Origin: Streptomyces sp. NBC_01498
GTDB lineage: Bacteria > Actinomycetota > Actinomycetes > Streptomycetales > Streptomycetaceae
Direction: 5' to 3'
Length of the DNA stretch: 64,000 bases
Assembly (NCBI RefSeq): GCF_036327775.1
Contig: NZ_CP109598.1
Span: 4,786,001 to 4,850,000, forward strand
Both the position numbers and the translations under genes were made by a program. Below are positions 1 to 64,000 of this stretch, one piece after another. A model generated the notes under the pieces. The model saw only the letters and a list, made by a program, of their open reading frames with translations. It was not told the origin of the DNA and ran no database searches. The number at the start of each line of letters is the position of its first letter. Within the stretch, counting starts at the first letter, position 1.

Positions 1-132
1 CGGTTCGAGAACAGCACGCTTGTCGACGTCGGCGGCGCCGCGAGCCTCAAGGGCGCAACCGTGCAGGGCCCAGGAGCGGTGGAACTGGCCCTGGGCCTTG
101 CACGGGAGGCGGGAATCCTGTTCGAGCCGTAG
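1..132 (+). CDS. Hypothetical protein, C-terminal fragment cut by window edge
   Basis: The first frame is open from base 1 to a TAG at 130-132 and has the G/C-rich third positions of a real gene. It gives 43 residues ending in REAGILFEP. I do not recognise the family and no catalytic motif is visible. It converges on the HExxH gene with only a 4-base gap, so the two 3' ends have no room for a terminator between them. The 5' part lies outside the window. Confidence 0.5.
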   Translation, partial: RFENSTLVDVGGAASLKGATVQGPGAVELALGLAREAGILFEP

Positions 133-136
133 CTCG

Positions 137-871
137 TCAGGCGGCAATGTTCGGTCGGTATCCCGCGTACTCCGGGCTGGAGATCGCGCGGGCCACGAGA
201 TCGAAGTTGATGTCCTCCCCGAAGTCGCACAGCTCGTCGAGGAGTATCCGCCCGTACTCGTTGAAGTGCGGGCGCTGCCTCTTCAGGTCTTCGCAGGCGT
301 CCCGCAGGGACTCGCTGTAGAGGTCGACCAGGGTCGTGACGCCCTGCTGGTCCTGCATGAACATGAGGGGGACCGTGACCACTGCGGCGTGAAACGCCTT
401 GTCGAGCGGACGGCGCTGCCCGATCTTCACGGCCGACAGCGCACGGTACTCATCCGCTTCCAGGGCGCTGGACGTGAGGCCGAACATCCCGTTCACCTTG
501 TCGGCGACGAAGAGGTTCAGGTGCATGCCCTCGTGCACCAGGCACATGGCGTAGTCGAGCGTCGCCCAGTCTGCTCCGGGGCTCATGACCACCGTGCCGG
601 GGAGGCGCGAGGCGGAGCCGCCGCCGTCGGCGCCCGAATCGACGATCACCAGATCGGTGACCAACAGGTCGACCATGCGCCGGAGATCGGGACTGATCTC
701 CTGGATCAGATCGAAGGCCGAGGCGACTTCTGTGTCCCAACCTTCGCGAGTGGGACCTTCGGTGGGGCCGGCACCTTCGAAGATGTGGGGGAAGACTCCG
801 TTGATGGTGCAGTACTTCGCCCACGGCCCGTCCTCGTACGTGATCGAGACGCCTTCGCTCGTGACGGGCAT
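137..871 (-). CDS. HExxH-motif protein, aKG-HExxH peptide beta-hydroxylase-like
   Basis: This 244-residue protein has a central metal-binding-like motif, LVHEGMHLNL (His113, Glu114, His117). It is preceded by LPGTVVMSP and followed by an acidic ADEYRA segment and RRPLDKAFHAA. That order (LPG...sP, HExxH, E, RPL...H) is how I remember the HEXXH-domain family found with FxSxx-type RiPP systems, some members of which hydroxylate peptides. No signal peptide or membrane segment is seen. ATG at 871 is chosen; a TTG at 889 adds six residues, and neither has a good ribosome binding site. The gene starts right at an apparent rearrangement junction, so the N-terminus could be shortened. No radical SAM enzyme or precursor peptide lies beside it here. 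A zinc protease is the main alternative reading of the motif. Confidence 0.6.
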   Translation of the reverse strand: MPVTSEGVSITYEDGPWAKYCTINGVFPHIFEGAGPTEGPTREGWDTEVASAFDLIQEISPDLRRMVDLLVTDLVIVDSGADGGGSASRLPGTVVMSPGADWATLDYAMCLVHEGMHLNLFVADKVNGMFGLTSSALEADEYRALSAVKIGQRRPLDKAFHAAVVTVPLMFMQDQQGVTTLVDLYSESLRDACEDLKRQRPHFNEYGRILLDELCDFGEDINFDLVARAISSPEYAGYRPNIAA

Positions 872-898
872 CGGGCGGAAAGCCGGCAAGGTCCGGAG

Positions 899-1027
899 AT
901 GCGGGACGCCGAAGCCCTGAGCCAGATGCGCGTGCCTGACTACGAGGACTGCGTCGAGGTACCGATGTCCTCGATCACGGCCCTACTGGAGGAGAACGGT
1001 GGACCTGATCACCAGCGGCCGGCGTGA
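899..1027 (+). pseudogene. Decapitated remnant of the small DUF6879-partner gene
   Basis: An open frame of 42 residues with strong G/C third-position bias contains PDYEDCVEVP. This matches the spacing of PEGEGLVEIP near the end of the intact 70-residue protein at 38055-38267. In both places the small gene runs into the start of a DUF6879 gene, by 29 bases here and 17 there. The N-terminal half of the intact protein, including its NCDDNDC segment, is missing. Upstream of about base 899 the sequence is instead the start of the HExxH gene on the other strand. I infer a deletion or rearrangement that removed the 5' half. The ATG at 899 could still be translated, so a functional short protein is not excluded. 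Confidence 0.5.
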
Positions 1028-1523
1028 CGAGCTGTTCGACAGTTTCGAGCGCAGCGCCTTCCATCTTGAATTGAGGGACAACTACGGATCGCCTGTCGAG
1101 GACACCCCCTACGCCCGATGGCGGAGGGGCGAGCCGGACGACTACCGATGGCTTGACCCGTGGATGGCGCTCATGAAGCGGGTGACTGGTGACGGCAAGA
1201 CGGTGCGACGCGTACGCGTGATCACCGAGCCCCACTCCCAGTATGTGAAGTGGGAGAACTCACTCACTCATCTGAACCTGGCGGCCGGTGAAGACATCAG
1301 GTGGTTCCCTCGGCATCAACTTCCGGACGGAATCGTCTTCCCGGTCTCCGGCAATGACTGGTGGCTGTTTGATGACAACCTCCTGGCCGTCGGGCATTTC
1401 GACCAGGAAGGCCGCGTCCTCGGGTCCGAACTGATCGAAGATCCCGACATCGTGGCCGACTGCGTCCGAGTGCGGGATCTACTCTGGTCCTCCGCCGTTC
1501 ATCATGCCGAGTACAAGCCCTGA
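999..1523 (+). CDS. DUF6879 family protein
   Basis: This 174-residue soluble protein carries the DUF6879 signature: an N-terminal FDSFERSAFHLE segment, a central RVRVITEPHSQYVKWE strand, and NDWWLFDD near residue 125. The biochemical role is unknown. In Streptomyces the family usually sits just before a helix-turn-helix/DUF5753 gene, as here. The GTG start follows GGAGGAG at a good distance. Its 3' end overlaps the next gene by 20 bases, suggesting co-translation. It is a paralogue of the protein at 37550-38071. Confidence 0.85.
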   Translation: MDLITSGRRDELFDSFERSAFHLELRDNYGSPVEDTPYARWRRGEPDDYRWLDPWMALMKRVTGDGKTVRRVRVITEPHSQYVKWENSLTHLNLAAGEDIRWFPRHQLPDGIVFPVSGNDWWLFDDNLLAVGHFDQEGRVLGSELIEDPDIVADCVRVRDLLWSSAVHHAEYKP

Positions 1524-2385
1524 CCCATCGGTGAATAGTCAAGCGCAGGAAGCGCGGACGGCTTTGGGTGCCCGGCTGCGGGGATTCCGTAAGGACGCGG
1601 GATTCTCCAGCGGCCGGGCATTCGCTGCGGCTACCGGGTGGCAGGAGTCGAAAGTCTCCCGGATCGAGAACGGTCGGCAGGCTGCAAGCGAAGATGACAT
1701 CCGCACCTGGTGCGAGAAGACGCATACCCAGAACCTGACCGCCGACCTGGTTGCCACCGTCCGGCACATCGACGAACTGTGGTTGGAGTGGCGCCGACAG
1801 CTTGCGAAGGGAGCGGAGAAGCGTCAGGCCAAGGCCCTTCCGCTCTACTCCAGGACCAGGGTCTTCCGGATCTGGCATCCGACGCTGATTTGGGGCACGC
1901 TTCAGACTGCGGAATACGCTGCGGAGACGTTCAGGCAGGTTGTCGACTTCTTTGAAATTCCGGATGATGCTGAAGCGGCCACGGCAAAGAGGCTCGAACG
2001 GCAGAAGTACCTGACCCAGGGCGACCGCATCTTCAACGTACTGCTCGCCGAGCAGGCTCTTTACTCCAACTTCGGAGGATCGGAGGTGATGAGGGGACAG
2101 TTGGACCGTCTCCTGGCGGTGATAGGGCTCCCGCGGCTCAGCTTGGGATTCGTTCCGCGGTCGGCGCCCTTGCACATTTGGCCGGGCAATTCTTTTTCGA
2201 TGTTCGACAACAAGATTGTGCTTGTCGAAACTTACTCTGCCGAATTCTCGGTGACTCAGCCTCGTGAGATCGAGCTCTACGGGAAGGCTTTCACATCTCT
2301 GAAGAGATCGGCAGTCTACGGAAAGGCCGCCAGGGACCTGATACTGAAGGCCGCCCATCATTTTGAGCAGATCCCACCCCGCTAG
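1504..2385 (+). CDS. Helix-turn-helix regulator with DUF5753 domain
   Basis: This 293-residue XRE-type DNA-binding protein has an N-terminal HTH (about residues 15-65; TGWQESKVSRIENG is the recognition-helix region) and a DUF5753 domain from about residue 100 to the end. Members of the WhiJ family have this layout and act with small partner proteins in development or antibiotic control. It overlaps the DUF6879 gene. The small partner gene upstream is truncated, so the module may be impaired. Confidence 0.9.
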   Translation: MPSTSPDPSVNSQAQEARTALGARLRGFRKDAGFSSGRAFAAATGWQESKVSRIENGRQAASEDDIRTWCEKTHTQNLTADLVATVRHIDELWLEWRRQLAKGAEKRQAKALPLYSRTRVFRIWHPTLIWGTLQTAEYAAETFRQVVDFFEIPDDAEAATAKRLERQKYLTQGDRIFNVLLAEQALYSNFGGSEVMRGQLDRLLAVIGLPRLSLGFVPRSAPLHIWPGNSFSMFDNKIVLVETYSAEFSVTQPREIELYGKAFTSLKRSAVYGKAARDLILKAAHHFEQIPPR

Positions 2386-2605
2386 AAAAGTGGACGGTGG
2401 CCGGGTTCGCCCGGTCGGCCGAGTCGACCGGTATCCGTTCCGGCCCTCGACGATCGTTGACTCCATCGCCGATCTGGTGGAGCTGATCTGACCGGATCGG
2501 GGCGGATACGCGCAGGTCGCAGAGGTCCGGCGGACTTCGCGGGGTTCGCTGCGGATGCGGGATCCGGTCGGACGCGTGAGGCTTCCCCTGTCAGGGAGGT
2601 TCGCG

Positions 2606-3571
2606 ATGCGTTCAGGTTTGCTCACTCTCCGTGCCGCCGGACTGGTGGCCGCCATGGTGGCGGTACCCGTTCTCGGTACCACCGCCGCTGATGCCCACGA
2701 CTCCGTGAACGCGGCCGTCACGCCGTCCGCCGTGCGTCCCGGCGGGGAGGTGCGGATCGATGTCGCCGGGTGCGAGAACCCGCGCGGGGCGGCGGCCCGG
2801 TCCGGCGTGCTGGTCGCGGACTCCGAGCTCGTGGGCGCGCGTGACCGCACGGTCAAGGCGACGCTGACCGGCGAGGCGAAGGTCAAGTCGTCGGCCAAGG
2901 AGGGGACGTACGCGGTCGACATCTGGTGCGACGGACACGAGCACCGGCGCGCGGTCGTCTTCGAGGTGGCCCGCGACCCGAAGGCCCGGCCGAGTGCCAC
3001 CGTCACGCCGACCCGGCCGACCCGGCCGACCACGTCGGAGAAGCCGTCGCAGACGCCGAAGCCGGAGGCCGAGCCGAAGGCGTCCGCCAAGTCCGCCAAG
3101 CCCGGGAAGTCCGACGCCGGGCGCGAGACACGCGAGGCGGGGGAGAAGTCCACGGGCAGGCCCGAGCCTCGGGACAGGCCCAGGCCGAAGGCCGAGGACC
3201 GGCCCGAGGACCGGCCCGAGGACCGGCCCGAGGACCGGCCCGAGGCCAAGCCCGACCGGCCTGGCGACAGGCCCGACGCGTCCCGCGACCGTTCCGGGGC
3301 CGCGCCCCGGGCCGACACCGACACCGATGCTGACTCGGATTCCGGCTCCGATGCCAACGCCGACTCCGGCTCCGGTGAGCCGCAGGCGTCCCCCGTCGCC
3401 CCGGTGCGTGCCGGTGGCGGCGGTCGGACGGTCACCGCCGTGGCCGCCGACGAGGCGGGCCCCGGGCTTCCGCACACCGTGATCGGTCTGGTCCTGGCCG
3501 GGGTCGCCGCCGTGGCGGTGGCCGTCCGCAGTGTGCGCCGGAAGCGTTCCGCCGCGCGGGACTCCGACTGA
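2606..3571 (+). CDS. Secreted surface protein with repeat stalk and LPHT-type sorting end
   Basis: The start at ATG 2606 follows GGGAGG. A signal peptide (about residues 1-31, ending TTAADAHD) leads into an immunoglobulin-like folded part of roughly 90 residues. This is followed by a long Pro/Lys/Glu/Arg stalk with four EDRP repeats and an Asp/Ser-rich stretch. The C-terminus reads GLPHT, then a hydrophobic segment and RRKRS, as in a sortase substrate. The class F sortase gene starts 19 bases downstream, so the pair is likely co-transcribed and the protein is its candidate substrate. A plain membrane anchor is the alternative. The exact ligand is unknown. Confidence 0.8.
   Translation: MRSGLLTLRAAGLVAAMVAVPVLGTTAADAHDSVNAAVTPSAVRPGGEVRIDVAGCENPRGAAARSGVLVADSELVGARDRTVKATLTGEAKVKSSAKEGTYAVDIWCDGHEHRRAVVFEVARDPKARPSATVTPTRPTRPTTSEKPSQTPKPEAEPKASAKSAKPGKSDAGRETREAGEKSTGRPEPRDRPRPKAEDRPEDRPEDRPEDRPEAKPDRPGDRPDASRDRSGAAPRADTDTDADSDSGSDANADSGSGEPQASPVAPVRAGGGGRTVTAVAADEAGPGLPHTVIGLVLAGVAAVAVAVRSVRRKRSAARDSD
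3194..3241 (+). repeat. 12-bp tandem repeat, four exact copies
   Basis: The unit GAGGACCGGCCC occurs four times head to tail inside the surface-protein gene and encodes (EDRP)4. Copy number in such stalks can change by slippage. Confidence 0.9.
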
Positions 3572-3590
3572 GACGGCCGGGTGGACAGGG

Positions 3591-4274
3591 ATGGCCGAGC
3601 AGACGCCGCGCACCGAACACCCGGCCGGGCCGGGCCGGCTGCTGGCCGGGGTGGCCTGGGCCGCGCTGCTGCTCGGCCTCTGGGGCTGGGGAGCCGACGG
3701 TTTCGCCGGTACCTCCGCGCCCATGACCGGTGACGTCGCCGCCGTCGGCCGCCCGATGGAGCGGCGGCCCCCGGCCGCCCGCGAGGGCGGTGAGCCCGCC
3801 GAGCCGCGCCGGGTGGACGTGCCGTCCGTGGGCGTGGCGGCACCGGTCGTCCCGCGCGGCCTGGACGTGACCGGGGCGGTCGATCCGCCCGCGTACGATC
3901 GCCCGGGAGTCGTCGGCTGGTACAGCGGCGGGGTCCGCCCCGGTGCCCGGGGCACCGCGCTCTTCGTCGGCCATGTGGACACCCGCACCGGGCGGGCGGT
4001 CTTCTACGACCTGAGCGCGACCCGCCCCGGCGAGAAGATCCGCGTCACCCGATCCGACGGCTCGGTCGCGGAGTTCACCGTCGACGACGTACGGGTCCAC
4101 TCGCGCGAGCGTTTCGACGCGCGGAAGGTGTACGGCCCCCATCTGCCGGACCGCGCCGAGCTGCGGCTGATCACCTGCGGCGGGACCTTCGACCGGGAGA
4201 GCCGGACGTACACGGCGAACGTGGTCGTCTCGGCGTACCTCACCGCTGTGGAAGAGGCCCGCCGGGATGGCTGA
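3591..4274 (+). CDS. Class F sortase
   Basis: This 227-residue transpeptidase is anchored by an N-terminal membrane segment (about residues 16-35). The catalytic set is visible: His128 in FVGHVDT, Cys196 in LITCGG and Arg205 in ESRTY. The order and the short length fit actinobacterial class F sortases, which cleave LPxT-like signals and link proteins to the wall or an acceptor. ATG 3591 was preferred over upstream frame codons because it follows AGGG and removes an overlap with the preceding gene. The preceding surface protein with a GLPHT end is the obvious partner. Confidence 0.9.
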   Translation: MAEQTPRTEHPAGPGRLLAGVAWAALLLGLWGWGADGFAGTSAPMTGDVAAVGRPMERRPPAAREGGEPAEPRRVDVPSVGVAAPVVPRGLDVTGAVDPPAYDRPGVVGWYSGGVRPGARGTALFVGHVDTRTGRAVFYDLSATRPGEKIRVTRSDGSVAEFTVDDVRVHSRERFDARKVYGPHLPDRAELRLITCGGTFDRESRTYTANVVVSAYLTAVEEARRDG

Positions 4275-4456
4275 TCCGGCCCGGCCCGCGCCCCCGCGGC
4301 CACAGCTCGCGCACGATCACGAGCGGCGCGGTTCCGGCCGGGGCCCGTGTGCCAGGATGGATTCGACCGGTCCTGCCGGGGCAGGCGGGCACCGCCCGGG
4401 ACAGGAACGGGGCGCCTGGGGGGCGGCTTTGACGAACGGGCACCGAGGGGGAGTGG

Positions 4457-5476
4457 ATGTACGGCAGTAATTCCGGTCGCGGTCTGAGAGTGACGGCGTG
4501 CGCCGCCGCCACGGGGGCGGCACTGCTTCTCGCGGGCTGCTCCTCCGACAGCGAGGACAAGGCCGGGAAGGACACGGCCGCGCGCCAGCAGCCGAAGGCG
4601 ATCGACCCGTACTGGGTCAACCCCGACGGGAACGCGGCCGAGCAGGTCGTGGAGTACACGGGCGACGGCGACGACGGCAACGCCGCGCTGATCGAGAAGA
4701 TCGCCGCTCAGCCCGTGGGCGAGTGGATCGGCCCGGAGAACGCGGAGGAGCAGGCCCGTGGTTACACGGAGGCCGCCGCCGAGGTCGACCGGGAGGCCCT
4801 GCTGGTCCTCTACAACGTCCCGCACCGCGACTGCGGGCAGTTCTCGAAGGGCGGCGCCGCCGACGGTGACGCGTACCGGGGCTGGGTCGACCAGGTCGCC
4901 AAGGGCATCGGCGACCGGCGGGCCACGGTCGTGCTGGAACCGGACGCGGTGCTGCACCTGGTGGACGGGTGCACGCCCCAGGAGTTCCACGAGGAGCGGT
5001 ACGACCTGCTGAAGGGGGCCGTCGAACGGCTCAAGCAACAGCCCGCCACCACGGTCTACCTCGACGCGGGGAACGCGGGCTGGCAGTCGCCCGACACGCT
5101 CTTCGAGCCGCTCCGGCGGGCGGGCATCGACGCGGCCGACGGCTTCTCCGTCAACGTCTCGAACTTCTTCCCGACCGATGTGAGCCAGGAGTTCGGCAAG
5201 AAGCTGTCGGCGAAGGTCGGGAACAAACCGTTCGTGATCGACACCAGCCGGAACGGCAACGGCCCCTACACGGGCGGCGATCCGAGCGAGAACTGGTGCA
5301 ACCCGCCCGGCCGCGCGCTGGGCGAGCCGCCGACCGTCAAGACGGGTGACCCGCTGGTGAAGGCGTATCTGTGGATCAAGCGCCCCGGCGAGTCGGACGG
5401 CGACTGCAAGGGCGGCCCCAAGGCGGGCGAGTGGTATCCGGAGTACGCCCTGGAACTGGCCCGCAACGCCACCTAG
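4457..5476 (+). CDS. cslZ: GH6 family secreted glycoside hydrolase (CslZ-like lipoprotein)
   Basis: This 339-residue protein starts with a lipoprotein signal (LLLAGCSS; lipid on Cys28). It then carries the glycoside hydrolase family 6 fold: YNVPHRDCGQ, VVLEPDAV, YLDAGNAGW, SVNVSNF and VIDTSRNGNG are all in family order, with the Asp residues of the GH6 active cleft kept. GH6 enzymes cut beta-1,4-glucans. Next to cslA-glxA, GH6 proteins are called CslZ and are thought to process the glycan made by CslA. The ATG follows GAGGGGGAG. It converges on glxA across a strong palindrome. Confidence 0.88.
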   Translation: MYGSNSGRGLRVTACAAATGAALLLAGCSSDSEDKAGKDTAARQQPKAIDPYWVNPDGNAAEQVVEYTGDGDDGNAALIEKIAAQPVGEWIGPENAEEQARGYTEAAAEVDREALLVLYNVPHRDCGQFSKGGAADGDAYRGWVDQVAKGIGDRRATVVLEPDAVLHLVDGCTPQEFHEERYDLLKGAVERLKQQPATTVYLDAGNAGWQSPDTLFEPLRRAGIDAADGFSVNVSNFFPTDVSQEFGKKLSAKVGNKPFVIDTSRNGNGPYTGGDPSENWCNPPGRALGEPPTVKTGDPLVKAYLWIKRPGESDGDCKGGPKAGEWYPEYALELARNAT

Positions 5477-5494
5477 CGCGGGGTGAGTCGGCGC

Positions 5495-5534
5495 GGGGTG
5501 GGTGAGTCCGTACGCGTACGGACTCACCCACCCC
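5495..5534. terminator. Bidirectional terminator, perfect 40-base palindrome
   Basis: GGGGTGGGTGAGTCCGTAC is followed by its exact reverse complement, giving an almost loop-less stem of 19-20 bp between the two convergent genes cslZ and glxA. Confidence 0.85.
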
Positions 5535-5558
5535 GGTCTGCGGCACCGGCACCGGCCG

Positions 5559-7511
5559 CTACGGCACCTCGACCCAGACGCCCTCCGACGGGGTCCCCTC
5601 GGCGTCCGTCACGAAGAGCATGTACCAGCCGGCCGGCACCAGTGCCCGGTTCTTCGGCACGGTCACCTCGATCCCGCCGTCCGTCGCCTTCATGTCCAGC
5701 TCGACCGACCGCTGTTCGACATCCGTGACATGGGTGACGGCACTCGGCCGCATCAGCCGCGCGGTCTTCAGGGACGACGGGTCCTTCGTGGTGAAGACCC
5801 CCGAGCCGCCGCGCTTGATCCGCTCCGGCCCGCCGCCCAGCGTGGGCTTGGGGTCCCGGAAGAGATACGGCGGGGTGTAGATCTCGATCCGCTGCTCGAA
5901 GACGCCCGGCTTGGTGTTGGCCTTGTCGGCGTAGAGCGAGTCGGAGCCGAAGATCATGACGCGGCCGTCGGGCAGCAGGAGCGAGCCCGAGTGGTAGTTG
6001 CGGCCGACCTGGGGGTCGGCGACGCGCCGGTACTCGCCCGTCCTCGGGTCGTACATCCGGGCTTCGAGGATGTCCGAGCCGCCCCGGCCCCGGTAGTCCT
6101 CGGAGCCGCCGGTCACCAGGACCGTGTCGTCCGGCATCAGCGACGCGCTGGGGTAGCGGGTGCCCTTGTCGAGCGTGGCGCCGTCCGTGAACTTCGGCTT
6201 CTTCTCCTTGAGGTCGACCAGCCGGGACTTCTCGCTGGACCTCTCGGACTCGCCGACCCCGCCGCCGCCGATGACCATGAACCTCTGGTCCTGCGCGGGC
6301 GGCAGCATGACGGTCGCCGACGTCTCCATCATCCCCGAGTCGCCCAGCCCGGGGATCTTCTGGAACTTGTTGGTGTCCAGGTCCCAGACACCGGGCTCAC
6401 GGCCCACGTCGGCGGGGCCGTAACCGGCGTTGGAGCCGCTGTAGAACAGCTTGCCGTTGTCCATCAGGAAGAGCGCCGGGTAGGTGGGGAACTTCCGGAT
6501 GATGCCGGTGTACTCCCACTCCTTGGTCTCCGGGTCGTAGACCTCGTCCTTGCCGGGGACGATCTGGCCGATCTCGTCCAGGCCCGACAGCGCGAGGACC
6601 TTGCCGTCCTCCAGCGTCGTGAGCGTCGGATACCAGCGGGCCTCGTTCATCGGGTCGACCTTGATGTACTTCTCGGCGACCGGGTCGAACTCGAAGGCGT
6701 CCTTGATGCCCTGGAAATCCTTCTTGTCGAGGGCGAGTTTCTGCGCGATGCCGTAGACATTGCGGGCGTCGGCGCCCTTCATGCCCTGCACCCGGTAGTT
6801 GTCCTCGGTGCCGGTCTCGTACTTCTTCCCGGACTTCCGGGCCTCGACGTAGATACGGCCGAGGCCCGGCTCGGTCCGCTGGAAGGCGCCGGTCACCGGG
6901 TCGAATATCTTCTTCGCCTTCTCGACCAGGACCGGGTCCTTGGACTCGAAGGTCTTGCCGTTCTTCTTGCCGGTGAACATCGTGCCCGCCGGCAGCGTCA
7001 TCGGCTTGTCGGGGTCCTCGTTGTGGACCACCATCAGGCCGCCGGCCTTGGTGATGTCGCCCTTGAGCTTCTCGTACCGCTTCGTACCGCCCGCCACCAG
7101 GAGCTTTCCGTCGGGCAGTTGGGTGTGCCCGGAGCAGAACATGTCCTTCGGCGTCGGTATCAGCTTGTAGTCGTTCGTCGCCGGGTCCCAGAGAACGGAC
7201 TCGAACTTGTTGGCGTCGAAGTTCCGCTGATTGTTGCCAGACCCGGCTATCAGCAGCACTTTGCCGGTGTGCAGCAGCGACGCGTGAATTGAATTGATCT
7301 TGAATTTCGCGGGGATGTCGAGAAAGTCCCAGTGACCGTTCGCGGCCTTGTACTCGGGCCGGTTGATCTTGTACTCGTGGTACTGCTCCGAACCGAACCG
7401 CCACATCGCCGGCCCGTTCATCCCGGCCACCACGACGACCACCGCCGCGCCTATCGCCAGCCGGCGGGCGCGGTTCCTGCGGTGGTTCGGCCGGACGGGA
7501 AGCGCACTCAT
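5559..7511 (-). CDS. glxA: GlxA, mononuclear copper radical oxidase
   Basis: This 650-residue protein has an N-terminal membrane/signal segment (about residues 17-35), a seven-bladed kelch-like region and a C-terminal DUF1929 domain with SAVTHVTDVEQRS. The layout is that of galactose-oxidase-like enzymes. FCSGHTQLP supplies the cysteine expected to form the Tyr-Cys radical cofactor. In S. lividans GlxA acts at hyphal tips, oxidising the glycan made by CslA, and is needed for reproductive growth on solid medium. The ATG overlaps the cslA stop (ATGA), so the two are translationally coupled. Length agrees with the known family. Confidence 0.95.
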   Translation of the reverse strand: MSALPVRPNHRRNRARRLAIGAAVVVVVAGMNGPAMWRFGSEQYHEYKINRPEYKAANGHWDFLDIPAKFKINSIHASLLHTGKVLLIAGSGNNQRNFDANKFESVLWDPATNDYKLIPTPKDMFCSGHTQLPDGKLLVAGGTKRYEKLKGDITKAGGLMVVHNEDPDKPMTLPAGTMFTGKKNGKTFESKDPVLVEKAKKIFDPVTGAFQRTEPGLGRIYVEARKSGKKYETGTEDNYRVQGMKGADARNVYGIAQKLALDKKDFQGIKDAFEFDPVAEKYIKVDPMNEARWYPTLTTLEDGKVLALSGLDEIGQIVPGKDEVYDPETKEWEYTGIIRKFPTYPALFLMDNGKLFYSGSNAGYGPADVGREPGVWDLDTNKFQKIPGLGDSGMMETSATVMLPPAQDQRFMVIGGGGVGESERSSEKSRLVDLKEKKPKFTDGATLDKGTRYPSASLMPDDTVLVTGGSEDYRGRGGSDILEARMYDPRTGEYRRVADPQVGRNYHSGSLLLPDGRVMIFGSDSLYADKANTKPGVFEQRIEIYTPPYLFRDPKPTLGGGPERIKRGGSGVFTTKDPSSLKTARLMRPSAVTHVTDVEQRSVELDMKATDGGIEVTVPKNRALVPAGWYMLFVTDAEGTPSEGVWVEVP

Positions 7512-9502
7512 TGCTTAGGTCCCCCAAGGGAAATCTGTATGGTCTGGTCGACGGGCCCGGAGGGTGTCCGCTCCGGGGTGTGCGGGTCCGGTCCGGCGCC
7601 CGGGAGCTGAGCGGTCCGGTCGGCCCCCGGGACCTGCGGCGCCCGCGAGGCGGCGGCGGGCGGGGTGTCGGCCCGGCCGCCGTGCCTGCCGCGCTTGCCC
7701 CGCTTCTTCTTCTCGGCCCGGATCCCCATCCGCCACACGATGATCGGGGACGCCGTGATCAGCATCGCCAGCGTCGCCCAGGTGATCATCGCCGGATGGT
7801 CGTGCCCCAGGAAGAAGGACGAGACCAGCGACCCGGCGAAGACGAGAATGAAGAACAGATGGATCCGGAACGTCCCGAACAGCGTGTCCGGGCTGGACGA
7901 GTCGCCCTTGGGCGTCACGACGAAGCCGCTCTTGCGGCGCAGTACGGCGTCGAGCAGCGAGCGCGCGTAGATCGGCGCGGAGAGCGCGGACATCGCCATA
8001 CCGGCGAGACCGCCGGACCCCTCGGGCTCGTGCGGCGAGACGTTGTGCCGCCGGTTCCAGATGTAGAGGCCGATCTGGAGGGCGGAGGCGTTGCCGTACA
8101 GCATCATCCAGATCGCCGGGTCGATCTGCACACCCGAGGCGCCCATGCCCAGGAACAGCGCGCAACTCAGCGCCGCCAGGATCCAGTTGAGCGCCGACAT
8201 CGGGTAGAAGATGATCATCATCGTGTAGTTGAAGAGCTTGCCGGGCGGCAGGGTGCCGAAGCCCCTCCAGTACTGCTTGAGGATCGTCTCGTACGTGCCC
8301 CGCGACCAGCGCAGCTGCTGGGTGAAGAAGTCCGTCCAGGCGGTCGGGCCCTCACCGACGGCGAGCACGTCGGGGGTGTAGACCGAGCGCCACTTGTTGC
8401 CCGTTCCGGGGTTGCGGGCGCGGTGCATCTCGAAGCCCGTCGCCATGTCCTCGGTGATCGAGTCGTACAGTCCGCCGATCTGCTTGAGCGCCGAGATGCG
8501 TACGGCGTTGCTGGTGCCGACGAACATGGGCGAGCCGTAGCGGTTGCCCGCCCGCTGGATCAGGGCGTGGAAGAGGAACTGCTGCGACTCGGCGGCCTTC
8601 GTGACGAACGTGTCGTAGTTGCCGTAGACCTGCGGGCCGATGACGAAGCCGACGTCCGGGTCCCGGAAGTAACCGAGCATCCGCTCCAGGTAGTTGGCCA
8701 TGGGGATGTGGTCGGTGTCGACGGAGGCGAAGAAGTCGTAGTCGTCGCCGTGGGCGTCGAGCCAGGCGTTGTAGTTGCCGTGCTTGGTCTTGGCGCGGTG
8801 CGCGCCCTTGGCCTGGTTCCACTTCGCGATTCCCTTGCGGGAGAAGTGGTGCACACCGAGCCGGGCGCAGACCTCCTTGACGGCGGGGTCGTCGCCCTCG
8901 TCGAGGAGCCAGACGTGCATCAGTCCGCGGTGCCGGATCCGGACCGCCGCCTCCAGCGTCTTCGTCACCATCTCCAGGGGCTCCTTCCCCGGGACGAAGG
9001 AGGTGAGGAAGGCGACGCGGGTGCCGCTCGCCGGGACGACGGGCACGGGGTCGCGCGCCACGAGCGTGGCGTGCGCGTTGGACAGCACGTTCATCGTCCG
9101 GAACAGCTCGATCAGTCCGATCGAGACGAGCATGACGATGTCGAGGACGAGCAGCGTGTCGTTCTTGAGGTTCGGGTCGCGCTCGGTCCAGTGCTGGGGC
9201 TGCATCAGCCAGGCGAAGAGTCCGAGGGAGAGCAGCGGGGCGGCGCCGAGCAGCAGGGCGGCCCGGATGCGGTGCGGCTCCTGGGAGAGCAGCGAGCGGT
9301 ACTGCACCTTGTACGGCTTGTCCGGGGACGGCTGGGTGAGCGGCCCGGCGAGCCGGCTGTAGTGCTCGTAGTCGTACTTGGGCAGTTCCTTCTTGGGCGC
9401 GCGGGCCCGGGGGCCGCCGGTCCTGAGCTGCGAGGGAATCCGGAGCTGAGTGGTCCGGGACACGTCGTTGTCCGGCCGCTCGCCGCTCGGCGTCGACGTC
9501 AT
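7508..9502 (-). CDS. cslA: CslA, cellulose synthase-like glycosyltransferase
   Basis: This 664-residue membrane GT2 enzyme has paired membrane helices near residues 80-100 and 120-140. The catalytic domain has SVDTDH (DxD), SITED and QQLRW motifs, and several further helices follow to about residue 600. A charged, Pro-rich tail ends the protein. It is expected to polymerise a beta-glucan-like polymer at hyphal tips from a UDP-sugar and to work with GlxA, encoded downstream. The long region upstream carries its promoter. Catalytic motifs look intact. Confidence 0.95.
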   Translation of the reverse strand: MTSTPSGERPDNDVSRTTQLRIPSQLRTGGPRARAPKKELPKYDYEHYSRLAGPLTQPSPDKPYKVQYRSLLSQEPHRIRAALLLGAAPLLSLGLFAWLMQPQHWTERDPNLKNDTLLVLDIVMLVSIGLIELFRTMNVLSNAHATLVARDPVPVVPASGTRVAFLTSFVPGKEPLEMVTKTLEAAVRIRHRGLMHVWLLDEGDDPAVKEVCARLGVHHFSRKGIAKWNQAKGAHRAKTKHGNYNAWLDAHGDDYDFFASVDTDHIPMANYLERMLGYFRDPDVGFVIGPQVYGNYDTFVTKAAESQQFLFHALIQRAGNRYGSPMFVGTSNAVRISALKQIGGLYDSITEDMATGFEMHRARNPGTGNKWRSVYTPDVLAVGEGPTAWTDFFTQQLRWSRGTYETILKQYWRGFGTLPPGKLFNYTMMIIFYPMSALNWILAALSCALFLGMGASGVQIDPAIWMMLYGNASALQIGLYIWNRRHNVSPHEPEGSGGLAGMAMSALSAPIYARSLLDAVLRRKSGFVVTPKGDSSSPDTLFGTFRIHLFFILVFAGSLVSSFFLGHDHPAMITWATLAMLITASPIIVWRMGIRAEKKKRGKRGRHGGRADTPPAAASRAPQVPGADRTAQLPGAGPDPHTPERTPSGPVDQTIQISLGGPKQ

Positions 9503-9920
9503 CAGTCATCTCCCCGCACGCGTGCTCGCCGCGTGATTGGTCGGTCGGTTCGTCCGGGCTCGCGTGCCGTCAGTACAGACACGCGTCGGGACCTTCCGGT
9601 TGCATGATGCCGTTCGCGGCATCCGCGCGTGAACGGGACCCCGCCCCGCTCGGTCTGCAAACCGGAGCAAACTCTTCAGCTGCCCCAACTGCATTCAACG
9701 CGCGCTGCCTTGGGCCCGTCGGCTTCAGGATAGGTTCTACGACCCCAGCCTTGATCGCAAGAGTGAAACATACTACTTGCGTGTCATATGCCCCCATTGG
9801 GGGGTGCTGGAGAGGGATGCTGTGGCCGGACTGTGAAGTTGCCGCGAAGGCCGCCTCGCACGCGGCGTGCGCCGGGAGCGCACACGGTGTGCGCGGAGAG
9901 CGCGTGGCGTACACCGGGGG
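9503..9920 (-). promoter_or_regulatory. Upstream region of cslA, no gene
   Basis: About 400 bases without a credible gene. Bases 9660-9790 are less GC-rich than the surroundings and probably hold the cslA promoter. A small inverted repeat, CCCCCATTGGGGG, lies at 9791-9803. Short frames here lack coding bias. Confidence 0.4.
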
Positions 9921-9995
9921 AGGCGAACGTGGCGTGCGTCGGGGGAAGCGAGCGTGGCGTGCGTCGGTAGAGGCGAGCGTGGCGTGCGTCGAGAA
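9921..9995. repeat. Three tandem copies of a 25-bp unit
   Basis: Units begin at 9921, 9946 and 9971 and share GCG(A/G)CGTGGCGTGCGTCG. They lie between the tRNA-Lys terminator and the cslA upstream region. No protein is credible across them. Function is unknown; they could be clustered protein-binding sites. Confidence 0.8.
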
Positions 9996-10007
9996 GTATC
10001 GGGAACG

Positions 10008-10044
10008 ACTGAGGCCCCCTCGCGTGATGCGAGAGGGCCTCAGT
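10008..10044 (-). terminator. Terminator downstream of tRNA-Lys
   Basis: ACTGAGGCCCCCTCGC pairs with GCGAGAGGGCCTCAGT across a short loop, with one mismatch. It lies just past the 3' end of the tRNA gene on the minus strand. Confidence 0.8.
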
Positions 10045-10050
10045 TGCGCG

Positions 10051-10124
10051 TGCGCCGCCAGGGACTCGAACCCCGGACCCGCTGATTAAGAGTCAGCTGC
10101 TCTAACCAACTGAGCTAGCGGCGC
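10051..10124 (-). tRNA. tRNA-Lys (CTT)
   Basis: The minus strand folds as a full cloverleaf. The acceptor stem is GCGCCGC/GCGGCGC, the anticodon loop is CTCTTAA (anticodon CTT, reads AAG), and the T loop is TTCGAGT. CCA is not encoded. It is identical to the gene at 29617-29690. Confidence 0.97.
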
Positions 10125-10305
10125 CTGCTGACCTGGAGAACTCTACCCGACTCGCCGGGGTGCTCCGAACCATTTGATGAGCGCTTGCGGCCTGTCGGAT
10201 GGTCGTTTTTTCCCTTTGGTCCCGCAAAATGTCATGCGTCGGGATGGTCCGTCCCCGGCCTCGCGCACCAGCGCGCAGCACCCTGTCGAGCGTGGAGGGG
10301 ATCGC

Positions 10306-11811
10306 ATGACCGTACCTGTCTTCGAGGATTACGAACCCGCTTGCGACTGCCCCTGCGGCGGCTGCGCCGAACGGCGCCGCCTGCTCGCCCAGGGACTGTC
10401 CCCGCGCGCGGGCGGACACCCCGCCGCCCGGGGCGCGCGCCGCGCCCTCGTCCTCGTCACCGCCGCCGGGGTCGCCCTCGGCGTCACGGGCGCCAGTGCC
10501 GGCGAGGCGGACGCGGACAGCGCCGGTGCCGCGCGGGGAACGGCGCGGGCGGACGAACCGGCCGTCACCGGACCGGACCCGGCGCCGGCCGACGGGCCGT
10601 CGGCCGCCGAACCGGACCCGGCGACTCCGCAGGGCGGGAGCGGCCCGCTGTACGGGTCCCCGTCGGCCGGGCCGTCACCCGACACCCCGGCCGACCCGGC
10701 GCGCGGCATCACACGCGCCGAGATCATCAGCCGCGCCAAGCTGTGGGTCGACGCCGGGGTCCCCTACTCCATGACGCGGTACTGGTCCGACGGCTACCGC
10801 CAGGACTGCTCGGGCTACGTCTCCATGGCCTGGCACCTGGACGGCAACGAGTGGACGGGAAGCCTGTCCCGGTTCGCCGACCGGATCGCCCGGGAGGACC
10901 TCCAGCCCGGCGACATCCTGCTCTTCCACAATCCGTCCGACCCCACGAAGGGGTCGCACGTGACGATCTTCGGCGGCTGGACCGACGACACGCACAGCCA
11001 CTACCTCGCGTACGAGCAGACCAAGCCGGTGACGCGGGCGCGGGCGACGCCCATGGCGTACTGGAAGAACTCGGACCGTTACCTCGCCTACCGCTACAAG
11101 GGCGTGACCGGCGGCAGCGGCGGCAGCACCCCGGACACGGGCACCCCCGAAGCGCCGGAGAGCCCGGACACCCCCGAGGCTCCGGACACCCCCCAAGTGC
11201 CGGAGGGCCCGAGCACTCCCGAAGCCCCGGACAGCCCCGGCGCCCCTACGCCGACGGTCTTCCCCGGTGCGAAGTCCTTCGGGCCCGGCGCCGACAACGC
11301 GCATGTCACCCGGCTCGCCGAGATGCTCGCCGCCCGCGGCGGGGCGCGCTTCTACGCGGCGGCGCCGGGGCCCCGGTGGGGCGAGTCCGACCGGCGTGCC
11401 ACCGAGGCGTTCCAGCGCGCGCAGGGCTGGCGGGGCGCGCAGGCGGACGGGCTGCCGGGGCCGGACACCTGGCGCCTGCTGACCGGCGGGCTCGGCAAGG
11501 ACATCCCAGCGGCGGGAACGGCCGGAACCGGCGGGACAGCGGGAACGGCCGGAAGCGGCGGGACGGGCGCGCGCCCGGCGTACCCCGGAGCGGACCGGTT
11601 CCGGCCCGGCCGGTCCGGGGCGTACGTCACCCAGCTCGGCGAGCGGCTCGTCCGGCGCGGTTACGGCCGCCACTACGCGTCCGGCCCCGGTCCCGCGTGG
11701 GGCGAGGCCGACCGGCGCAACGTCGAGGACTTCCAACGGGCGCAGGGCTGGCGCGGCAGCGCCGCCGACGGGTACCCCGGCCCCGAGACTTGGCGACGAC
11801 TCTTCGCATGA
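10306..11811 (+). CDS. Secreted C40-like (NlpC/P60-type) peptidase with two peptidoglycan-binding repeats
   Basis: This 501-residue protein starts at ATG 10306 after GGAGGGG. A membrane/signal segment lies near residues 45-68 after an unusual Cys-rich N-terminus (CDCPCGGC). A low-complexity linker leads to a C40-like domain with RQDCSGYVS (candidate nucleophile Cys) and GSHVTIFGGW (candidate His), at about residues 140-270. A second Pro/Thr-rich linker and two PG_binding_1-like repeats follow, both containing WGE(S/A)DRR and FQRAQGWRG. It probably acts on peptidoglycan at the cell surface. Its neighbours are all cell-envelope genes. The matching S. coelicolor position is SCO2835, from memory. 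Confidence 0.82.
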   Translation: MTVPVFEDYEPACDCPCGGCAERRRLLAQGLSPRAGGHPAARGARRALVLVTAAGVALGVTGASAGEADADSAGAARGTARADEPAVTGPDPAPADGPSAAEPDPATPQGGSGPLYGSPSAGPSPDTPADPARGITRAEIISRAKLWVDAGVPYSMTRYWSDGYRQDCSGYVSMAWHLDGNEWTGSLSRFADRIAREDLQPGDILLFHNPSDPTKGSHVTIFGGWTDDTHSHYLAYEQTKPVTRARATPMAYWKNSDRYLAYRYKGVTGGSGGSTPDTGTPEAPESPDTPEAPDTPQVPEGPSTPEAPDSPGAPTPTVFPGAKSFGPGADNAHVTRLAEMLAARGGARFYAAAPGPRWGESDRRATEAFQRAQGWRGAQADGLPGPDTWRLLTGGLGKDIPAAGTAGTGGTAGTAGSGGTGARPAYPGADRFRPGRSGAYVTQLGERLVRRGYGRHYASGPGPAWGEADRRNVEDFQRAQGWRGSAADGYPGPETWRRLFA

Positions 11812-11825
11812 CGACGGAGGCAAGG

Positions 11826-14075
11826 ATGACCACACAGACATCGCAACCGGGCGGCGACGGGCAACTGCTGCGGGGCGCCCCGGCACTCCGGGCGGCGGCG
11901 CGCAACGCGCTGACGGCACGAGGACCGGCGGAACCGGCGGAGCGGCCGGAGCCGGGGGAGCCCACGGAACTGGGGGAAACGGCTGAGCCCGTACCGGGCG
12001 TCGGGGCTGTGGAGACCGTGGATCCGGCGGGGCGCCCGGAGTTGACGGCGGCGGGAGAGGCGGGAGTGGCCGGGGCGAGCGGGTCCGGCTGGCACCAGAA
12101 CGTACGCCTGCTGACCGGGCCCCCGGCCGAACCCGGCCCACCGGACGCGGGGGAACCGCCGGGAGCTGGGGCGGGGACGGGGGCGGAGGCGGTGGCTGAG
12201 CCGGTGGCTGGCTACGGGGCCGGGCCGGAGGCGTGTTACGGCGGGACGGGGCCCGAGGTCGCCGGTGTCGTGGAGTGGGTCGCGGCGGAGGAGGAGCCGC
12301 GGAAGCCGGAACCGGAGTCGCGGACCGGGGTCGTGGAACCGGCGCCCGTGGAACCGCCGGGCGAGACGGGCTCCCCGGTGGTCCTCACTGACTGGGACAC
12401 GGCGAGCGGTGTCCGTGCCGGCGGGGGTGCCGGGCCCGGTGATCTCCTGGAGACGGTACGGACCGAGACCCCCGCGCCGCCGGTCAGCCACGTCGTACCG
12501 GAGACCCGGCCGGAGGAGACCCCGCCGGAGCTGTCCGGGACCGCGACCGGGGAGCCGTCGCAGCTCGGGGTGCCGACGGATCACGAAGCGCAGACGGAGC
12601 CCGGGGCGCCGTCGGAGCCCGGCCGGCCGGGCCGATCCGTACAGCCGGTCGTGTCGGTCGAGTTCGGTGAGCCCGTGGAGATCGGTGCTCCCACGCCGGT
12701 GCCCGAGGCCGCCGACGTACCCCACTCGCGGGAGGAGTCCTGGGCGCTGGCCCCCGCCGACGCGCCCGCCCCGGCGGAGGCCGACGCCCCCGACGGCCCG
12801 GCCGGTGACGGACCGACAGAAGACCCGGAACCGGCCGCCGCCGACACGGCCGGCGCGCCGTCGAGCCCGGCCGCCGAGGCACCGGGCGGGGTGCCCGTCC
12901 CGTCCCGGGACATCTCCGTGCGGCCCGGGTGCGGCTCCGTCGTCCCCACACGTGCCGCGCTCACCACCGACCCCCAGCGCTGGAGCCCGCTCATCGTCGG
13001 CGAGGCCACCCACGAGATCCCCGTCCACCTCCTGTTCCGCGACGAGGCGGCCGTGCCCGTCCCCGTCCCCGCCGCCGGACGCCCGCGCGCCCGGCGTGCG
13101 CCCGGCGCTGTCACCGTGTCCCAGCCGCCGGCCCTGGCACCGGCCGCCTCACGCCCCGCGACACCCGTCGACACCAAGCTCGTCGAGCGGCCCGGCCCCA
13201 CCCTGCCCGGCTGGACGGCCGCGCTCGCCGGGGTCGCGGGGCTGTTCGGCTGCGCGGTGGTGCTCTGGTGGGCCGGGGCGGTGCCCGACGCGCTGACCGA
13301 GATGTTCGGGCTGGCCCCACGCCCGTACCGGGGCATCGGTATCGGCATGTGGACGCTGCTCGCCCTCGCCGTGACGCTCACGCTCTTCGCGTTCGGCGGG
13401 CTCGGCCGGGGCCGGGTCGGCCACGCCTGGGTGCTGACGCTGTTCGGCGAGTACCGGGGCAGCGTGCGCCGTACCGGGCTGCTGTGGGTGAGCCCGCTGC
13501 TGCTGCGCCGACGGGTGGACGTACGGCTGCGGCACTGGCGCAGCGAGCCGATGCCCGCAGTGGACGCGAACGGTACGGCGCTGCGGGTCGTGGTCCTGGT
13601 GGTCTGGCGGGTCAGGGACACCGTCCGGGCCGCGCTCGGCGTGCACGACCACGAGGAGTATCTGCGCGAGCAGGTCGAGTCGGCGATGGCGCGCGTGCTC
13701 TCCCAGCTGCCCGCCGACGCCTTCCACGAGGCGGCGCCGACGCTGCGCGACGCGGAGGCGGTCGGCGAGGCGCTGACCCGGATGCTGTCGGCCGAGTGCC
13801 GCCCCGTCGGGCTCGACATCTTCTCGGCGCAGCCGACGCGGATCGAGTACGCGCCGGAGATCGCGGCGGCGATGCAGCGCAGCCGGATCGCGGCGATCGA
13901 CGCCCGGCACCGGGACACGGTGCTGACCTCGGTGGTCGACGCGGTGGACGACACGGTGCACCGGCTGACGTCGCGGGGGCTGGTGGAGCTGGACGACTAC
14001 GAGCGGAAGGTCCTGGTGAAGGACCTGACGGTGGCGTTCTACACGGGCAGGCACGGGCTGAACGAGGGGAACTGA
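11826..14075 (+). CDS. Large SPFH/band-7-like membrane protein with Pro/Glu-rich N-terminal half
   Basis: This 749-residue protein's first roughly 400 residues are low complexity (Pro, Glu, Ala, Gly, Thr) with no membrane segment. Two hydrophobic helices follow around residues 460-515 and then a compact domain. In that domain, VVLVVWRVRD, VESAMARVLSQLP and RIAAIDARHRDTV resemble the SPFH/band-7 (stomatin-like) fold. SPFH proteins assemble at membranes as scaffolds. It starts 14 bases after the C40-like gene and precedes the LPMO gene, and I infer an envelope role tied to the tip glycan machinery. No enzymatic motif is visible. Confidence 0.75.
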   Translation: MTTQTSQPGGDGQLLRGAPALRAAARNALTARGPAEPAERPEPGEPTELGETAEPVPGVGAVETVDPAGRPELTAAGEAGVAGASGSGWHQNVRLLTGPPAEPGPPDAGEPPGAGAGTGAEAVAEPVAGYGAGPEACYGGTGPEVAGVVEWVAAEEEPRKPEPESRTGVVEPAPVEPPGETGSPVVLTDWDTASGVRAGGGAGPGDLLETVRTETPAPPVSHVVPETRPEETPPELSGTATGEPSQLGVPTDHEAQTEPGAPSEPGRPGRSVQPVVSVEFGEPVEIGAPTPVPEAADVPHSREESWALAPADAPAPAEADAPDGPAGDGPTEDPEPAAADTAGAPSSPAAEAPGGVPVPSRDISVRPGCGSVVPTRAALTTDPQRWSPLIVGEATHEIPVHLLFRDEAAVPVPVPAAGRPRARRAPGAVTVSQPPALAPAASRPATPVDTKLVERPGPTLPGWTAALAGVAGLFGCAVVLWWAGAVPDALTEMFGLAPRPYRGIGIGMWTLLALAVTLTLFAFGGLGRGRVGHAWVLTLFGEYRGSVRRTGLLWVSPLLLRRRVDVRLRHWRSEPMPAVDANGTALRVVVLVVWRVRDTVRAALGVHDHEEYLREQVESAMARVLSQLPADAFHEAAPTLRDAEAVGEALTRMLSAECRPVGLDIFSAQPTRIEYAPEIAAAMQRSRIAAIDARHRDTVLTSVVDAVDDTVHRLTSRGLVELDDYERKVLVKDLTVAFYTGRHGLNEGN

Positions 14076-14093
14076 CCGTTCCGGTCGCGGGTG

Positions 14094-14108
14094 ATTGGTC
14101 TGGACCTT
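14094..14108. promoter_or_regulatory. DasR-type operator (dre), upstream copy
   Basis: ATTGGTCTGGACCTT contains TGGTCTGGACC, one base off the TGGTCTAGACCA core recognised by the GlcNAc-responsive repressor DasR. It lies 180 bases before the LPMO start. Confidence 0.55.
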
Positions 14109-14157
14109 TCTCGGTCTTTGTTATGGACACGATCAACTTCGGTCCCTACGCTGAGCC

Positions 14158-14170
14158 TTGGTCTAGACCT
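14158..14170. promoter_or_regulatory. DasR-type operator (dre), downstream copy
   Basis: TTGGTCTAGACCT holds the palindromic core TGGTCTAGACC exactly. The spacing from the first copy (about 64 bases) and the position before a chitin-active-type LPMO gene fit DasR control of chitin-related genes. Confidence 0.7.
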
Positions 14171-14273
14171 GATTGCGCAGTCAGGAGTCACCGCGTCACC
14201 CGCACCACCCCGTTTCACCGCACGCGTGCAGTACGGCTCACCCGAACTCCCACCCGTCTCTGGAGCGAAGAGC

Positions 14274-14867
14274 ATGCGAAACAAGAGAATCAGCGCCGCC
14301 GTACTCGGTCTGGCGGTGGCAGGCGTGTCCCTGCTCGCCACCGGCAGCGCCAGCAGCCACGGCTACACCGATTCGCCGATCAGCCGTCAGAAGCTCTGCG
14401 CCAACGGCACCGTCACCAACTGCGGGAACATCCAGTGGGAGCCGCAGAGCGCCGAGGGCCCCAAGGGCTTCCCGGCGGCCGGTCCCGCCGACGGCAAGAT
14501 CTGCTCGGCCGGCAACGGCCAGTTCGCCCAGCTCGACGACCCGCGTGGCGGCAACTGGCCCGCCACCAGCGTCACCGGCGGTCAGGGCTACAGCTTCCGC
14601 TGGCAGTTCACCGCCCGGCACTCGACCTCGGACTTCCGTTACTACATCACCAAGAACGGATGGGACCCGACCAAGCCGCTCACCCGCGCGGCCCTCGACC
14701 CGCAGCCGTTCATGACCGTGGCCTACGGCAACCAGCAGCCGCCGGCCACCCTGGTCCACCAGGGCACGATGCCGACCCAGAAGACCGGCAAGCACATCGT
14801 CCTGGCCGTGTGGAACGTCGCGGACACCACCAACGCGTTCTACGCCTGCTCCGACGTCAAGTTCTGA
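14274..14867 (+). CDS. lpmP: AA10 lytic polysaccharide monooxygenase (LpmP-like)
   Basis: This 197-residue secreted copper enzyme's signal peptide ends at SASS, so mature His29 (HGYTDSPISR) is the N-terminal copper ligand. His116 in FTARHSTSD is the second ligand, and the pair forms the histidine brace. Four cysteines and WNVADTTNAFYACSD at the end fit family AA10. There is no carbohydrate-binding module. AA10 enzymes cut chitin or cellulose oxidatively. In S. lividans the LPMO encoded near cslA-glxA was named LpmP and takes part in tip wall remodelling. The ATG follows GGAG. Two dre-like operators precede it. Confidence 0.93.
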   Translation: MRNKRISAAVLGLAVAGVSLLATGSASSHGYTDSPISRQKLCANGTVTNCGNIQWEPQSAEGPKGFPAAGPADGKICSAGNGQFAQLDDPRGGNWPATSVTGGQGYSFRWQFTARHSTSDFRYYITKNGWDPTKPLTRAALDPQPFMTVAYGNQQPPATLVHQGTMPTQKTGKHIVLAVWNVADTTNAFYACSDVKF

Positions 14868-15046
14868 TCCAGCCCAGTCAGCATGTGACCGGCGAGGGTC
14901 TGCTTCATCGCTGACGAGCCGGGTCGTCGTACGCCGGGTGTGTGCCGCACCCCGCCTGCAACGGCCCGGCCCCCGGCTTTTCCGGGCGCGCCGGAGTGTC
15001 GGAGAGTCTGCGGCCGGGATGACGACGCTTCGGGCCGGTCCCCGGG

Positions 15047-15805
15047 TCAGATGGCCAGCGAGAGAGCCAGCGGCGCCGCGCCCCGGTTCAGTGTGTCCGC
15101 CGCCGAGCGCAGCCGGTGCGCGTGCTCGATCGGCATCGACAGGGCGAGGCAGCCGACCGCCGAGCCCGCCGTGAGCGGCACCGCCGCGCAGACCGTTCCC
15201 ACCGCGTACTCCTGGAGGTCCAGGACCGGTACCGTCGCCGGCTGGCTGTCCAGCGTGGAGAAGAGCACCCGTTCGCTGGTGATGGTCCGGGAGGTGAGAC
15301 GGGCGATCCGGTGCCGGGACAGGTGGTCCCGGCGGCCGTTCTGGTCGAGCTGGGTCAGCAGGCACTTGCCGATCGCGCTCGCGTGCGCCGCCGAGCGGAA
15401 GTCCACCCACTCGTTGACTGCGGGGGTGTCGGGGCCGTCCGCGTACTGCGTGATCCGGATCTCGCCGTCGATGTACCGGCTGAGGTAGACGGCCGCGCCG
15501 ACCGAGTCGCGCAGCTCGCCGAGTGTGTCCTGGAGCCGGTCCTCCAGCGCCGCCTCGCGGGTGGTGCCGGAGCCGAGCAGGTCCAGGGAGTCCCCGGCGA
15601 CATACGCGCCGTCCGCCAGCTGCTCGACGTACCCCTCGCGCCGCAGCATCGCGAGCAGCGGGGTGAGATGGCCGGTCGGCAGGCCCGTCTCGCGGGCGAT
15701 CCGGGTGTCCTGGACGCCACCGGTGTGCCGGGAGACCGCTTCGAGGACGCGCAGGACGTAGTGCACCGAGTGGAACGGCGCGGTCGGTTCCGGCTTCAGC
15801 GCCAC
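15047..15805 (-). CDS. IclR family transcriptional regulator
   Basis: This 252-residue protein has a winged HTH (about residues 10-65; LPTGHLTPLLAMLRREGYVEQ) and an IclR effector-binding domain to the end (GTVCAAVPLTAGSAVGCLALS). GTG 15805 was chosen because a GGGGG ribosome site precedes it and because this matches the usual IclR length. It lies beside the ABC importer and catabolic genes, so it is the likely local regulator sensing a substrate or intermediate. It is convergent with the LPMO gene. Confidence 0.9.
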   Translation of the reverse strand: MALKPEPTAPFHSVHYVLRVLEAVSRHTGGVQDTRIARETGLPTGHLTPLLAMLRREGYVEQLADGAYVAGDSLDLLGSGTTREAALEDRLQDTLGELRDSVGAAVYLSRYIDGEIRITQYADGPDTPAVNEWVDFRSAAHASAIGKCLLTQLDQNGRRDHLSRHRIARLTSRTITSERVLFSTLDSQPATVPVLDLQEYAVGTVCAAVPLTAGSAVGCLALSMPIEHAHRLRSAADTLNRGAAPLALSLAI

Positions 15806-15980
15806 GGTGTCCCCCTGGAGGTCGTGACCGCAAGCTTCTCCGCCACGATAGCCGCCAAGAGCCCCTCGCGGGGCGGCTGTTGACCAGAGCGACCGCCCTT
15901 CCCGGCCGTCCCGTGCTGGGCTTATCGCTCTGGCATATGCCTCTGACACACCCCTTCGAGCTGCCGGGGCACAGAACGGC

Positions 15981-16013
15981 GGGACCCGGTCCACGGGAAG
16001 CGGACCGGGTCCC
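15981..16013 (-). terminator. Terminator of the ABC importer operon
   Basis: GGGACCCGGTCC and GGACCGGGTCCC form a perfect 12-bp stem with a 9-base loop, about 50 bases past the end of the ATPase gene. Confidence 0.8.
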
Positions 16014-16060
16014 TCGGTGTCGGTCGAGGCCGGGCGCCCGTGCGGCGCGCCGGCGTACGC

Positions 16061-16885
16061 CTACAGCACCGCGCTCAGGAACTCGCGGGTGCGCTCGTGC
16101 TCCGGGGCGCTGAAGATCTTCTCCGGCGGACCGGACTCGATGACCCGCCCGCCGTCGAACATGAGTACGTCGTCGGAGATGTCGCGCGCGAAGTTCATCT
16201 CGTGCGTCACGCACAGCATCGTGATGTCCGTCGTACGGGCGATGTCCCGCAGCACGTCCAGGACACCCGCGACCAGCTCGGGGTCGAGCGCGGAGGTGAC
16301 CTCGTCCAGGAGCAGCACCCGGGGCCGCATGGCGAGCGCCCGCGCGATCGCCACCCGCTGCTGCTGGCCGCCCGACAGCTGGCTCGGGTAGGCGTCGGCG
16401 CGGTCGCCGAGCCCCACCAGGTCGAGCAGTTCGCGCGCCCGCACGTCGGCCTCGTCCTTGGAGAGACCGAGCACGTGCACCGGGGCCTCGGTGATGTTCC
16501 GCAGCACCTTCATGTTCGGGAAGAGGTTGAACTGCTGGAAGACCATGCCTATCTTCTTCCGCACCTCACGGACATGGCGCTCCCCGGCGGGGACGAGCCT
16601 GCCGCCCTTCTCCTCGTGCGTGAGGGAGTCACCGGCCACCGTGATGGTGCCCTCCTCCGGCCTGATCAGCGTCATCAGCAGCCTGAGGATGGTCGTCTTG
16701 CCCGAGCCGGACGCGCCGATGAGCGTGACGTGCTTGCCGGAGGTGACCGTGAAGTCCAGCGAGTCCAGGACCGTGTGGTCGCCGAAGCGCTTGGTGACCT
16801 TGTCGAAGCGGATCAGTTCGCCGCCGTCGGCGGGCGGAGCGGCCGGTGCCTTCGAGAGGCCGGGGGGAGTGCTGTCAGCGGACAA
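16061..16885 (-). CDS. ehuA: Amino-acid/ectoine-type ABC transporter ATPase
   Basis: This 274-residue ATPase has Walker A GASGSGKT, Q-loop FQQFNLFPN, signature LSGGQQQR, Walker B VLLLDE and switch His in CVTHEM, all intact. It belongs to the polar amino-acid importer group. Streptomyces members in this operon are commonly annotated EhuA (ectoine/hydroxyectoine), but the substrate is not proved by sequence. It overlaps the end of the permease gene by 11 bases. The downstream catabolic genes suggest that the real cargo might be their substrate. Confidence 0.9.
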   Translation of the reverse strand: MSADSTPPGLSKAPAAPPADGGELIRFDKVTKRFGDHTVLDSLDFTVTSGKHVTLIGASGSGKTTILRLLMTLIRPEEGTITVAGDSLTHEEKGGRLVPAGERHVREVRKKIGMVFQQFNLFPNMKVLRNITEAPVHVLGLSKDEADVRARELLDLVGLGDRADAYPSQLSGGQQQRVAIARALAMRPRVLLLDEVTSALDPELVAGVLDVLRDIARTTDITMLCVTHEMNFARDISDDVLMFDGGRVIESGPPEKIFSAPEHERTREFLSAVL

Positions 16886-17525
16886 GGCGACGCTCCAATG
16901 CTCGCATGAGAAGGGATGCCGGGTAGGCGATGAGGATGAACGCGACGCCGACGACCGTGAACGGCTCCGTCGGCTGGAAGGTCTCCGAGGAGAACTGCCG
17001 CGCCTGGTTGAGCATCTCCATCACTCCGATGACGAAGATCATCGGAGTGTCCTTCAGCATCGCGACGACGTAGTTGCCCAGCGCGGGCACGACGCGGCGG
17101 ATCGCCTGCGGGAGGATCACCGCACCCCAGGTGCGGGACCTCGGCAGGCTCAGCGCCTTCGCCGCCTCCCACTGGCCGGCCGGGACACCGTCGATACCGG
17201 CCCGGTAGACCTCGGCGGTGTACGTCGAGTAGTGCAGGCCCAGGCCGACCACCCCGGTGACCATGGCGCTGAACGTGACACCCCACTCGGGGAGCACGTA
17301 GTAGAGGAAGAACAGCTGCACCAGCAGCGGGGTGTTGCGTACGAACTCGGTGACGGCGTTCACCGGCCCGCGCACCACCGCGAGACCCGAGCGCTGGGCC
17401 ATCGCCCAGACCAGGCCGAGCGCGAAGGCGAGCAGCGCGCCCAGGGCCAGCGCCTGGAGCGTGACGAGCAGGCCGTCCCAGAACATCGGCATGAAGTCGC
17501 CGACGGCGGACCAGTTCCAGTTCAT
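16875..17525 (-). CDS. ehuD: ABC transporter permease, EhuD-like
   Basis: This 216-residue inner-membrane permease of the His/Glu/Gln/Arg family has about five helices and the coupling motif EAAKALSLPRSRTWGAVILPQA. NTPLLVQLFFLYYVLP is the typical family segment near residue 65. The start overlaps the previous permease stop (ATGA). It probably forms a heterodimer with the neighbouring permease. Confidence 0.9.
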   Translation of the reverse strand: MNWNWSAVGDFMPMFWDGLLVTLQALALGALLAFALGLVWAMAQRSGLAVVRGPVNAVTEFVRNTPLLVQLFFLYYVLPEWGVTFSAMVTGVVGLGLHYSTYTAEVYRAGIDGVPAGQWEAAKALSLPRSRTWGAVILPQAIRRVVPALGNYVVAMLKDTPMIFVIGVMEMLNQARQFSSETFQPTEPFTVVGVAFILIAYPASLLMRALERRLVR

Positions 17526-18268
17526 CCCCGCTCACCTCCGGCGGTCGCCGGTACGGGCGCTTCCTGATGGCCGGATCCGGCCTTGCGCCCGAGCCGCGGT
17601 GTCTTCGCCGGGAGCTGGCCGATCCCGGCCTTGGCCTGCCGTTCGAGGGCGCGCATCCCGCGCGTGAGCACGAAGGCGAGCACGAAGTACATCAGCAGGA
17701 TGATTGTGTAGACGGGCGCGCTCTGACCGGTCGCGTTGCGCACCAGCGACGCGCCGAAGGCGATGTCGGCCACGCCCATCACGGAGACCAGCGCGGTGCC
17801 CTTGAGCAGTTCGATCAGCAGGTTGTTGAACGGCGGGATCATCTCCGGCCACGCCTGCGGCAGGATGACCTTCCGCAGCTGCTGCGCGGGCGTGAAGCTC
17901 AGCGCGATCCCCGCCTCGCGCTGCGCGGGCGCCACCGCCTGTACGGCGCCCCGGACGACCTCGGAGCCGTACGCCCCGTAGGTGAGCCCGAGCGCCAGCG
18001 TCGCCGCCCACAGCGGGACGAGCTGCCAGCCGAAGCCCAGCGGAAGGACGAAGAAGATCCAGAACATCAGGATCAGCGCGGACGTGCCGCGGAAGATCTC
18101 GAAGTAGACGCCGGACAGGAAGCGCACGATCCACCGGCGGTGGGCGCGGGCGAGCCCGATCACCAGCGCGACCACGGCCGCCAGCGCGGAGCTGAAGACG
18201 GTCAGCTGAACGGTGATCCAGACGCCCTTGAGGAGGATCTCCCACAGACCCCAGGTGATCTCGCTCAT
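17522..18268 (-). CDS. ehuC: ABC transporter permease, EhuC-like
   Basis: This 248-residue permease is the partner of EhuD. Family segments FRGTSALILMFWIFFVLP and REAGIALSFTPAQQLRKVILPQA are visible, with about five helices. ATG 18268 was preferred to GTG 18277 because AAGGAG lies nine bases before it and it overlaps the binding-protein stop as ATGA. The C-terminal 30 residues are charged and extend past the last helix. Confidence 0.9.
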   Translation of the reverse strand: MSEITWGLWEILLKGVWITVQLTVFSSALAAVVALVIGLARAHRRWIVRFLSGVYFEIFRGTSALILMFWIFFVLPLGFGWQLVPLWAATLALGLTYGAYGSEVVRGAVQAVAPAQREAGIALSFTPAQQLRKVILPQAWPEMIPPFNNLLIELLKGTALVSVMGVADIAFGASLVRNATGQSAPVYTIILLMYFVLAFVLTRGMRALERQAKAGIGQLPAKTPRLGRKAGSGHQEAPVPATAGGERG

Positions 18269-19188
18269 GGCGCGCACTTCTCCTTGGCGGTGATGGTCGT
18301 CATCTGGTCCTTCGTGAAGCCGAAGGGCCGCATGATCTCCAGGAGTTCACCGCTCTTCTTGAGCTTGTGCAGCTCGCGGTTGAAGGCGTCGCGGAGGGTG
18401 GTCTCGGGGGAGCGGAAGGCGAAGCCGCCGACGTCGACGACGGGCTTGCCGTCCACGATCGGCGTGACCTCCTTGGTGGCCTCGGCCTTGGTGGTCCCGG
18501 TCTCCTCGACGACGTTGAACACGGTGACCGCCGTGCCGGCGAAGACATCCACCCGGCCCTGCTCGACGGCGAGCAGCCCGGCCAGCTGGTCGGGCAGGGC
18601 CGTGATCTTCTTGACCCCGGCCTCCTCCGCGTAACCGATCTCCGCGTAGCCGATGCCGGTGGCCATCGAGGCTCCCGCGTCGGCGATGTCCTGGTAGCTG
18701 TTCAGCTTCTTCGGGTTGCCCTTGCGCACGATGAACGCGTCGAGCATCTGGTACTCGGGGTCCGCGAAGATGACCTGCTCGCAGCGTTCCGGGGTGATGT
18801 ACATCCCGGCGGCGACCACGTCGAACTGGAGTGAGTTCAGCCCCGCGATCAGCGAGCCGAACTCGGTGGCGAACGGCTGGACGCTCCCCACCCCCAGCTC
18901 CTTGAAGACCCGGGACGCGATGGCCGGGGCCGAGCCCGTCATCTCGCCGTCCTTGCCGATGTAGCTGTACGGCTGCTCACCGGCCAGCCCGAGGCGCACC
19001 GTGCCCTTGGCGCGCAGCTGGTCCAGGAGCGTTCCGCCGTCCCCCGCGTCGGCGGTGGCCACGCGGCTGCATCCGCCGGCGGCCCCGGCCGCTCCCGCCA
19101 CGCCGAGCGCCGCGGCACCCGCGAGCAGCGAGCGGCGCCGGAGCCCGCCTTTTGTCCTTGGTGTGTTGTCGCGCTGTAGTGGAGCCAT
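18265..19188 (-). CDS. ehuB: Substrate-binding lipoprotein, EhuB-like
   Basis: This 307-residue solute-binding protein has a twin-arginine-like lipoprotein signal (RRRSLLAG...GGC). A family-3 binding domain starts at about residue 60 (KGTVRLGLAGEQPYSY). FDVVAAGMYITPERC and ATGIGYAEIGY are typical of the ectoine/hydroxyectoine binding-protein group. It is the first gene of the four-gene importer operon. A divergent DUF3830 gene starts 276 bases away, with repeat units between them. Confidence 0.9.
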   Translation of the reverse strand: MAPLQRDNTPRTKGGLRRRSLLAGAAALGVAGAAGAAGGCSRVATADAGDGGTLLDQLRAKGTVRLGLAGEQPYSYIGKDGEMTGSAPAIASRVFKELGVGSVQPFATEFGSLIAGLNSLQFDVVAAGMYITPERCEQVIFADPEYQMLDAFIVRKGNPKKLNSYQDIADAGASMATGIGYAEIGYAEEAGVKKITALPDQLAGLLAVEQGRVDVFAGTAVTVFNVVEETGTTKAEATKEVTPIVDGKPVVDVGGFAFRSPETTLRDAFNRELHKLKKSGELLEIMRPFGFTKDQMTTITAKEKCAP

Positions 19189-19341
19189 GGCCGCGCGACT
19201 ACCCCGAATCGTCGGGGGTTATGCGGATCATTTTCGGACCGGTATGCCTATCGTGGTGCGCGGGGAGGCGGTCCGGCCGACCCGGTATTCGCACGGCCGG
19301 GGCGGGTATTCATGGCCGGACACAGGCCGTAGGGAACACCC

Positions 19342-19452
19342 GTACGGAACAGATGTGAAGGCGGTGCGGAACAACCGGGAAGGCCGTACCGAACAACCGG
19401 GAAGGCCGTACGGAAATCAGGCGAGAAGGCCGCACCGAACCGACGAGAAGGG
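19342..19452. repeat. About five imperfect 22-24 bp tandem units in the divergent promoter region
   Basis: Units start near 19342, 19364, 19386, 19408 and 19432 and share GTACCGAACAACCGGGAAGG or close variants. The two central copies differ at only one position. They end just before the ribosome site of the DUF3830 gene, so they may act as operators or in the leader RNA. Confidence 0.7.
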
Positions 19453-19464
19453 CGCGAGGAACTC

Positions 19465-19965
19465 ATGAGCGACCGTTTCATCGAAGTCTCCCTGGACAAG
19501 CGCGGCGTGCGCTGCACCGCGAAACTCCTGGACGAGCTGGCGCCGATCACCTGCGCCGCCGTGTGGGACGCGCTGCCGCTGGGCGGTGACGTCTACCACG
19601 CGAAGTACGCGCGCAACGAGATCTACGCGCTGATGCCCGGCTTCGCCGCCGAGGAGCCACCGCTGGAGAATCCGACGGTCACCCCCATCCCCGGTGACCT
19701 GTGCTACTTCACCTTCTCCGACACGGTGCTGGGCACGACGTCGTACGGGTACGAGGAGCAGGCCGCCCACCGGGGCCGCCGTACCGTGGTCGACCTCGCG
19801 CTGTTCTACGAGCGGAACAATCTGCTGATCAACGGTGACACCGGGTGGGTGCCCGGCATCGTGTGGGGCTCGGTCGTCGAGGGGCTGGACGCGATGGCGG
19901 CGGCCTGCCAGGACCTGTGGCGCGCGGGCGCCACCGGCGAGACGCTCTCCTTCCGCCGGGTCTGA
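19465..19965 (+). CDS. DUF3830 family protein (cyclophilin-like fold)
   Basis: This 166-residue soluble protein starts at ATG after GAGGAACTC. The family signature FCAxxWDALP is seen here as ITCAAVWDALPL. GDVYHAKYARNEIY and GDLCYFTFSD continue the DUF3830 pattern, which is predicted to adopt a cyclophilin-like barrel. No biochemical role is established to my knowledge. It lies between the divergent importer and the convergent amidase, which suggests a part in the same catabolic route. Confidence 0.85.
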   Translation: MSDRFIEVSLDKRGVRCTAKLLDELAPITCAAVWDALPLGGDVYHAKYARNEIYALMPGFAAEEPPLENPTVTPIPGDLCYFTFSDTVLGTTSYGYEEQAAHRGRRTVVDLALFYERNNLLINGDTGWVPGIVWGSVVEGLDAMAAACQDLWRAGATGETLSFRRV

Positions 19966-20081
19966 GGGCGGGGCGCGCGGCGGGACGCTGAGGGGGTGTG
20001 GGCGCGCGGCAAGGCCCTGAGAGGCGGGGGCGCGCGACGGGACCGGGGCAAGCGGCCCCGGGGCGGGCCCCGGGCGCCCGT

Positions 20082-21491
20082 CTACGCGCCCGTCGGGGCC
20101 GGCAGCGACGTCGCCCCCGACTCGTACAGCGCGTGTGCCGCCCGCATCACCAGCGCGTCCGCGTGACGGGCGCCGATCAGCTGGAGCCCGATCGGCAGCC
20201 CGTCCGCGTCCACCCCGCACGGCACGCTCGCCGCGGGCTGCTGCGTCAGGTTGAACGGGTAGGTGAACGGGGTCCACGAGGTCCAGCGGCGCTGCCCCGA
20301 GTCCTTCGGCGTCTCGACCCCCGCCTCGAAGGCCGTGATCGGCAGGGTCGGCGTCACCAGCAGGTCGTACGACTCGTGGAACAGGCCCAGCCGCCGCCCC
20401 AGGTCCATCCGCGCGTCCACGGCCGCCAGATAGTCCAGCGCGCTCGCCGCGGCCCCGGCCGCGACGGCCTCCTGGAGTCCCGGGTCGAGCAGCGCGCGCC
20501 GCTCGGCACCGAGCGGCTGCGCCACCCGCGCCGCGCCCGTGAACCACAGCGTGTGGAACGCCTCGACCGTGTCCGGCACGTCCGGGTCGGCCTCCTCGAC
20601 GTACGCGCCCAGCTCCGCCAGCCGCTCCACCCCGCGCCGTACCGCCGCCGCCACGTCCGGCCGCACCGCGACCTGCCCGCCGAACGACGGCGAGTACGCG
20701 ATCCGCAGCTCCGCCACGCCCTCCGACAGGACGGCGGAGACACCCGGTGCCGGGGCCAGCTGCGACCAGTCGCGCCGGTCGGGGCGGCTGATGACGTCCA
20801 GCAGCAGCGCGCCGTCCGCCGCGTCGCGCGCCATCGGGCCCGCGTGCGCGAGGGTGCCGAACGGGCTGGACGGGTAGAGCGGGATCCGGCCGTAGGTGGG
20901 CTTGAGCCCGAAGACGCCGCAGAAGGACGCCGGGATCCGGACCGAGCCGCCGCCGTCGGTGCCGATGGACAGCGGGGCCGCGCCCAGTGCCACCGCCGCC
21001 GCGCTGCCGCCGCTCGACCCGCCGGCGGTGCGTGACAGGTCGTACGGGTTACGGGTCACCCCGCTCAGCGGCGAGTCCGTCACGCCCTTCCAGCCGAACT
21101 CCGGGGTCGTCGTCTTGCCGACGAGGACCGCGCCGTGCTCGCGCAGCCGGGCCACCGCCGGGGCGTCGTCCGGCCAGGGGCCCGCCGGATCGACCGTCCG
21201 GGAACCGCGCAGGGTCGGGGCGCCGCGCTGGAGGAAGATGTCCTTCACCGAGACGGGGACCCCGTCCAGCAGCCCCTGGGGCTCCTTCGCCCGCCAGCGG
21301 GCGGTGGACGCCTCGGCGGCGGCCAGCGCCTCGTCGGCGCCGACCCGGACGAAGGCGTTGACGAGCGGTTCGATCGCCTCGATCCGCTCCAGGACGGCCC
21401 GCACCACGTCGACCGGGGAGAAGTCGCCCCGCTCGTAGCCGGCCAGCAGCTGTCGTGCGGTGAGGTCGGTGAGGAACATGGAGTCAGTCAT
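20082..21491 (-). CDS. Amidase (amidase-signature family)
   Basis: This 469-residue Ser-cisSer-Lys hydrolase has catalytic Lys in VGKTTTPEFGWK and GGSSGGSAAAVA with the cis-Ser. IGTDGGGSVRIPASFCG supplies the nucleophilic Ser loop. It hydrolyses a C-N amide bond, and the substrate cannot be told from sequence. The ATG at 21491 overlaps the dehydrogenase stop by 8 bases; ATG 21480 is an alternative start. The neighbours point to a small carboxylic amide formed or imported in this pathway. Confidence 0.9.
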   Translation of the reverse strand: MTDSMFLTDLTARQLLAGYERGDFSPVDVVRAVLERIEAIEPLVNAFVRVGADEALAAAEASTARWRAKEPQGLLDGVPVSVKDIFLQRGAPTLRGSRTVDPAGPWPDDAPAVARLREHGAVLVGKTTTPEFGWKGVTDSPLSGVTRNPYDLSRTAGGSSGGSAAAVALGAAPLSIGTDGGGSVRIPASFCGVFGLKPTYGRIPLYPSSPFGTLAHAGPMARDAADGALLLDVISRPDRRDWSQLAPAPGVSAVLSEGVAELRIAYSPSFGGQVAVRPDVAAAVRRGVERLAELGAYVEEADPDVPDTVEAFHTLWFTGAARVAQPLGAERRALLDPGLQEAVAAGAAASALDYLAAVDARMDLGRRLGLFHESYDLLVTPTLPITAFEAGVETPKDSGQRRWTSWTPFTYPFNLTQQPAASVPCGVDADGLPIGLQLIGARHADALVMRAAHALYESGATSLPAPTGA

Positions 21492-22434
21492 GCATGGGGA
21501 CGTACCCACGTTTCTTGTCGACCACGTTGGGCAACGGCTCTCCGGACGCCCAAATGTCGTAAAGTTCGACAAATTGCTCGCCCAGGCGGTCGCGCCAGCC
21601 GACCGTGTCACCACTCATGTGCGGAGAGATGATCAGACCGGGAACGTCCCACAGCGGGCTCGTCGGATCCAGTGGCTCGGACTCCACCACATCGAGGGCG
21701 GCGCCCGCGATCCAGCGCTTGGAGACCGCCTCCACCAGCGCGTTCTCGTCCACGAGCTGACCGCGCCCGACATTGATGAAGCGCGCCGACGGCTGCATCA
21801 GACCGAACAGCCGCGCGTCGAACATGCCCCGGGTGGCCTCGGTGAGCGGCGCCGCGGAGATCACCCAGTCCGAACGGGTCAGCAGCCGGTCCAGCTCGTC
21901 GGCCCCGTGGATGCCGGGCCGAGCCGTACGGCCGGTGATGGCCACCTTCACGCCGATCGCCTTCAGCGTCTTCGCCACCGCCCGGCCGATCGGACCCGCG
22001 CCGACGACCGTCGCGCGGCTGCCCGCCACCCGCAGTCCCTCCCGGTGACGCCAGCGCCGCTGGCGCTGGAGTTCGAGCGTCCCCGGCAGATCCTTGGCCA
22101 TGGCAAGGACAAGACTTGTCACATATTCGGCAATGGGCTCCTCGAAGATGCCGCGGGCGTTGGTCACCAATGTTTCGGAGTTGATCAGCTCGGGACAGAG
22201 CAGCCGGTCCACGCCGGCGCTCGCCGTATGCACCCAGCCGGGCCGCGGGCCGTCGCCCGGCCAGGCGAGCCGGATCGCGTCGGAAGTGAAATCCCACGCC
22301 AACAGAACATCGGCGGAAGGGAGTTGAGCAGCGAGATCGGACTCGTCGGCGTACCGGACACGGGCCCGGCCGGTCAGCCGGCCGAGACGCGGAGGCGGGT
22401 CGGCACCCAGGACGAGAAGTGTCGGTTCAGCCAT
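21484..22434 (-). CDS. D-2-hydroxyacid dehydrogenase (NAD-binding)
   Basis: This 316-residue protein has a Rossmann motif VVGAGPIGRAVAK (about residues 145-157). The catalytic set follows, with Arg in the NVGRGQLVDE region, Glu in VVESEPLD and His in ISPHMSG. It should interconvert a 2-hydroxyacid and a 2-oxoacid. It is transcribed first in the two-gene minus-strand unit with the amidase and diverges from the maleate-isomerase-like genes. Confidence 0.9.
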   Translation of the reverse strand: MAEPTLLVLGADPPPRLGRLTGRARVRYADESDLAAQLPSADVLLAWDFTSDAIRLAWPGDGPRPGWVHTASAGVDRLLCPELINSETLVTNARGIFEEPIAEYVTSLVLAMAKDLPGTLELQRQRRWRHREGLRVAGSRATVVGAGPIGRAVAKTLKAIGVKVAITGRTARPGIHGADELDRLLTRSDWVISAAPLTEATRGMFDARLFGLMQPSARFINVGRGQLVDENALVEAVSKRWIAGAALDVVESEPLDPTSPLWDVPGLIISPHMSGDTVGWRDRLGEQFVELYDIWASGEPLPNVVDKKRGYVPMHD

Positions 22435-22525
22435 CGGGAGAGCCCTTCTGAGCGGGGCGGGGATTTCCCCGAGGAAAACTCGGTGCAACGTCTTTCCTGT
22501 GCGCATTGACCACGCTCGCATTTGC

Positions 22526-22569
22526 CTCCTACCGTCGTCAAGAACAGCCATTGGCTCCTACCGTCGTCA
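22526..22569. repeat. Direct repeat in divergent promoter
   Basis: CTCCTACCGTCGTCA occurs at 22526-22540 and again at 22555-22569, so the copies are 29 bases apart. They lie between the dehydrogenase and isomerase-like genes, which suggests a regulator-binding pair or a small duplication. Confidence 0.75.
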
Positions 22570-22593
22570 CCACCAGCCAAAGGGGGCCGTGGG

Positions 22594-23613
22594 ATGGATG
22601 TTTCCTTTCTGGGCGGACCGCAGCCACAGCGCGGCATCGGAGTGGTCGCCCCATTCGATTTCGCCCTCGACCGGGAACTCTGGCGCTGGATGCCGGACGA
22701 TATATCGCTGCGACTGACCCGGACGCCTTACGTGCCCGTCGAGGTGTCGCTGGACCTTGCCCGGATCGTCAGCGAGCACGAGACCCTCGGCGAGGCGGTG
22801 CGCGCCCTCGGCGCGTCCGAACCCGAGGTGATCGCGTACGCCTGCACCTCGGGCAGCTTCGTCGGCGGTGTCGTCGGCGAGCGCGCCATGTGCGAGGCGA
22901 TGAACACGGCCGGTGAGGTCCCCTCCCTCACCACGTCCGGCGCGCTCCTGGAGGCGCTCGGAGAGCTGGGCGCGAAACGGATCGCGCTGGTCACGCCCTA
23001 TACGGAGTCCGTCACCGACTCGCTGGAGGAGTACCTGGCGGAGGCCGGGGTAGCCGTCACGGGTCGCGCCTTTCTGGGGCTGACCCGGCACATCTGGAAG
23101 GTGCCGTACCGGTCGGTCGTGGACATGGCGCGGCAGGCCGTGGTCGGCGCGGCCGACGCGCTGTTCATCAGCTGTACGAACCTGCCGACGTACGACGCGA
23201 TCCCGCAGTTGGAGGCCGAGCTGAGAATGCCGGTGCTGTCGGCGAACCAGGTCACGATGTGGGCGGCCCTGCGCAGAATCGGCGCCCACGCGGTGGGCCC
23301 GTACCAGGGCCTGCTCCTCGACCGGCCTTCCGCACGCCGCGTGCCTACCCTGGAAGGGACGGGCGGGATTTCCGGAGGCTCCGGAATCCCCGAGAACCCG
23401 CTCTCCGGGATACCCCTCCCCGAGGGGATGCCACTCGCCGAGCTGGACGAGATCGGCGAGTTCTCGGAGATCGGCGACATCCCCGGTATCGCGGAGATGG
23501 GACGGATGGAAACGGTCCGGCGCGCGCAGGACGTTCAGCCGGTCCAGCCCGGCGAGTGGGCCCAGCCCTCCCAGCCGGATCCTCCGACCGAGGAACAGGA
23601 AGGGTGGACATGA
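22594..23613 (+). CDS. Maleate cis-trans isomerase / arylmalonate decarboxylase family protein, long form
   Basis: This 339-residue member of the Asp/Glu racemase superfamily has two candidate catalytic cysteines, in YACTSGSF and ISCTNLP, at the usual symmetric positions. Such enzymes isomerise maleate or decarboxylate or racemise small diacids. Residues after about 250 form an extra Gly/Pro/Glu-rich tail not needed for the fold. The stop overlaps the next gene (ATGA), a shorter relative. EutA of ectoine utilisation belongs to this same superfamily, which is consistent with the EhuABCD-like importer but does not prove it. Confidence 0.82.
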   Translation: MDVSFLGGPQPQRGIGVVAPFDFALDRELWRWMPDDISLRLTRTPYVPVEVSLDLARIVSEHETLGEAVRALGASEPEVIAYACTSGSFVGGVVGERAMCEAMNTAGEVPSLTTSGALLEALGELGAKRIALVTPYTESVTDSLEEYLAEAGVAVTGRAFLGLTRHIWKVPYRSVVDMARQAVVGAADALFISCTNLPTYDAIPQLEAELRMPVLSANQVTMWAALRRIGAHAVGPYQGLLLDRPSARRVPTLEGTGGISGGSGIPENPLSGIPLPEGMPLAELDEIGEFSEIGDIPGIAEMGRMETVRRAQDVQPVQPGEWAQPSQPDPPTEEQEGWT

Positions 23614-24329
23614 CGACCGTCGGACTCCTCTACCCCGGCCACTCCGCCGAGGACGACTACCCCCGTCTGGAGATGCTCTTCGACAGCGACATCAGACTGC
23701 CCCTGGTCCACACCGACATCGGCGAGGACGCCCACCGGGTCGACGCGCTGCTGGAGATGGGCGCCGCGCGCCGGCTGGCGGAGGGCGTCGAGGAGCTGCG
23801 GATGGCGGGCGCCGAGTCCGTGGTCTGGGCCTGTACGAGCGGCAGCTTCGTGTACGGCTGGGAGGGTGCCCGGGAACAGGCCCGGCAGCTGGCCCACGAG
23901 GCGGGCCTGCCCGCCTCCAGCACGTCCTTCGCCTTCGCCCACGCCGTGCGGGCGCTGGGCGCCCGGCGGGTCGCGGTCGCCGCGACCTACCCGGAGGACG
24001 TCGCCGGCTACTTCGCCGCCTTCCTGAAGGCGGCCGGTATCGAGGTGGTCTCCACCCGGGGCAGCGGCATCATCACGGCGGCCGAGGTCGGCACCTGGGG
24101 CCGGGACGAGGTCCTGGCGCTGGCCCGCGCCGGCGACCACCCGGACGCCGAGGTGGTCCTCCTGCCGGACACGGCGCTGCACACCGCGGCGTACCTCCCG
24201 GACCTGGAGGAGGCCCTGGGCAAACCGGTCCTCACCGCGAACCAGGTGACCGTCTGGGAGGGTCTGCGGCTGGTGGAACGCCGGGCGTGGGCCCCGAAGC
24301 TGGGGACGCTGTTCGCGAGCCGGGAGTAG
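23610..24329 (+). CDS. Maleate cis-trans isomerase / Asp-Glu racemase family protein, short form
   Basis: This 239-residue protein is a paralogue of the preceding one. The first Cys is kept in WACTSGSF, but the second position reads LPDTALHT, with no Cys there. Loss of one catalytic Cys is typical of decarboxylase-like or altered members. Co-translation with the long form suggests either a heteromer or two successive steps. Confidence 0.82.
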   Translation: MTTVGLLYPGHSAEDDYPRLEMLFDSDIRLPLVHTDIGEDAHRVDALLEMGAARRLAEGVEELRMAGAESVVWACTSGSFVYGWEGAREQARQLAHEAGLPASSTSFAFAHAVRALGARRVAVAATYPEDVAGYFAAFLKAAGIEVVSTRGSGIITAAEVGTWGRDEVLALARAGDHPDAEVVLLPDTALHTAAYLPDLEEALGKPVLTANQVTVWEGLRLVERRAWAPKLGTLFASRE

Positions 24330-24571
24330 GTGGCGGGCGGGCGGTCGGTACGGCGCGCGTCCGTCCGGGCGGGAGCGCGGCTGCGGGCGATCTGCGGGCA
24401 AGCTGTGGGAGAACGCGCCTGCGGGGCGCGCCCCGCCCGGGAACGCGCTCGTCGGGAACGCACCGCCGGGGAGCGCGCCCGTGGCGACCTGGCGTCTGTC
24501 GGGAATAAAACGGAGTTGCCCTCCTGTTGTCGCGGGCCGTACATACTTCCCACGCAGGAGGGTTCGCACCG

Positions 24572-25633
24572 GTGGTTGACGCAATTCGAGGTACGGCGCC
24601 GGGCAGCGCGCCCGTCCCACTGTCCGTACTGGACCTGGTCACGGTCGGCAGCGGAAGCACCGCCCGGGAGTCGCTGCGGACCAGCGTCGGGATCGCCCGG
24701 CTCGCCGAGCGCCGGGGCTACCACCGGCACTGGGTCGCCGAACACCACTCGATGCCCGGCGTCGCCTCCTCGTCACCGGCCGTGATCCTGGCGCATCTCG
24801 CCGCCCACACCGAGCGCATCCGGCTCGGTTCGGGCGGCGTCATGCTGCCCAACCACGCCCCGCTCGTCATCGCCGAGCAGTTCGGCACCCTGGAGGCCCT
24901 GGCCCCCGGCCGGATCGACCTCGGCCTCGGGCGCGCGCCCGGCACCGACGGGGCCACGGCCGCCGCGCTGCGCCGTACCGACCGGCCGAACGAGGGCGCC
25001 GACGACTTCCCGCAGCAGCTCGCCGAACTCACCCGCTTCCTCGACGACGACTTCCCCGACGGACACCCGTACGCCCGGATCCACGCCGTCCCCGGCCCGG
25101 TCCAGGGCCCGGCCGCCCGGCCGCCGGTCTGGCTGCTCGGCTCCTCCGGGTTCAGCGCCCGGCTCGCCGCCGTGCTCGGGCTGCCGTTCGCCTTCGCGCA
25201 CCACTTCTCCGCGCAGAACACCGTCCCCGCGCTGGACCTGTACCGGGAGTCCTTCCGGCCGTCCGCCGTGCTCGACGCCCCGTACGCGGTGATCGGCGTG
25301 GCCGCCCTGGCCGCCGACGACGAGAGCGAGGCCCGCCGCCAGGTCCTCACCGGCGCCCTCTCGATGCTGCGGCTGCGCACCGGGCGCCCCGGCCTGGTCC
25401 CGACGCCCGAGGAGGCGGAGGCGTACTCCTTCAGCCCGCAGGAGCGCGACTTCGTGGACGGCTGGCTGGCGAACATCGTCCACGGCACCCCGGACGCCGT
25501 CCGCGCCGGTCTGGACGGCCTCCAGAAGCGCACCGGGGCCGACGAGCTGATGCTCACCACCAACGCCCACGGCGGCGAGGCACGGCTGCGCAGCTACGGA
25601 CTGATCGCCGACGCGTACGGCATGCCCGGCTGA
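24572..25633 (+). CDS. LLM class flavin-dependent oxidoreductase
   Basis: This 353-residue luciferase-like monooxygenase family member has [11 protein letters not shown] at the N-terminus. It continues with [20 protein letters not shown] and the [17 protein letters not shown] segment that places flavin. This family uses FMNH2 or F420H2. The GTG start follows CAGGAGGG. It is 240 bases past the isomerase-like pair and may be a separate unit. Substrate is unknown. Confidence 0.88.
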
Positions 25634-25777
25634 GCGCGCCCCGGCTGTGTGACCGCCGCACGGCCGGGCGGGGCTTGTACGCGCCGGGTGCGCGGCACGG
25701 CCGTGTGGGCGCCGGGTGGCCGTGTGGGCGCGAGGCGGCGGCGGTGCCGCCCCGGCCGGGTACAGGACCCGTCCCGG

Positions 25778-27970
25778 TCAGACCGCCAGCGGACTGACGC
25801 CGATCATCTCCGCGATGCGCTCCGGCGCCACCGCCCGTGAGTACAGCCAGCCCTGCCCGGTGTCGCAGCCGATCCGCCGCAGCCGCGCCGCCTGCCCGGC
25901 CGTCTCCACGCACTCCGCCGTGACCGTCAGACCCAGCCGGTGGGCGAGATGGACCAGCGTCTCCACGATCGTCTCGTCCGCCGGATTGGGGTGCACACCC
26001 TCGTCGTAACGGAAGCCCCGGACGAACGAGCCGTCCAGCTTCAGTACGGAGACGGGCAGCCGGCTCAGATACGCCAGGTTCGAGTACCCGGTCCCGAAGT
26101 CGTCGATGGCGATCCGCACACCCATGTCGCTCAGCGCCTGGAGCGCCTGGAGCGGCCGGCCCGCCGAGCCCATCACGGCCGACTCGGTCAGCTCCAGTTG
26201 CAGCAGATGCGGCGCCAGTCCGGTCTCGGCGAGGATCGCGGCCACGTCGGCCACCAGGTCGGAGTCCCAGACCTGCCGTACGGCGACGTTCACGCTCACG
26301 AACAGCGGCAGGTCCGCCGGGTGCTCGCACTGCCAGCGGCGGGCCTGGCGGCAGGCCGTCCGCAGCACCCACCGCCCGAGCTGCACGATCGAGCCGTCCT
26401 CCTCGGCGATCCCGATGAAGCGGTTGGGCGCGAGGACACCGAACTGCGGGTGGTCCCAGCGGACCAGCGCCTCCACCCCCTGCACGACCCCGTCGGCCAT
26501 GCCCACCAGCGGCTGGTACTGGAGCGTGAACTCCTCGCGCTCGACCGCCGGGCGCAGCGACGACGCCAGCGCCTGACGGGTCATCCGGTGCGCGTTGCGC
26601 TCGGGGTCGAAGAGGGTCCAGCGCGCCTTGCCGTCGGCCTTCGCCCAGTAGAGCGTCGTGTCGGCGACCTGCATCAGACCGGTGGGCGTGGTGCCGTCGG
26701 CGGACCGTTCCACGACACCGATGGAGGCGGAGACGGAGAGCCGCTGCCCCGCCAGGTCGAAGGGGAGCTGGAGCGCGGCGAGGACGGAGCGGGCGAGGTC
26801 GGCGAGCTGTTCCGTACCGGCCGAGTCCTCGACCAGGATCGCGAACTCGTCGCCGCCGAGGCGCGCGACGAGGTGCCGGGCGCCGCGCCGGTGCGCGTCG
26901 TTGTCGGCGCACTCGGTGAGGCGGCTCCCGACGGCCGCGAGCAGCCGGTCGCCGACCCGGTGCCCGAGGGTGTCGTTGACGGCCTTGAACCCGTCCAGGT
27001 CCAGATAGCAGAGACCGATCCGCCCTGTTCTGCCATGGTCGTACGACGTTTCGAGCGCGGTCGCGAGCCGTTCGAAGAACAGCGTGCGGTTGGGCAGCCG
27101 GGTCACCGGGTCGTGCATCTGGAGATGGCGGAGCCTGGCCTGGAGTTCGCGGCGCTCGCTGATGTCCGTGAGGGAGAGCAGGGCGCCGGTGCCGCCGGGC
27201 AGCGGCGCGACGGTGACCTCGGCCCAGAGCGCGCGGCCGTCGGGGTGGGTGAGCCGGCGGGTGCAGCGGAAGCGGGAGCGCCGTCCGCGCAGGACCTCGT
27301 GGTACGCGTGCCAGGTCCGCTCGTCGGAGGCGAGGTCGATCAGCTCGGCGGCGGGGCGGTCGGGGAGCGAGGCGCGCTCCGCGCCGATCAGCTCGGCGAG
27401 GGCGTCGTTGGCGGAGACGACGGTGCCGCGGCGGTCGAGGACGGCCATGGGGAGGAGGGCGGCGTTGAAGGCGGCGCGGTAGTCCCGGTCCCGGTCGCGA
27501 TCCGTGTCCCGGTCCCGATCGCGGTTCCTGTCCCTGTCCCCGTCCCGGTCACGGGGGTCGAGCCGGTCGCGGGTGCCGGGGGTGCCAGGTGTGCTGCTGG
27601 TGTCCAGGACATCGGGGGAGTCCTGGGTGTCCCGTGCCTCTCGTGCGTCGCCCAGGTCGTCCGCACGGCCCGGGTGTTCGCCGGCGGGGTGCGCCCGGTG
27701 GTTCTCACAGCGCTCGTCACGGCGTTCGTCACGGTGGTCATCACGGTGGTCGGCATGTCCGTCGGCGGGCCCGTCGGTATGACCCTCGTTCCGGTGCTCG
27801 TTCCGGTGCTCCTCACGGCGTTCGTCACGGCCTTCGCCTCGGCACCCGTCGAGGGGGAGCGCGTGTTCGCGCCGCGCGCTGCCCACAGCATCACTTTCCG
27901 TGATTGCCGACGAGGAGGAATCGGGTGCCGCGACTGCCGCGGACCGCGGCCCTTCGGAGGTTCCGCTCAC
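25778..27970 (-). CDS. cdgA: PAS-GGDEF-EAL cyclic-di-GMP enzyme, CdgA-like
   Basis: This 730-residue protein's first 165 residues are low complexity, His/Asp/Arg-rich, with runs of Asp-Arg. A PAS domain (about 165-285), a GGDEF domain with intact RLGGDEF (about 285-450) and an EAL domain with EALVRW and DDFGTGYS (about 460-715) follow. Both catalytic motifs are kept, so it could make and break c-di-GMP. CdgA (SCO2817) of S. coelicolor has this domain order and is a BldD target affecting sporulation; identity here rests on domain order and gene context. No membrane helix is seen. The Asp-Arg leader is unusual. Confidence 0.85.
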   Translation of the reverse strand: MSGTSEGPRSAAVAAPDSSSSAITESDAVGSARREHALPLDGCRGEGRDERREEHRNEHRNEGHTDGPADGHADHRDDHRDERRDERCENHRAHPAGEHPGRADDLGDAREARDTQDSPDVLDTSSTPGTPGTRDRLDPRDRDGDRDRNRDRDRDTDRDRDRDYRAAFNAALLPMAVLDRRGTVVSANDALAELIGAERASLPDRPAAELIDLASDERTWHAYHEVLRGRRSRFRCTRRLTHPDGRALWAEVTVAPLPGGTGALLSLTDISERRELQARLRHLQMHDPVTRLPNRTLFFERLATALETSYDHGRTGRIGLCYLDLDGFKAVNDTLGHRVGDRLLAAVGSRLTECADNDAHRRGARHLVARLGGDEFAILVEDSAGTEQLADLARSVLAALQLPFDLAGQRLSVSASIGVVERSADGTTPTGLMQVADTTLYWAKADGKARWTLFDPERNAHRMTRQALASSLRPAVEREEFTLQYQPLVGMADGVVQGVEALVRWDHPQFGVLAPNRFIGIAEEDGSIVQLGRWVLRTACRQARRWQCEHPADLPLFVSVNVAVRQVWDSDLVADVAAILAETGLAPHLLQLELTESAVMGSAGRPLQALQALSDMGVRIAIDDFGTGYSNLAYLSRLPVSVLKLDGSFVRGFRYDEGVHPNPADETIVETLVHLAHRLGLTVTAECVETAGQAARLRRIGCDTGQGWLYSRAVAPERIAEMIGVSPLAV

Positions 27971-28297
27971 GGCTCGCTCCCGCAGTGCAGTGGTGTCGTA
28001 CAGAGGTGTGATTCGGGATGGTCGGCGCAGGAAAGTGTGCCGATCATAGAGGCTGGCCGGTCGGCCGTTCCAGCTCCCGGGTGGTGAGCCCCGGTCCCCG
28101 AGGCCGACGCCGGCCGACGGACGATCGTTTCTGCGCGGATACGGCGCGGGATGTCCCGCGCCTGATCGATGGTGACTTTCCGTGATCCGCCGGGGGTGTC
28201 GGCCCGCTCACCCGACTGGGCGCCCGGAACAGGCCGTACCCCCGTGAACAGGCACAAGGTGGGTGGGCCGTCCCGCATTCCGCAGCCGGAGGTCCAC
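27971..28297. promoter_or_regulatory. Divergent upstream region, cdgA and M6 protease
   Basis: About 330 bases separate the two divergent starts. I see no credible gene and no long inverted repeat. It should hold both promoters. Confidence 0.35.
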
Positions 28298-29542
28298 GTG
28301 GAGCGTCGCCCGACACCCGGGGGAGTGGAACGGCCGCGCCTGCGCAGTACGACCGCGGCCTTCACCTCGCTCGCCGCGGTCGCCGCCACCTCCCTGGTGG
28401 CCGGACCCGCCGTGGCCGCGCACTCCGCCGGGCCGTGCGCCCTGCCGCGTACCACCGCGCACCACTCGCTCGGACTCGACACGTGGAACGCCTCCTACCC
28501 GCGCCCGGCCAGGACCCTTGACGCGGTCATGGTGTTTCTTTCATTCCCGGACGCGGTGCCGCGAACCGACCCGGCGGATCTCCTGGCCGACCACTTTCCG
28601 GAGACCAGCCGGTTCTTCGAGCGGGCGTCGTACGGGAAGTTCGCCCTGCGCCCGCATCCCCGGCTCCGCTGGATCGACATGCCGCGCCCGTCCACGGAGT
28701 ACGCGATACAGCGCGACTGGGACCCGGCGATGCGCACGGCGTATCTGCGTGACGCGCTCAAGGTCGCCGATCCGGTGATCGACTTCTCGCGGTACGACAT
28801 CGTCTACCTGGTCGCCGACCCGGACGCGCCCGGCGTCGACTCGGACGCCACGAAGGTGGTCAACTTCGACGATCCGATGAGCGCGGACGGCACCGAGATC
28901 AAGCGGGTCGTCACCGTCTTCGAGCGGCACCCGCCGGACCGCAACGTGCTGGCGCACGAGACGGGGCACGTCTTCGACCTGCCCGACCTCTACCACCGGC
29001 CGAACGACGGGAAGGGCGACTGGGACACCCACGTCGGCGACTGGGACGTGATGGGCAGCCAGTTCGGCCTGGCGCCGGACCTGTTCGGCTGGCACAAGTG
29101 GAAGCTGGGCTGGCTCGACGGGCGGCAGGTGAGCTGTGTGAAGCCCACGGGCAGCAGCATGCTGACCCTGGAACCACTGGACGCGGCGCCGCTGTCCGGC
29201 GCGGGTGCCGGGACCCGGCTCGCGGTGGTCAGGACCGGCCCGCACTCGGTGCTGGCGATCGAGGCACGCGGTTCCACCGGCAACGACGCGACGACCTGCA
29301 CCGAGGGCGTGCTGATCTACCGGGTCCGGGGCGAGGCGGAGTCGGGCGGCGGCCCCATCGAGGTCGTGGACGCGCACCCGGACAGCGAGGCGTGCTGGGA
29401 CCAGTCGGTCTACCCGCCGCTGGCGGACGCGCCGCTGGGGGTCGGTGAGACGTTCACGGTGCCGGGGGAGGGCACGAAGGTGGAGGTGGCGGACCGGACG
29501 CGGACGGGGGCGTGGACGGTGAAGGTCACGACGGTGGTGTGA
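28298..29542 (+). CDS. Secreted M6 family metalloprotease
   Basis: This 414-residue protein starts at GTG 28298, six bases after GGAGG. A Sec-type signal ends near AVAAHS. The M6 domain carries the zinc site LAHETGHVFDLPDLY followed by WDVMGSQ (Met-turn-like), as in immune-inhibitor-A-like enzymes. The C-terminal 130 residues form a beta-rich domain. Upstream GTG codons give a longer N-terminus without a better ribosome site. It ends just before the terminator and tRNA-Lys. Confidence 0.88.
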   Translation: MERRPTPGGVERPRLRSTTAAFTSLAAVAATSLVAGPAVAAHSAGPCALPRTTAHHSLGLDTWNASYPRPARTLDAVMVFLSFPDAVPRTDPADLLADHFPETSRFFERASYGKFALRPHPRLRWIDMPRPSTEYAIQRDWDPAMRTAYLRDALKVADPVIDFSRYDIVYLVADPDAPGVDSDATKVVNFDDPMSADGTEIKRVVTVFERHPPDRNVLAHETGHVFDLPDLYHRPNDGKGDWDTHVGDWDVMGSQFGLAPDLFGWHKWKLGWLDGRQVSCVKPTGSSMLTLEPLDAAPLSGAGAGTRLAVVRTGPHSVLAIEARGSTGNDATTCTEGVLIYRVRGEAESGGGPIEVVDAHPDSEACWDQSVYPPLADAPLGVGETFTVPGEGTKVEVADRTRTGAWTVKVTTVV

Positions 29543-29579
29543 CGCGTGGTGGGCGCGCCGTAGCACCGCCGGCACGAGA

Positions 29580-29607
29580 AAAGCCCCTCGCTCTCGCGAG
29601 GGGCTTT
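29580..29607. terminator. Terminator shared by M6 protease and tRNA-Lys
   Basis: AAAGCCCCTCGC and GCGAGGGGCTTT form a perfect 12-bp stem with a TCTC loop between two convergent units. Confidence 0.88.
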
Positions 29608-29616
29608 CCCTGTCGG

Positions 29617-29690
29617 TGCGCCGCCAGGGACTCGAACCCCGGACCCGCTGATTAAGAGTCAGCTGCTCTAACCAACTGAGCTAGCGGCGC
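29617..29690 (-). tRNA. tRNA-Lys (CTT), second copy
   Basis: Base-for-base the same as the gene at 10051-10124, with the same CTCTTAA anticodon loop and the same few bases on both flanks. Confidence 0.97.
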
Positions 29691-29773
29691 CTGCTGACGT
29701 GACAGACTTTAGCACCAGGATCCGTGTGAGGAAAAATCGATACGACCGGGCCCCGACGGCACCCCTGACCTGC

Positions 29774-30451
29774 TCAGGAGCAGGAACCGGGCAGGCTCGT
29801 CACGGTGCCGGTACGAGGTCGGGCGACCGCGTTCCGTACGCGCGGACGGCTCGCCCGTACGCACGCCCACAGCAGCACCTCGGGACCCGGCAGCCACGGA
29901 TGCCGGCCGTCGGGCGCCACCACCCAGCGGGGCCCCGGACCGGTGCCGTGCACCAGCGACGGCACGGTGACCGCGTCGCCGAGCCCGTGGCAGATCAGCG
30001 GGGGGACGGCGGGCGCGGCGTCTCCGGGGGCCGAGCGGCCCCACTCCTCCCAGGACAGCAGGGACGGCAGCCGCTGGGCGGTGCCGGGCAGGGTGAACAG
30101 CATCGTCCGGCCCCGGTGCGTGGCGACCGGCCCGGAGCCCGGCCCCTCGAACCACAGCCGGTCGAGCATGCGCCTGCCGAAGACCGCGGGCACGTTCACC
30201 ACGTCGAAGACGGTGCCGCAGGGCAGTACGCCGGGGGCGGTCGGGCGGTCCGCCCAGAGGGCGAGCGTGGAGCGGGGATACGGCCCGGCCGAGGCGAGCC
30301 ATCCGGCGCCGGCGGCGGTGATCCGCGCGCCCCGGTCGTGGCCGTGCTCACGGAGGCGGCCGTGCTCGCGGAGGTGGTCGAAGGTGTCGGTCCGGCGCTC
30401 GTCGCAGGCACCCGGACTCACGGGGGATTCGTCTCGCAGCCATGCGCTCAT
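29774..30451 (-). CDS. Primase/polymerase-like conserved protein
   Basis: This 225-residue protein contains WADRPTAPGVLPCGTVFDVV near residue 75 and a C-terminal WVVAPDGRHPWLPGPEVLL. It resembles the small Streptomyces proteins annotated as bifunctional DNA primase/polymerase N-terminal domain. I cannot see a complete catalytic carboxylate set, so an active enzyme is doubtful. ATG 30451 has a weak ribosome site. A stand-alone regulator-like derivative is possible. Confidence 0.55.
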   Translation of the reverse strand: MSAWLRDESPVSPGACDERRTDTFDHLREHGRLREHGHDRGARITAAGAGWLASAGPYPRSTLALWADRPTAPGVLPCGTVFDVVNVPAVFGRRMLDRLWFEGPGSGPVATHRGRTMLFTLPGTAQRLPSLLSWEEWGRSAPGDAAPAVPPLICHGLGDAVTVPSLVHGTGPGPRWVVAPDGRHPWLPGPEVLLWACVRASRPRVRNAVARPRTGTVTSLPGSCS

Positions 30452-30695
30452 GACAGCCAGGTCTACCTGGAGTGACGATCCGCTTCCGGGCAGTTGCGGA
30501 AAGCCGGGACGGGGCGGCGGGGGAGGGCGTAACCTACGCCCCGGCATATGCCAGAGAGCCGGACGGGCGGGCACGGCTGTCGGCGTCGGCGGGGGCGCCG
30601 TGACGCGGGCGAGCCCGTGAGGCCGAGGGGCCTGCTGCGCGCGACGGGCCGGGTTCGCCGACAGTGGCACCGCGCCGACGCGGGCCGGCCGCCGC

Positions 30696-31043
30696 TCACT
30701 CCCCGGGCGTGCGCCCGTTGCGCAGCAGATCGCGCCCGAACTCGACCATCTTCCGGGCATAGTCCTCGGTCCACTCCGCCCGCTCGGCGATGTCCGCCTC
30801 CGTCAGCCGGTCGAACCGGCGCGGATCGGCGAGCTGCGCGGCGGCGACGGCCTGGAACTCCACGGCACGGTCGGTGGCGGCCCGGAAGGCCAGCGTCAGC
30901 TCGGTGGCGCGGTCCAGCAGCGCGCCCGGGTCGTCGATCGACTCCAGATCGAAGAAGCGCTCGGGATCGGAGGCCGCCTCCGACGGCTCGAACAGCAGCG
31001 GGGCGGGCCGCAGCCGTCGCCGACTCGACTCGGATTCCGCCAT
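30696..31043 (-). CDS. Conserved hypothetical, helical, 115 residues
   Basis: ATG 31043 follows GGAGG by five bases. The N-terminus is Arg-rich (SSRRRLRPAP). From about residue 25 it is predicted to be mostly helical, with alternating Ala, Glu, Asp and Arg. No known motif, signal or membrane segment is seen. Codon use is typical of the genome. Confidence 0.7.
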   Translation of the reverse strand: MAESESSRRRLRPAPLLFEPSEAASDPERFFDLESIDDPGALLDRATELTLAFRAATDRAVEFQAVAAAQLADPRRFDRLTEADIAERAEWTEDYARKMVEFGRDLLRNGRTPGE

Positions 31044-31402
31044 GTGTCCTCCTGCTGTTCCTGGTACGGGGCCTTGTGCTCTCGTACGTGCCGATTCGGC
31101 CACCGTCCATTGTCCCGCCCCGCGCAAGAGGGCCTCACGGCTCGCCCGGCGCCCTCGATGGGACGGGCCCCGGCGGAGGTCCCGCCGGGGCCCGGAAGCT
31201 CCGGCAAGGTGCCCGTCCGACGGGCCGGGCCCCTCACGAATCTCCGGAACCGACCACGGATCTCTCCCCCCAGCCACCCCATCTGACCCGTCATCATCTT
31301 CCGTCGCAACCCCCGGGGACGGCGCCGGGAGGCGATATTGTCCGATGCAAAAGACCGTGTCACGATCGAAAAATTATTCGCCCTGATGGCAGTGAGGTGT
31401 TC
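31044..31402. promoter_or_regulatory. Region upstream of the RiPP-like peptide gene
   Basis: About 360 bases without a credible gene. GGGCCCCGGCGG (31165-31176) pairs perfectly with CCGCCGGGGCCC (31182-31193), a strong hairpin. Bases 31330-31400 include an A/T-rich stretch (GAAAAATTATTC), unusual here and a likely promoter for the peptide gene. Confidence 0.5.
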
Positions 31403-31492
31403 ATGAAAAGGACACGGCGCCTGGTGGCTCACCTGGTGGGCCGCAAGCGGGTCAGCGGACGCTATCCCTACTGGCCCTACCACACGCGGTAA
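31403..31492 (+). CDS. Candidate P450-modified RiPP precursor peptide (29 aa)
   Basis: The ATG follows GAGG by five bases, and the gene ends in TAA 87 bases before the P450 gene. The leader is basic (MKRTRRLVAHLVGRKRVSGR) and the tail is strikingly aromatic (YPYWPYHTR: three Tyr, one Trp, one His in nine residues). A short Lys/Arg-rich leader, a GRK-V-SGR-type stretch and an aromatic C-terminus next to a single P450 is, as I recall, the design of atropopeptide, biarylitide, cittilin and cihunamide precursors. There the P450 joins aromatic side chains. The trailing HTR could be part of the core or removed. The product is inferred, not shown. Confidence 0.72.
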   Translation: MKRTRRLVAHLVGRKRVSGRYPYWPYHTR

Positions 31493-31518
31493 CCCGACCG
31501 GCTCGGCGCAGAACACCG

Positions 31519-31551
31519 ATCGCGGGATTCCTCACGGAGGGGTCCCGCGAT
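31519..31551 (+). terminator. Hairpin between peptide gene and P450 gene
   Basis: ATCGCGGGA pairs with TCCCGCGAT (9 bp) across a 15-base loop containing CGGAGGGG. It could be a leaky terminator that lowers P450 expression relative to the precursor, or an mRNA-stabilising stem. No T-run follows. Confidence 0.5.
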
Positions 31552-31578
31552 TCACCGTGATCCACCGGGGGAGGGCGC

Positions 31579-32838
31579 ATGGCACACCGCGAGAGGCCCC
31601 GTCGGCCGCCGGGCCCGCGCGGGCACTGGCTGACGGGCAACACCCGCGCGTACGAGGCCGACCGGATCGGCTTCCTGCGCCGCTGCCACCGCGAGTACGG
31701 CGACGTCTTCTCGTACGACGACCACACGCTCTTCGTGATCGACCCGGACCTCACCCACGAGGCACTCACCCGCACGGGCGACGCCTTCGTCACCGAACTG
31801 GCACCCTTCGACACACGGCGCGATCTCGACCGGGCCGCCACGCACGCCACCTCCTGGATGTCCGAACGCCGATCCGCGTGGCCGGGGCTCAACCGGACGG
31901 CGGCGGCCACGACCGACGACCTGACCCTCGCGATCCTCGACACGGTCGTCGCCGAGGCGGCGGGCCACGAGGTCGACGTACTCACCACCATGCGGACGCT
32001 CGCCGCCCGGACGATCGCCGCGTACTGCTTCGGCGCGGACTCCACCGGCGTCCCCGAACTGCTCCACGAGACCGTCCGCGCCACCGAGCCGTTCGCGGAG
32101 TCGTCCCGCGAGTTCCCCGCGTGGCTGCCGCTCCCGCGCCACCGGCGCTTCTTCCGTACCAACCGGCTCCTCGGCGAAACGCTGAGCCGCCTCGTCCGGG
32201 AACGGCGCGCGTCGACCTCCGACGCGCCCCCGAAGGACCTGCTCGGCTCCCTTCTCGCCGCCGAACCGGCCCCGTCCGACGCGGCCCTGGCGTCGACCCT
32301 GCACAGCGTCCTCATGGGCGGCCACGGCATCCCCGCCGCCGCACTCACCTCCGTCGTACGGGAACTCGCCCGCCGGCCCGGCCTGGTCGCCGACCTCCGC
32401 GCCGAGGACGGCACCCGGCTGGCCGAGGCGGTGGTCCGCGAGACGCTGCGCCTGTATCCGCCCGCGTGGCTGATGACCCGTACCGCCCGGACGGCGACCA
32501 CCCTGGGCGCCTGGTCGCTCAGCCCCGGCGACGACGTCCTGCTCAACCCCTACCTGATCCACCGGGACCCCCGCTGGTGGCCCCGCCCGGACGAGTTCGA
32601 CCCCACCCGCTGGCTGAACGGCCATACGGCCCCCGGCCGCGCCTACCTCCCGTTCGGCGCCGGACCACGGGTCTGCCTGGGCGCGGCCCTGACCCTGCGC
32701 CAACTGACCCTGACCACGTCCCGGCTGGCCCACCGCTTCACCATCGAGTCCCCGAACGCCCCGTCGGCGAACCCCCGGTTCGTCGACCGCCTGGCCCCGG
32801 CGGGCCTGCGGGCCCGTTTCGTGCCGGTGGTGCAGTAG
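31579..32838 (+). CDS. Cytochrome P450, candidate RiPP-crosslinking enzyme
   Basis: This 419-residue protein has heme ligand Cys366 in FGAGPRVCLG, Glu288 and Arg291 in ETLR, and the FDPTRW meander. All the haem-binding landmarks are kept. The I-helix at residues 247-253 reads GGHGIPA in place of the common (A/G)Gx(D/E)T, so the usual acid-alcohol pair for O2 activation is absent. Such departures are known in P450s that make aryl crosslinks rather than simple hydroxylations. No ferredoxin or reductase gene is adjacent. The ATG follows GGGGGAGGG. With the aromatic peptide gene directly upstream on the same strand, peptide crosslinking is the best inference; a small-molecule hydroxylase is the alternative. 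Confidence 0.9.
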   Translation: MAHRERPRRPPGPRGHWLTGNTRAYEADRIGFLRRCHREYGDVFSYDDHTLFVIDPDLTHEALTRTGDAFVTELAPFDTRRDLDRAATHATSWMSERRSAWPGLNRTAAATTDDLTLAILDTVVAEAAGHEVDVLTTMRTLAARTIAAYCFGADSTGVPELLHETVRATEPFAESSREFPAWLPLPRHRRFFRTNRLLGETLSRLVRERRASTSDAPPKDLLGSLLAAEPAPSDAALASTLHSVLMGGHGIPAAALTSVVRELARRPGLVADLRAEDGTRLAEAVVRETLRLYPPAWLMTRTARTATTLGAWSLSPGDDVLLNPYLIHRDPRWWPRPDEFDPTRWLNGHTAPGRAYLPFGAGPRVCLGAALTLRQLTLTTSRLAHRFTIESPNAPSANPRFVDRLAPAGLRARFVPVVQ

Positions 32839-33017
32839 CCGGTCAACTGCCCTTCCCGCCCGGCATATGGGGTGTTGCGCCAGGTGCGAGGGCAGTGGAC
32901 GCCGACTTCTGTGGCGTACGGGGCGACGACACGGTGGGCATTTCTGAGGGGTGCGGCAGCAGGTTTTGACCGGGGTACGCTCGCCGTTCACCTGATGCCG
33001 GTTCGAGGGACGTAGTG

Positions 33018-33899
33018 ATGGCTGTGACCCGGCCACGTGTGGGTGTCGCCGTGCTGACCATGGGTGACCGGATGCCCGATCTGCTGGCCCTGCTGGAGTC
33101 GGTGGCCAAGCAGGACGAGCCCGCCGCCCGGGTGGTCGTGGTCGGCAACGGCACGGCCCTGCCGGGGTTGCCCGACGGGGTGACCGCGATCGAGCTGGGG
33201 GAGAACCTCGGCGTGGCCGGCGGCCGTAACGCCGCCTGGCGGCGGCTGCGCGAGTTCGGGGACGTGGACGTGCTCGTGGACCTGGACGACGACGGGTTGC
33301 TGATCGCGGCAGACGTGTTCCGTCGTATCGCGGACCTGTACGAGGCGGATCGCCGTCCGGGCATCGTGAGTTTCCGGATCGCGGACGAGACCGGCACCAC
33401 CCAGCGGCGCCACGTGCCCCGGCTGCGGGCCAAGGACCCGATGCGGCGGGGGCTGGTGACCACGTTCCTCGGTGGCGGCCACGCGCTGTCGATGCCGATG
33501 CTGGAGCAGACCGGCGGCTGGCCCGACGCGTTCTTCTTCACGCACGAGGAGACGGACCTCGCCTGGCGCGCGCTCGACCGGGGCTGGGACGTTCTCTACG
33601 AGCCGCAGCTCGTTCTCCAGCACCCGAAGACCTCGCCGGCCCGGCACGCGGTCTACTACCGGATGACGGCCCGCAACCGGGCATGGCTGGCGAAGCGCCA
33701 TCTGCCGGCCCCTCTCGTGCCGGTCTACCTGGGGGTGTGGGTGGTGCTGACCGTGTTCCGCATCAGGTCCCTGGCGGGGCTGCGCGCCTGGCTCGGGGGA
33801 TTCACCGAGGGCGTACGGACCAGCGGCGGCCCTCGGCGCCCCATCAGGTGGCGCACGGTCTGGCGGATGTCCCGCCCGGGCCGACCGCCGGTCATCTAG
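33018..33899 (+). CDS. GT2 family glycosyltransferase
   Basis: This 293-residue protein has a GT-A fold: VAVLTMGDRM at the start, GENLGVAGGRNAAWR, and DLDDDG (DxD-type) near residue 93. THEETDLAWRALDRGW follows near residue 180, and a weak hydrophobic stretch lies near residue 245. It resembles rhamnosyl or galactofuranosyl transferases. ATG 33018 follows GAGGGA. It is 180 bases after the P450 on the same strand, so it might act on the peptide product, but many Streptomyces have such genes elsewhere for surface glycans. Confidence 0.85.
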   Translation: MAVTRPRVGVAVLTMGDRMPDLLALLESVAKQDEPAARVVVVGNGTALPGLPDGVTAIELGENLGVAGGRNAAWRRLREFGDVDVLVDLDDDGLLIAADVFRRIADLYEADRRPGIVSFRIADETGTTQRRHVPRLRAKDPMRRGLVTTFLGGGHALSMPMLEQTGGWPDAFFFTHEETDLAWRALDRGWDVLYEPQLVLQHPKTSPARHAVYYRMTARNRAWLAKRHLPAPLVPVYLGVWVVLTVFRIRSLAGLRAWLGGFTEGVRTSGGPRRPIRWRTVWRMSRPGRPPVI

Positions 33900-34020
33900 A
33901 CGGGCGTGAACTCCCCGCAGACCGATACGGGCCACGTGCGGATGAACTCGTGGAACGGCTAAAGGACGAAGGCTCATGAGCGGTCGGCCGGCGCGCTCGC
34001 GCTCTACGGGTGGGAGGGGC

Positions 34021-34212
34021 TCAGTGTTCCTTCCATAACGTCGAGCCGAGTGGGTCTGACGAGAGCCGGTAGACAGAGATCCCTATGGAGATGAGGCCGA
34101 GGAGGACCGCGACTGCGAGAAGCGCTGCGGCAACGCAGGCCGTCCAGTCGCTCAGGACGAGGATGTCCTGCGTGCTCCGGGCGGGATTCCGCCGCATCAG
34201 CGGGGCGCTCAC
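34021..34212 (-). CDS. Small single-pass membrane protein
   Basis: This 63-residue protein has one strong hydrophobic helix (about residues 25-48, WTACVAAALLAVAVLLGLIS). The GTG start overlaps the preceding stop (GTGA), so it belongs with the two genes upstream of it in a WhiJ-like cluster. No function is recognisable. Confidence 0.7.
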   Translation of the reverse strand: MSAPLMRRNPARSTQDILVLSDWTACVAAALLAVAVLLGLISIGISVYRLSSDPLGSTLWKEH

Positions 34213-34580
34213 TCCGACGATGACGGGGAGAATGTGGCGCGCGCGGCCTCGACGTCGTACGTCTCCAGCCCCGCCTTCAGTGCCATCAGCAGCTCGATGT
34301 CCTGACGAGCCGACGGGTCGGTTTCCCGGAGAACTCGTCCAGCCGTGGCGATGGTTGCCGAATCATGGGCAGCACGGATCAGGCTGTTCTGAGCAGCGCG
34401 ACTCCTGGCTACGAGGTCGCTGAGCTGCGCACTGTCCATGAGGATGGTGACGACGGCCGTGGTGACTCCGTCAACTGGCTCGGAGAATTGACCCGTTACG
34501 TGAAGGAGAACGGGCAGTCCCGGAACGGCCGGATCGCCCTCCGACACTTCGAAGTGGAAGGCGGCCTCCGACGCGTGCAT
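34209..34580 (-). CDS. Conserved hypothetical in WhiJ-like cluster
   Basis: This 123-residue soluble protein has an N-terminal beta-rich half (HVTGQFSEPVDGVTTAVVTIL) and a helical second half. It is sandwiched between the ATPase-like gene (4 bases apart) and the small membrane protein (overlap). No family could be named from sequence alone. Confidence 0.7.
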   Translation of the reverse strand: MHASEAAFHFEVSEGDPAVPGLPVLLHVTGQFSEPVDGVTTAVVTILMDSAQLSDLVARSRAAQNSLIRAAHDSATIATAGRVLRETDPSARQDIELLMALKAGLETYDVEAARATFSPSSSE

Positions 34581-34584
34581 CGGC

Positions 34585-34992
34585 TCACCACCCCTTCGGT
34601 GTGAAGCGAACGGTCTTCCCGCCCAGCTCCACGTCGGTGCAGACGGTGTAACCAGGCGCAAGGGCCGCGAGCAACGCCAGCCCTCGTCCACCGAGGGACT
34701 CTTCGTCTGCGGCTCTGGGCTGCGGCAACTCGTTCGACACATCCCAGATCTCGATCGACAGATCGGGAAAAACAGCCACGCTGTACGTCGGACCGGCGCC
34801 GTGCAACACGCAGTTGGTGGCAACTTCGCTCACCAACAACTCGCAGACCTGCACAACGTTGCCCGTGCAGGCGGTTCTGGCGAGCTGCTGCCGTACCCAT
34901 TCCCGGGCGGAAGAGACCGAGTCCGGATGGCGGTTGAACAGCGCTTTCGCCAATGGAACTCGTTTTTCTGCGGATTGCTGCTCTGACAGCAT
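34585..34992 (-). CDS. Histidine-kinase-like ATPase (anti-sigma / AbaA-type regulator)
   Basis: This 135-residue protein has a GHKL-type ATPase fold. LLVSEVATNCVLHG is the N-box and GGRGLALLAAL the G-box. The D-box region reads IEIWDVS. There is no kinase H-box, so it is of the RsbW/SpoIIAB-like type common beside WhiJ-type regulators. The ATG follows GGAGG by six bases. It diverges from the DUF5753 regulator with about 200 bases between. Confidence 0.85.
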   Translation of the reverse strand: MLSEQQSAEKRVPLAKALFNRHPDSVSSAREWVRQQLARTACTGNVVQVCELLVSEVATNCVLHGAGPTYSVAVFPDLSIEIWDVSNELPQPRAADEESLGGRGLALLAALAPGYTVCTDVELGGKTVRFTPKGW

Positions 34993-35195
34993 GACGGCCT
35001 CCAGGACGCGGCCAGGTCGAGCCGCGCTTGATGGACACGCACCGCGACGGGCGTTGATCGATGCGTGACAGCCAGTGTGGTGCGTACGCAACTGCGTACG
35101 CAACCGTAGGGCTGGAAATTCCCTCGGACGTGCTGAAGCCAACCTGCTCCGCGCTACCCTGCGCATGACGCCGGGAGGCGCAAGGAGGGATTGCC

Positions 35196-36080
35196 GTGGG
35201 ACTGAACCTGGCAGCGGCGGCTGCTCGCCGCCGCTTCGGCAAGGCACTTCGACAGGCGCGGGACGGCACGACTGCCACCGGCAAGAAGGTGCAGCAGATC
35301 GAGGTCGCCCGCGCGATGAAGCTCAAGTCGTACGACCGCTACTCGCGGATCGAACGAGGTGAAACGTGGCCCAAGGACGCCGAGTGGCGGGTCATCTGCA
35401 AAGTCCTGAGACTTGATGAGATGACCAAGGCGACCCTCAGCGCGATGCGCGTCGAGGGAATGGCTATCGAGGACGCCTGGTGGGAGGAGTTCCAAGGCGT
35501 CGTCCCGGATTCTCTGATCAAGTTCGTCGCCCATGAGGACAGCGCGTCCCGCATGACCGCGCTCGCCGGCAACGTCCTGCCCGGCCTGCTCCAGACACCC
35601 GCGTACGCGCAGTCTCTTGTGCTGACCCTCAGCAGTACCGTGATGACGCCGCACGCTGCGGACCGTTCGGCCTCGATGCGATCCCAGCGGCGCATGATCT
35701 TCCAGAAGTCCCCGGCGCCCGATGTCGAAGCGGTGTTCTCCGAGGGGGCGTTGCACCAGGTCGTCGGTGGCCCCGCGGTGATGGTCGAGCAGCTTGACGC
35801 CCTGATCGAGGATGCCGTTTCCGGCCGAGTGCGCTTCCGGATCATCCCCTTCACCGCACCTGCCACGCTGACGTACATGTTCACGCTCATGGAATTCCCG
35901 GGGCAGGGTGAGACCCCTGTGGCGGCTTTCGATCAGATGACCGGTATGGATTTTAAGGACAAGCAAGGGGACGTCCGGAGCATCAAGGCATACGTGGAAG
36001 CTCTGCGGAATGTGGCGAAGGACGAAGTGGCATCGATTGAGATATTGAGGGCCCGGCGAAAAGAGATGGCGTGTGAATGA
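35196..36080 (+). CDS. Helix-turn-helix regulator with DUF5753 domain (WhiJ-like)
   Basis: This 294-residue protein has an HTH in the first 70 residues (VAROAMKLKSYDRYSRIERGE region) and a DUF5753 domain after residue 100 (GLLQTPAYAQ is the hallmark). The GTG start follows GGAGG. It is followed with an 8-base overlap by a DUF397 gene and is divergent from an ATPase-like gene. Together they form the three-part set seen at whiJ and abaA loci, which influence development and antibiotic production. Confidence 0.88.
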   Translation: MGLNLAAAAARRRFGKALRQARDGTTATGKKVQQIEVARAMKLKSYDRYSRIERGETWPKDAEWRVICKVLRLDEMTKATLSAMRVEGMAIEDAWWEEFQGVVPDSLIKFVAHEDSASRMTALAGNVLPGLLQTPAYAQSLVLTLSSTVMTPHAADRSASMRSQRRMIFQKSPAPDVEAVFSEGALHQVVGGPAVMVEQLDALIEDAVSGRVRFRIIPFTAPATLTYMFTLMEFPGQGETPVAAFDQMTGMDFKDKQGDVRSIKAYVEALRNVAKDEVASIEILRARRKEMACE

Positions 36081-36321
36081 TAAATTGAGGACCCTGGAAG
36101 CCCTGCTGGCTACTGATATTCCGGACAGCGCATACGTGAAGTCGTCCCTCTCCGGGGGGACGGGGCAGGACTGCTTGGAGGTGGCTCGCGTGCCGGGTCT
36201 GGGGTGGGTTCTGCGTCACTCGGTTCTGACCGAGCATCGCATTCCCCTGACGGAGGCCGAGTACGACGCCTACGTCGGGGGAGTGCGAGCAGGAGAATCG
36301 GGACTGGTTCCCGGCGTCTGA
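36073..36321 (+). CDS. DUF397 domain protein
   Basis: This 82-residue acidic small protein has the DUF397 pattern: SAYVKSSLSGGTGQDCLEVA, then a WVLRHS segment and a final YVGGVRAGE. Such proteins are partners, possibly antagonists, of the adjacent DUF5753 regulators. The GTG start overlaps the regulator gene. Confidence 0.9.
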   Translation: MNDKLRTLEALLATDIPDSAYVKSSLSGGTGQDCLEVARVPGLGWVLRHSVLTEHRIPLTEAEYDAYVGGVRAGESGLVPGV

Positions 36322-36335
36322 CGTTTCGCACGAAC

Positions 36336-36373
36336 GCCGAAGTCCCGCCATCGAAAGGGGGCGGGACTTCGGC
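36336..36373 (+). terminator. Terminator after the WhiJ-like pair
   Basis: GCCGAAGTCCCGCC and GGCGGGACTTCGGC form a perfect 14-bp stem with a 10-base loop starting 15 bases after the DUF397 stop. Confidence 0.88.
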
Positions 36374-36416
36374 TTGCGTACCGGCCCGCCGGCATCGGGC
36401 CGTACAGCCCGATTGC

Positions 36417-36602
36417 CTATCGCCGACAAGCCTCCTTGTGAACAGGGTGCGCGGCCAACTCGACGTTGCAGTCGGAGGCGGCGGAGAAGTCGCCGCTCGC
36501 GCGAGCCGCCGCTCGCTGCTTCGCCAGTGCGGCGCAGACACCACAGCCCGGGGCGGGGGCAGGGGGCTTGGCGGGGAGGGGCAGGTGAACGGGCGGGTCC
36601 AT
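36417..36602 (-). CDS. Small Cys-containing conserved protein
   Basis: This 61-residue protein has a Pro-rich start, then GCGVCAALAKQR with a CxxC pair, SDCNVEL, and a final Cys near the end. Proteins of this kind often end regulator operons in Streptomyces. The ATG has only a distant AGGAG. It is last in the minus-strand regulatory unit. Confidence 0.6.
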   Translation of the reverse strand: MDPPVHLPLPAKPPAPAPGCGVCAALAKQRAAARASGDFSAASDCNVELAAHPVHKEACRR

Positions 36603-36719
36603 CGCGGTCCGGAGTCTCCTCACTTGAATTCCATCCCTCGACGCTGTTGTGTCGGCATGGATGAGATGGTTCCAGTGTCTCGGCCGCGCGGACAGCCACA
36701 TTCTCGTTGTGGAATAAAG

Positions 36720-37553
36720 TCAACCTCGATAGGTCCCGGCCCACTCGGACAGCCTCTGCCGCGCTGACGCGCCGAACAGGGCATGACGTTCAAAAGACGA
36801 GAACACGGCAAGATAGTCGGCGATGTCTCGGGAATCCTGAAACACCATGCGGCCGGTGAAGTTCTCCACCGTCGCCAGTCGTTCGTCATAGACGGTAAAC
36901 GTGTTCATCGGGCCGCGGGGTACCTGGGAATCAAACGGAATCACACCCACGCGCACGTTCGGCAGGTATGAGAGGGAGGCGAGTCGGTCGATCTGTATGG
37001 CCATGGCCGCAGGTGGCACGATCGCCCATCTCACCGCCTGCTCGGTGAGCAGGAAGGTGAACGATTTCGATGCGTCGTGAAGAACCGCTTGTCTCTCCAA
37101 TTTTCGAGCCACCGTTTTTGAGGTGTCGCCGGGAGAGTGCTGCAAGCTGGCACGTATGTACTCCGGCGTTGCCAACAAGCCGGTGACCATGGCCGGGAGG
37201 AAATACCGGAGGAACGTCGCCTCGGCCTCCAGAGCGGCCAGTTCTGTCTGCCGCTTCTCCAGGCCTCTGCGCCATGTTGACCGTTTGTCCTGCCACTCGG
37301 TGTTGGCCATTCTGGCCAGAGATGTGACTTCAGCCACCAGTTCCGGTGGAACGTCAAGCGCTCGGAGGATGCGTTCCACATCGACGAGTGTGGGTATCCT
37401 TCTCCCCGTCTCAAACTTACTGATCTGAGACTGGGACATGTTGCAACGCTTGGCCAGCCGGTCTCCGGTGAGACCGGCTGCCCTGCGCATTTCTCTCAAC
37501 TTCTTGGCCAGATCGCTCTTCGACCGGCCTAGTTGGTCTGGATCGAACGTCAC
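36720..37553 (-). CDS. Helix-turn-helix regulator with DUF5753 domain
   Basis: This 277-residue protein has a canonical XRE HTH at residues 18-72 (LTGDRLAKRCNMSQSQISKFETG) and a DUF5753 domain (VTGLLATPEYIRASL) to the end. The GTG start overlaps the DUF6879 stop (GTGA). It is a paralogue of the proteins at 1504-2385 and 35196-36080. Confidence 0.9.
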   Translation of the reverse strand: MTFDPDQLGRSKSDLAKKLREMRRAAGLTGDRLAKRCNMSQSQISKFETGRRIPTLVDVERILRALDVPPELVAEVTSLARMANTEWQDKRSTWRRGLEKRQTELAALEAEATFLRYFLPAMVTGLLATPEYIRASLQHSPGDTSKTVARKLERQAVLHDASKSFTFLLTEQAVRWAIVPPAAMAIQIDRLASLSYLPNVRVGVIPFDSQVPRGPMNTFTVYDERLATVENFTGRMVFQDSRDIADYLAVFSSFERHALFGASARQRLSEWAGTYRG

Positions 37554-38071
37554 CTATGTTCTTTCACGTACTCCGCGAACGGAACGGACGCGGCAAGCGC
37601 GATGCGCTTCCACTCCCGATACGAGGTGACGTCGCCGTCGAACGTTTCCCGGTCGATCTGCGTTCCGTCGGGCCGAAAGTTCAGATGAACGACGCCCGTG
37701 TCGTCGAACATCCACCAGTCGGTCGTGCCGAGGGGCAATCCGTGGTCGTGGTCGGTGACATCGAGGATCCGGATGTCTTCCCCGGCCGCGATGTTTCCGG
37801 GAATGCCCCAGGCGAACTGATAGCGCTGATAGTCGGTGAGGGGTTGCCGGACCGTGCGGACCCGGCCGATCCGTCGCCCTGACGAGACGTAGTCGCGCAC
37901 ACGACCGTGCCAACGCGCGTTGTGGTCGGCCGGCTTGCTCTCGCCTCTGAGGAATCGGGCGACGTTCTCCGTCTCCCGAGGCATGGTGTAGGTCGGCTGG
38001 GTCTCGAACCGCCACGCGTCGTGCGTGAAGGAGTCGAAGGTCCTCTGCCACTCGTCACCATCCAAGCGCAC
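37550..38071 (-). CDS. DUF6879 family protein
   Basis: This 173-residue protein has the family marks FDSFTHDAWRFETQ at the start, RVRTVRQPLTDYQRYQF in the centre and TDWWMFDD near residue 118. The order small protein, DUF6879, HTH-DUF5753 repeats the arrangement at the left end of the window, but here all three genes are intact. The GTG start overlaps the small upstream gene by 17 bases. Confidence 0.87.
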   Translation of the reverse strand: MRLDGDEWQRTFDSFTHDAWRFETQPTYTMPRETENVARFLRGESKPADHNARWHGRVRDYVSSGRRIGRVRTVRQPLTDYQRYQFAWGIPGNIAAGEDIRILDVTDHDHGLPLGTTDWWMFDDTGVVHLNFRPDGTQIDRETFDGDVTSYREWKRIALAASVPFAEYVKEHR

Positions 38072-38267
38072 GAACGGCCTCCCTCAGGACGTGCTCGGGG
38101 ATCTCCACAAGACCCTCTCCCTCCGGGGCGGCGAAGCCGTTGAAGACATCGCCCTGTACGACGAAGGAGCCGCGCCCTTCGTGCCGGTAGACGTTCGGGC
38201 AGTCGTTGTCGTCACAGTTGGGTCCGTCGGCTTTGCCGGTGAGCCGGATCAGTCCGCCTCGCGTCAT
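38055..38267 (-). CDS. Small conserved partner protein of the DUF6879 module
   Basis: This 70-residue soluble protein starts MTRGGLIRLTG, carries NCDDNDCPNVYR, then FVVQGDVF and PEGEGLVEIP. Two cysteines in the NCDDNDC segment are notable. It is the intact counterpart of the remnant at 899-1027. Function is unknown; it always sits in front of DUF6879 in this window. Confidence 0.8.
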   Translation of the reverse strand: MTRGGLIRLTGKADGPNCDDNDCPNVYRHEGRGSFVVQGDVFNGFAAPEGEGLVEIPEHVLREAVRALGW

Positions 38268-38472
38268 GGTATGCCCCTGTCTCTCAACCCTCTTGGGCTT
38301 TGTCTGCGGTGACGCTACGGAGTCGGGCCCTTCCACGTCCATGCCAACTCTGGATTATTCCCGTTCCGGCATAGACGATCTTGTTGGCCGACGGCTGCGG
38401 CGTGGTTGGATCGGAACTCCCCAGGAAGGCGCGGGGACCGAATCCCCGTATGCTCAGGGAAAGGAATGCATC

Positions 38473-38685
38473 ATGGGTGCGAACCCTTCATTCGAGTTCA
38501 TCGGCCTGTCCGCATGCCGCCCTCGATCAGGTGTCCAGAACTGCCCGGAAGTCGCCGCCAACGTACCCGGCGTTGTTGCCCTCCGCGACAGCAATGCTCC
38601 CGAATCCGTCGTGGTGATGACGACGGAGTCGTGGTCGCTGTTCACCGACGCCGTGAAGGCCGGGGAGTACGACATCACGGCATGA
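38473..38685 (+). CDS. DUF397 domain protein, divergent form
   Basis: This 70-residue protein has NCPEVAANVPGVVALRDSN and a terminal AVKAGEYD, matching DUF397. The N-terminal part (SFEFIGLSACRP) differs from common members. It is divergent from the DUF6879/DUF5753 operon and is its likely partner. Ribosome site AAGGA. Confidence 0.85.
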   Translation: MGANPSFEFIGLSACRPRSGVQNCPEVAANVPGVVALRDSNAPESVVVMTTESWSLFTDAVKAGEYDITA

Positions 38686-38699
38686 CCTGAGAGGCCACT

Positions 38700-38873
38700 G
38701 TGCAGAAGTGCCCACGCTGCGCCACGGGGTGCGTGACGGACCCCGAGACAGGGTGGGTCTTCTGTCTGATGTGTGGTGAGTCCCTCGCGCCTCCGGAACC
38801 CCTGCCGTGTTCCGGTCCGGAACCCTGGAAAGGCAAGTCCACTCAATTGCCTTACCGGCCACGCCGACACTGA
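38700..38873 (+). CDS. Zinc-ribbon-like small protein (57 aa)
   Basis: A GTG start six bases after GAGAGG follows the DUF397 stop by 14 bases. The peptide has CPRC and CLMC pairs 14 residues apart, as in a zinc ribbon, then a Pro-rich tail with one further Cys. The codon bias is good in the first two thirds. Function is unknown; it may belong to the regulatory module. Confidence 0.6.
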   Translation: MQKCPRCATGCVTDPETGWVFCLMCGESLAPPEPLPCSGPEPWKGKSTQLPYRPRRH

Positions 38874-38995
38874 ACCGGCAACGACAATCTCCGCCGCTCG
38901 TCTCCCTCGTGGCACGCGGCGGGGAACCCTTTTCCTCTTGAACTCTCCCGGTCACGTGACCGGTGGAAGACTCACCTTCGTAGGTCCGGGACCCG

Positions 38996-40360
38996 TCACG
39001 CCCCCCACCTCACCCGGTGTTCCGCCAAGTGCGACAGCACCGCGTGGTTGGCCTCCCAGCCGTCCGGGAACTTGATCGTGACTCCCAGCTGGACCGGTTC
39101 CGTCGAGGGGTGTTCGTCCAGGAGTTCCGGGACGCCCGCGCGGCAGACCACGACGCAGGCGTGCCGGTGGCGGGAGGTCAGGACGCACAGGCGGCCCGTC
39201 TCCAGGTGGAACGCCGTCGCGTCCGGGCGGCCCGACAGGGGGTGCAGGACCACCGTGACGTCGAACTCGCGGCCCTGGAGCCGGTTGGCCGTGTCCACCG
39301 CCACGCCCGTCACGCCCAGCGCCGCCAGGGCCGCGCGGATCGCCGCGGCCTGGTCGCGGTGGGCCGTGCCGACCGCCACCCGGTCGGGGGTCAGCGGCGC
39401 CGGGTCCGGGCCGCGTTCGCCCGTCGTCGCGCCGCCCCGGTCCAGCAGCCGCCGGACGACCAGGGCCACGGCCCTTACCGCCTCCGGATCCGTACGGGGT
39501 GTCCGCCGGGCGGGCAGTTCCAGGAGGCCCCAGCCGGACGCCGCCGCTTCGTCCACGACCCGGTCCGGGCCGGAGCCGTCGGACGGGACCGCGAAGGTGA
39601 GCCGGCGGTCGGCGGGGCCCGTACCGCTGCGGAACGGGGTGTACGGGTAGAACGCGTCCGACACCAGCGGCGCCGCCGACGCGGGCAGCCGCCACGACAC
39701 CGGCAGCCGGTGCTGCGGCAGTTCGGGATTGTGCGCGAGGAGTGTGGCGACCGCGCTCGCCGAGGGGTCGTAGCTGAGCCCCGCCCACTGGTCGGCGCCG
39801 ACCACGCTGAACGGGTCCAACTGGCCGGGATCGCCCACGAACAGGGCCCGTTCGAAGAGCCCGGCGACGGCGAGCAGCGCGTCCGAACGCATCTGGTAGG
39901 CCTCGTCCACGATGGCGTGCCGCCACGGCTCGACACCCTGTACGTGCGCCCACTTGGCCGCCGTCGACACGACGACGTCGAGCCCCGCCAGATCGGCCGC
40001 CTTCGCCGACTTCCGTACGGAGTCGAGCGCGTCGAGCGACGGGTCGTACGGATCGGGGTCGTTGCTGTGCAGCCGCCCCACCGGCAGGTCCGGGGCCTTC
40101 TCGGCGAGCCGGGTGACCAGGTCGTCCACCTGGGCGTTGGTCTGCGCGACGACCATCAACGGCCGCCCCGCCGTGGCCAGTTCGAGCGCGGCGCGCACCA
40201 CCAGCGTCGACTTGCCCGCGCCGGGCGGCGAGTCGACCACCACGCCCCGGTGCGCCCCGTACATCGTGTCGTGCAGGATCGCGTCGGTGGCCAGCGCCGC
40301 CTCGGCGCCGGGATCGAAACCGGCCCGCTCGCCCGGCCCGGACAGGGAGGTCGTGGTCAC
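38996..40360 (-). CDS. SF1 (UvrD/Upf1-like) helicase/ATPase
   Basis: This 454-residue protein has Walker A PPGAGKS (residues 45-51), Walker B VDEAY (Asp152, Glu153) and motif III GDPGQLDPF. Motif IV/V (RLQGREFDVTVVL) and motif VI (TSRHRHACVVV) close the two RecA-like lobes. It is compact, with no nuclease domain of its own. The GTG start overlaps the stop of the 563-residue protein gene (GTGA). It lies at the end of an operon with a RecB-like nuclease, so a joint DNA or RNA processing machine is likely. Confidence 0.88.
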   Translation of the reverse strand: MTTTSLSGPGERAGFDPGAEAALATDAILHDTMYGAHRGVVVDSPPGAGKSTLVVRAALELATAGRPLMVVAQTNAQVDDLVTRLAEKAPDLPVGRLHSNDPDPYDPSLDALDSVRKSAKAADLAGLDVVVSTAAKWAHVQGVEPWRHAIVDEAYQMRSDALLAVAGLFERALFVGDPGQLDPFSVVGADQWAGLSYDPSASAVATLLAHNPELPQHRLPVSWRLPASAAPLVSDAFYPYTPFRSGTGPADRRLTFAVPSDGSGPDRVVDEAAASGWGLLELPARRTPRTDPEAVRAVALVVRRLLDRGGATTGERGPDPAPLTPDRVAVGTAHRDQAAAIRAALAALGVTGVAVDTANRLQGREFDVTVVLHPLSGRPDATAFHLETGRLCVLTSRHRHACVVVCRAGVPELLDEHPSTEPVQLGVTIKFPDGWEANHAVLSHLAEHRVRWGA

Positions 40361-42048
40361 AGGAAGTCCTCCTCGGTCACCGGGTCGGGCAGCGGCCCCG
40401 GACGCGGCGCGGGCAGGTCGGAAGAACGATCGGAAGCCTGTACGGCTCCGAGGACGGGACCGGGCACGCCGGCGGCAGCGGCAGCGGCGACCGCCGCACC
40501 CCCGTCCGGCGGGCCCCCGTGCGTCCACGGCGTCTCCTCCGCCGACGGCAGCTTCGGACCGCCCCGCTGGTCGTGCTCGAACAGCGTCCAGGCGATCCGC
40601 TCGCCCTTCTCCGGCAGCGACCCCTCGGCAGGCTCCCGCCCCCGGCCCATCCGGTCGAGCAGCCGCACCACCAGCAGGCCCTCCCCGTCCGGCTCCCACC
40701 CCACGAACTCCGCCGACTGCGGCCTGCCGTCCAGCGACCGGTAGACCTTCGTACGCTCGCCCACCTGCGGGCGGTCCCCGGTCCACAGCGTGACCAGGGG
40801 GCGGGGGCTCGGCCGCTTGCTCTCGCTGTAGGCCATCACCACGTCCGTCACCTCCGCGACGAACGCCTCACCCGCCAGCCTGCGCCCCGCCAGCACCAGC
40901 GGGTCGTCCAGCGCCTCCTGCGCCTCCAACTGCCCCTGCGCCGTCTCCCGCGCGGCCAGCTTCTGCGCCGCCGTCACCGCGTCGTCGTGCCGGGGCTGCG
41001 GCGGCTCGCCCGACCGCACCCGGTCCCGGTGGCCCGTGAACGACCAGCGGTCCCGCGTCCACCGGTCCGCGACCCGCGCCCCCTCCGGCAGCTCCCGCAC
41101 CAGGTCCAGCCCCCGCCACACCGCGTCCCACGTCGGCCGCGTCTGGCTCTCCAGCAGCCGCCGGATCTCCCGCTCCGCCCTGGTCAGCCGCCCCAGCTGC
41201 TCGTCCGCGCCGGGGCCGTCCTCGGCCGCCCCGAGCGACTGGCGCGCCCGGTCGTACGTGTCGATCGCGGGCGCCAGCAGCCGGTTGTCGAACGCCGGAT
41301 CCGTGGCCGGACCCGCCGGCGGGCAGCGCAACTGCCCCCGGGCGTCGCGCTCCGTCTCCGCCCGCAGCGCCGCGTCCCGGCCCGATCCGCCGTCCGGCGG
41401 ATCGATCCAGGCCAGCAGCGCCCCCAGATGCTGGTCCTCCAGATTCGACTGCCCGGTCGCCCAGTGCCGGTTCAGCAGATCCGTCGCCGCCAGCAGCAGC
41501 GACGAACCCGGCACCCGCGCCCGCTCGCCGTAGTGCGTCAGCCAGCGGCCCAGCAGCGGCACCCGGGCCGGCGCCGGATACGGGGTGTCCGGGTCCTGCT
41601 CCGCCGTACGCCGGAACCGCATGGAGCGCCCCAGCAGCCGTACGAAGTCGATCCCCGGCCGGTTGGGGACGATCAACTGCGGCGCGTCCACGCACAGTTC
41701 GACCTCGACCTTGACGCGCTTGCCCGTCTCCGGGTCGGTCTCGCCCCGCTCGGCGGGCTCCACGTCGTCCGCGTACGCGTCCAGATACGGCAGCAGGGCC
41801 TCCGCCAGATCGGCGAGGAAGGCGAAACGCAGATCGCGGTCGCGCGGCTGGGCCACGGTCAGCAGCCGGGGCGCATCCCGCTCCGTACCGACGAGCGCCC
41901 CCAGCGGGGCACCGGCCTCGCCCGCCGTGGTCAGCGGCACGAACACCAACGGGCGGTCCGACAGCCGCCGGTGGCGGACCGTCGCCAGTGGCTGCGCGCG
42001 TCCGCTCTCCACCGCCTCCAGCCGGGCCAGGGTGTTGATCAGCGACAT
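40357..42048 (-). CDS. Uncharacterised 563-residue protein in helicase-nuclease operon
   Basis: I do not recognise this family. The sequence is soluble and rich in Arg, Glu and Pro, with MSLINTLARLEAVESGRAQP at the start. A conserved-looking core carries VELCVDAPQLIVPN and LLARWLTHYG-like segments near residues 120-170, and an Ala/Pro/Gly-rich tail follows near residue 500. The start overlaps the nuclease stop by one base and the stop overlaps the helicase start, so it is produced stoichiometrically with both. It could be a scaffold or specificity subunit. Confidence 0.8.
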   Translation of the reverse strand: MSLINTLARLEAVESGRAQPLATVRHRRLSDRPLVFVPLTTAGEAGAPLGALVGTERDAPRLLTVAQPRDRDLRFAFLADLAEALLPYLDAYADDVEPAERGETDPETGKRVKVEVELCVDAPQLIVPNRPGIDFVRLLGRSMRFRRTAEQDPDTPYPAPARVPLLGRWLTHYGERARVPGSSLLLAATDLLNRHWATGQSNLEDQHLGALLAWIDPPDGGSGRDAALRAETERDARGQLRCPPAGPATDPAFDNRLLAPAIDTYDRARQSLGAAEDGPGADEQLGRLTRAEREIRRLLESQTRPTWDAVWRGLDLVRELPEGARVADRWTRDRWSFTGHRDRVRSGEPPQPRHDDAVTAAQKLAARETAQGQLEAQEALDDPLVLAGRRLAGEAFVAEVTDVVMAYSESKRPSPRPLVTLWTGDRPQVGERTKVYRSLDGRPQSAEFVGWEPDGEGLLVVRLLDRMGRGREPAEGSLPEKGERIAWTLFEHDQRGGPKLPSAEETPWTHGGPPDGGAAVAAAAAAGVPGPVLGAVQASDRSSDLPAPRPGPLPDPVTEEDFL

Positions 42049-43313
42049 CAGGCGACCGCGCCCTCGGTGAGACCGCCCCCGGTGAGCGTGCCCTCGGCGG
42101 CGGCGCGCGCGGTGGCCAGCGCCTCGGCGCGCAGCGCGGCGGCCCGGCGCAGCGCCACGACCGTAGGATCGTCGTCCGCCAGCCCCGGGGTGTGTGCCCC
42201 GCGCGCCGCCGCCAGCACCGCGCCGACCGTCGTCAGACCGCCCAACTCGCCCCGTACACCCCGCCCGAGCGCCTCCACGGCGCCCGCCGTACGCGCCCGG
42301 CCCCGGCAGTGGAAGGCCAGCTCGCACGCGGACAGACACTCCGGCGCGTACGCCGCCGGGACGGAGTCGACCGCCGCCGTCAGCTCGGCCGGCGAGCAGC
42401 GCGCCAGATCGAAACGGGTGCCCTCGGGCAGGGCCGCCGTGATGTCCTCGATCCGGGTGAGCCGCGTCAACTGGCGCCGGGTCACGGAGAGTTGCTTGCG
42501 TACGTCCACGACCGACGCGGTCGGCAGATTGGAGAAGTCCCGCGGGCAGACCAGCAGCACCGAGTGGTCGACCCGGGCGCCGGCCAGCCGCCCGGCGACC
42601 CGCTCCAGCGCCAGCACGTAGACGGCGGCCTGCCGGGCGGCGGCGCCCACCTTCGACGGGTCGGCCGAACTGTCGATCATCGGGAAGGACTTGATCTCCA
42701 CGACCGTCCACCGGCCGTCCGGGCGGACCACCACGGCGTCCGGCTCCAGATACGCGGGCGAGCCCGCCACCTCCAGCGCGAGCAGCGGGTGCACCAGCAG
42801 CGTCCAGGCGCCGTCCGCGCCGCTCTCCCGCGCCGCCCCGGCCGCTTCCGTCGCCTCGCGCAACGCCAGTGCCGTCCGCGCGGCACGCCCCTCGGGGCCG
42901 ACCGCCGCGAGATCCGGGACCCGTACCTCACCGGGCACCGGCGCCGGCAGGCCCGCGCCCATGCGCTCGTGCAGCAGCCGCAGCAGCTCCGTACCGCCGT
43001 CGGCCTTCACCCGGGCCTCGAACGCGTTCCCCCGCATGAACGCGAACTGCGACTGCCCGAACGGCGCCGGGGAGCCGAGCGCCGCCGCGAGCGCCGTCTT
43101 GTCGACCCCCGCGCCGTCCAGCAGCGCGCGGCGCCCGCAGCCGGGGTTGGCCGCCAGCGCGGCCAGCGCGCGGGCGTCCAGCGGATGCGGCGCGACGTCC
43201 GGTCCGCGCAGCTCAGCGAGCCGCTGCCGGAGCGTCGTCGGTCGCGGCTCCGGTACCGCTGGGGTTGCCGGTGCTGCCGTGGGTGCGGGTGCGCTGCCCG
43301 GGGAATCGCTCAC
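42048..43313 (-). CDS. RecB-like PD-(D/E)XK nuclease with four-cysteine cluster
   Basis: This 421-residue protein's nuclease core shows Asp192 in LEPDAVVV and Glu206-x-Lys208 in VVEIK, the PD-(D/E)XK set. Four cysteines (306, 326, 330, 336; the last three as CxxxCxxxxxC) are placed like the iron-sulfur staple of Cas4/AddB-type nucleases. The first 50 residues are Pro/Ala-rich. The GTG start is weakly supported. Its 5' end lies inside the 3' end of the PAP2 gene. Linked to the helicase gene it suggests DNA repair or anti-phage function. Confidence 0.78.
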   Translation of the reverse strand: MSDSPGSAPAPTAAPATPAVPEPRPTTLRQRLAELRGPDVAPHPLDARALAALAANPGCGRRALLDGAGVDKTALAAALGSPAPFGQSQFAFMRGNAFEARVKADGGTELLRLLHERMGAGLPAPVPGEVRVPDLAAVGPEGRAARTALALREATEAAGAARESGADGAWTLLVHPLLALEVAGSPAYLEPDAVVVRPDGRWTVVEIKSFPMIDSSADPSKVGAAARQAAVYVLALERVAGRLAGARVDHSVLLVCPRDFSNLPTASVVDVRKQLSVTRRQLTRLTRIEDITAALPEGTRFDLARCSPAELTAAVDSVPAAYAPECLSACELAFHCRGRARTAGAVEALGRGVRGELGGLTTVGAVLAAARGAHTPGLADDDPTVVALRRAAALRAEALATARAAAEGTLTGGGLTEGAVA

Positions 43314-44283
43314 CCGCCGAAGTCTCGCACCCGTCACTGACAATCGGAGGTTTGACGGGGGAGTCGGCCGTACTTCCCGCCGCCGCGGCCGGGACCGACT
43401 CACGCGGCTCACGCGGCTCACGCGGCTCACGCGACTCGTAGGACTCGTGCGACTCGGACAACTCGTGCGACGACCGTGTGGGCCCCGGCGGCGGCGCCAC
43501 CCGCGCCACGAACGCGTACCGGCGGGCCAGGTACGCCCGGCACCGGTCGGCGGCCCGCAGCGACGGCGCCGTCAGCAGCGCCCCCGCGCCCATCACCGCG
43601 GCACCGGCCACCGCGTCGAGGAAGTAGTGGTTCGCCGTCCCCATCACCACGACCACCGTGACCAGCGGATGGAGGACACCGAGGACCCGCAGCAGCGGCG
43701 TCTTGCCGTACCGCCACAGCAGCACCCCGCACCACAGCGCCCACCCGACGTGCAGACTCGGCATCGCCGCGTACTGGTTGGTCATCCCGCCCAGCCCGCG
43801 CGGCGCGCTCGCCTCGGCACCCCACCAGCCGTACGAGCTGTACTGCGCCATCGTGTCGACGAACCCGTAACCGGCGTCGAGCAGCCTCGGCGGGCACGTC
43901 GGGAGCAGGGTGAAGCCGACCAGGCCGAGCAGGGTGGAGACCATCAGCCAGGTACGCGCCGCGCGGTAGCGCGCGGCGCGGCGGCGGAAGATCCAGATCA
44001 GGACGGCCGGGGTGACGAGGTAGTGCAGCGTGGCGTACGCGAAGTCGGCCGGTATGCCCAGGGCGGGGACATCGGTGAAGAGGCGGTTGAGAGGGTGTTC
44101 GGCGTTCAGTCGGAACGCCTTCTCTATTCGGAGGATCGCCAGACCGTGGTCGACGGCCGTCGACACGTCACCGCGCGCCAGCAGCCGGCCGGCCGAGTAC
44201 GCCCCGTACACCACTGCCAGCAGCAGCAGTTCGGCCCACCAGCGGGGCCGCCGGGAGGTGCCGGCGTGGACGGTCTGCGGCAT
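43213..44283 (-). CDS. PAP2 superfamily phosphatase / inositolphosphotransferase-like
   Basis: This 356-residue membrane protein has about six helices. The AUR1-type motifs are MPSLHVGWAL (residue about 170) and GTANHYFLDAVAG (residue about 220). The C-terminal 100 residues are hydrophilic and carry ESREPREPREPRES, encoded by tandem 9-base repeats. The last 100 bases overlap the nuclease gene. It probably acts on a lipid phosphate. The tail may have grown by read-through into the next gene. Confidence 0.85.
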   Translation of the reverse strand: MPQTVHAGTSRRPRWWAELLLLAVVYGAYSAGRLLARGDVSTAVDHGLAILRIEKAFRLNAEHPLNRLFTDVPALGIPADFAYATLHYLVTPAVLIWIFRRRAARYRAARTWLMVSTLLGLVGFTLLPTCPPRLLDAGYGFVDTMAQYSSYGWWGAEASAPRGLGGMTNQYAAMPSLHVGWALWCGVLLWRYGKTPLLRVLGVLHPLVTVVVVMGTANHYFLDAVAGAAVMGAGALLTAPSLRAADRCRAYLARRYAFVARVAPPPGPTRSSHELSESHESYESREPREPREPRESVPAAAAGSTADSPVKPPIVSDGCETSAGERFPGQRTRTHGSTGNPSGTGAATDDAPAAAR

Positions 44284-44515
44284 CCGGAACGCTCTCTCTC
44301 ATGTATTCACGCGGCCTTCCGCCGACGTTCAACCGTACGGCGTAGGCGATCGCCCGCACGCCAGGGGTCCCCCGCGGCCCTCCGTAAGCCGGCGGGCCGC
44401 GGTGATCCCACCCGCCGGTTGCCCAGGGGGACGCCGGGACAGTCCTCGAGGTTGCTCTCCGTTCAGGTGCGGGATGATGGCACGGCACCTGTTGTGAACC
44501 TGAGGGAGACCCTCC

Positions 44516-45112
44516 ATGGCACCGCGCATCCTTCTCGCCCGGCACGGTCAGACGGCGTGGTCGCTGTCCGGCAGGCACACCGGCCGGACGGATGTCCCCC
44601 TGCTCGACGAGGGCCGGCGCGGCGCCAAGCTGCTGGGGGAGCGGCTGCACCGCGAGCCGTGGTCCGGGCTGCCCGGCACGGAGATCCGGACCAGTCCGCT
44701 GCTGCGCGCGAGCGACACCTGTGAACTCGCCGGGTTCGGCGGCCGGGCCCAGGCGTGGGACGCGCTGATGGAGTTCGACTACGGCGCGTACGAGGGCATG
44801 ACCCCGGCGGAGATCCAGGCGGTGCGGCCCGGCTGGTTCATCTGGCGCGACGGCGTCCCGGACGGCGAGACCCTGGCGCAGGTCGCGGCACGCGCCGACG
44901 AGGTGGTGGCGTGGGCGCGTTCGGCGGACCGGGACGCCCTGGTCTTCGCGCACGGCCACATCCTGCGCGCGATCGGGGCGCGCTGGCTGGGGGAGGACGT
45001 GTCGTTCGCGTCCCGCATCCGGCTGGCGCCGACCTCGCTGTCGGTCCTGAGCTGGGCGTACGGGGAACCGGCGCTGGACATCTGGAACGACACGGGGCAT
45101 CTGGCGGCCTGA
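44516..45112 (+). CDS. Histidine phosphatase family protein (phosphoglycerate mutase-like)
   Basis: This 198-residue protein has [18 protein letters not shown] with the catalytic [12 protein letters not shown] and FAHGH with the second His. Acid or sugar phosphatase activity is typical; a true glycolytic mutase is less likely given the length. The ATG follows GGGAG. Confidence 0.92.
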
Positions 45113-45250
45113 CGGGCGCGTACAGGGCGTATCGGGAGGCGGGTACGGCGGTCCCCCGGTGATCCCCTCGGCGGTCCGGCGGCCGGGGGCACGCGCGCGG
45201 GTGGTCCGGGTCCGGGACGCGCGGGCCCGCGACGTTCGGACCGCCGACGC

Positions 45251-46717
45251 TCACACCCGTGACGGTCCGGTCCGGTGCGCGGTCGCCGCCGTCGACGCGT
45301 GACGGTCCAGGAACCCGCTCACCTCCGCCGCCCGACGTCTCGGCAGCAGCGTCCGCGCCATGCCCGCGAGCATGCCCTGGATACGCGTGGACTGGACCTC
45401 GCCCATCAGGTCCAGCACCTGGTGCCCGGCCGACGCGGCCTCGTCCGGGAAGCCCGCCTGTGCCAGGTCCGTCGCCAACTCCGCCCGGTAGAGCGCCAGA
45501 TTGCGGGCGAAGTGCGGGTCCAGCAGGACCGTGGCCCGGTACGCGTGCCGGGCCGCCGCCGGCCAGTCGCCCAGCGCCGCGCGGCACCGGGCCTCCAGCG
45601 ACTCCCGTTCCGGCTCCCCGAAGAACGACATCCACTCGGGATCGGTGTCCGACGTGCCCCGCCCGAACAGCGCGTGCGCCTGCCCGAGGGACCGCTCGCA
45701 GGCCGTACGGTCCCCGAGCCCCGCCCAGCCGCCCGCCTCGCGCAGCGCGAGGAGCGACAGCAGCCGGGGCGAGCCGAGGTCCCGTGCCGCCCGCAGCCCG
45801 GCCTGCGCCGCCCGGACCGCCTCGCGGTACCTGCCCGCGTCCCGCGCCAGGAACGACATGTTGCTGAACGCGTGCGCCTCCACACCCGGGTCGTCGGCGA
45901 TCCGCGCGGTCGCCAGCGCCTCCGCGTAGTGCGACCGCGCGTCGTCGAACCGGCCCGAGTCGTGCGCCAGCCAGCCCACCGAGATCGCCAGTTCGCCCGC
46001 GCTCGCGTGCAGCCGCCCGGCCGTCGCGCGCCGGGACCGGGTGCCCGCGTCGAGGAGCGCGTACGCGGTACGCAGCGGCTGCGCCGCCCGCCGGTACAGC
46101 CCGTCCGCGCCGTGCCGGTCGTCCAGCAGACGGATCCGGCGCACCGTCTCCTCCAGCGCGTCCACCTCCGCCGCGCCCACCCGCCGGGGGCCCGGCACGG
46201 CGGCGGTCGCGGGCACGGCGCCGAGGCCGACGCCGATGCCGAGGCTCAGGGAGACGGCGGCCACCGACGCCGTACCGCTCGTCATGAACGCGCGCCGCCG
46301 CACGTCGCTCTCCTCGCCGCCGTGTCCGGTGTCGCCACCGGCCGGGGCCGGGGCGGGAGGCGTGGGCGGGGTCCGGCGCTGCTCCGGGACGGGCGCGGGC
46401 GCCGGCGACACCGGACACGGCACCGGGTGGGCGCCCGCCGAGGTCCTGGACGCCCGGCCGCGCACGCTCTCGCGGTCCGAGAAGCCGAGATCGGTCAGGG
46501 TGAGTCCGGGGAACATGTGGAGGAAGACCCGTTCGTACGCGTAGTTGGGGCAGCGGATCTCGCCCGCCTCGACCCGTCCGACATAGCGCGCGTCGCACGC
46601 GACCTGCTCACCGATCTCCCGCGCCGCCCGGCGCACGGCCGCCGCGAACTCCCCCGGCGAGCGGTGGCCGCGCAGCCTGCGGAAGGCGGAATTGGGCACT
46701 GCCCGGGTCGACGCCAT
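45251..46717 (-). CDS. NsdA-like regulator: HTH plus TPR-like repeats
   Basis: This 488-residue protein starts with a conserved DNA-binding-like segment, RRLRGHRSPGEFAAAVRRAA and GRVEAGEIRCPN. A Pro-rich linker (residues about 95-150), a hydrophobic segment near residues 165-190 and TPR-type helical repeats to the end follow. NsdA of S. coelicolor, a negative regulator of differentiation, has this N-terminus and TPR layout; this could be a paralogue. Starts at ATG 46717 after AGGAG. Confidence 0.75.
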   Translation of the reverse strand: MASTRAVPNSAFRRLRGHRSPGEFAAAVRRAAREIGEQVACDARYVGRVEAGEIRCPNYAYERVFLHMFPGLTLTDLGFSDRESVRGRASRTSAGAHPVPCPVSPAPAPVPEQRRTPPTPPAPAPAGGDTGHGGEESDVRRRAFMTSGTASVAAVSLSLGIGVGLGAVPATAAVPGPRRVGAAEVDALEETVRRIRLLDDRHGADGLYRRAAQPLRTAYALLDAGTRSRRATAGRLHASAGELAISVGWLAHDSGRFDDARSHYAEALATARIADDPGVEAHAFSNMSFLARDAGRYREAVRAAQAGLRAARDLGSPRLLSLLALREAGGWAGLGDRTACERSLGQAHALFGRGTSDTDPEWMSFFGEPERESLEARCRAALGDWPAAARHAYRATVLLDPHFARNLALYRAELATDLAQAGFPDEAASAGHQVLDLMGEVQSTRIQGMLAGMARTLLPRRRAAEVSGFLDRHASTAATAHRTGPSRV

Positions 46718-47039
46718 GGCCGAGACCTCTCCTGGAACACCGTGGTCCTGCTTGCCGGTCGACCCCCGGTCGTCCCCGGTCACTTCTGGTTCCGGTCGCC
46801 GGGAGATCCGGTGTTCCGGCTGCCCGGAGATCCGGTGGCCCGACTGTTCGGCCGCACAAGAACCTACCTGGTGTGACGGCTTGGCTACAGAGAGTTTAGC
46901 TACAAACCGGATATCTCACCCACGATCTGCCATGAACTGCCATCCTTTGCGCCGGAATCGCGCCGTAGCCGCTGACTCCGCGAACCGTTGAACCATGCGG
47001 AGACGCGCCACGTGTCTCCATTCGACGAGGAGGGTTCCC

Positions 47040-47543
47040 TTGTTGGAGCTGGAGATCGGGATGAAGACCAGTGACGGCTCGTGGACGACTGCTCAGCACG
47101 GCCCGGCCGCCGGGGCGTGCGCCACGCCTCCCGTCGACCCGGTCGCCCCGCCCGCCGCGGCCTCCGAGGGCCACGACGAGGGTGCCGATGTGTGCTGCGA
47201 CCTGGTGACCGTGCCGGCCCGGCAGGGACTGGAGGCCGTCGACATCCTGCGGCGGGGTGCGGGCGAGGCCCCGGCCGTGGGACCGGTGGTCCTCGACGGC
47301 GACTGCGACAACCTCGGATTCCTGGTGCCGTCCGGTACGGCGGCGGGCTGGGACATGCCGGGCAGCGCGTGTACGGAGACGGCGGGCCGGGGGCTGCGGA
47401 TCCCCGCCGAGCCGCCCGTCACGGGAGGGGCCTGGCTGCTGCCGCCGGGCGGGGCCGTCGGCGGGGTCACGGACCCGGCGGTGCTGCGGGAGGCCCTGGA
47501 CGAGGCGGCCCGGCTGATCGAGGCGGCGGACAGCACCCGGTAG
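47040..47543 (+). CDS. Conserved actinobacterial hypothetical protein
   Basis: A TTG start at 47040 is preferred because GAGGAGGG lies five bases before it; ATG 47061 is the alternative. The 167 residues begin LELEIGMKTSDG, followed by an Ala/Pro-rich stretch. A compact part with VVLDGDCDNLGFLVP and AAGWDMPGSACTET follows. It resembles proteins annotated as primase/polymerase-like in Streptomyces, but no catalytic set is evident. It is divergent from the NsdA-like regulator. Confidence 0.65.
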   Translation: MLELEIGMKTSDGSWTTAQHGPAAGACATPPVDPVAPPAAASEGHDEGADVCCDLVTVPARQGLEAVDILRRGAGEAPAVGPVVLDGDCDNLGFLVPSGTAAGWDMPGSACTETAGRGLRIPAEPPVTGGAWLLPPGGAVGGVTDPAVLREALDEAARLIEAADSTR

Positions 47544-47696
47544 GGCCCCGACACCACCGGCGGGGCCGGCAGGCCCGGCAGGACCTGCGAGCGACCCCGG
47601 CAGGACCCGCGCGCGGGCCCGGCCCGTGCGGCCCCCCACCACCGGGCGTACGTCCCCCGCCACCGGGCGCCCCCGCCGACGGGGGACAATGAACCG

Positions 47697-48581
47697 GTGG
47701 CGAAGAACCCGGCGGCGAAGAACAGACGGCGCGGACGCGGTGCCCCCGGGCCCGAGACCGTCACCGCGCCCGTCGACGGCGGGCTCGCCGAACTGGTCCC
47801 CGACCGCGAGCGCCCCCGCGCCTGGGAGCTGCTGATCGACGGCGCCCCGCAGTCCCACGTCGATCTGGCCGACCCGACCCGGCTCGCCTACGCCTACCAG
47901 CGCAGGCTCGGACACATCGCCGACCTTCTCGCGCCCGCCGGCCAGGCACTGCGCGTGGTGCACCTCGGCGGCGGCGCCTTCACCCTGGCCCGGTACGTCG
48001 CGGCGACCCGCCCCCGTTCCACCCAGCAGATCGTGGAGCTGGACGCCGCTCTGGTCCAACTGGTCCGCGCGGAACTGCCGCTGGACCCCGGCGCCCGGAT
48101 CCGGGTCCGCTCCACCGACGCGCGGGCCGGGCTCGCCAAGGTGCCCGACGGCTGGGCGGACCTGATCATCGCGGACGTCTTCGGCGGCGCCCGCACCCCG
48201 GCGCATCTCACCAGCGCCGAATTCCTCGCCGACGTACGACGGGTGCTGGCGCCCGGCGGCGGTTACGCCGCCAACCTCGCCGACGGGCCGCCCCTCGCGC
48301 ATCTGCGCTCCCAGATCGCCACCGCCGCGACCGTCTTCCCGGAACTCGCGCTCGCCGCCGACCCCGCCGTACTGCGCGGCCGGCGCTTCGGCAACGCCGT
48401 ACTCCTCGCGTCGGACCGGGAGTTGCCGCTGGCCGAGCTGACCCGCCGGATCGCGGGCGACCCGCACCCGGGGCGGGTGGAACACGGGCGCGCGCTCCGG
48501 GACTTCACCGGAGGCGCGCTGCCCGTCACCGACGCGGACGCCCGGCCGTCACCCCTGCCACCGGCCGGTTCCTTCGACTGA
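47697..48581 (+). CDS. Spermidine-synthase-like methyltransferase-fold protein
   Basis: This 294-residue protein has a Rossmann-like core with VVHLGGGAFTLARY (glycine loop) and IVELDAALVQL. ADLIIADVFGG is the motif that in spermidine synthases binds putrescine. It lacks the full N-terminal beta domain, so it could transfer another group. The GTG start lies in a region with no strong ribosome site. Confidence 0.8.
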   Translation: MAKNPAAKNRRRGRGAPGPETVTAPVDGGLAELVPDRERPRAWELLIDGAPQSHVDLADPTRLAYAYQRRLGHIADLLAPAGQALRVVHLGGGAFTLARYVAATRPRSTQQIVELDAALVQLVRAELPLDPGARIRVRSTDARAGLAKVPDGWADLIIADVFGGARTPAHLTSAEFLADVRRVLAPGGGYAANLADGPPLAHLRSQIATAATVFPELALAADPAVLRGRRFGNAVLLASDRELPLAELTRRIAGDPHPGRVEHGRALRDFTGGALPVTDADARPSPLPPAGSFD

Positions 48582-48645
48582 CCGGCCGGTGAACTCCCCG
48601 GCCCCGCCCGGCGGTCCCGGATCGCTCACCGCTACCCCTCACCCC

Positions 48646-49236
48646 TCACCGCTCGTCGATCTGGACGCGCGGCGCCGAGTCGTGCCAGGTGCAGAAGACG
48701 GAGATCTCCCGGTCGTCCCGCGTGAACGTCACCCGGATCCAGTAGTCCTGCTTCCAGACCTGCATCTGCCAGCCGCTCTCCGGCGTCGCCGACACCAACT
48801 CGCCCGCGTCGCCGCCCAGATCGAAGACGACCCGGCCGCCGTCGACCGGATAGCTCCTCACCTCGCCGTGCCCGCCGGAGTCCGGTCCGGGCGCCGCCGG
48901 CGGCCGCTCCCGCGACGGAGGCGCCGGCGGACTCGCCGACGGCTCGTCGTCGTCGGGTGTCCGGGCCGGGTCCGGGGGCTCGGACGACACCGGGGGCCGC
49001 GTGGCGGACGGTGACGGCGAAGGCGGCGAGGGCGGCGGGCTCGGCGGACGGTGCGTGGAGGCCGACCGCGGCAACGTGTCGCGCGTCGCGTCCGCGCTGA
49101 TGGGAAGCGCGCGCGGCCGGTCGTACACCGTGCCCACCACGACCGTGTGGACACCCCACCACGACAGCGTGACCGCCGACCCGGTCGCCAGCGTCCACGC
49201 CAGTGCGTGTACGAGTCCTCTGCGCATCGGGGCCAT
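48646..49236 (-). CDS. Single-pass membrane protein with Pro/Ser-rich linker
   Basis: This 196-residue protein has one N-terminal helix (residues about 8-30, ALAWTLATGSAVTLSWWG), a Pro/Ser linker of about 70 residues and an 80-residue C-terminal beta-rich domain ending CTWHDSAPRVQIDE. It is likely an exported anchored protein. It lies beside, but divergent from, a two-component system and might be its sensor partner. Confidence 0.7.
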   Translation of the reverse strand: MAPMRRGLVHALAWTLATGSAVTLSWWGVHTVVVGTVYDRPRALPISADATRDTLPRSASTHRPPSPPPSPPSPSPSATRPPVSSEPPDPARTPDDDEPSASPPAPPSRERPPAAPGPDSGGHGEVRSYPVDGGRVVFDLGGDAGELVSATPESGWQMQVWKQDYWIRVTFTRDDREISVFCTWHDSAPRVQIDER

Positions 49237-49354
49237 ACTGCACCACCCGCCCCGCACCTGTCGCTCCGGTCGCCGCCCGCGCGGGGACCCATCCGGAGCC
49301 CCGGCGTCCGCGAACGGCGGTCCGGAGTCCCCCGGATGGCGTACGGTGCCGCCC

Positions 49355-50085
<731 letters not shown>

Positions 50086-50089
<4 letters not shown>

Positions 50090-51471
50090 GATGGGCGCTG
50101 GTCAGGGTCTCGCTCGCGGTGACCGTGATGGTCGTGCTCGCCTTCGCCGTCCCGCTGGGCCTCGTCATCAAGGAGATGGCCAAGGACCGGGCGTTCTCCA
50201 ACGCCGAACGGCAGGCCGCCACCCTCGGCCCCGTGCTCTCCATCGCCCGGGGCCGCGAACAGCTCGAATGGGCCGTCCGCTCCAGCCCCATCGGCGACAC
50301 GGGCCAGCTGGCCGTGCACGTACCGGCCTCCGACGAACCGGGCAGCGTGCCCATGGAGATCGGCACCCGGCGGGCCGCGCAGAAGGACCTGCGCGCCACC
50401 GAGGCCCTCGGCAGGGCGTCCATCGCCGAGGTCAGCGGCGGCTCGGCGCTGCTCCAGCCGATCGCGGTCTCCACCGGGAAGATCGCCATCATCGAGGTCT
50501 TCGTCCCCGAGGACGAGGTCTCCAACGGTGTCACCACCGCCTGGCTCGTCCTCGCGGGCGTCGGCGTCGCGCTGGTGGTGGGCTCCGTCGCCGTCGCCGA
50601 CCGGCTCGGCGTACGGATGGTCGAGCCCGCCCAGCAACTCGCGGGCGCCGCCCACGACCTGGGCGAGGGGCGGCTCGGCGCCCGGGTGCCGGAGAAGGGC
50701 CCCACGGAACTGCGGTCCGCCGCGATCGCCTTCAACTCGATGGCCGACCAGGTCGTCCAACTCCTCGCCAACGAGCGGGAACTGGCCGCCGACCTCTCGC
50801 ACCGGCTGCGCACCCCGCTGACCGTCCTGCGCCTCAACGCCGCCTCGCTCGGCGAGAGTCCGGCCGCCGACCAGACCCGGGCGGCCGTCGCGCAGCTGGA
50901 ACGCGAGGTCGACACCATCATCCGTACGGCCCGCAAGGCCAAACCGCAGACCCGCGCGACCACCCCCGGCGTCGGCTGCGACGTCTCCGAGGTCATCCGC
51001 GAACGCATGGACTTCTGGTCCGCGCTGGCCGAGGACGAGGGCCGGACCGTACGGCTGGCCGGGCTCGGCCGTACGGTACGCATCCCGGTCGCCCGGCCCG
51101 AACTGGCCGCCGCCCTCGACGCGTTGCTCGGCAATGTCTTCCGGCACACCCCCGAGGGGACCGCCTTCGCCGTCGACGTCCACCACGCCGACGACGCCGT
51201 GATCGTCCTCGTCTCGGACGCGGGACCGGGCATCGCCGACCCCGAGGCGGCCCTCGTACGCGGCAACAGCGGTGCCGGCGACGGCTCGACGGGGCTCGGA
51301 CTCGACATCGTGCGCCGGGTCGCCGAGTCGACCGGCGGCGATGTCCGCATCGGGCGCTCCGTGCTCGGCGGCACGGAGATACGGATCTGGATCGGACTGG
51401 ACGGGCGGCGCGACCCGCGCGCCGACGGGGAGCGCCGGGGCCACCGGCCGCGCCGCCGGGCCCACCGTTAA
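50086..51471 (+). CDS. Sensor histidine kinase
   Basis: This 461-residue protein has two membrane helices (about residues 5-30 and 150-175) flanking a roughly 120-residue extracellular sensor. HAMP-like and DHp regions follow with H-box ADLSHRLRTPL, then a GHKL ATPase with FRHTPEG (N-box) and SDAGPGI and GLGLDIV (G-boxes). It pairs with the response regulator encoded upstream. The signal sensed is unknown. Confidence 0.93.
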
Positions 51472-51664
51472 CCGACTCCCAACGCTGCCTTAAGGCGACC
51501 TCAAGAACCCGAAGTTCCGCCGCTTATGGGCGACTTGTCCGGGCGGGGGCGGCTAGCGTACGTGAACGGAACCCTCCGACCGCACGGCTGCCGACCCCCA
51601 CCGGTCGCCACCCCACCGCGTCCCGGCCGACCCGTCCCCGGTCGGCCGGGACGCGCCCTTCCGG

Positions 51665-53089
51665 TTACTCCGGCGGCTCGGGCAGCACGCCCGTCCCCGT
51701 CAGCCGCGCGTACCAGCGGGCGCTGGTCTTCGGCGTACGGGCCTGTGTCTCGTAGTCGACGTACACCGCGCCGAACCGCTTCCCGTAGCCGCGCTCCCAC
51801 TCGAAGTTGTCCAGCAGCGACCAGAGGAAGTACCCCCGTACGTCCGCCCCGTCGGCCATCGCCCGGTGCGCCGCCGCCAGATGGTCGTGCACGAAGCGGA
51901 CGCGCTCCGGGTCGTGCACCGTCCCCTCCGCGTCCGGCCGGTCGTCGTAGGCCGCGCCGTTCTCGGTGATCACCAGCGGCACGCCGGGCGCCTCGCGGGT
52001 GAAGCGCATCAGCGCGTCGTACAGGCCCGAGGGATCGACCGTCCAGCCCATCTCCGTGGTCCTGCCCGGCGGCTGATGAAACGTCACCGACTCGGCGCCC
52101 GGCCACGGGGAGTTCCGGCCCGCGCCGTGCGCGTGGCCGTGACTGTCCCGGCCCGAGGCGTCCGCGCCGGTGTCCGTGGCGGCCGAGACGAGATGCGGCG
52201 TGTAGTAGTTGACGCCCAGCCAGTCCAGCGGCTGGTGGATCGTCGCCGGGTCGGCGGCCTTCACGAAGGACCAGTCGGTGATCCGCGCGGTGTCCTTGAA
52301 CAGGTCCTCCGGGTAGGCGCCCGCCAGCATCGGCCCGGTGAAGATCCGGTTCGCCAGGGTGTCGATACGCCGCTGGGCGTCCAGATCCTCCGGCGACTGC
52401 GAACGGGCCCTTACCACCGCCGCGTTGTGGCAGACGGTGATCTCCGCCCGGCGGGGCAGCACCGTACGCAGCGCCTGCGCGGCCAGCCCGTGACCGAGGT
52501 TGAGATGGTGCGCGGCCCGCAGCGCGAGCACCGGATCGGTGCGGCCCGGCGCGTGCACCCCGGAGGCGTATCCCAGGAACGCGCTGCACCAGGGCTCGTT
52601 GAGAGTCACCCAGCGGTCGACCCGGTCGCCGAGCGCGTCGCCGAGTATGCGCGCGTACTCCGCGAACCTGAAGGCCGTCTCCCGTACCGGCCAGCCGCCC
52701 GCCGTCTCCAGATCGTGCGGCAGGTCCCAGTGGTAGAGGGTCAGGACGGGCCGGATGCCGCGCTCCAGCAGGTCGTCGACGAGCTTGCGGTAGAAGTCGA
52801 GACCGCGCTGGACCGCCGGGCCCCGGCCGATGGGCTGGACCCGGGACCAGGAGACCGAGAAGCGGTACGCGTTCACCCCGAGGTCCGCCATCAGCCGTAC
52901 GTCCTCGGCCCTGCGGTGTATGTGGTCGGCGGCGGTGTCCCCGGTGTCGCCGTTCTCGACCTTGCCGGGGGTGTGGCTGAAGGTGTCCCAGATCGACGGG
53001 GTACGGCCGATCTCCCGCGCGCCGCCCTCGATCTGGTACGCGGCGGTGGCGGTACCCCACAGGAAGTCGGGAGGGAAGCTGAGGGACAT
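51665..53089 (-). CDS. bglC: BglC, GH1 beta-glucosidase
   Basis: This 474-residue cytoplasmic enzyme has acid/base Glu in VTLNEPW and nucleophile Glu in VITENGA, both intact. [15 protein letters not shown] starts the family fold. It hydrolyses cellobiose and other cello-oligosaccharides brought in by the CebEFG importer encoded directly upstream. An ATG with GGAG at six bases sets the start. In S. scabies BglC has this place and feeds cellobiose signalling. Confidence 0.93.
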
Positions 53090-53178
53090 GAGTACTCCGG
53101 GTAGGGGAGTCGGGGTGAGGACGGGTCGCCGCGGGCCGGTGGCGGAGGAATGCGCGGTCACGGCGGAAGAAGGCGCGG

Positions 53179-54087
53179 TCAGCCCTTGACCGCTCCTGTC
53201 ATGATGCCACCGACGATCTGCCTGCCGAAGATCACGAAGGCGAGCAGCAGCGGAAGCGTGCCGAGCAGCGCGCCGGCCATGATGACCGACTGGTCGGGAA
53301 TGTAACCGCGGCCGAGGCCGGTGAGGGCCACCTGCACGGTCGGGTTGCCGCTCTGGGTGAGCGCGATGATCGGCCAGAAGAAGTCGTTCCAGGCCAGTAC
53401 GAAGGTGAGCATGCCCAGCACCGCCATCGCGGGCCGCGCCACCGGGAGGACGACGTGCCGCACAACGCGCCAACTGCTCGCGCCGTCCACCCGCGCCGCC
53501 TCGATCAGCTCGGTCGGCAGCGCCTGGAGCAGATACTGCCGCATGAAGAACACCCCGAACGCGCTCACCAGCGTGGGCAGCACGACGGACTGGAGCCGGT
53601 CGGTCCAGGACAGCTCCGCGATCAGCAGGTAGAGCGGGACGACACCGAGCTGGGGCGGCACCATCATCGTGCCGATCACCACCAGCAGCAGCGCGTTCTT
53701 GAAACGGAAGCGGAGCTTGGCGAAGGCGAAGCCCGCGAGGGTGGAGAACAGCACCGTCCCGGCGGCCACGGTGCCCGCCACCAGGAGGGTGTTGAGCAGC
53801 GCCGTACCCATGTTCGCGTCGGTCCAGGCGATCCGGAGATTGCGCGGGAGATTGCGGCCGAACCAGAACGGCGGGGGAGTCTGTGCCAGCCGGGTCGTGT
53901 TGCGGGAGGCGGCGATCGCGGTCCAGACGAGCGGGAACAGCGAACCGGCGGCGAACAGCGTGAGCACGGCGTACGTGAGCCGGCCCGCGTGCCGGTGGAG
54001 ATGCCGGTGCTGAGGGCGTTGTCGTTGCTGTCGAACGGGGGAGGTTCGTACGGTCTCCGTCACGCTCGTGGTCGCCGTCTCCGTCAC
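53179..54087 (-). CDS. cebG: CebG, cellobiose ABC permease
   Basis: This 302-residue permease has six helices and the MalG-type coupling motif [20 protein letters not shown]. The N-terminal 35 residues are Thr/Gln/His-rich and cytoplasmic. The GTG start overlaps the cebF stop (GTGA). It is the second permease of the cellobiose/cellotriose importer. Confidence 0.92.
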
Positions 54088-55226
54088 GTACTCCTCCGCA
54101 GCCTGCGCGCGACGAGCCGGTTCACCGCGCCGATGATCAGCAGGATCAGGAACATCGCCCAGGCGATCGCCGAGGCCCGGCCGAGATGCAGATTCACCCA
54201 GCCCTGCTCGTACAGATAGAGCCCGAGCGTCTGGAACTGGTGGTCCGCCCCGCCGGTCGCGCTCCCGCCGCCGCTGAACAGCAGCGGCTCACCGAACAGC
54301 TGGGTCGCGCCGATCGTCGACACGACACAGGTGAAGAGGATCGTGGGCCGCAGGGACGGCACCGTCACATGCAGGAACTGCCGCCACCGCGACGCCCCGT
54401 CGAGCGCCGCCGACTCGTACAGCTCCTCGGGGATCGACCGCATCGCCGCCAGATAGATCAGCGCGTGGTAGCCCGTCCACCGCCACACGACGATTGCGGA
54501 GACGGCCAGTTGGGAGGTCCACGTGCCGTTCTGCCAGTCGACCGCGCCGAACCCGGCCAGTCCCAGCGCCCAGTTGATCATCCCGTGGTCACGGCCGAAG
54601 AGCAGCACGAAGACCAGGGTCGCGGCGGCGACGCTCGTGGCGTACGGCGTGAGGACCGCGACCCGGAAGAACACCGAGCCGCGCAGCCGGTGGTTGAGCA
54701 GGTGCGCCAGGCCCAGGGCGACGAGCAGTTGGGGGACGGTCGAGAGCAGCCCGATGGTCACGGTGTTCCGCAGGGCGTTCCAGAAGAACGTGTCGGTGAG
54801 CAGCCGGGAGTAGTTGCGGAGCCCCACCCACTCCGGGTCGCCGGGCGCGGTGAGCTCCACCCGGTGCAGCGAGGCCCAGCCGGTGTAGAGGAGCGGGAAG
54901 AGCCCGAAGACGGCGAAGAGGAGGAAGAAGGGGGCGACGAAGGCGTACGGGCTCCACCGGGCGTCCCACCGGTGCCGACGGGTGCGCCAGGTCAGGGAGT
55001 TCCGCTGTTTCCGGCCTTCGTGGCTTTCGTGGCCTTCGCGGTCCTCCTGGACTCTGCGGCCTTCCCGGTCCTGAGGGCTGTCCCGGTCCTCGCGGCTCTC
55101 CCGGCCCTCGTGGGCGTCGCGGTCCGGGCGGCCGCCGGGGCGCGCGGGACACGGCGCCGCGCTCCCCTCCCACCCGGCGGGCGCCGGTGCTGTCGCGTCA
55201 CCCGTCACCCCCGTCATGTCGCTCAC
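54084..55226 (-). CDS. cebF: CebF, cellobiose ABC permease
   Basis: This 380-residue MalF-type permease has six helices and [20 protein letters not shown]. The first 90 residues are an unusual charged stretch rich in Arg-Glu/Asp-Arg pairs before the first helix. The GTG start at 55226 overlaps the cebE stop (GTGA); ATG 55217 is possible. It works with CebG and the shared ATPase MsiK encoded elsewhere. Confidence 0.92.
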
Positions 55227-56569
55227 CGGTCCAGCGCGTTGTCGATCGCCTTCACCGCGGCGTCCCAGCCCTGCCGCGCCGATCTTCCCCGCTGGTCGAC
55301 CTGGAGCATGCCGACGTCCGCCAGGTTCTGGGCGATGACCAGGTCCTTCGGGCCCACGATCTGGACGGGCACGCCCTTGGCCGCGTCGGCGAAGATCCGG
55401 CCCAGGGGCGCGTTGCCGAAGTAGGGATGGCGGGCGCGGGCGACGGCCGGCAGATCGTACGCGGCACGGGAACTCGGAAAGCTGCCGCGCCTCTCGAACA
55501 GCTTCGCCTGCTGCTCGGGCGCGGTCAGCCAGGCGGCCAGCCGGGCCGCCGCCGCCTTGTTCCGCCCGGCCTCCGGCACGGTCAGGAACGAGCCGCCCCA
55601 GTTGCTGGGCCGGGGCGCCGCCGCGATGTCCCAGGCACCCTCGCCCGCCTCGCCCGCCTTGTCCTGGATGTACCCGAGCATCCAGGCCGGACAGGAGACG
55701 GTCGCGAACGTTGCGTTGGCGAATCCCTGGTCCCAGGAAGGGGTGAACTGCTGGAGCCTGCCGGTCAGTCCCTCGCGGGCGAACGCCGCCGCGGTGTCCC
55801 AGGCGTGCCGTACGGCGGGGCTGGTCTTGTAGACGACCCGGCCGTCCGCGTCGTAGAACCGTTTCCGGCTCCCGCCGGTGATCGCCGCCATCACCCCGGC
55901 CGCCGAGTCGACGAAGGCGGTCCCCTTCGGCGCCCGCGCCCGGTACCGCTTCCCCGCCACCAGATACTTCCGCCAGTCGCCCGCCCACATCCTCCCGACG
56001 GCCCTGCGGTCGGTGGGCAGCCCCGCCTTGGCGAACAGGTCCCGGCGGTAGCAGATGCCCTGCGGTCCGACGTCGGTGCCGAGGCCGACGGTCCTCCCGT
56101 TCGCGGTGGTGCCCTGCGCCCACTTCCAGGGCAGGAAGCCGTCCTTCCGTACACCCTCGACCCGGCCCAGGTCCATGAGCCGGCCGGCCTGGGTGGCGGT
56201 GACCTCGGCGATGTTGTTGACCTCGACGGCCTGGATGTCGGCGAGTCCGCTGCCGCTGCCCAGATGGGTGAGGAGCTGCGGGTAGTAGTTCTCGTTGCGC
56301 TCGATCGACGTCTGCCTGACGGTGACGTCCCGGTGGAGCCGCATGTACTCGTCGTACAGCCCGGCCTCCTTGAGTCCGAACGTCCCGAAGACCCCCACGG
56401 TCAGCGTCGTCCCCCGGTCGCCGCCCACACCGCCGGTGCCGCCCCCGGTCACGGTGCCGTACGCGGGCTCGGCCGGGTCCTCGGCGCACGCGGCGAGCGG
56501 TCCGGCCGCGAGCGCGGCGACGACGGCGAGGCCCGCCAGCCGGCGGGAGACGCGGCGATGTGCGCGCAT
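55223..56569 (-). CDS. cebE: CebE, cellobiose-binding lipoprotein
   Basis: This 448-residue family-1 solute-binding protein has a lipoprotein signal ending GPLAACAED. YYPQLLTHLGSGSGLADIQAVE and GLGTDVGPQGICYRRDLF are typical of the cello-oligosaccharide binding group. It is the first gene of the operon, with a CebR box 106 bases before its start. The ATG follows AAGGAAGGA. Confidence 0.92.
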   Translation of the reverse strand: MRAHRRVSRRLAGLAVVAALAAGPLAACAEDPAEPAYGTVTGGGTGGVGGDRGTTLTVGVFGTFGLKEAGLYDEYMRLHRDVTVRQTSIERNENYYPQLLTHLGSGSGLADIQAVEVNNIAEVTATQAGRLMDLGRVEGVRKDGFLPWKWAQGTTANGRTVGLGTDVGPQGICYRRDLFAKAGLPTDRRAVGRMWAGDWRKYLVAGKRYRARAPKGTAFVDSAAGVMAAITGGSRKRFYDADGRVVYKTSPAVRHAWDTAAAFAREGLTGRLQQFTPSWDQGFANATFATVSCPAWMLGYIQDKAGEAGEGAWDIAAAPRPSNWGGSFLTVPEAGRNKAAAARLAAWLTAPEQQAKLFERRGSFPSSRAAYDLPAVARARHPYFGNAPLGRIFADAAKGVPVQIVGPKDLVIAQNLADVGMLQVDQRGRSARQGWDAAVKAIDNALDR

Positions 56570-56674
56570 GACGTCCTTCCTTCGACACCGGCCGGGGGCC
56601 GCGCCCGCAGGCCCCCGGTGCTGGACCCGGTCGCAGGTCCCGTCCGCACGTCCCGGACCTGGGGCGAGACATCG

Positions 56675-56688
56675 TGGGAGCGCTCCCA
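56675..56688. promoter_or_regulatory. CebR operator
   Basis: TGGGAGCGCTCCCA, the exact 14-base palindrome of the cellobiose repressor CebR, sits before cebE. Confidence 0.9.
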
Positions 56689-56750
56689 CGAGTGGGTCGA
56701 GCGTCCCCGCTCGCATGGGAGGTGTCAAGGGACCGGGCGGCGACACGGCG

Positions 56751-56782
56751 AAGGGCCGGTCCGCTCGCGCGAACCGGCCCTT
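56751..56782 (-). terminator. Terminator of tRNA-His
   Basis: AAGGGCCGGT and ACCGGCCCTT form a perfect 10-bp stem just past the tRNA 3' end on the minus strand. Confidence 0.75.
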
Positions 56783-56792
56783 GCTTCGTAAG

Positions 56793-56866
56793 GGTGAGTA
56801 ACGGGACTTGAACCCGCGACATCCTGGACCACAACCAGGTGCTCTACCAGCTGAGCTATACCCACC
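56793..56866 (-). tRNA. tRNA-His (GTG)
   Basis: The minus strand gives acceptor GTGGGTA/TACTCAC with an encoded extra G at position -1 opposite C73. The anticodon loop is TTGTGGT (anticodon GTG), and the T loop is TTCAAGT. CCA is not encoded. Confidence 0.97.
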
Positions 56867-57072
56867 ATGCCCGGTCGGTCCATGTTTCCGACCGGCCGAG
56901 AAAAAGTGTACAGGGTCCGTGAGGGTGCTCGCTCCCGAGTTTCGCGGGGTGCGGGCGGGCGTTCCCGTGGTCCCCGCGCGTCCGTGGCAGTGCCCGTAAC
57001 GACGCCGATGCCACTGGGGACGCCGGTGACGACGCCGGTGGCGGACCCGCCCCACGCGCCGGACCGGACGCC

Positions 57073-57666
57073 CTACCGCACGTGCTTCGCCGCGATCGCC
57101 TTCGCCGTGTCCGAGTCCGGGCCGGGCTGCGGCACGAAGACCGCCTCGCGGTAGTAGCGCAGCTCCGCGATGGACTCGCGGATGTCGGCCAGCGCCCGGT
57201 GATTGCCGCTTTTCTCCGGGCTGTTGAAGTAGGCGCGCGGATACCAGCGGCGCGCCAGCTCCTTGACCGACGAGACGTCCACGATCCGGTAGTGGAGGTA
57301 GCCCTCCAGCTCCGGCATGTCACGCAGCAGGAAGCCCCGGTCGGTGCCGACCGTGTTCCCGCACAGGGGGGCCTTGCCCGGCTCCTTGACATGCTCGCGT
57401 ACGTACGCCAGGACCCGCTCCTCGGCGTCGGCCAGCGTGGTGCCGCCGGCCAGCTCGTCGAGGAGGCCCGAGGCGGTGTGCATCTGCCGCACCACCTCGG
57501 GCATCGTCTCCAGCGCCGCGTCCGGGGGACGCACGACGATGTCGACGCCCTCGCCGAGCACGTTCAGCTCCGAGTCGGTGACCAGCGCCGCCACCTCGAC
57601 GAGTGCGTCCTCCGTCAGCGAGAGCCCGGTCATCTCGCAGTCGATCCACACCATTCGATCATTCAT
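57073..57666 (-). CDS. orn: Oligoribonuclease
   Basis: This 197-residue DEDDh 3'-5' exonuclease degrades nano-RNA to mononucleotides. WIDCEMTGL holds the first Asp and Glu, and NTVGTDRGFL the second Asp. NHRALADIRESI carries the catalytic His and last Asp. It is the family's standard length. In Streptomyces it lies directly downstream of adpA, as here (10 bases). Confidence 0.96.
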   Translation of the reverse strand: MNDRMVWIDCEMTGLSLTEDALVEVAALVTDSELNVLGEGVDIVVRPPDAALETMPEVVRQMHTASGLLDELAGGTTLADAEERVLAYVREHVKEPGKAPLCGNTVGTDRGFLLRDMPELEGYLHYRIVDVSSVKELARRWYPRAYFNSPEKSGNHRALADIRESIAELRYYREAVFVPQPGPDSDTAKAIAAKHVR

Positions 57667-57676
57667 GCGCCCAACC

Positions 57677-58882
57677 CTACGGTGCGCTCCGCTGGCCGGG
57701 CAGGCTCGGGCGCCCGGGACCGGAGGCGAACGCCTCCGAGTAGGGCTTCACCGGCTCGGACAGTGCCGACGACGCCGTCGCGGAACCGGACACCGGCCGC
57801 CGGGACCCCGGCGAGACCTGTGCCGGTACGACCGGCTCCATCGGAGCCGGTACGTGCTGGTCCCCGTTCGGGCGGCGGGCCCGGTAGGCGGCCCGGTACG
57901 CGGCGGGGGAGGAGCCCAGCTGTCGCCGGAAGTGCCCGCGCAGCGCCACCGGCGAACGGAAGCCGCAGCGGCCGGCGACCTCGTCGACCGAGTAGTCGGA
58001 GGTCTCCAGCAGCCGCTGCGCCTGGAGCACGCGCTGCGTGATCAGCCACTGGAGCGGCGCGCTGCCGGTGAGCGAACGGAAACGGCGGTCGAACGTCCTG
58101 CGGCTCATGTAGGCGCGGGCGGCCAGAGTCTCCACGTCGAACTGCTCGTGCAGATGCTCCAGCGCCCAGGCGACGACCTCGGCGAGCGGGTCGGAGCCGA
58201 TTTCCTCCGGTAAAGACCTGTCGAGATAGCGCTCCTGACCGCCACTGCGGCGCGGCGGGACGACGAGCCTGCGCGCCAGTGCCCCGGCGGCCTCGGTCCC
58301 GTGATCCGTACGCACTATGTGCAGACACAAATCGATGCCCGCCGCCGTGCCCGCGGAGGTGAGCACGTCACCGTCGTCCACGAACAGTTCGCGCGGGTCC
58401 ACATGGACGGACGGATAACGCTTGGCCAGCGTCGGCGCGTACATCCAGTGCGTGGTCGCCGGGCGGCCGTCCAGCAGACCGGCCGCGGCGAGCACGAACG
58501 CGCCGGTGCACAGGCCGACGATCCGCGCCCCCTCCTCGTGCGCCCGGCGCAGCGCGTCGAGCGCCTCGGGCGGCGGCGGCGAGGTGATGGACCGCCAGGC
58601 CGGGACGACCACCGTGCCCGCTCTGCCGATCGCGTCCAGGCCGTAGGGCGTGGTGAGTTCGAGCCCGCCGGTGGTGCGGAGCGGACCGTCCTCCCCACCG
58701 CACACGAGCAGCCGGTAGCGCGGAACCCCGGCATCCTGGCGGTCGATGCCGAACACGGAGAGCGGGATGGAGCTCTCGAAGATGGGCCCACCGCTGAACA
58801 GCAGTACGGCGACGACTTCACGGCGTCGGCGGCCGGAAAGCTTGCGTGCTGACTCCGGTGCGGCAATGGAGTCCTGGCTCAT
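57677..58882 (-). CDS. adpA: AdpA (BldH), AraC-family developmental regulator
   Basis: This 401-residue protein has a DJ-1/PfpI-like dimerisation domain (residues about 25-195, with GLCTGAFVLAAAG). A double-HTH AraC domain follows (about 245-340, MSRRTFDRRF and VDEVAGRCGF). Codon 224 (58211-58213 on the plus strand) is TTA, so translation should depend on the bldA tRNA as in other streptomycetes. AdpA activates aerial growth, secreted enzymes and secondary metabolism. The C-terminal 60 residues are Pro/Ser-rich and variable. Confidence 0.96.
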   Translation of the reverse strand: MSQDSIAAPESARKLSGRRRREVVAVLLFSGGPIFESSIPLSVFGIDRQDAGVPRYRLLVCGGEDGPLRTTGGLELTTPYGLDAIGRAGTVVVPAWRSITSPPPPEALDALRRAHEEGARIVGLCTGAFVLAAAGLLDGRPATTHWMYAPTLAKRYPSVHVDPRELFVDDGDVLTSAGTAAGIDLCLHIVRTDHGTEAAGALARRLVVPPRRSGGQERYLDRSLPEEIGSDPLAEVVAWALEHLHEQFDVETLAARAYMSRRTFDRRFRSLTGSAPLQWLITQRVLQAQRLLETSDYSVDEVAGRCGFRSPVALRGHFRRQLGSSPAAYRAAYRARRPNGDQHVPAPMEPVVPAQVSPGSRRPVSGSATASSALSEPVKPYSEAFASGPGRPSLPGQRSAP

Positions 58883-59432
58883 GGCGCTAAGCCCCCCTCG
58901 GTGTTCGCGTCTCCCCGTTCGTGTCGGGTCTTTCGCTCCTGCACGATTCCCCTCGGTTTTGCACGGGACCCCACTCTTCGCTACTCATGATCGAATCTAC
59001 TGTGTCCCGTGGTGCCGGCGTGACAAGTTCGCTATCCAGCGCTATGTCGACAAGGCAACGTGGCGCGAAGCATTCGATCACGAAGCGTTCCACTCGCGCG
59101 GCCCTCAGGGAAGTGCGCCTCACGCGCATGGCCCGTCCCCGTAGGCTCTTCGCGGCCGGAAAGGACCTCTCTGCGCTGGTGACAAGGGGGTTGGCAGGCC
59201 ATTTCGCCATGGATGTGTCGCAGGGGCGAAGTTGGCTGAAAACTTACGGGTGTGCAGACCCGGAAGTGTCAGCCCCCGGCGCACTTCAGTCAAGCGTCCG
59301 AGCGCTCCGTCGCGCCCCCGGGGCTTGGGGTTACCCGCCGTACGGCGTCCCGTTCACCCCGCTGCCCACGACCCCGGCCCCGTCACCGCCCGCGTCGCCG
59401 CCGTCACCGACCGCGCCGCCACCGTCGCACTT
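58883..59432. promoter_or_regulatory. Long upstream region of adpA, no gene
   Basis: About 550 bases with no convincing gene. Long leaders are usual for adpA. TGGCGCGAAG near 59060 is close to the AdpA-binding consensus TGGCSNGWWY and could be an autoregulatory site, but one base does not fit. Confidence 0.4.
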
Positions 59433-59804
59433 TCAGCGCCGCCGTCCGCCACCGTCCAGTGCCCCACGCGCTCCCGTCCGCCGCGCCCGGAGCGGGCGTT
59501 CCGCGCGGCGCAGCAGCAGCCGGCAGACGGCCGTCACGGCGACGAGCGCGAGCGCGGGTACGGCCGCCCCGCCGACCGAGGTGCCGAACACCACGACCAC
59601 GACGGGCACCAGCAGACAACCGAACGCCGCCCAGCGAACCACATCACTCGCGGAATCGGCGGGTTCGGCGGGTCCGGCGAGGGCCCCGGGCGCCGTCGGT
59701 GCGGCGGACACGCCCGGAGCGGCCGACGCTTCCGGCGTCGCGGACACGCCCGTTACGGCCTCGGTTCCGGCGGGGGAGACGTGAGGGTGCGGTCGTACGG
59801 ACAC
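59433..59804 (-). CDS. Small membrane protein with two helices
   Basis: This 123-residue protein's GTG start follows CAGGGAG. A Thr/Ala/Pro-rich N-terminal half is followed by two hydrophobic helices (VVRWAAFGCLLVPVVVVVFG and AVPALALVAVTAVCRLLL) and an Arg-rich tail. Function is unknown. Confidence 0.65.
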   Translation of the reverse strand: MSVRPHPHVSPAGTEAVTGVSATPEASAAPGVSAAPTAPGALAGPAEPADSASDVVRWAAFGCLLVPVVVVVFGTSVGGAAVPALALVAVTAVCRLLLRRAERPLRARRTGARGALDGGGRRR

Positions 59805-60144
59805 GTGAGCTCCCTGGTGACGGGGTGGCTGTGGTGACTGGTGTGACTGCGTGGACGACGAGGACCCGTGATCAACGAGGTCTCCGGCCGTCCGGTCACT
59901 CACCACCCCCCGAGTGGCCCGCCCCCGGACGCCCCGGTGTACGGGCCATCCGGCGTTGCGATCACCGACGGGCTCGGGCATGCTCCCCAGACAGCGCCGC
60001 TCACGCCGCGGCGTTGTCTGGGCAGAAGAGGAGTGCCGCCGTACCCTTGGGGGTAAGGGGTTGGGAAGATGATTCCCAGACACAGCTCTGTTGCCCCGTC
60101 AATTATTGCTCCTTCACACAAGGACCTTCCTCGCCGAGACATCG
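59805..60144. promoter_or_regulatory. Upstream region of universal stress protein gene
   Basis: No gene seen. The stretch TCAATTATTGCTCC near 60099 is A/T-rich for this genome and probably part of the stress-protein promoter. A strong hairpin (listed separately) lies inside. Confidence 0.4.
59986..60022. terminator. Large hairpin between divergent small genes
   Basis: CCCAGACAGCGCCGC pairs with GCGGCGTTGTCTGGG (one mismatch) across a short loop. Placed between two divergent promoters, it is either an unlinked terminator or a regulatory RNA stem. Confidence 0.55.
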
Positions 60145-60666
60145 ATGGCCGGTCACGAAATCCCCGAACCCGCTGACCGCGAGCAGTTGACCGACCCCGC
60201 GTCGGACCTGCGAGCGGCGGAAGAGACGCGCCACTCCTGTGATCCCGCCTTCCGGCACGGAGTGGTCGTGGGCTTCGACGGCTCGACGTCGAGCGAGCGC
60301 GCGCTGGCGTACGCCATCGGCATGGCCCGCAGGCTCGGCTCGGCCCTGATCATCGTTCATGTCGCCAACCGGCTGCCCACGACCGTCTGGGCGGGCTGCG
60401 AACCCCCGGTCTTCGTGGACGTCCCGGACCACCGCACCGAAGTGCTCGGCCTCGAACTGGCCTGCGCGGACTATCTCGCGGAGGTGCCCTGGATCCTCGT
60501 CGAGCGCGGCGGCGACATCTGCCACGAACTCGAAGAGGTCGGCCAGGAGTACTCCGCCGACGCGATCGTCGTGGGCTCCACACAGGGCGTCGTCGGGCGC
60601 ATCTTCGGCACGGTGGCGGGACGGCTGGCACGACGGGCCAGACGGCCCGTCGTGGTCATCCCGTAG
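60145..60666 (+). CDS. Universal stress protein (UspA family)
   Basis: This 173-residue single-domain protein has GVVVGFDGSTSSERAL (start of the fold) and the ATP-binding tail IVVGSTQGVVGRIFGTVAGRLA. ATG 60145 removes a poor N-terminal extension. It converges on glmS. Confidence 0.92.
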   Translation: MAGHEIPEPADREQLTDPASDLRAAEETRHSCDPAFRHGVVVGFDGSTSSERALAYAIGMARRLGSALIIVHVANRLPTTVWAGCEPPVFVDVPDHRTEVLGLELACADYLAEVPWILVERGGDICHELEEVGQEYSADAIVVGSTQGVVGRIFGTVAGRLARRARRPVVVIP

Positions 60667-60744
60667 TCCGCCGGCCCGGTGGTCCCGTGGTCCGGTAACC
60701 CCTCGGTCCGGCGGGGTCCGTGTCGCTCCGTCCGGCGGGGCCGT

Positions 60745-62574
60745 CTACTCCACCGTCACGGACTTCGCCAGATTGCGCGGCTTGTCGATGTCCCGGCCCA
60801 GCGCCAACGCCGTGTGGTAGGCGAGCAGTTGGAGCGGAATCCCCATCAGGATCGGGTCCAGCTCCGTCTCGTTCTTCGGCACCACGATCGTGTGGTCGGC
60901 CTTCGGCTGCTCCTGGTGCGCGACCGCCAGGATCCGGCCGCTGCGCGCCTTGATCTCCTCCAGCGCCGCGCGGTTCTTCTCCAGCAGGTCGTCGTCCGGC
61001 ACGATCGCCACCGTCGGCAGGGCCGGCTCGATGAGCGCCAGCGGTCCGTGCTTCAACTCCGAGGCGGGGTACGCCTCGGCGTGGATGTACGAGATCTCCT
61101 TGAGCTTCAACGAGGCTTCCAGCGCCACCGGATAGCCGCGCACCCGGCCGATGAACATCATCGACTTCGCGTCCGCGTACTCCTCCGAGACCTTCTTGAT
61201 CTCGGCCTCGGTCTTCAGGATCTCCTCGATCTGGGCGGGCAGCCTGCGCAGCCCCTCGATGATCCGCCTGCCGTCGGCCACCGACAGGTCGCGGATCCGG
61301 CCCAGGTGCAGCGCGAGCAGCGCGAAGGCGACCACCGTGTTGGTGAAGCACTTGGTGGAGACGACGCAGACCTCGGGGCCCGCGTGCACGTACACACCGC
61401 CGTCGGTCTCGCGGGCGATCGCCGAGCCGACGACGTTGACGACGCCGAGCACCCGGGCGCCCTTGCGCTTCAGTTCCTGCACGGCGGCCAGGACGTCGTA
61501 CGTCTCGCCCGACTGCGACACGGCGATGTAGAGCGTGTCCGGGTCCACGACCGGGTTGCGGTAGCGGAACTCGGACGCGGGCTCGGCGTCCGCCGGGATG
61601 CGCGCCAGCGACTCGATCAGCCCGGCGCCGATGAGACCCGCGTGGTACGAGGTGCCACAGCCGAGGATCTTGATGCGCCGCACCCCGCGCGCCTCGCGCG
61701 CGTCCAGGTTCAGGCCGCCCAGGTGCACGGTGGAGAACCGGTCGTCGATCCGGCCCCGCAGCACCCGGTCCACGGCCTCGGCCTGCTCGGAGATCTCCTT
61801 GTGCATGTACGTGTCGTGGCCGCCCATGTCGTACGACTCGGCCTCCCACTCCACGGTGGTCGGCGTGGCCGAGGTGCGCGAGCCCTCGGTGGTGTACGTA
61901 CGGAAGTCGTCGGCCTTGAGGGTGGCCATCTCGCCGTCGTCCAGGGTGACGACCTGGCGGGTGTGGGAGACCAGCGCGGCCACGTCGGAGGCGACGAACA
62001 TCTCCTTCTCGCCGATGCCGAGGACGACGGGCGAGCCGTTGCGGGCGACGACGATCCGGTCCGGGAAGTCGGCGTGCAGGACGGCGAGTCCGTACGTGCC
62101 CTCCACCAGCTTCAGCGACTGGCGGACCTTCTCCTCCAGCGTGTCGGCCGTCGAGCGGGCGATGAGGTGGGTCAGGACCTCGGTGTCGGTCTCGGAGAGG
62201 AACACGACACCGTCGGCCTCCAGCCTCGCGCGGAGTTCGGTGGCGTTGTCGATGATGCCGTTGTGGACGACGGCGACCTTGTTGTCCGCGTCGAGGTGCG
62301 GGTGCGCGTTGTGGTCGCTCGGGACGCCGTGGGTCGCCCAGCGGGTGTGCGCGATACCGGTGGTGCCCGCGAAACGCTTGGGGACACGGGACTCCAGCTC
62401 ACGGACGCGGCCCTTGGCCTTGACCATCTTCAGCGTCGCGGGCTTGCCGGCGGCAGGCTTCCCGGTGATGACCAGGCCCGCGGAGTCGTACCCCCGGTAC
62501 TCCAGCCGCTGGAGCCCCTCCAGCAGCAGCGGCGCGACGTCCCGCCGTCCGATGTAACCGACGATTCCGCACAT
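60745..62574 (-). CDS. glmS: Glutamine-fructose-6-phosphate aminotransferase (GlmS)
   Basis: This 609-residue enzyme makes glucosamine-6-phosphate for peptidoglycan. Cys2 is the glutaminase nucleophile (MCGIVGYIG); HTRWATHG and VVHNGII are the glutamine site. Two SIS domains follow (GCGTSYHAG; SQSGETYD), and the end DKPRNLAKSVTVE is invariant. S. coelicolor has two copies, and by context this is the SCO2789-type (glmS2). I see no GlmS ribozyme in front. Confidence 0.96.
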   Translation of the reverse strand: MCGIVGYIGRRDVAPLLLEGLQRLEYRGYDSAGLVITGKPAAGKPATLKMVKAKGRVRELESRVPKRFAGTTGIAHTRWATHGVPSDHNAHPHLDADNKVAVVHNGIIDNATELRARLEADGVVFLSETDTEVLTHLIARSTADTLEEKVRQSLKLVEGTYGLAVLHADFPDRIVVARNGSPVVLGIGEKEMFVASDVAALVSHTRQVVTLDDGEMATLKADDFRTYTTEGSRTSATPTTVEWEAESYDMGGHDTYMHKEISEQAEAVDRVLRGRIDDRFSTVHLGGLNLDAREARGVRRIKILGCGTSYHAGLIGAGLIESLARIPADAEPASEFRYRNPVVDPDTLYIAVSQSGETYDVLAAVQELKRKGARVLGVVNVVGSAIARETDGGVYVHAGPEVCVVSTKCFTNTVVAFALLALHLGRIRDLSVADGRRIIEGLRRLPAQIEEILKTEAEIKKVSEEYADAKSMMFIGRVRGYPVALEASLKLKEISYIHAEAYPASELKHGPLALIEPALPTVAIVPDDDLLEKNRAALEEIKARSGRILAVAHQEQPKADHTIVVPKNETELDPILMGIPLQLLAYHTALALGRDIDKPRNLAKSVTVE

Positions 62575-62675
62575 ATCAGTCCCTGCCCCATCCGTCGTTG
62601 TCCAGTGGTGCCCGCGCCCGCTGTCCGGTCCCGCGCGAGGCCGTGCCGATCGGCGCGAAGGTCGCGCCGGGCGTG

Positions 62676-62957
62676 TCAGCCGTAGACGATGCGCCGGAGC
62701 TGTCTGAGGGACAGCTCCGGCGGTGCCACCGCGCGGTGCGGCAGTTCGGCCGCGATCCGTTCGAAGATCGCCGGGTTCACGGCGCCGCCGCCCTGGAGCT
62801 CGCGGTGTCGGCGCCGGACGAACTCCTCGGTGGTCTCGTCGAAGTACGCCAGGACGTCCAGGATCACGCGGGCGGCCTCGCCGCGCGGAAGCGCGGTGCT
62901 GCGGACCAGATGGTCGACGAGGTCGTCGTGGGACGAGGGAGAACGGCGTTCGAGCAC
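62676..62957 (-). CDS. Small conserved helical protein (93 aa)
   Basis: GTG start. The sequence is mostly helical: LVDHLVRSTALPRGEAARVI, DETTEEFVRRRHRELQ, then LSLRQLRRIVYG at the end. It lies 101 bases upstream of glmS on the same strand and is widely seen there in Streptomyces. No function is recognised; HTH-like spacing is possible but not clear. Confidence 0.75.
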   Translation of the reverse strand: MLERRSPSSHDDLVDHLVRSTALPRGEAARVILDVLAYFDETTEEFVRRRHRELQGGGAVNPAIFERIAAELPHRAVAPPELSLRQLRRIVYG

Positions 62958-63237
62958 GCGTAGATACTGCTGGTGTCCGGAGGTCTTTGCAAGAAATCTG
63001 CCCGATTCCGGGCAAGGGTGGCCTTGATCTCAAGGGGAGGCGCGCGTACGCGGACGGAGTCATGGGCGGATCCGCTCGACGGGCCGTCTGGTCGACGGGT
63101 CTGCTCGAAGGATCCGCCCGACGGAGCTGCGGGCGGGCCGGTCGGAAGCGGTCCGGGGTCGTCGGACGCCTCCGGGCCCCGGGTGACGATCGTCCGGGGC
63201 CGGGGCCGGGGCTGGGGCTGGGGTAGGGGCGGCGGGG

Positions 63238-64000
63238 TCAGAGGCGCTTGAGGATCGCCTGCTTGGCGGTGGTGAACTCCTCCGCCGTCAGGATGCCCGC
63301 CTGGTGCAGCTCGCCCAGCTCCCGCAGCCTGCGCAGCAGCGCGTCGTGGTCGTCCCCGCTCGCCGACGCGGGCGCGCCGCCCTCCACGGGGCCCGCCGTG
63401 AGGGCGGCGACGTCGGCGGGCGGGGCGTACGGATGCGGCAGCCGGGCGGCCACGGCGGCGGCGACCAGCGCCATCAGCGGGTCCTTCCGGAAGCCGTACA
63501 GCTCCACGGCGTGCGGGTCGTACTTGGGCGCCGGGGAGTTGCCCCTGCCGACCCGGAAGCGCAGGAAGCCGTTCTCCAGCCCCGCGCTGGGCCGCCACTC
63601 CACGGACTCCACGTCGCCGATCGGGAGGGTGGTGGTGCCCCGCGAGGACTTCGACTCCTCGGTCTTCCAGTTCCACTCCAGCCGTATCAGCTCTCCGTCG
63701 AAGGAGGCCGTCCCGTCGCCCGCGCCCGTCGTGATCGGCAGGGACGGGCCGGGCAGCAGATAGCGGTCGGTCCGGCCCGTGTCGACCTCGTCCAGCAGCA
63801 GGGCGGTGCGCACCTCGTCCACGACGTACTCGGCGACCCCCGCGCGGTCGTTGTCCACGGTCAGCCGGTACGGGTCGGAACCGTCGTCCAGCTTGCCGCC
63901 CGCGACCCCCGTCAGCGGGTCCGCGCCGTCGCGCAGCCGCAGCCTGAGCCGCCCCGACCTGCGGCCCGGTTCGAACGTGACACCCGCCAACGCCTGGAGC
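63238..64000 (-). CDS. DUF4429 protein with SHOCT tail, 5' end outside window
   Basis: The reading frame runs off the window edge. The visible 254 residues contain ALAGVTFEPGRRSGRLRLRLR and IRLEWNWKTEESKSSRG, DUF4429-type repeats with a PH-like fold. A C-terminal SHOCT motif ends the protein (LRELGELHQAGILTAEEFTTAKQAIL). The frame shows a TTG at 63990, but homologous proteins start earlier. Role is unknown, perhaps oligomerisation near membranes. Confidence 0.85.
   Translation of the reverse strand, partial: LQALAGVTFEPGRRSGRLRLRLRDGADPLTGVAGGKLDDGSDPYRLTVDNDRAGVAEYVVDEVRTALLLDEVDTGRTDRYLLPGPSLPITTGAGDGTASFDGELIRLEWNWKTEESKSSRGTTTLPIGDVESVEWRPSAGLENGFLRFRVGRGNSPAPKYDPHAVELYGFRKDPLMALVAAAVAARLPHPYAPPADVAALTAGPVEGGAPASASGDDHDALLRRLRELGELHQAGILTAEEFTTAKQAILKRL

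Follow-up and report, generated by a model that had tools for sequence, protein, structure and literature searches.

A short peptide gene and a cytochrome P450 gene lie side by side

In the 64-kb stretch of the Streptomyces sp. NBC_01498 genome that we analysed (hereafter the window, part of one 7.27-Mb contig), a short open reading frame is followed on the same strand by a cytochrome P450 gene, with 86 bases between the stop codon of the first and the start codon of the second, and the whole pair spans approximately 1.4 kb (Table 1). The short frame opens with an ATG at 31403, runs for 29 codons to a TAA that ends at 31492, and translates to MKRTRRLVAHLVGRKRVSGRYPYWPYHTR. We divide this peptide into a leader, MKRTRRLVAHLVGRKRVSGR, and a putative core, YPYWPYHTR, at a predicted leader-core border. 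In ten Streptomyces-type loci the Shine-Dalgarno sequence of the peptide gene reads GAGGTG or GGGGTG, and the promoter-like element upstream of it is largely kept in the same set, with a few bases differing in loci L011 and L023; a scan for the sigma-70 consensus gave no promoter at this element. A 314-codon frame that enters the peptide gene from upstream (30548-31492) was rejected as the true gene, as strong conservation begins near the ATG at 31403; its overlap with long frames of the other strand was also counted against it.

Table 1. Features of the peptide-P450 locus, in window coordinates
Feature	Position	Strand	Basis
Promoter-like element, TTGTCC - 17 nt - CACGAT	31338..31366	+	Alignment of 10 loci; function predicted
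Shine-Dalgarno sequence of the peptide gene, GAGGTG	31394..31399	+	Sequence and relatives
Precursor peptide gene (putative), 29 aa	31403..31492	+	Sequence; kept in 22/22 core-clade loci
YPYW codons (Y-x-Y-W block), proposed cross-link site	31463..31474	+	Peptide alignment, codons
Intergenic hairpin, with arms 31518-31531 and 31539-31552	31518..31552	+	15-locus alignment
Ribosome site of the P450 gene, GGAGGG	31570..31575	+	Sequence, kept in alignment
Cytochrome P450, 419 aa; putative cross-linker of the peptide	31579..32838	+	Pfam, NCBIfam, trees

The peptide gene is conserved with the P450 and constrained as coding sequence

Relatives of the P450 were gathered without use of the peptide, and a peptide was then sought upstream of each. 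Matches at E <= 1e-60 occur in seven of 392 genus genomes, the window's own counted. The peptide gene is in place in all four of the nearest genus relatives (P450 identity 70-78%), the fifth relative (47%) encodes MRHVRHAAVRMMGRVRMGGMYTYWNIFN, and the sixth (39%) has only a doubtful peptide; the candidate found in locus L016 (AGFYKY) is weak. At the level of the class (394 genomes, 1e-50), a P450 match was found only in the window and one other genome. A six-P450 alignment, used to scan genome contigs, yielded 78 loci. The related loci examined for peptides were L017-L051 (n = 35), with L012, L013, L014 and L015 taken as the same as L020, L022, L023 and L048 and each counted once.

A peptide of what we term the YxYW/Y-x-W precursor family was present in 32 of these 35 loci. 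No candidate peptide was found in L047 or L049, and the peptide of L050 is unlike the rest. In the latter locus, from Nocardiopsis quinghaiensis and with a distant P450 relative, the upstream short frame (L050:7783-7857) ends in ARTGAYPFYWG and is perhaps another type of aromatic-tailed precursor. In L024 (Streptomyces sp. P3; P450 starting at 8001) the peptide is intact and the P450 carries a frameshift ahead of the heme loop, reflecting either an assembly error or decay.

Several observations indicate that the short frame is a gene. An aromatic-tailed short-ORF rule that demands a ribosome site, devised after the window's peptide had been seen, matched the 64-kb window once, at the peptide gene itself, and matched 17 times in 1.18 Mb of sequence (L017-L094), each time at the peptide gene adjoining a P450 (17/17); the rule is strict and misses real copies such as those of L019-L022. 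Across the first 20 codons of ten Streptomyces-type copies, codon positions 1, 2 and 3 carry 4, 4 and 14 variable sites, respectively, and ten of these codons vary synonymously only while five alter the amino acid. Averaged over sequence pairs in 30-column windows, identity lies at 0.33-0.63 ahead of the promoter-like element and climbs to 0.92 where the peptide begins. A search of the 392 genus genomes with an exact DNA pattern for VSG[RK]YxYW gave nine matches, and a reversed-pattern control likewise gave nine, so the support rests on the placement of the matches and not on their number: five of the nine are peptide genes and come from the very five genomes that have a close P450, and the remaining four fall within longer frames or away from the frame end. 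The sequence-only reading from which we started had described a short peptide gene with its own ribosome site directly before a P450, and the sequence, its conservation, the coding constraint and the rule scan all confirm this description. Judged from these comparisons, the pairing of the peptide gene with the P450 is genuine and is conserved, as a two-gene unit, across Streptomyces and related bacteria.

Core variants of the peptide accompany clades of the P450

We placed the P450s in a tree of 37 rows, leaving out those of L024 (shifted frame) and L049 (partial P450). The window falls in a clade of 21 rows with support of 100/100 which, together with L024, makes up 22 core loci from Streptomyces, Micromonosporaceae, Nonomuraea and their kin. 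Every one of the 22 has a [VI]SG[RK]-Y-x-Y-W peptide with a basic leader just upstream of the P450. In the sister clade, all seven loci carry a GG[FMR]-Y-[TN]-Y-W peptide, and in an outer group six of seven (L104 included) carry a G-R-[YW]-x-W peptide, the seventh being L047. Support for the deep forks is not strong (outer group, 94/87; core plus sister, 91/84 in the 37-row tree and 83/75 in a tree with two added rows), and the correspondence between tail type and P450 tree is one seen by eye. Linkage of a Y-x-Y-W peptide to the P450 in two-gene form extends over five families (Streptomycetaceae, Micromonosporaceae, Streptosporangiaceae, Pseudonocardiaceae and Dermacoccaceae).

Homologous P450 genes without the peptide, or broken peptide frames, would have spoken against the initial reading of the locus as a minimal P450-RiPP pair; in the core clade the peptide frame is intact in 22 of 22 loci. 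That reading holds for the core clade and frays further out, where L047 and L049 lack a candidate and L050 departs from the family; the shifted P450 frame of L024 also qualifies it.

In an alignment of 35 peptides (the L104 row is incomplete at its end), the aromatic block and the leader-core junction are the best-conserved parts. The leader is basic, comprises about 20 residues, and has RVSGR as its last residues in all ten Streptomyces-type loci. Throughout the core clade, the side chains that do not vary are Tyr1, Tyr3, Trp4 and a further Tyr, placed either directly behind the Trp or one residue later. The ten Streptomyces-type loci have P, I or S as core residue 2, and the residues after the Trp are PY in Streptomyces, Nonomuraea, Bailinhaonella and Micromonospora C31, FY in Catellatospora, Allorhizocola and M. 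zingiberis, and Y alone in L011. The tail ends in Arg in all ten Streptomyces-type loci. Of these ten, the nine with PY have either His or Gln at position 7. The earlier suggestion that a Tyr-His pair near the end of the tail forms the cross-link is not supported: Gln takes the place of His7 in four Streptomyces relatives, so this pair cannot be a general cross-link. Among the outer relatives, the cores YVWYH, WTWL and YHWATPTG (L039:7824-7904, L046:776-859 and L104:1350-1433, respectively) are further Y/W-x-W variants beside related P450s.

The pair stands alone in changing surroundings

Neighbourhoods of 33 loci were compared over up to 8 kb per side (some contigs end sooner), using frames of at least 100 codons and matches above 90 bits; L011, with its short flanks, is absent from this set. 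Apart from its antisense shadow, the P450 is the sole family common to all 33 neighbourhoods. The next widest family group occurs in nine loci, at scattered places and on either strand, and three close Streptomyces have longer synteny in common. In these 33 neighbourhoods the pair was not accompanied by any recurring gene for a protease, a transporter or a tailoring enzyme. By this comparison of gene content, the locus is a stand-alone two-gene unit.

A gene for an M6-family metalloprotease lies 1.9 kb upstream of the pair in the window (28169-29539, + strand; TIGR03296, E 2.4e-54). We considered it as a leader protease and dropped it, its frame having no match in the other loci compared. Two helix-turn-helix regulators for which the best NCBIfam match is the Sco1979 type, below the cut-off, lie close together downstream (35196-36077, + strand, and 36723-37553, - strand).

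The constancy of the pair bears on whether the peptide is the substrate of the P450. The enzyme could instead act on some other compound, with the peptide an independent, co-transcribed short protein such as a small membrane or nucleic-acid binding peptide, and a strongly basic leader could indeed bind a membrane or RNA. We regard this as very unlikely, however, as the two genes remain linked across five families while their surroundings change, the conservation of the peptide is highest in the aromatic block and the junction, and no orphan peptide gene was found by exact pattern in 392 genus genomes.

The P450 lacks the acid-alcohol pair of the I-helix

The enzyme is a cytochrome P450 (PF00067, E 9.3e-48), with the ExxR motif as ETLR and the heme loop FGAGPRVCLG. 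The next-best P450 match in the same genome is 33% identical over only part of the protein, and the enzyme is thus without a close paralogue there. Of the named NCBIfam models, that of the RiPP P450 ApyO matches best, at 126.9 bits, far under the cut-off of 525. An AlphaFold2 model (mean pLDDT 87.0) has a standard P450 fold; a Foldseek search of the PDB with this model gave only general P450s among the matches listed, with BM3 first, and a PDB sequence search likewise gave only general P450s among the best 60 of 494 matches. As the structural matches are to general P450s only, the fold is uninformative as to substrate.

The I-helix is more distinctive. In the window's P450 GGHGIPAAA replaces the AGxET motif, and GGHG[VI]PA is found in 22 of 22 core rows. 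The seven sister rows have A[AG]xGVPA and the seven outer rows A-S-[HY]-G-[VQ]-P-G. The outer rows include that of L047, which lacks a peptide, so the signature alone does not mean that a peptide is present. Readings at this position elsewhere are ASENTSA (L016), ASYSTPG (L049) and ASQEMPT (L050). The E-T pair is kept in all 11 readable control P450s, eight of them distant and three from the window's genome; a fourth control from that genome could not be aligned. For P450Blt, a Tyr-His cross-linker, the available text of the source names A231, H234, E238 and Ser239 as key I-helix residues (PMC10929621). In contrast to E238 and Ser239 of that enzyme, on our predicted mapping, the core clade has Gly and Val or Ile at the E-T position. 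The missing acid-alcohol pair would fit dehydrogenative coupling better than monooxygenation.

A covarying hairpin lies between the two genes

Between the peptide and P450 genes, a 14-pair stem can be drawn in 15 of the 22 core loci. The hairpin alignment excludes L025 and six Nonomuraea/Bailinhaonella loci, in which no matching hairpin was seen. Across the 15 loci, 96.2% of cells are paired, a figure biased upward because the bounds were set by eye on the same sequences. Changes on both sides of the stem occur in eight of the 14 pairs; 500 shuffles gave a mean of 2.6 and never a count as high, and sliding the partner arm gave 1-3. The stem sequence shifts between clades, from GATCGC/GCGATC to CCACAGG/CCTGTGG and GAGCACAGG/CCTGTGCTC. 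The folding energy of the intergenic RNA is unexceptional (z -1.79, with 10 of 200 shuffles as low), so the evidence for the hairpin is its covariation. An Rfam search of 31100-31700 listed a sole match, on the other strand and far below the gathering score.

A hairpin that follows a short frame raises the question of an attenuator-type regulatory leader, in which pausing at Tyr, Trp or Pro codons would control the P450 message and the peptide would have no product of its own. The tail is rich in precisely these codons and the conserved hairpin does precede the P450. Pausing would not need the leader to be kept as amino acids, though, as the excess of synonymous-only codons indicates that it is. 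Moreover, no U-run follows the stem (0-4 T in the next eight bases, and 0 or 1 in 11 of 15 loci), and a terminator scan found none on the + strand. In 13 of 15 loci, 13-26 bases separate the end of the hairpin from the P450 start, and in the six Nonomuraea/Bailinhaonella loci, which are without it, the peptide stop lies 9-26 bases from the start of the P450 match. The minimum-energy folds of seven loci, the one kind of fold computed, all retain the hairpin. With these observations combined, we consider attenuation very unlikely. We infer instead that the hairpin layout and the short-gap layout both tune the ratio of substrate to enzyme. The locus of myxarylin, a biarylitide, has a 90-bp intergenic region with predicted secondary structure according to the available text of PMC8708641.

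Relation to known P450-modified peptides

Cittilin A and B are made by Myxococcus xanthus and have the core YIYY, and CitC is the cittilin methyltransferase. The locus resembles the cittilin type in having a precursor of about 27-29 residues ahead of a single P450 and a core of alternating Tyr, Y-x-Y-(aromatic), which here is YPYW and in 22 core and seven sister loci Y-x-Y-W; the cittilin precursor is given as 27 aa in the available text of PMC8708641. It differs from cittilin in that the fourth core residue is Trp rather than Tyr, the core continues PYHTR, and no methyltransferase family is common to the neighbourhoods compared.

Shandoamide, the syrinamides and citreamide (Liu et al. 2024, doi 10.1002/anie.202314046; clusters san, syr and cre) are called cittilin-type in the portions of the literature available (PMC12352619; names, PMC12299652). 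In a second P450 tree, in which two rows were added and L024 and L049 again left out, the Catellatospora citrea P450 (P0041, 63% identical) groups with that of C. paridis (98/92) within the core clade. The P450 of Saccharothrix syringae (P0074, 46%) falls in the sister clade with that of Saccharopolyspora shandongensis (L035, 44%), whose peptide reads GGFYTYWIIAN. One of the protein alignments used in the analysis comprises 53 of 120 listed proteins plus the window's. From the names, we take the C. citrea, S. syringae and S. shandongensis P450s to be CreB, SyrB and SanB. Three epithets matching three compound names are strong but indirect evidence that the YxYW P450 family has characterised members. 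The best reading is that the locus lies nearest to these published cittilin-type RiPPs, a link suggested by the species epithets.

The initial reading also held that the tail would be a core different from those known. Six core strings including YPYWPY, YIYWPY and VSGRYPYW were absent from the literature searched, which did not extend to Liu et al. 2024, and the string YPYW was not found among the papers listed. Nevertheless YxYW belongs to the whole family, into which the P450s of species matching published cittilin-type names fall, and the novelty is below that claimed.

Pseudosporamide, micitide 982 and MpoB represent the Tyr-x-Trp cross-linked peptides. The available text of PMC7277628 describes pseudosporamide as N-acetyl-Tyr-Pro-Trp with a biaryl bond. 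Pseudosporamide and micitide resemble the G-R-[YW]-x-W precursors of the outer relatives (for example GRYPWRH and GRYPWIP), whereas the window's Y-P-Y-W has an extra Tyr before the Trp and a longer tail. Biarylitide precursors have five residues, MxYxH. The biarylitide systems (P450Blt, BytO) are alike in combining a P450 with a tiny precursor encoded just upstream, yet the window's precursor has 29 residues.

In atropopeptides the core has a conserved Trp2 (xWxxW or xWxxY). An assignment of the locus to the atropopeptides or bitryptides (the tryptorubin and cihunamide type), rather than to the cittilin type, could appeal to the same two-gene layout of short precursor and P450 macrocyclase, to an aromatic core of similar length and to sister locus L038, whose core, YTYWNFWN, has W-x-x-W spacing. 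The single Trp of the window's core is residue 4, however, leaving no Trp2, W-x-x-W or W-x-x-Y. The available text of PMC11450843 defines atropopeptide precursors by a KSLK-type motif (KSLK, RSLK, ESLK, KSRK, KPLK or PSLK), which is absent from the window's peptide and, by eye, from all 35 aligned peptides. We therefore find this assignment extremely improbable and retain the cittilin-type reading.

A proposed pathway

Cross-linking of Tyr, Trp and His side chains is an established activity of P450s in RiPP pathways (available text of PMC12352619 and PMC11002830). It is quite likely that the locus is a two-gene P450-cross-linked RiPP unit comprising a putative precursor and a putative cross-linking P450, and its product is very probably a small peptide with joined Tyr and Trp side chains, a known kind of natural product. 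In the pathway that we propose, the basic leader and the [VI]-S-G-[RK] motif would be bound by the adjacent P450, which would couple aromatic side chains of the Y-x-Y-W block dehydrogenatively. Each bond would cost two hydrogens, with one to three bonds giving -2, -4 or -6 Da. The analogy with cittilin makes Tyr1, Tyr3 and Trp4 the residues most likely to be joined, and the Tyr after the Trp may participate. Since the pair has no accompanying protease, transporter or tailoring gene in the neighbourhoods compared, we assign processing to host proteases, which would cleave after Arg20, close to where leader and core meet, and shorten the tail. The hairpin probably keeps P450 expression below that of the peptide or else shields the peptide message, and substrate would thereby be in excess over enzyme. 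A bolder and rather doubtful possibility is that the product of the Streptomyces branch is polycyclic and differs from both cittilin and the Tyr-x-Trp peptides; in it, adjacent-residue links within Y-x-Y-W and a third bond to the Tyr after the Trp would be formed by a P450 without the acid-alcohol pair, with a structured RNA fixing the substrate-to-enzyme ratio.

Most likely, then, this is a genuine branch of the cittilin-type P450 RiPPs with its own core variant and a covarying intergenic hairpin, for which bonds, processing and function are those predicted above. The pair is approximately 1.4 kb and stand-alone, and hence directly testable by expression, and natural relatives supply core variants at position 2 (P, I or S), at position 7 (H or Q) and after the Trp (PY, FY or Y). 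The GGHG[VI]PA signature of the I-helix can help find more such enzymes. The locus would add to the P450-cross-linked RiPPs a Streptomyces-centred branch with a minimal two-gene pathway, of which a conserved RNA hairpin between the substrate and enzyme genes is an added feature.
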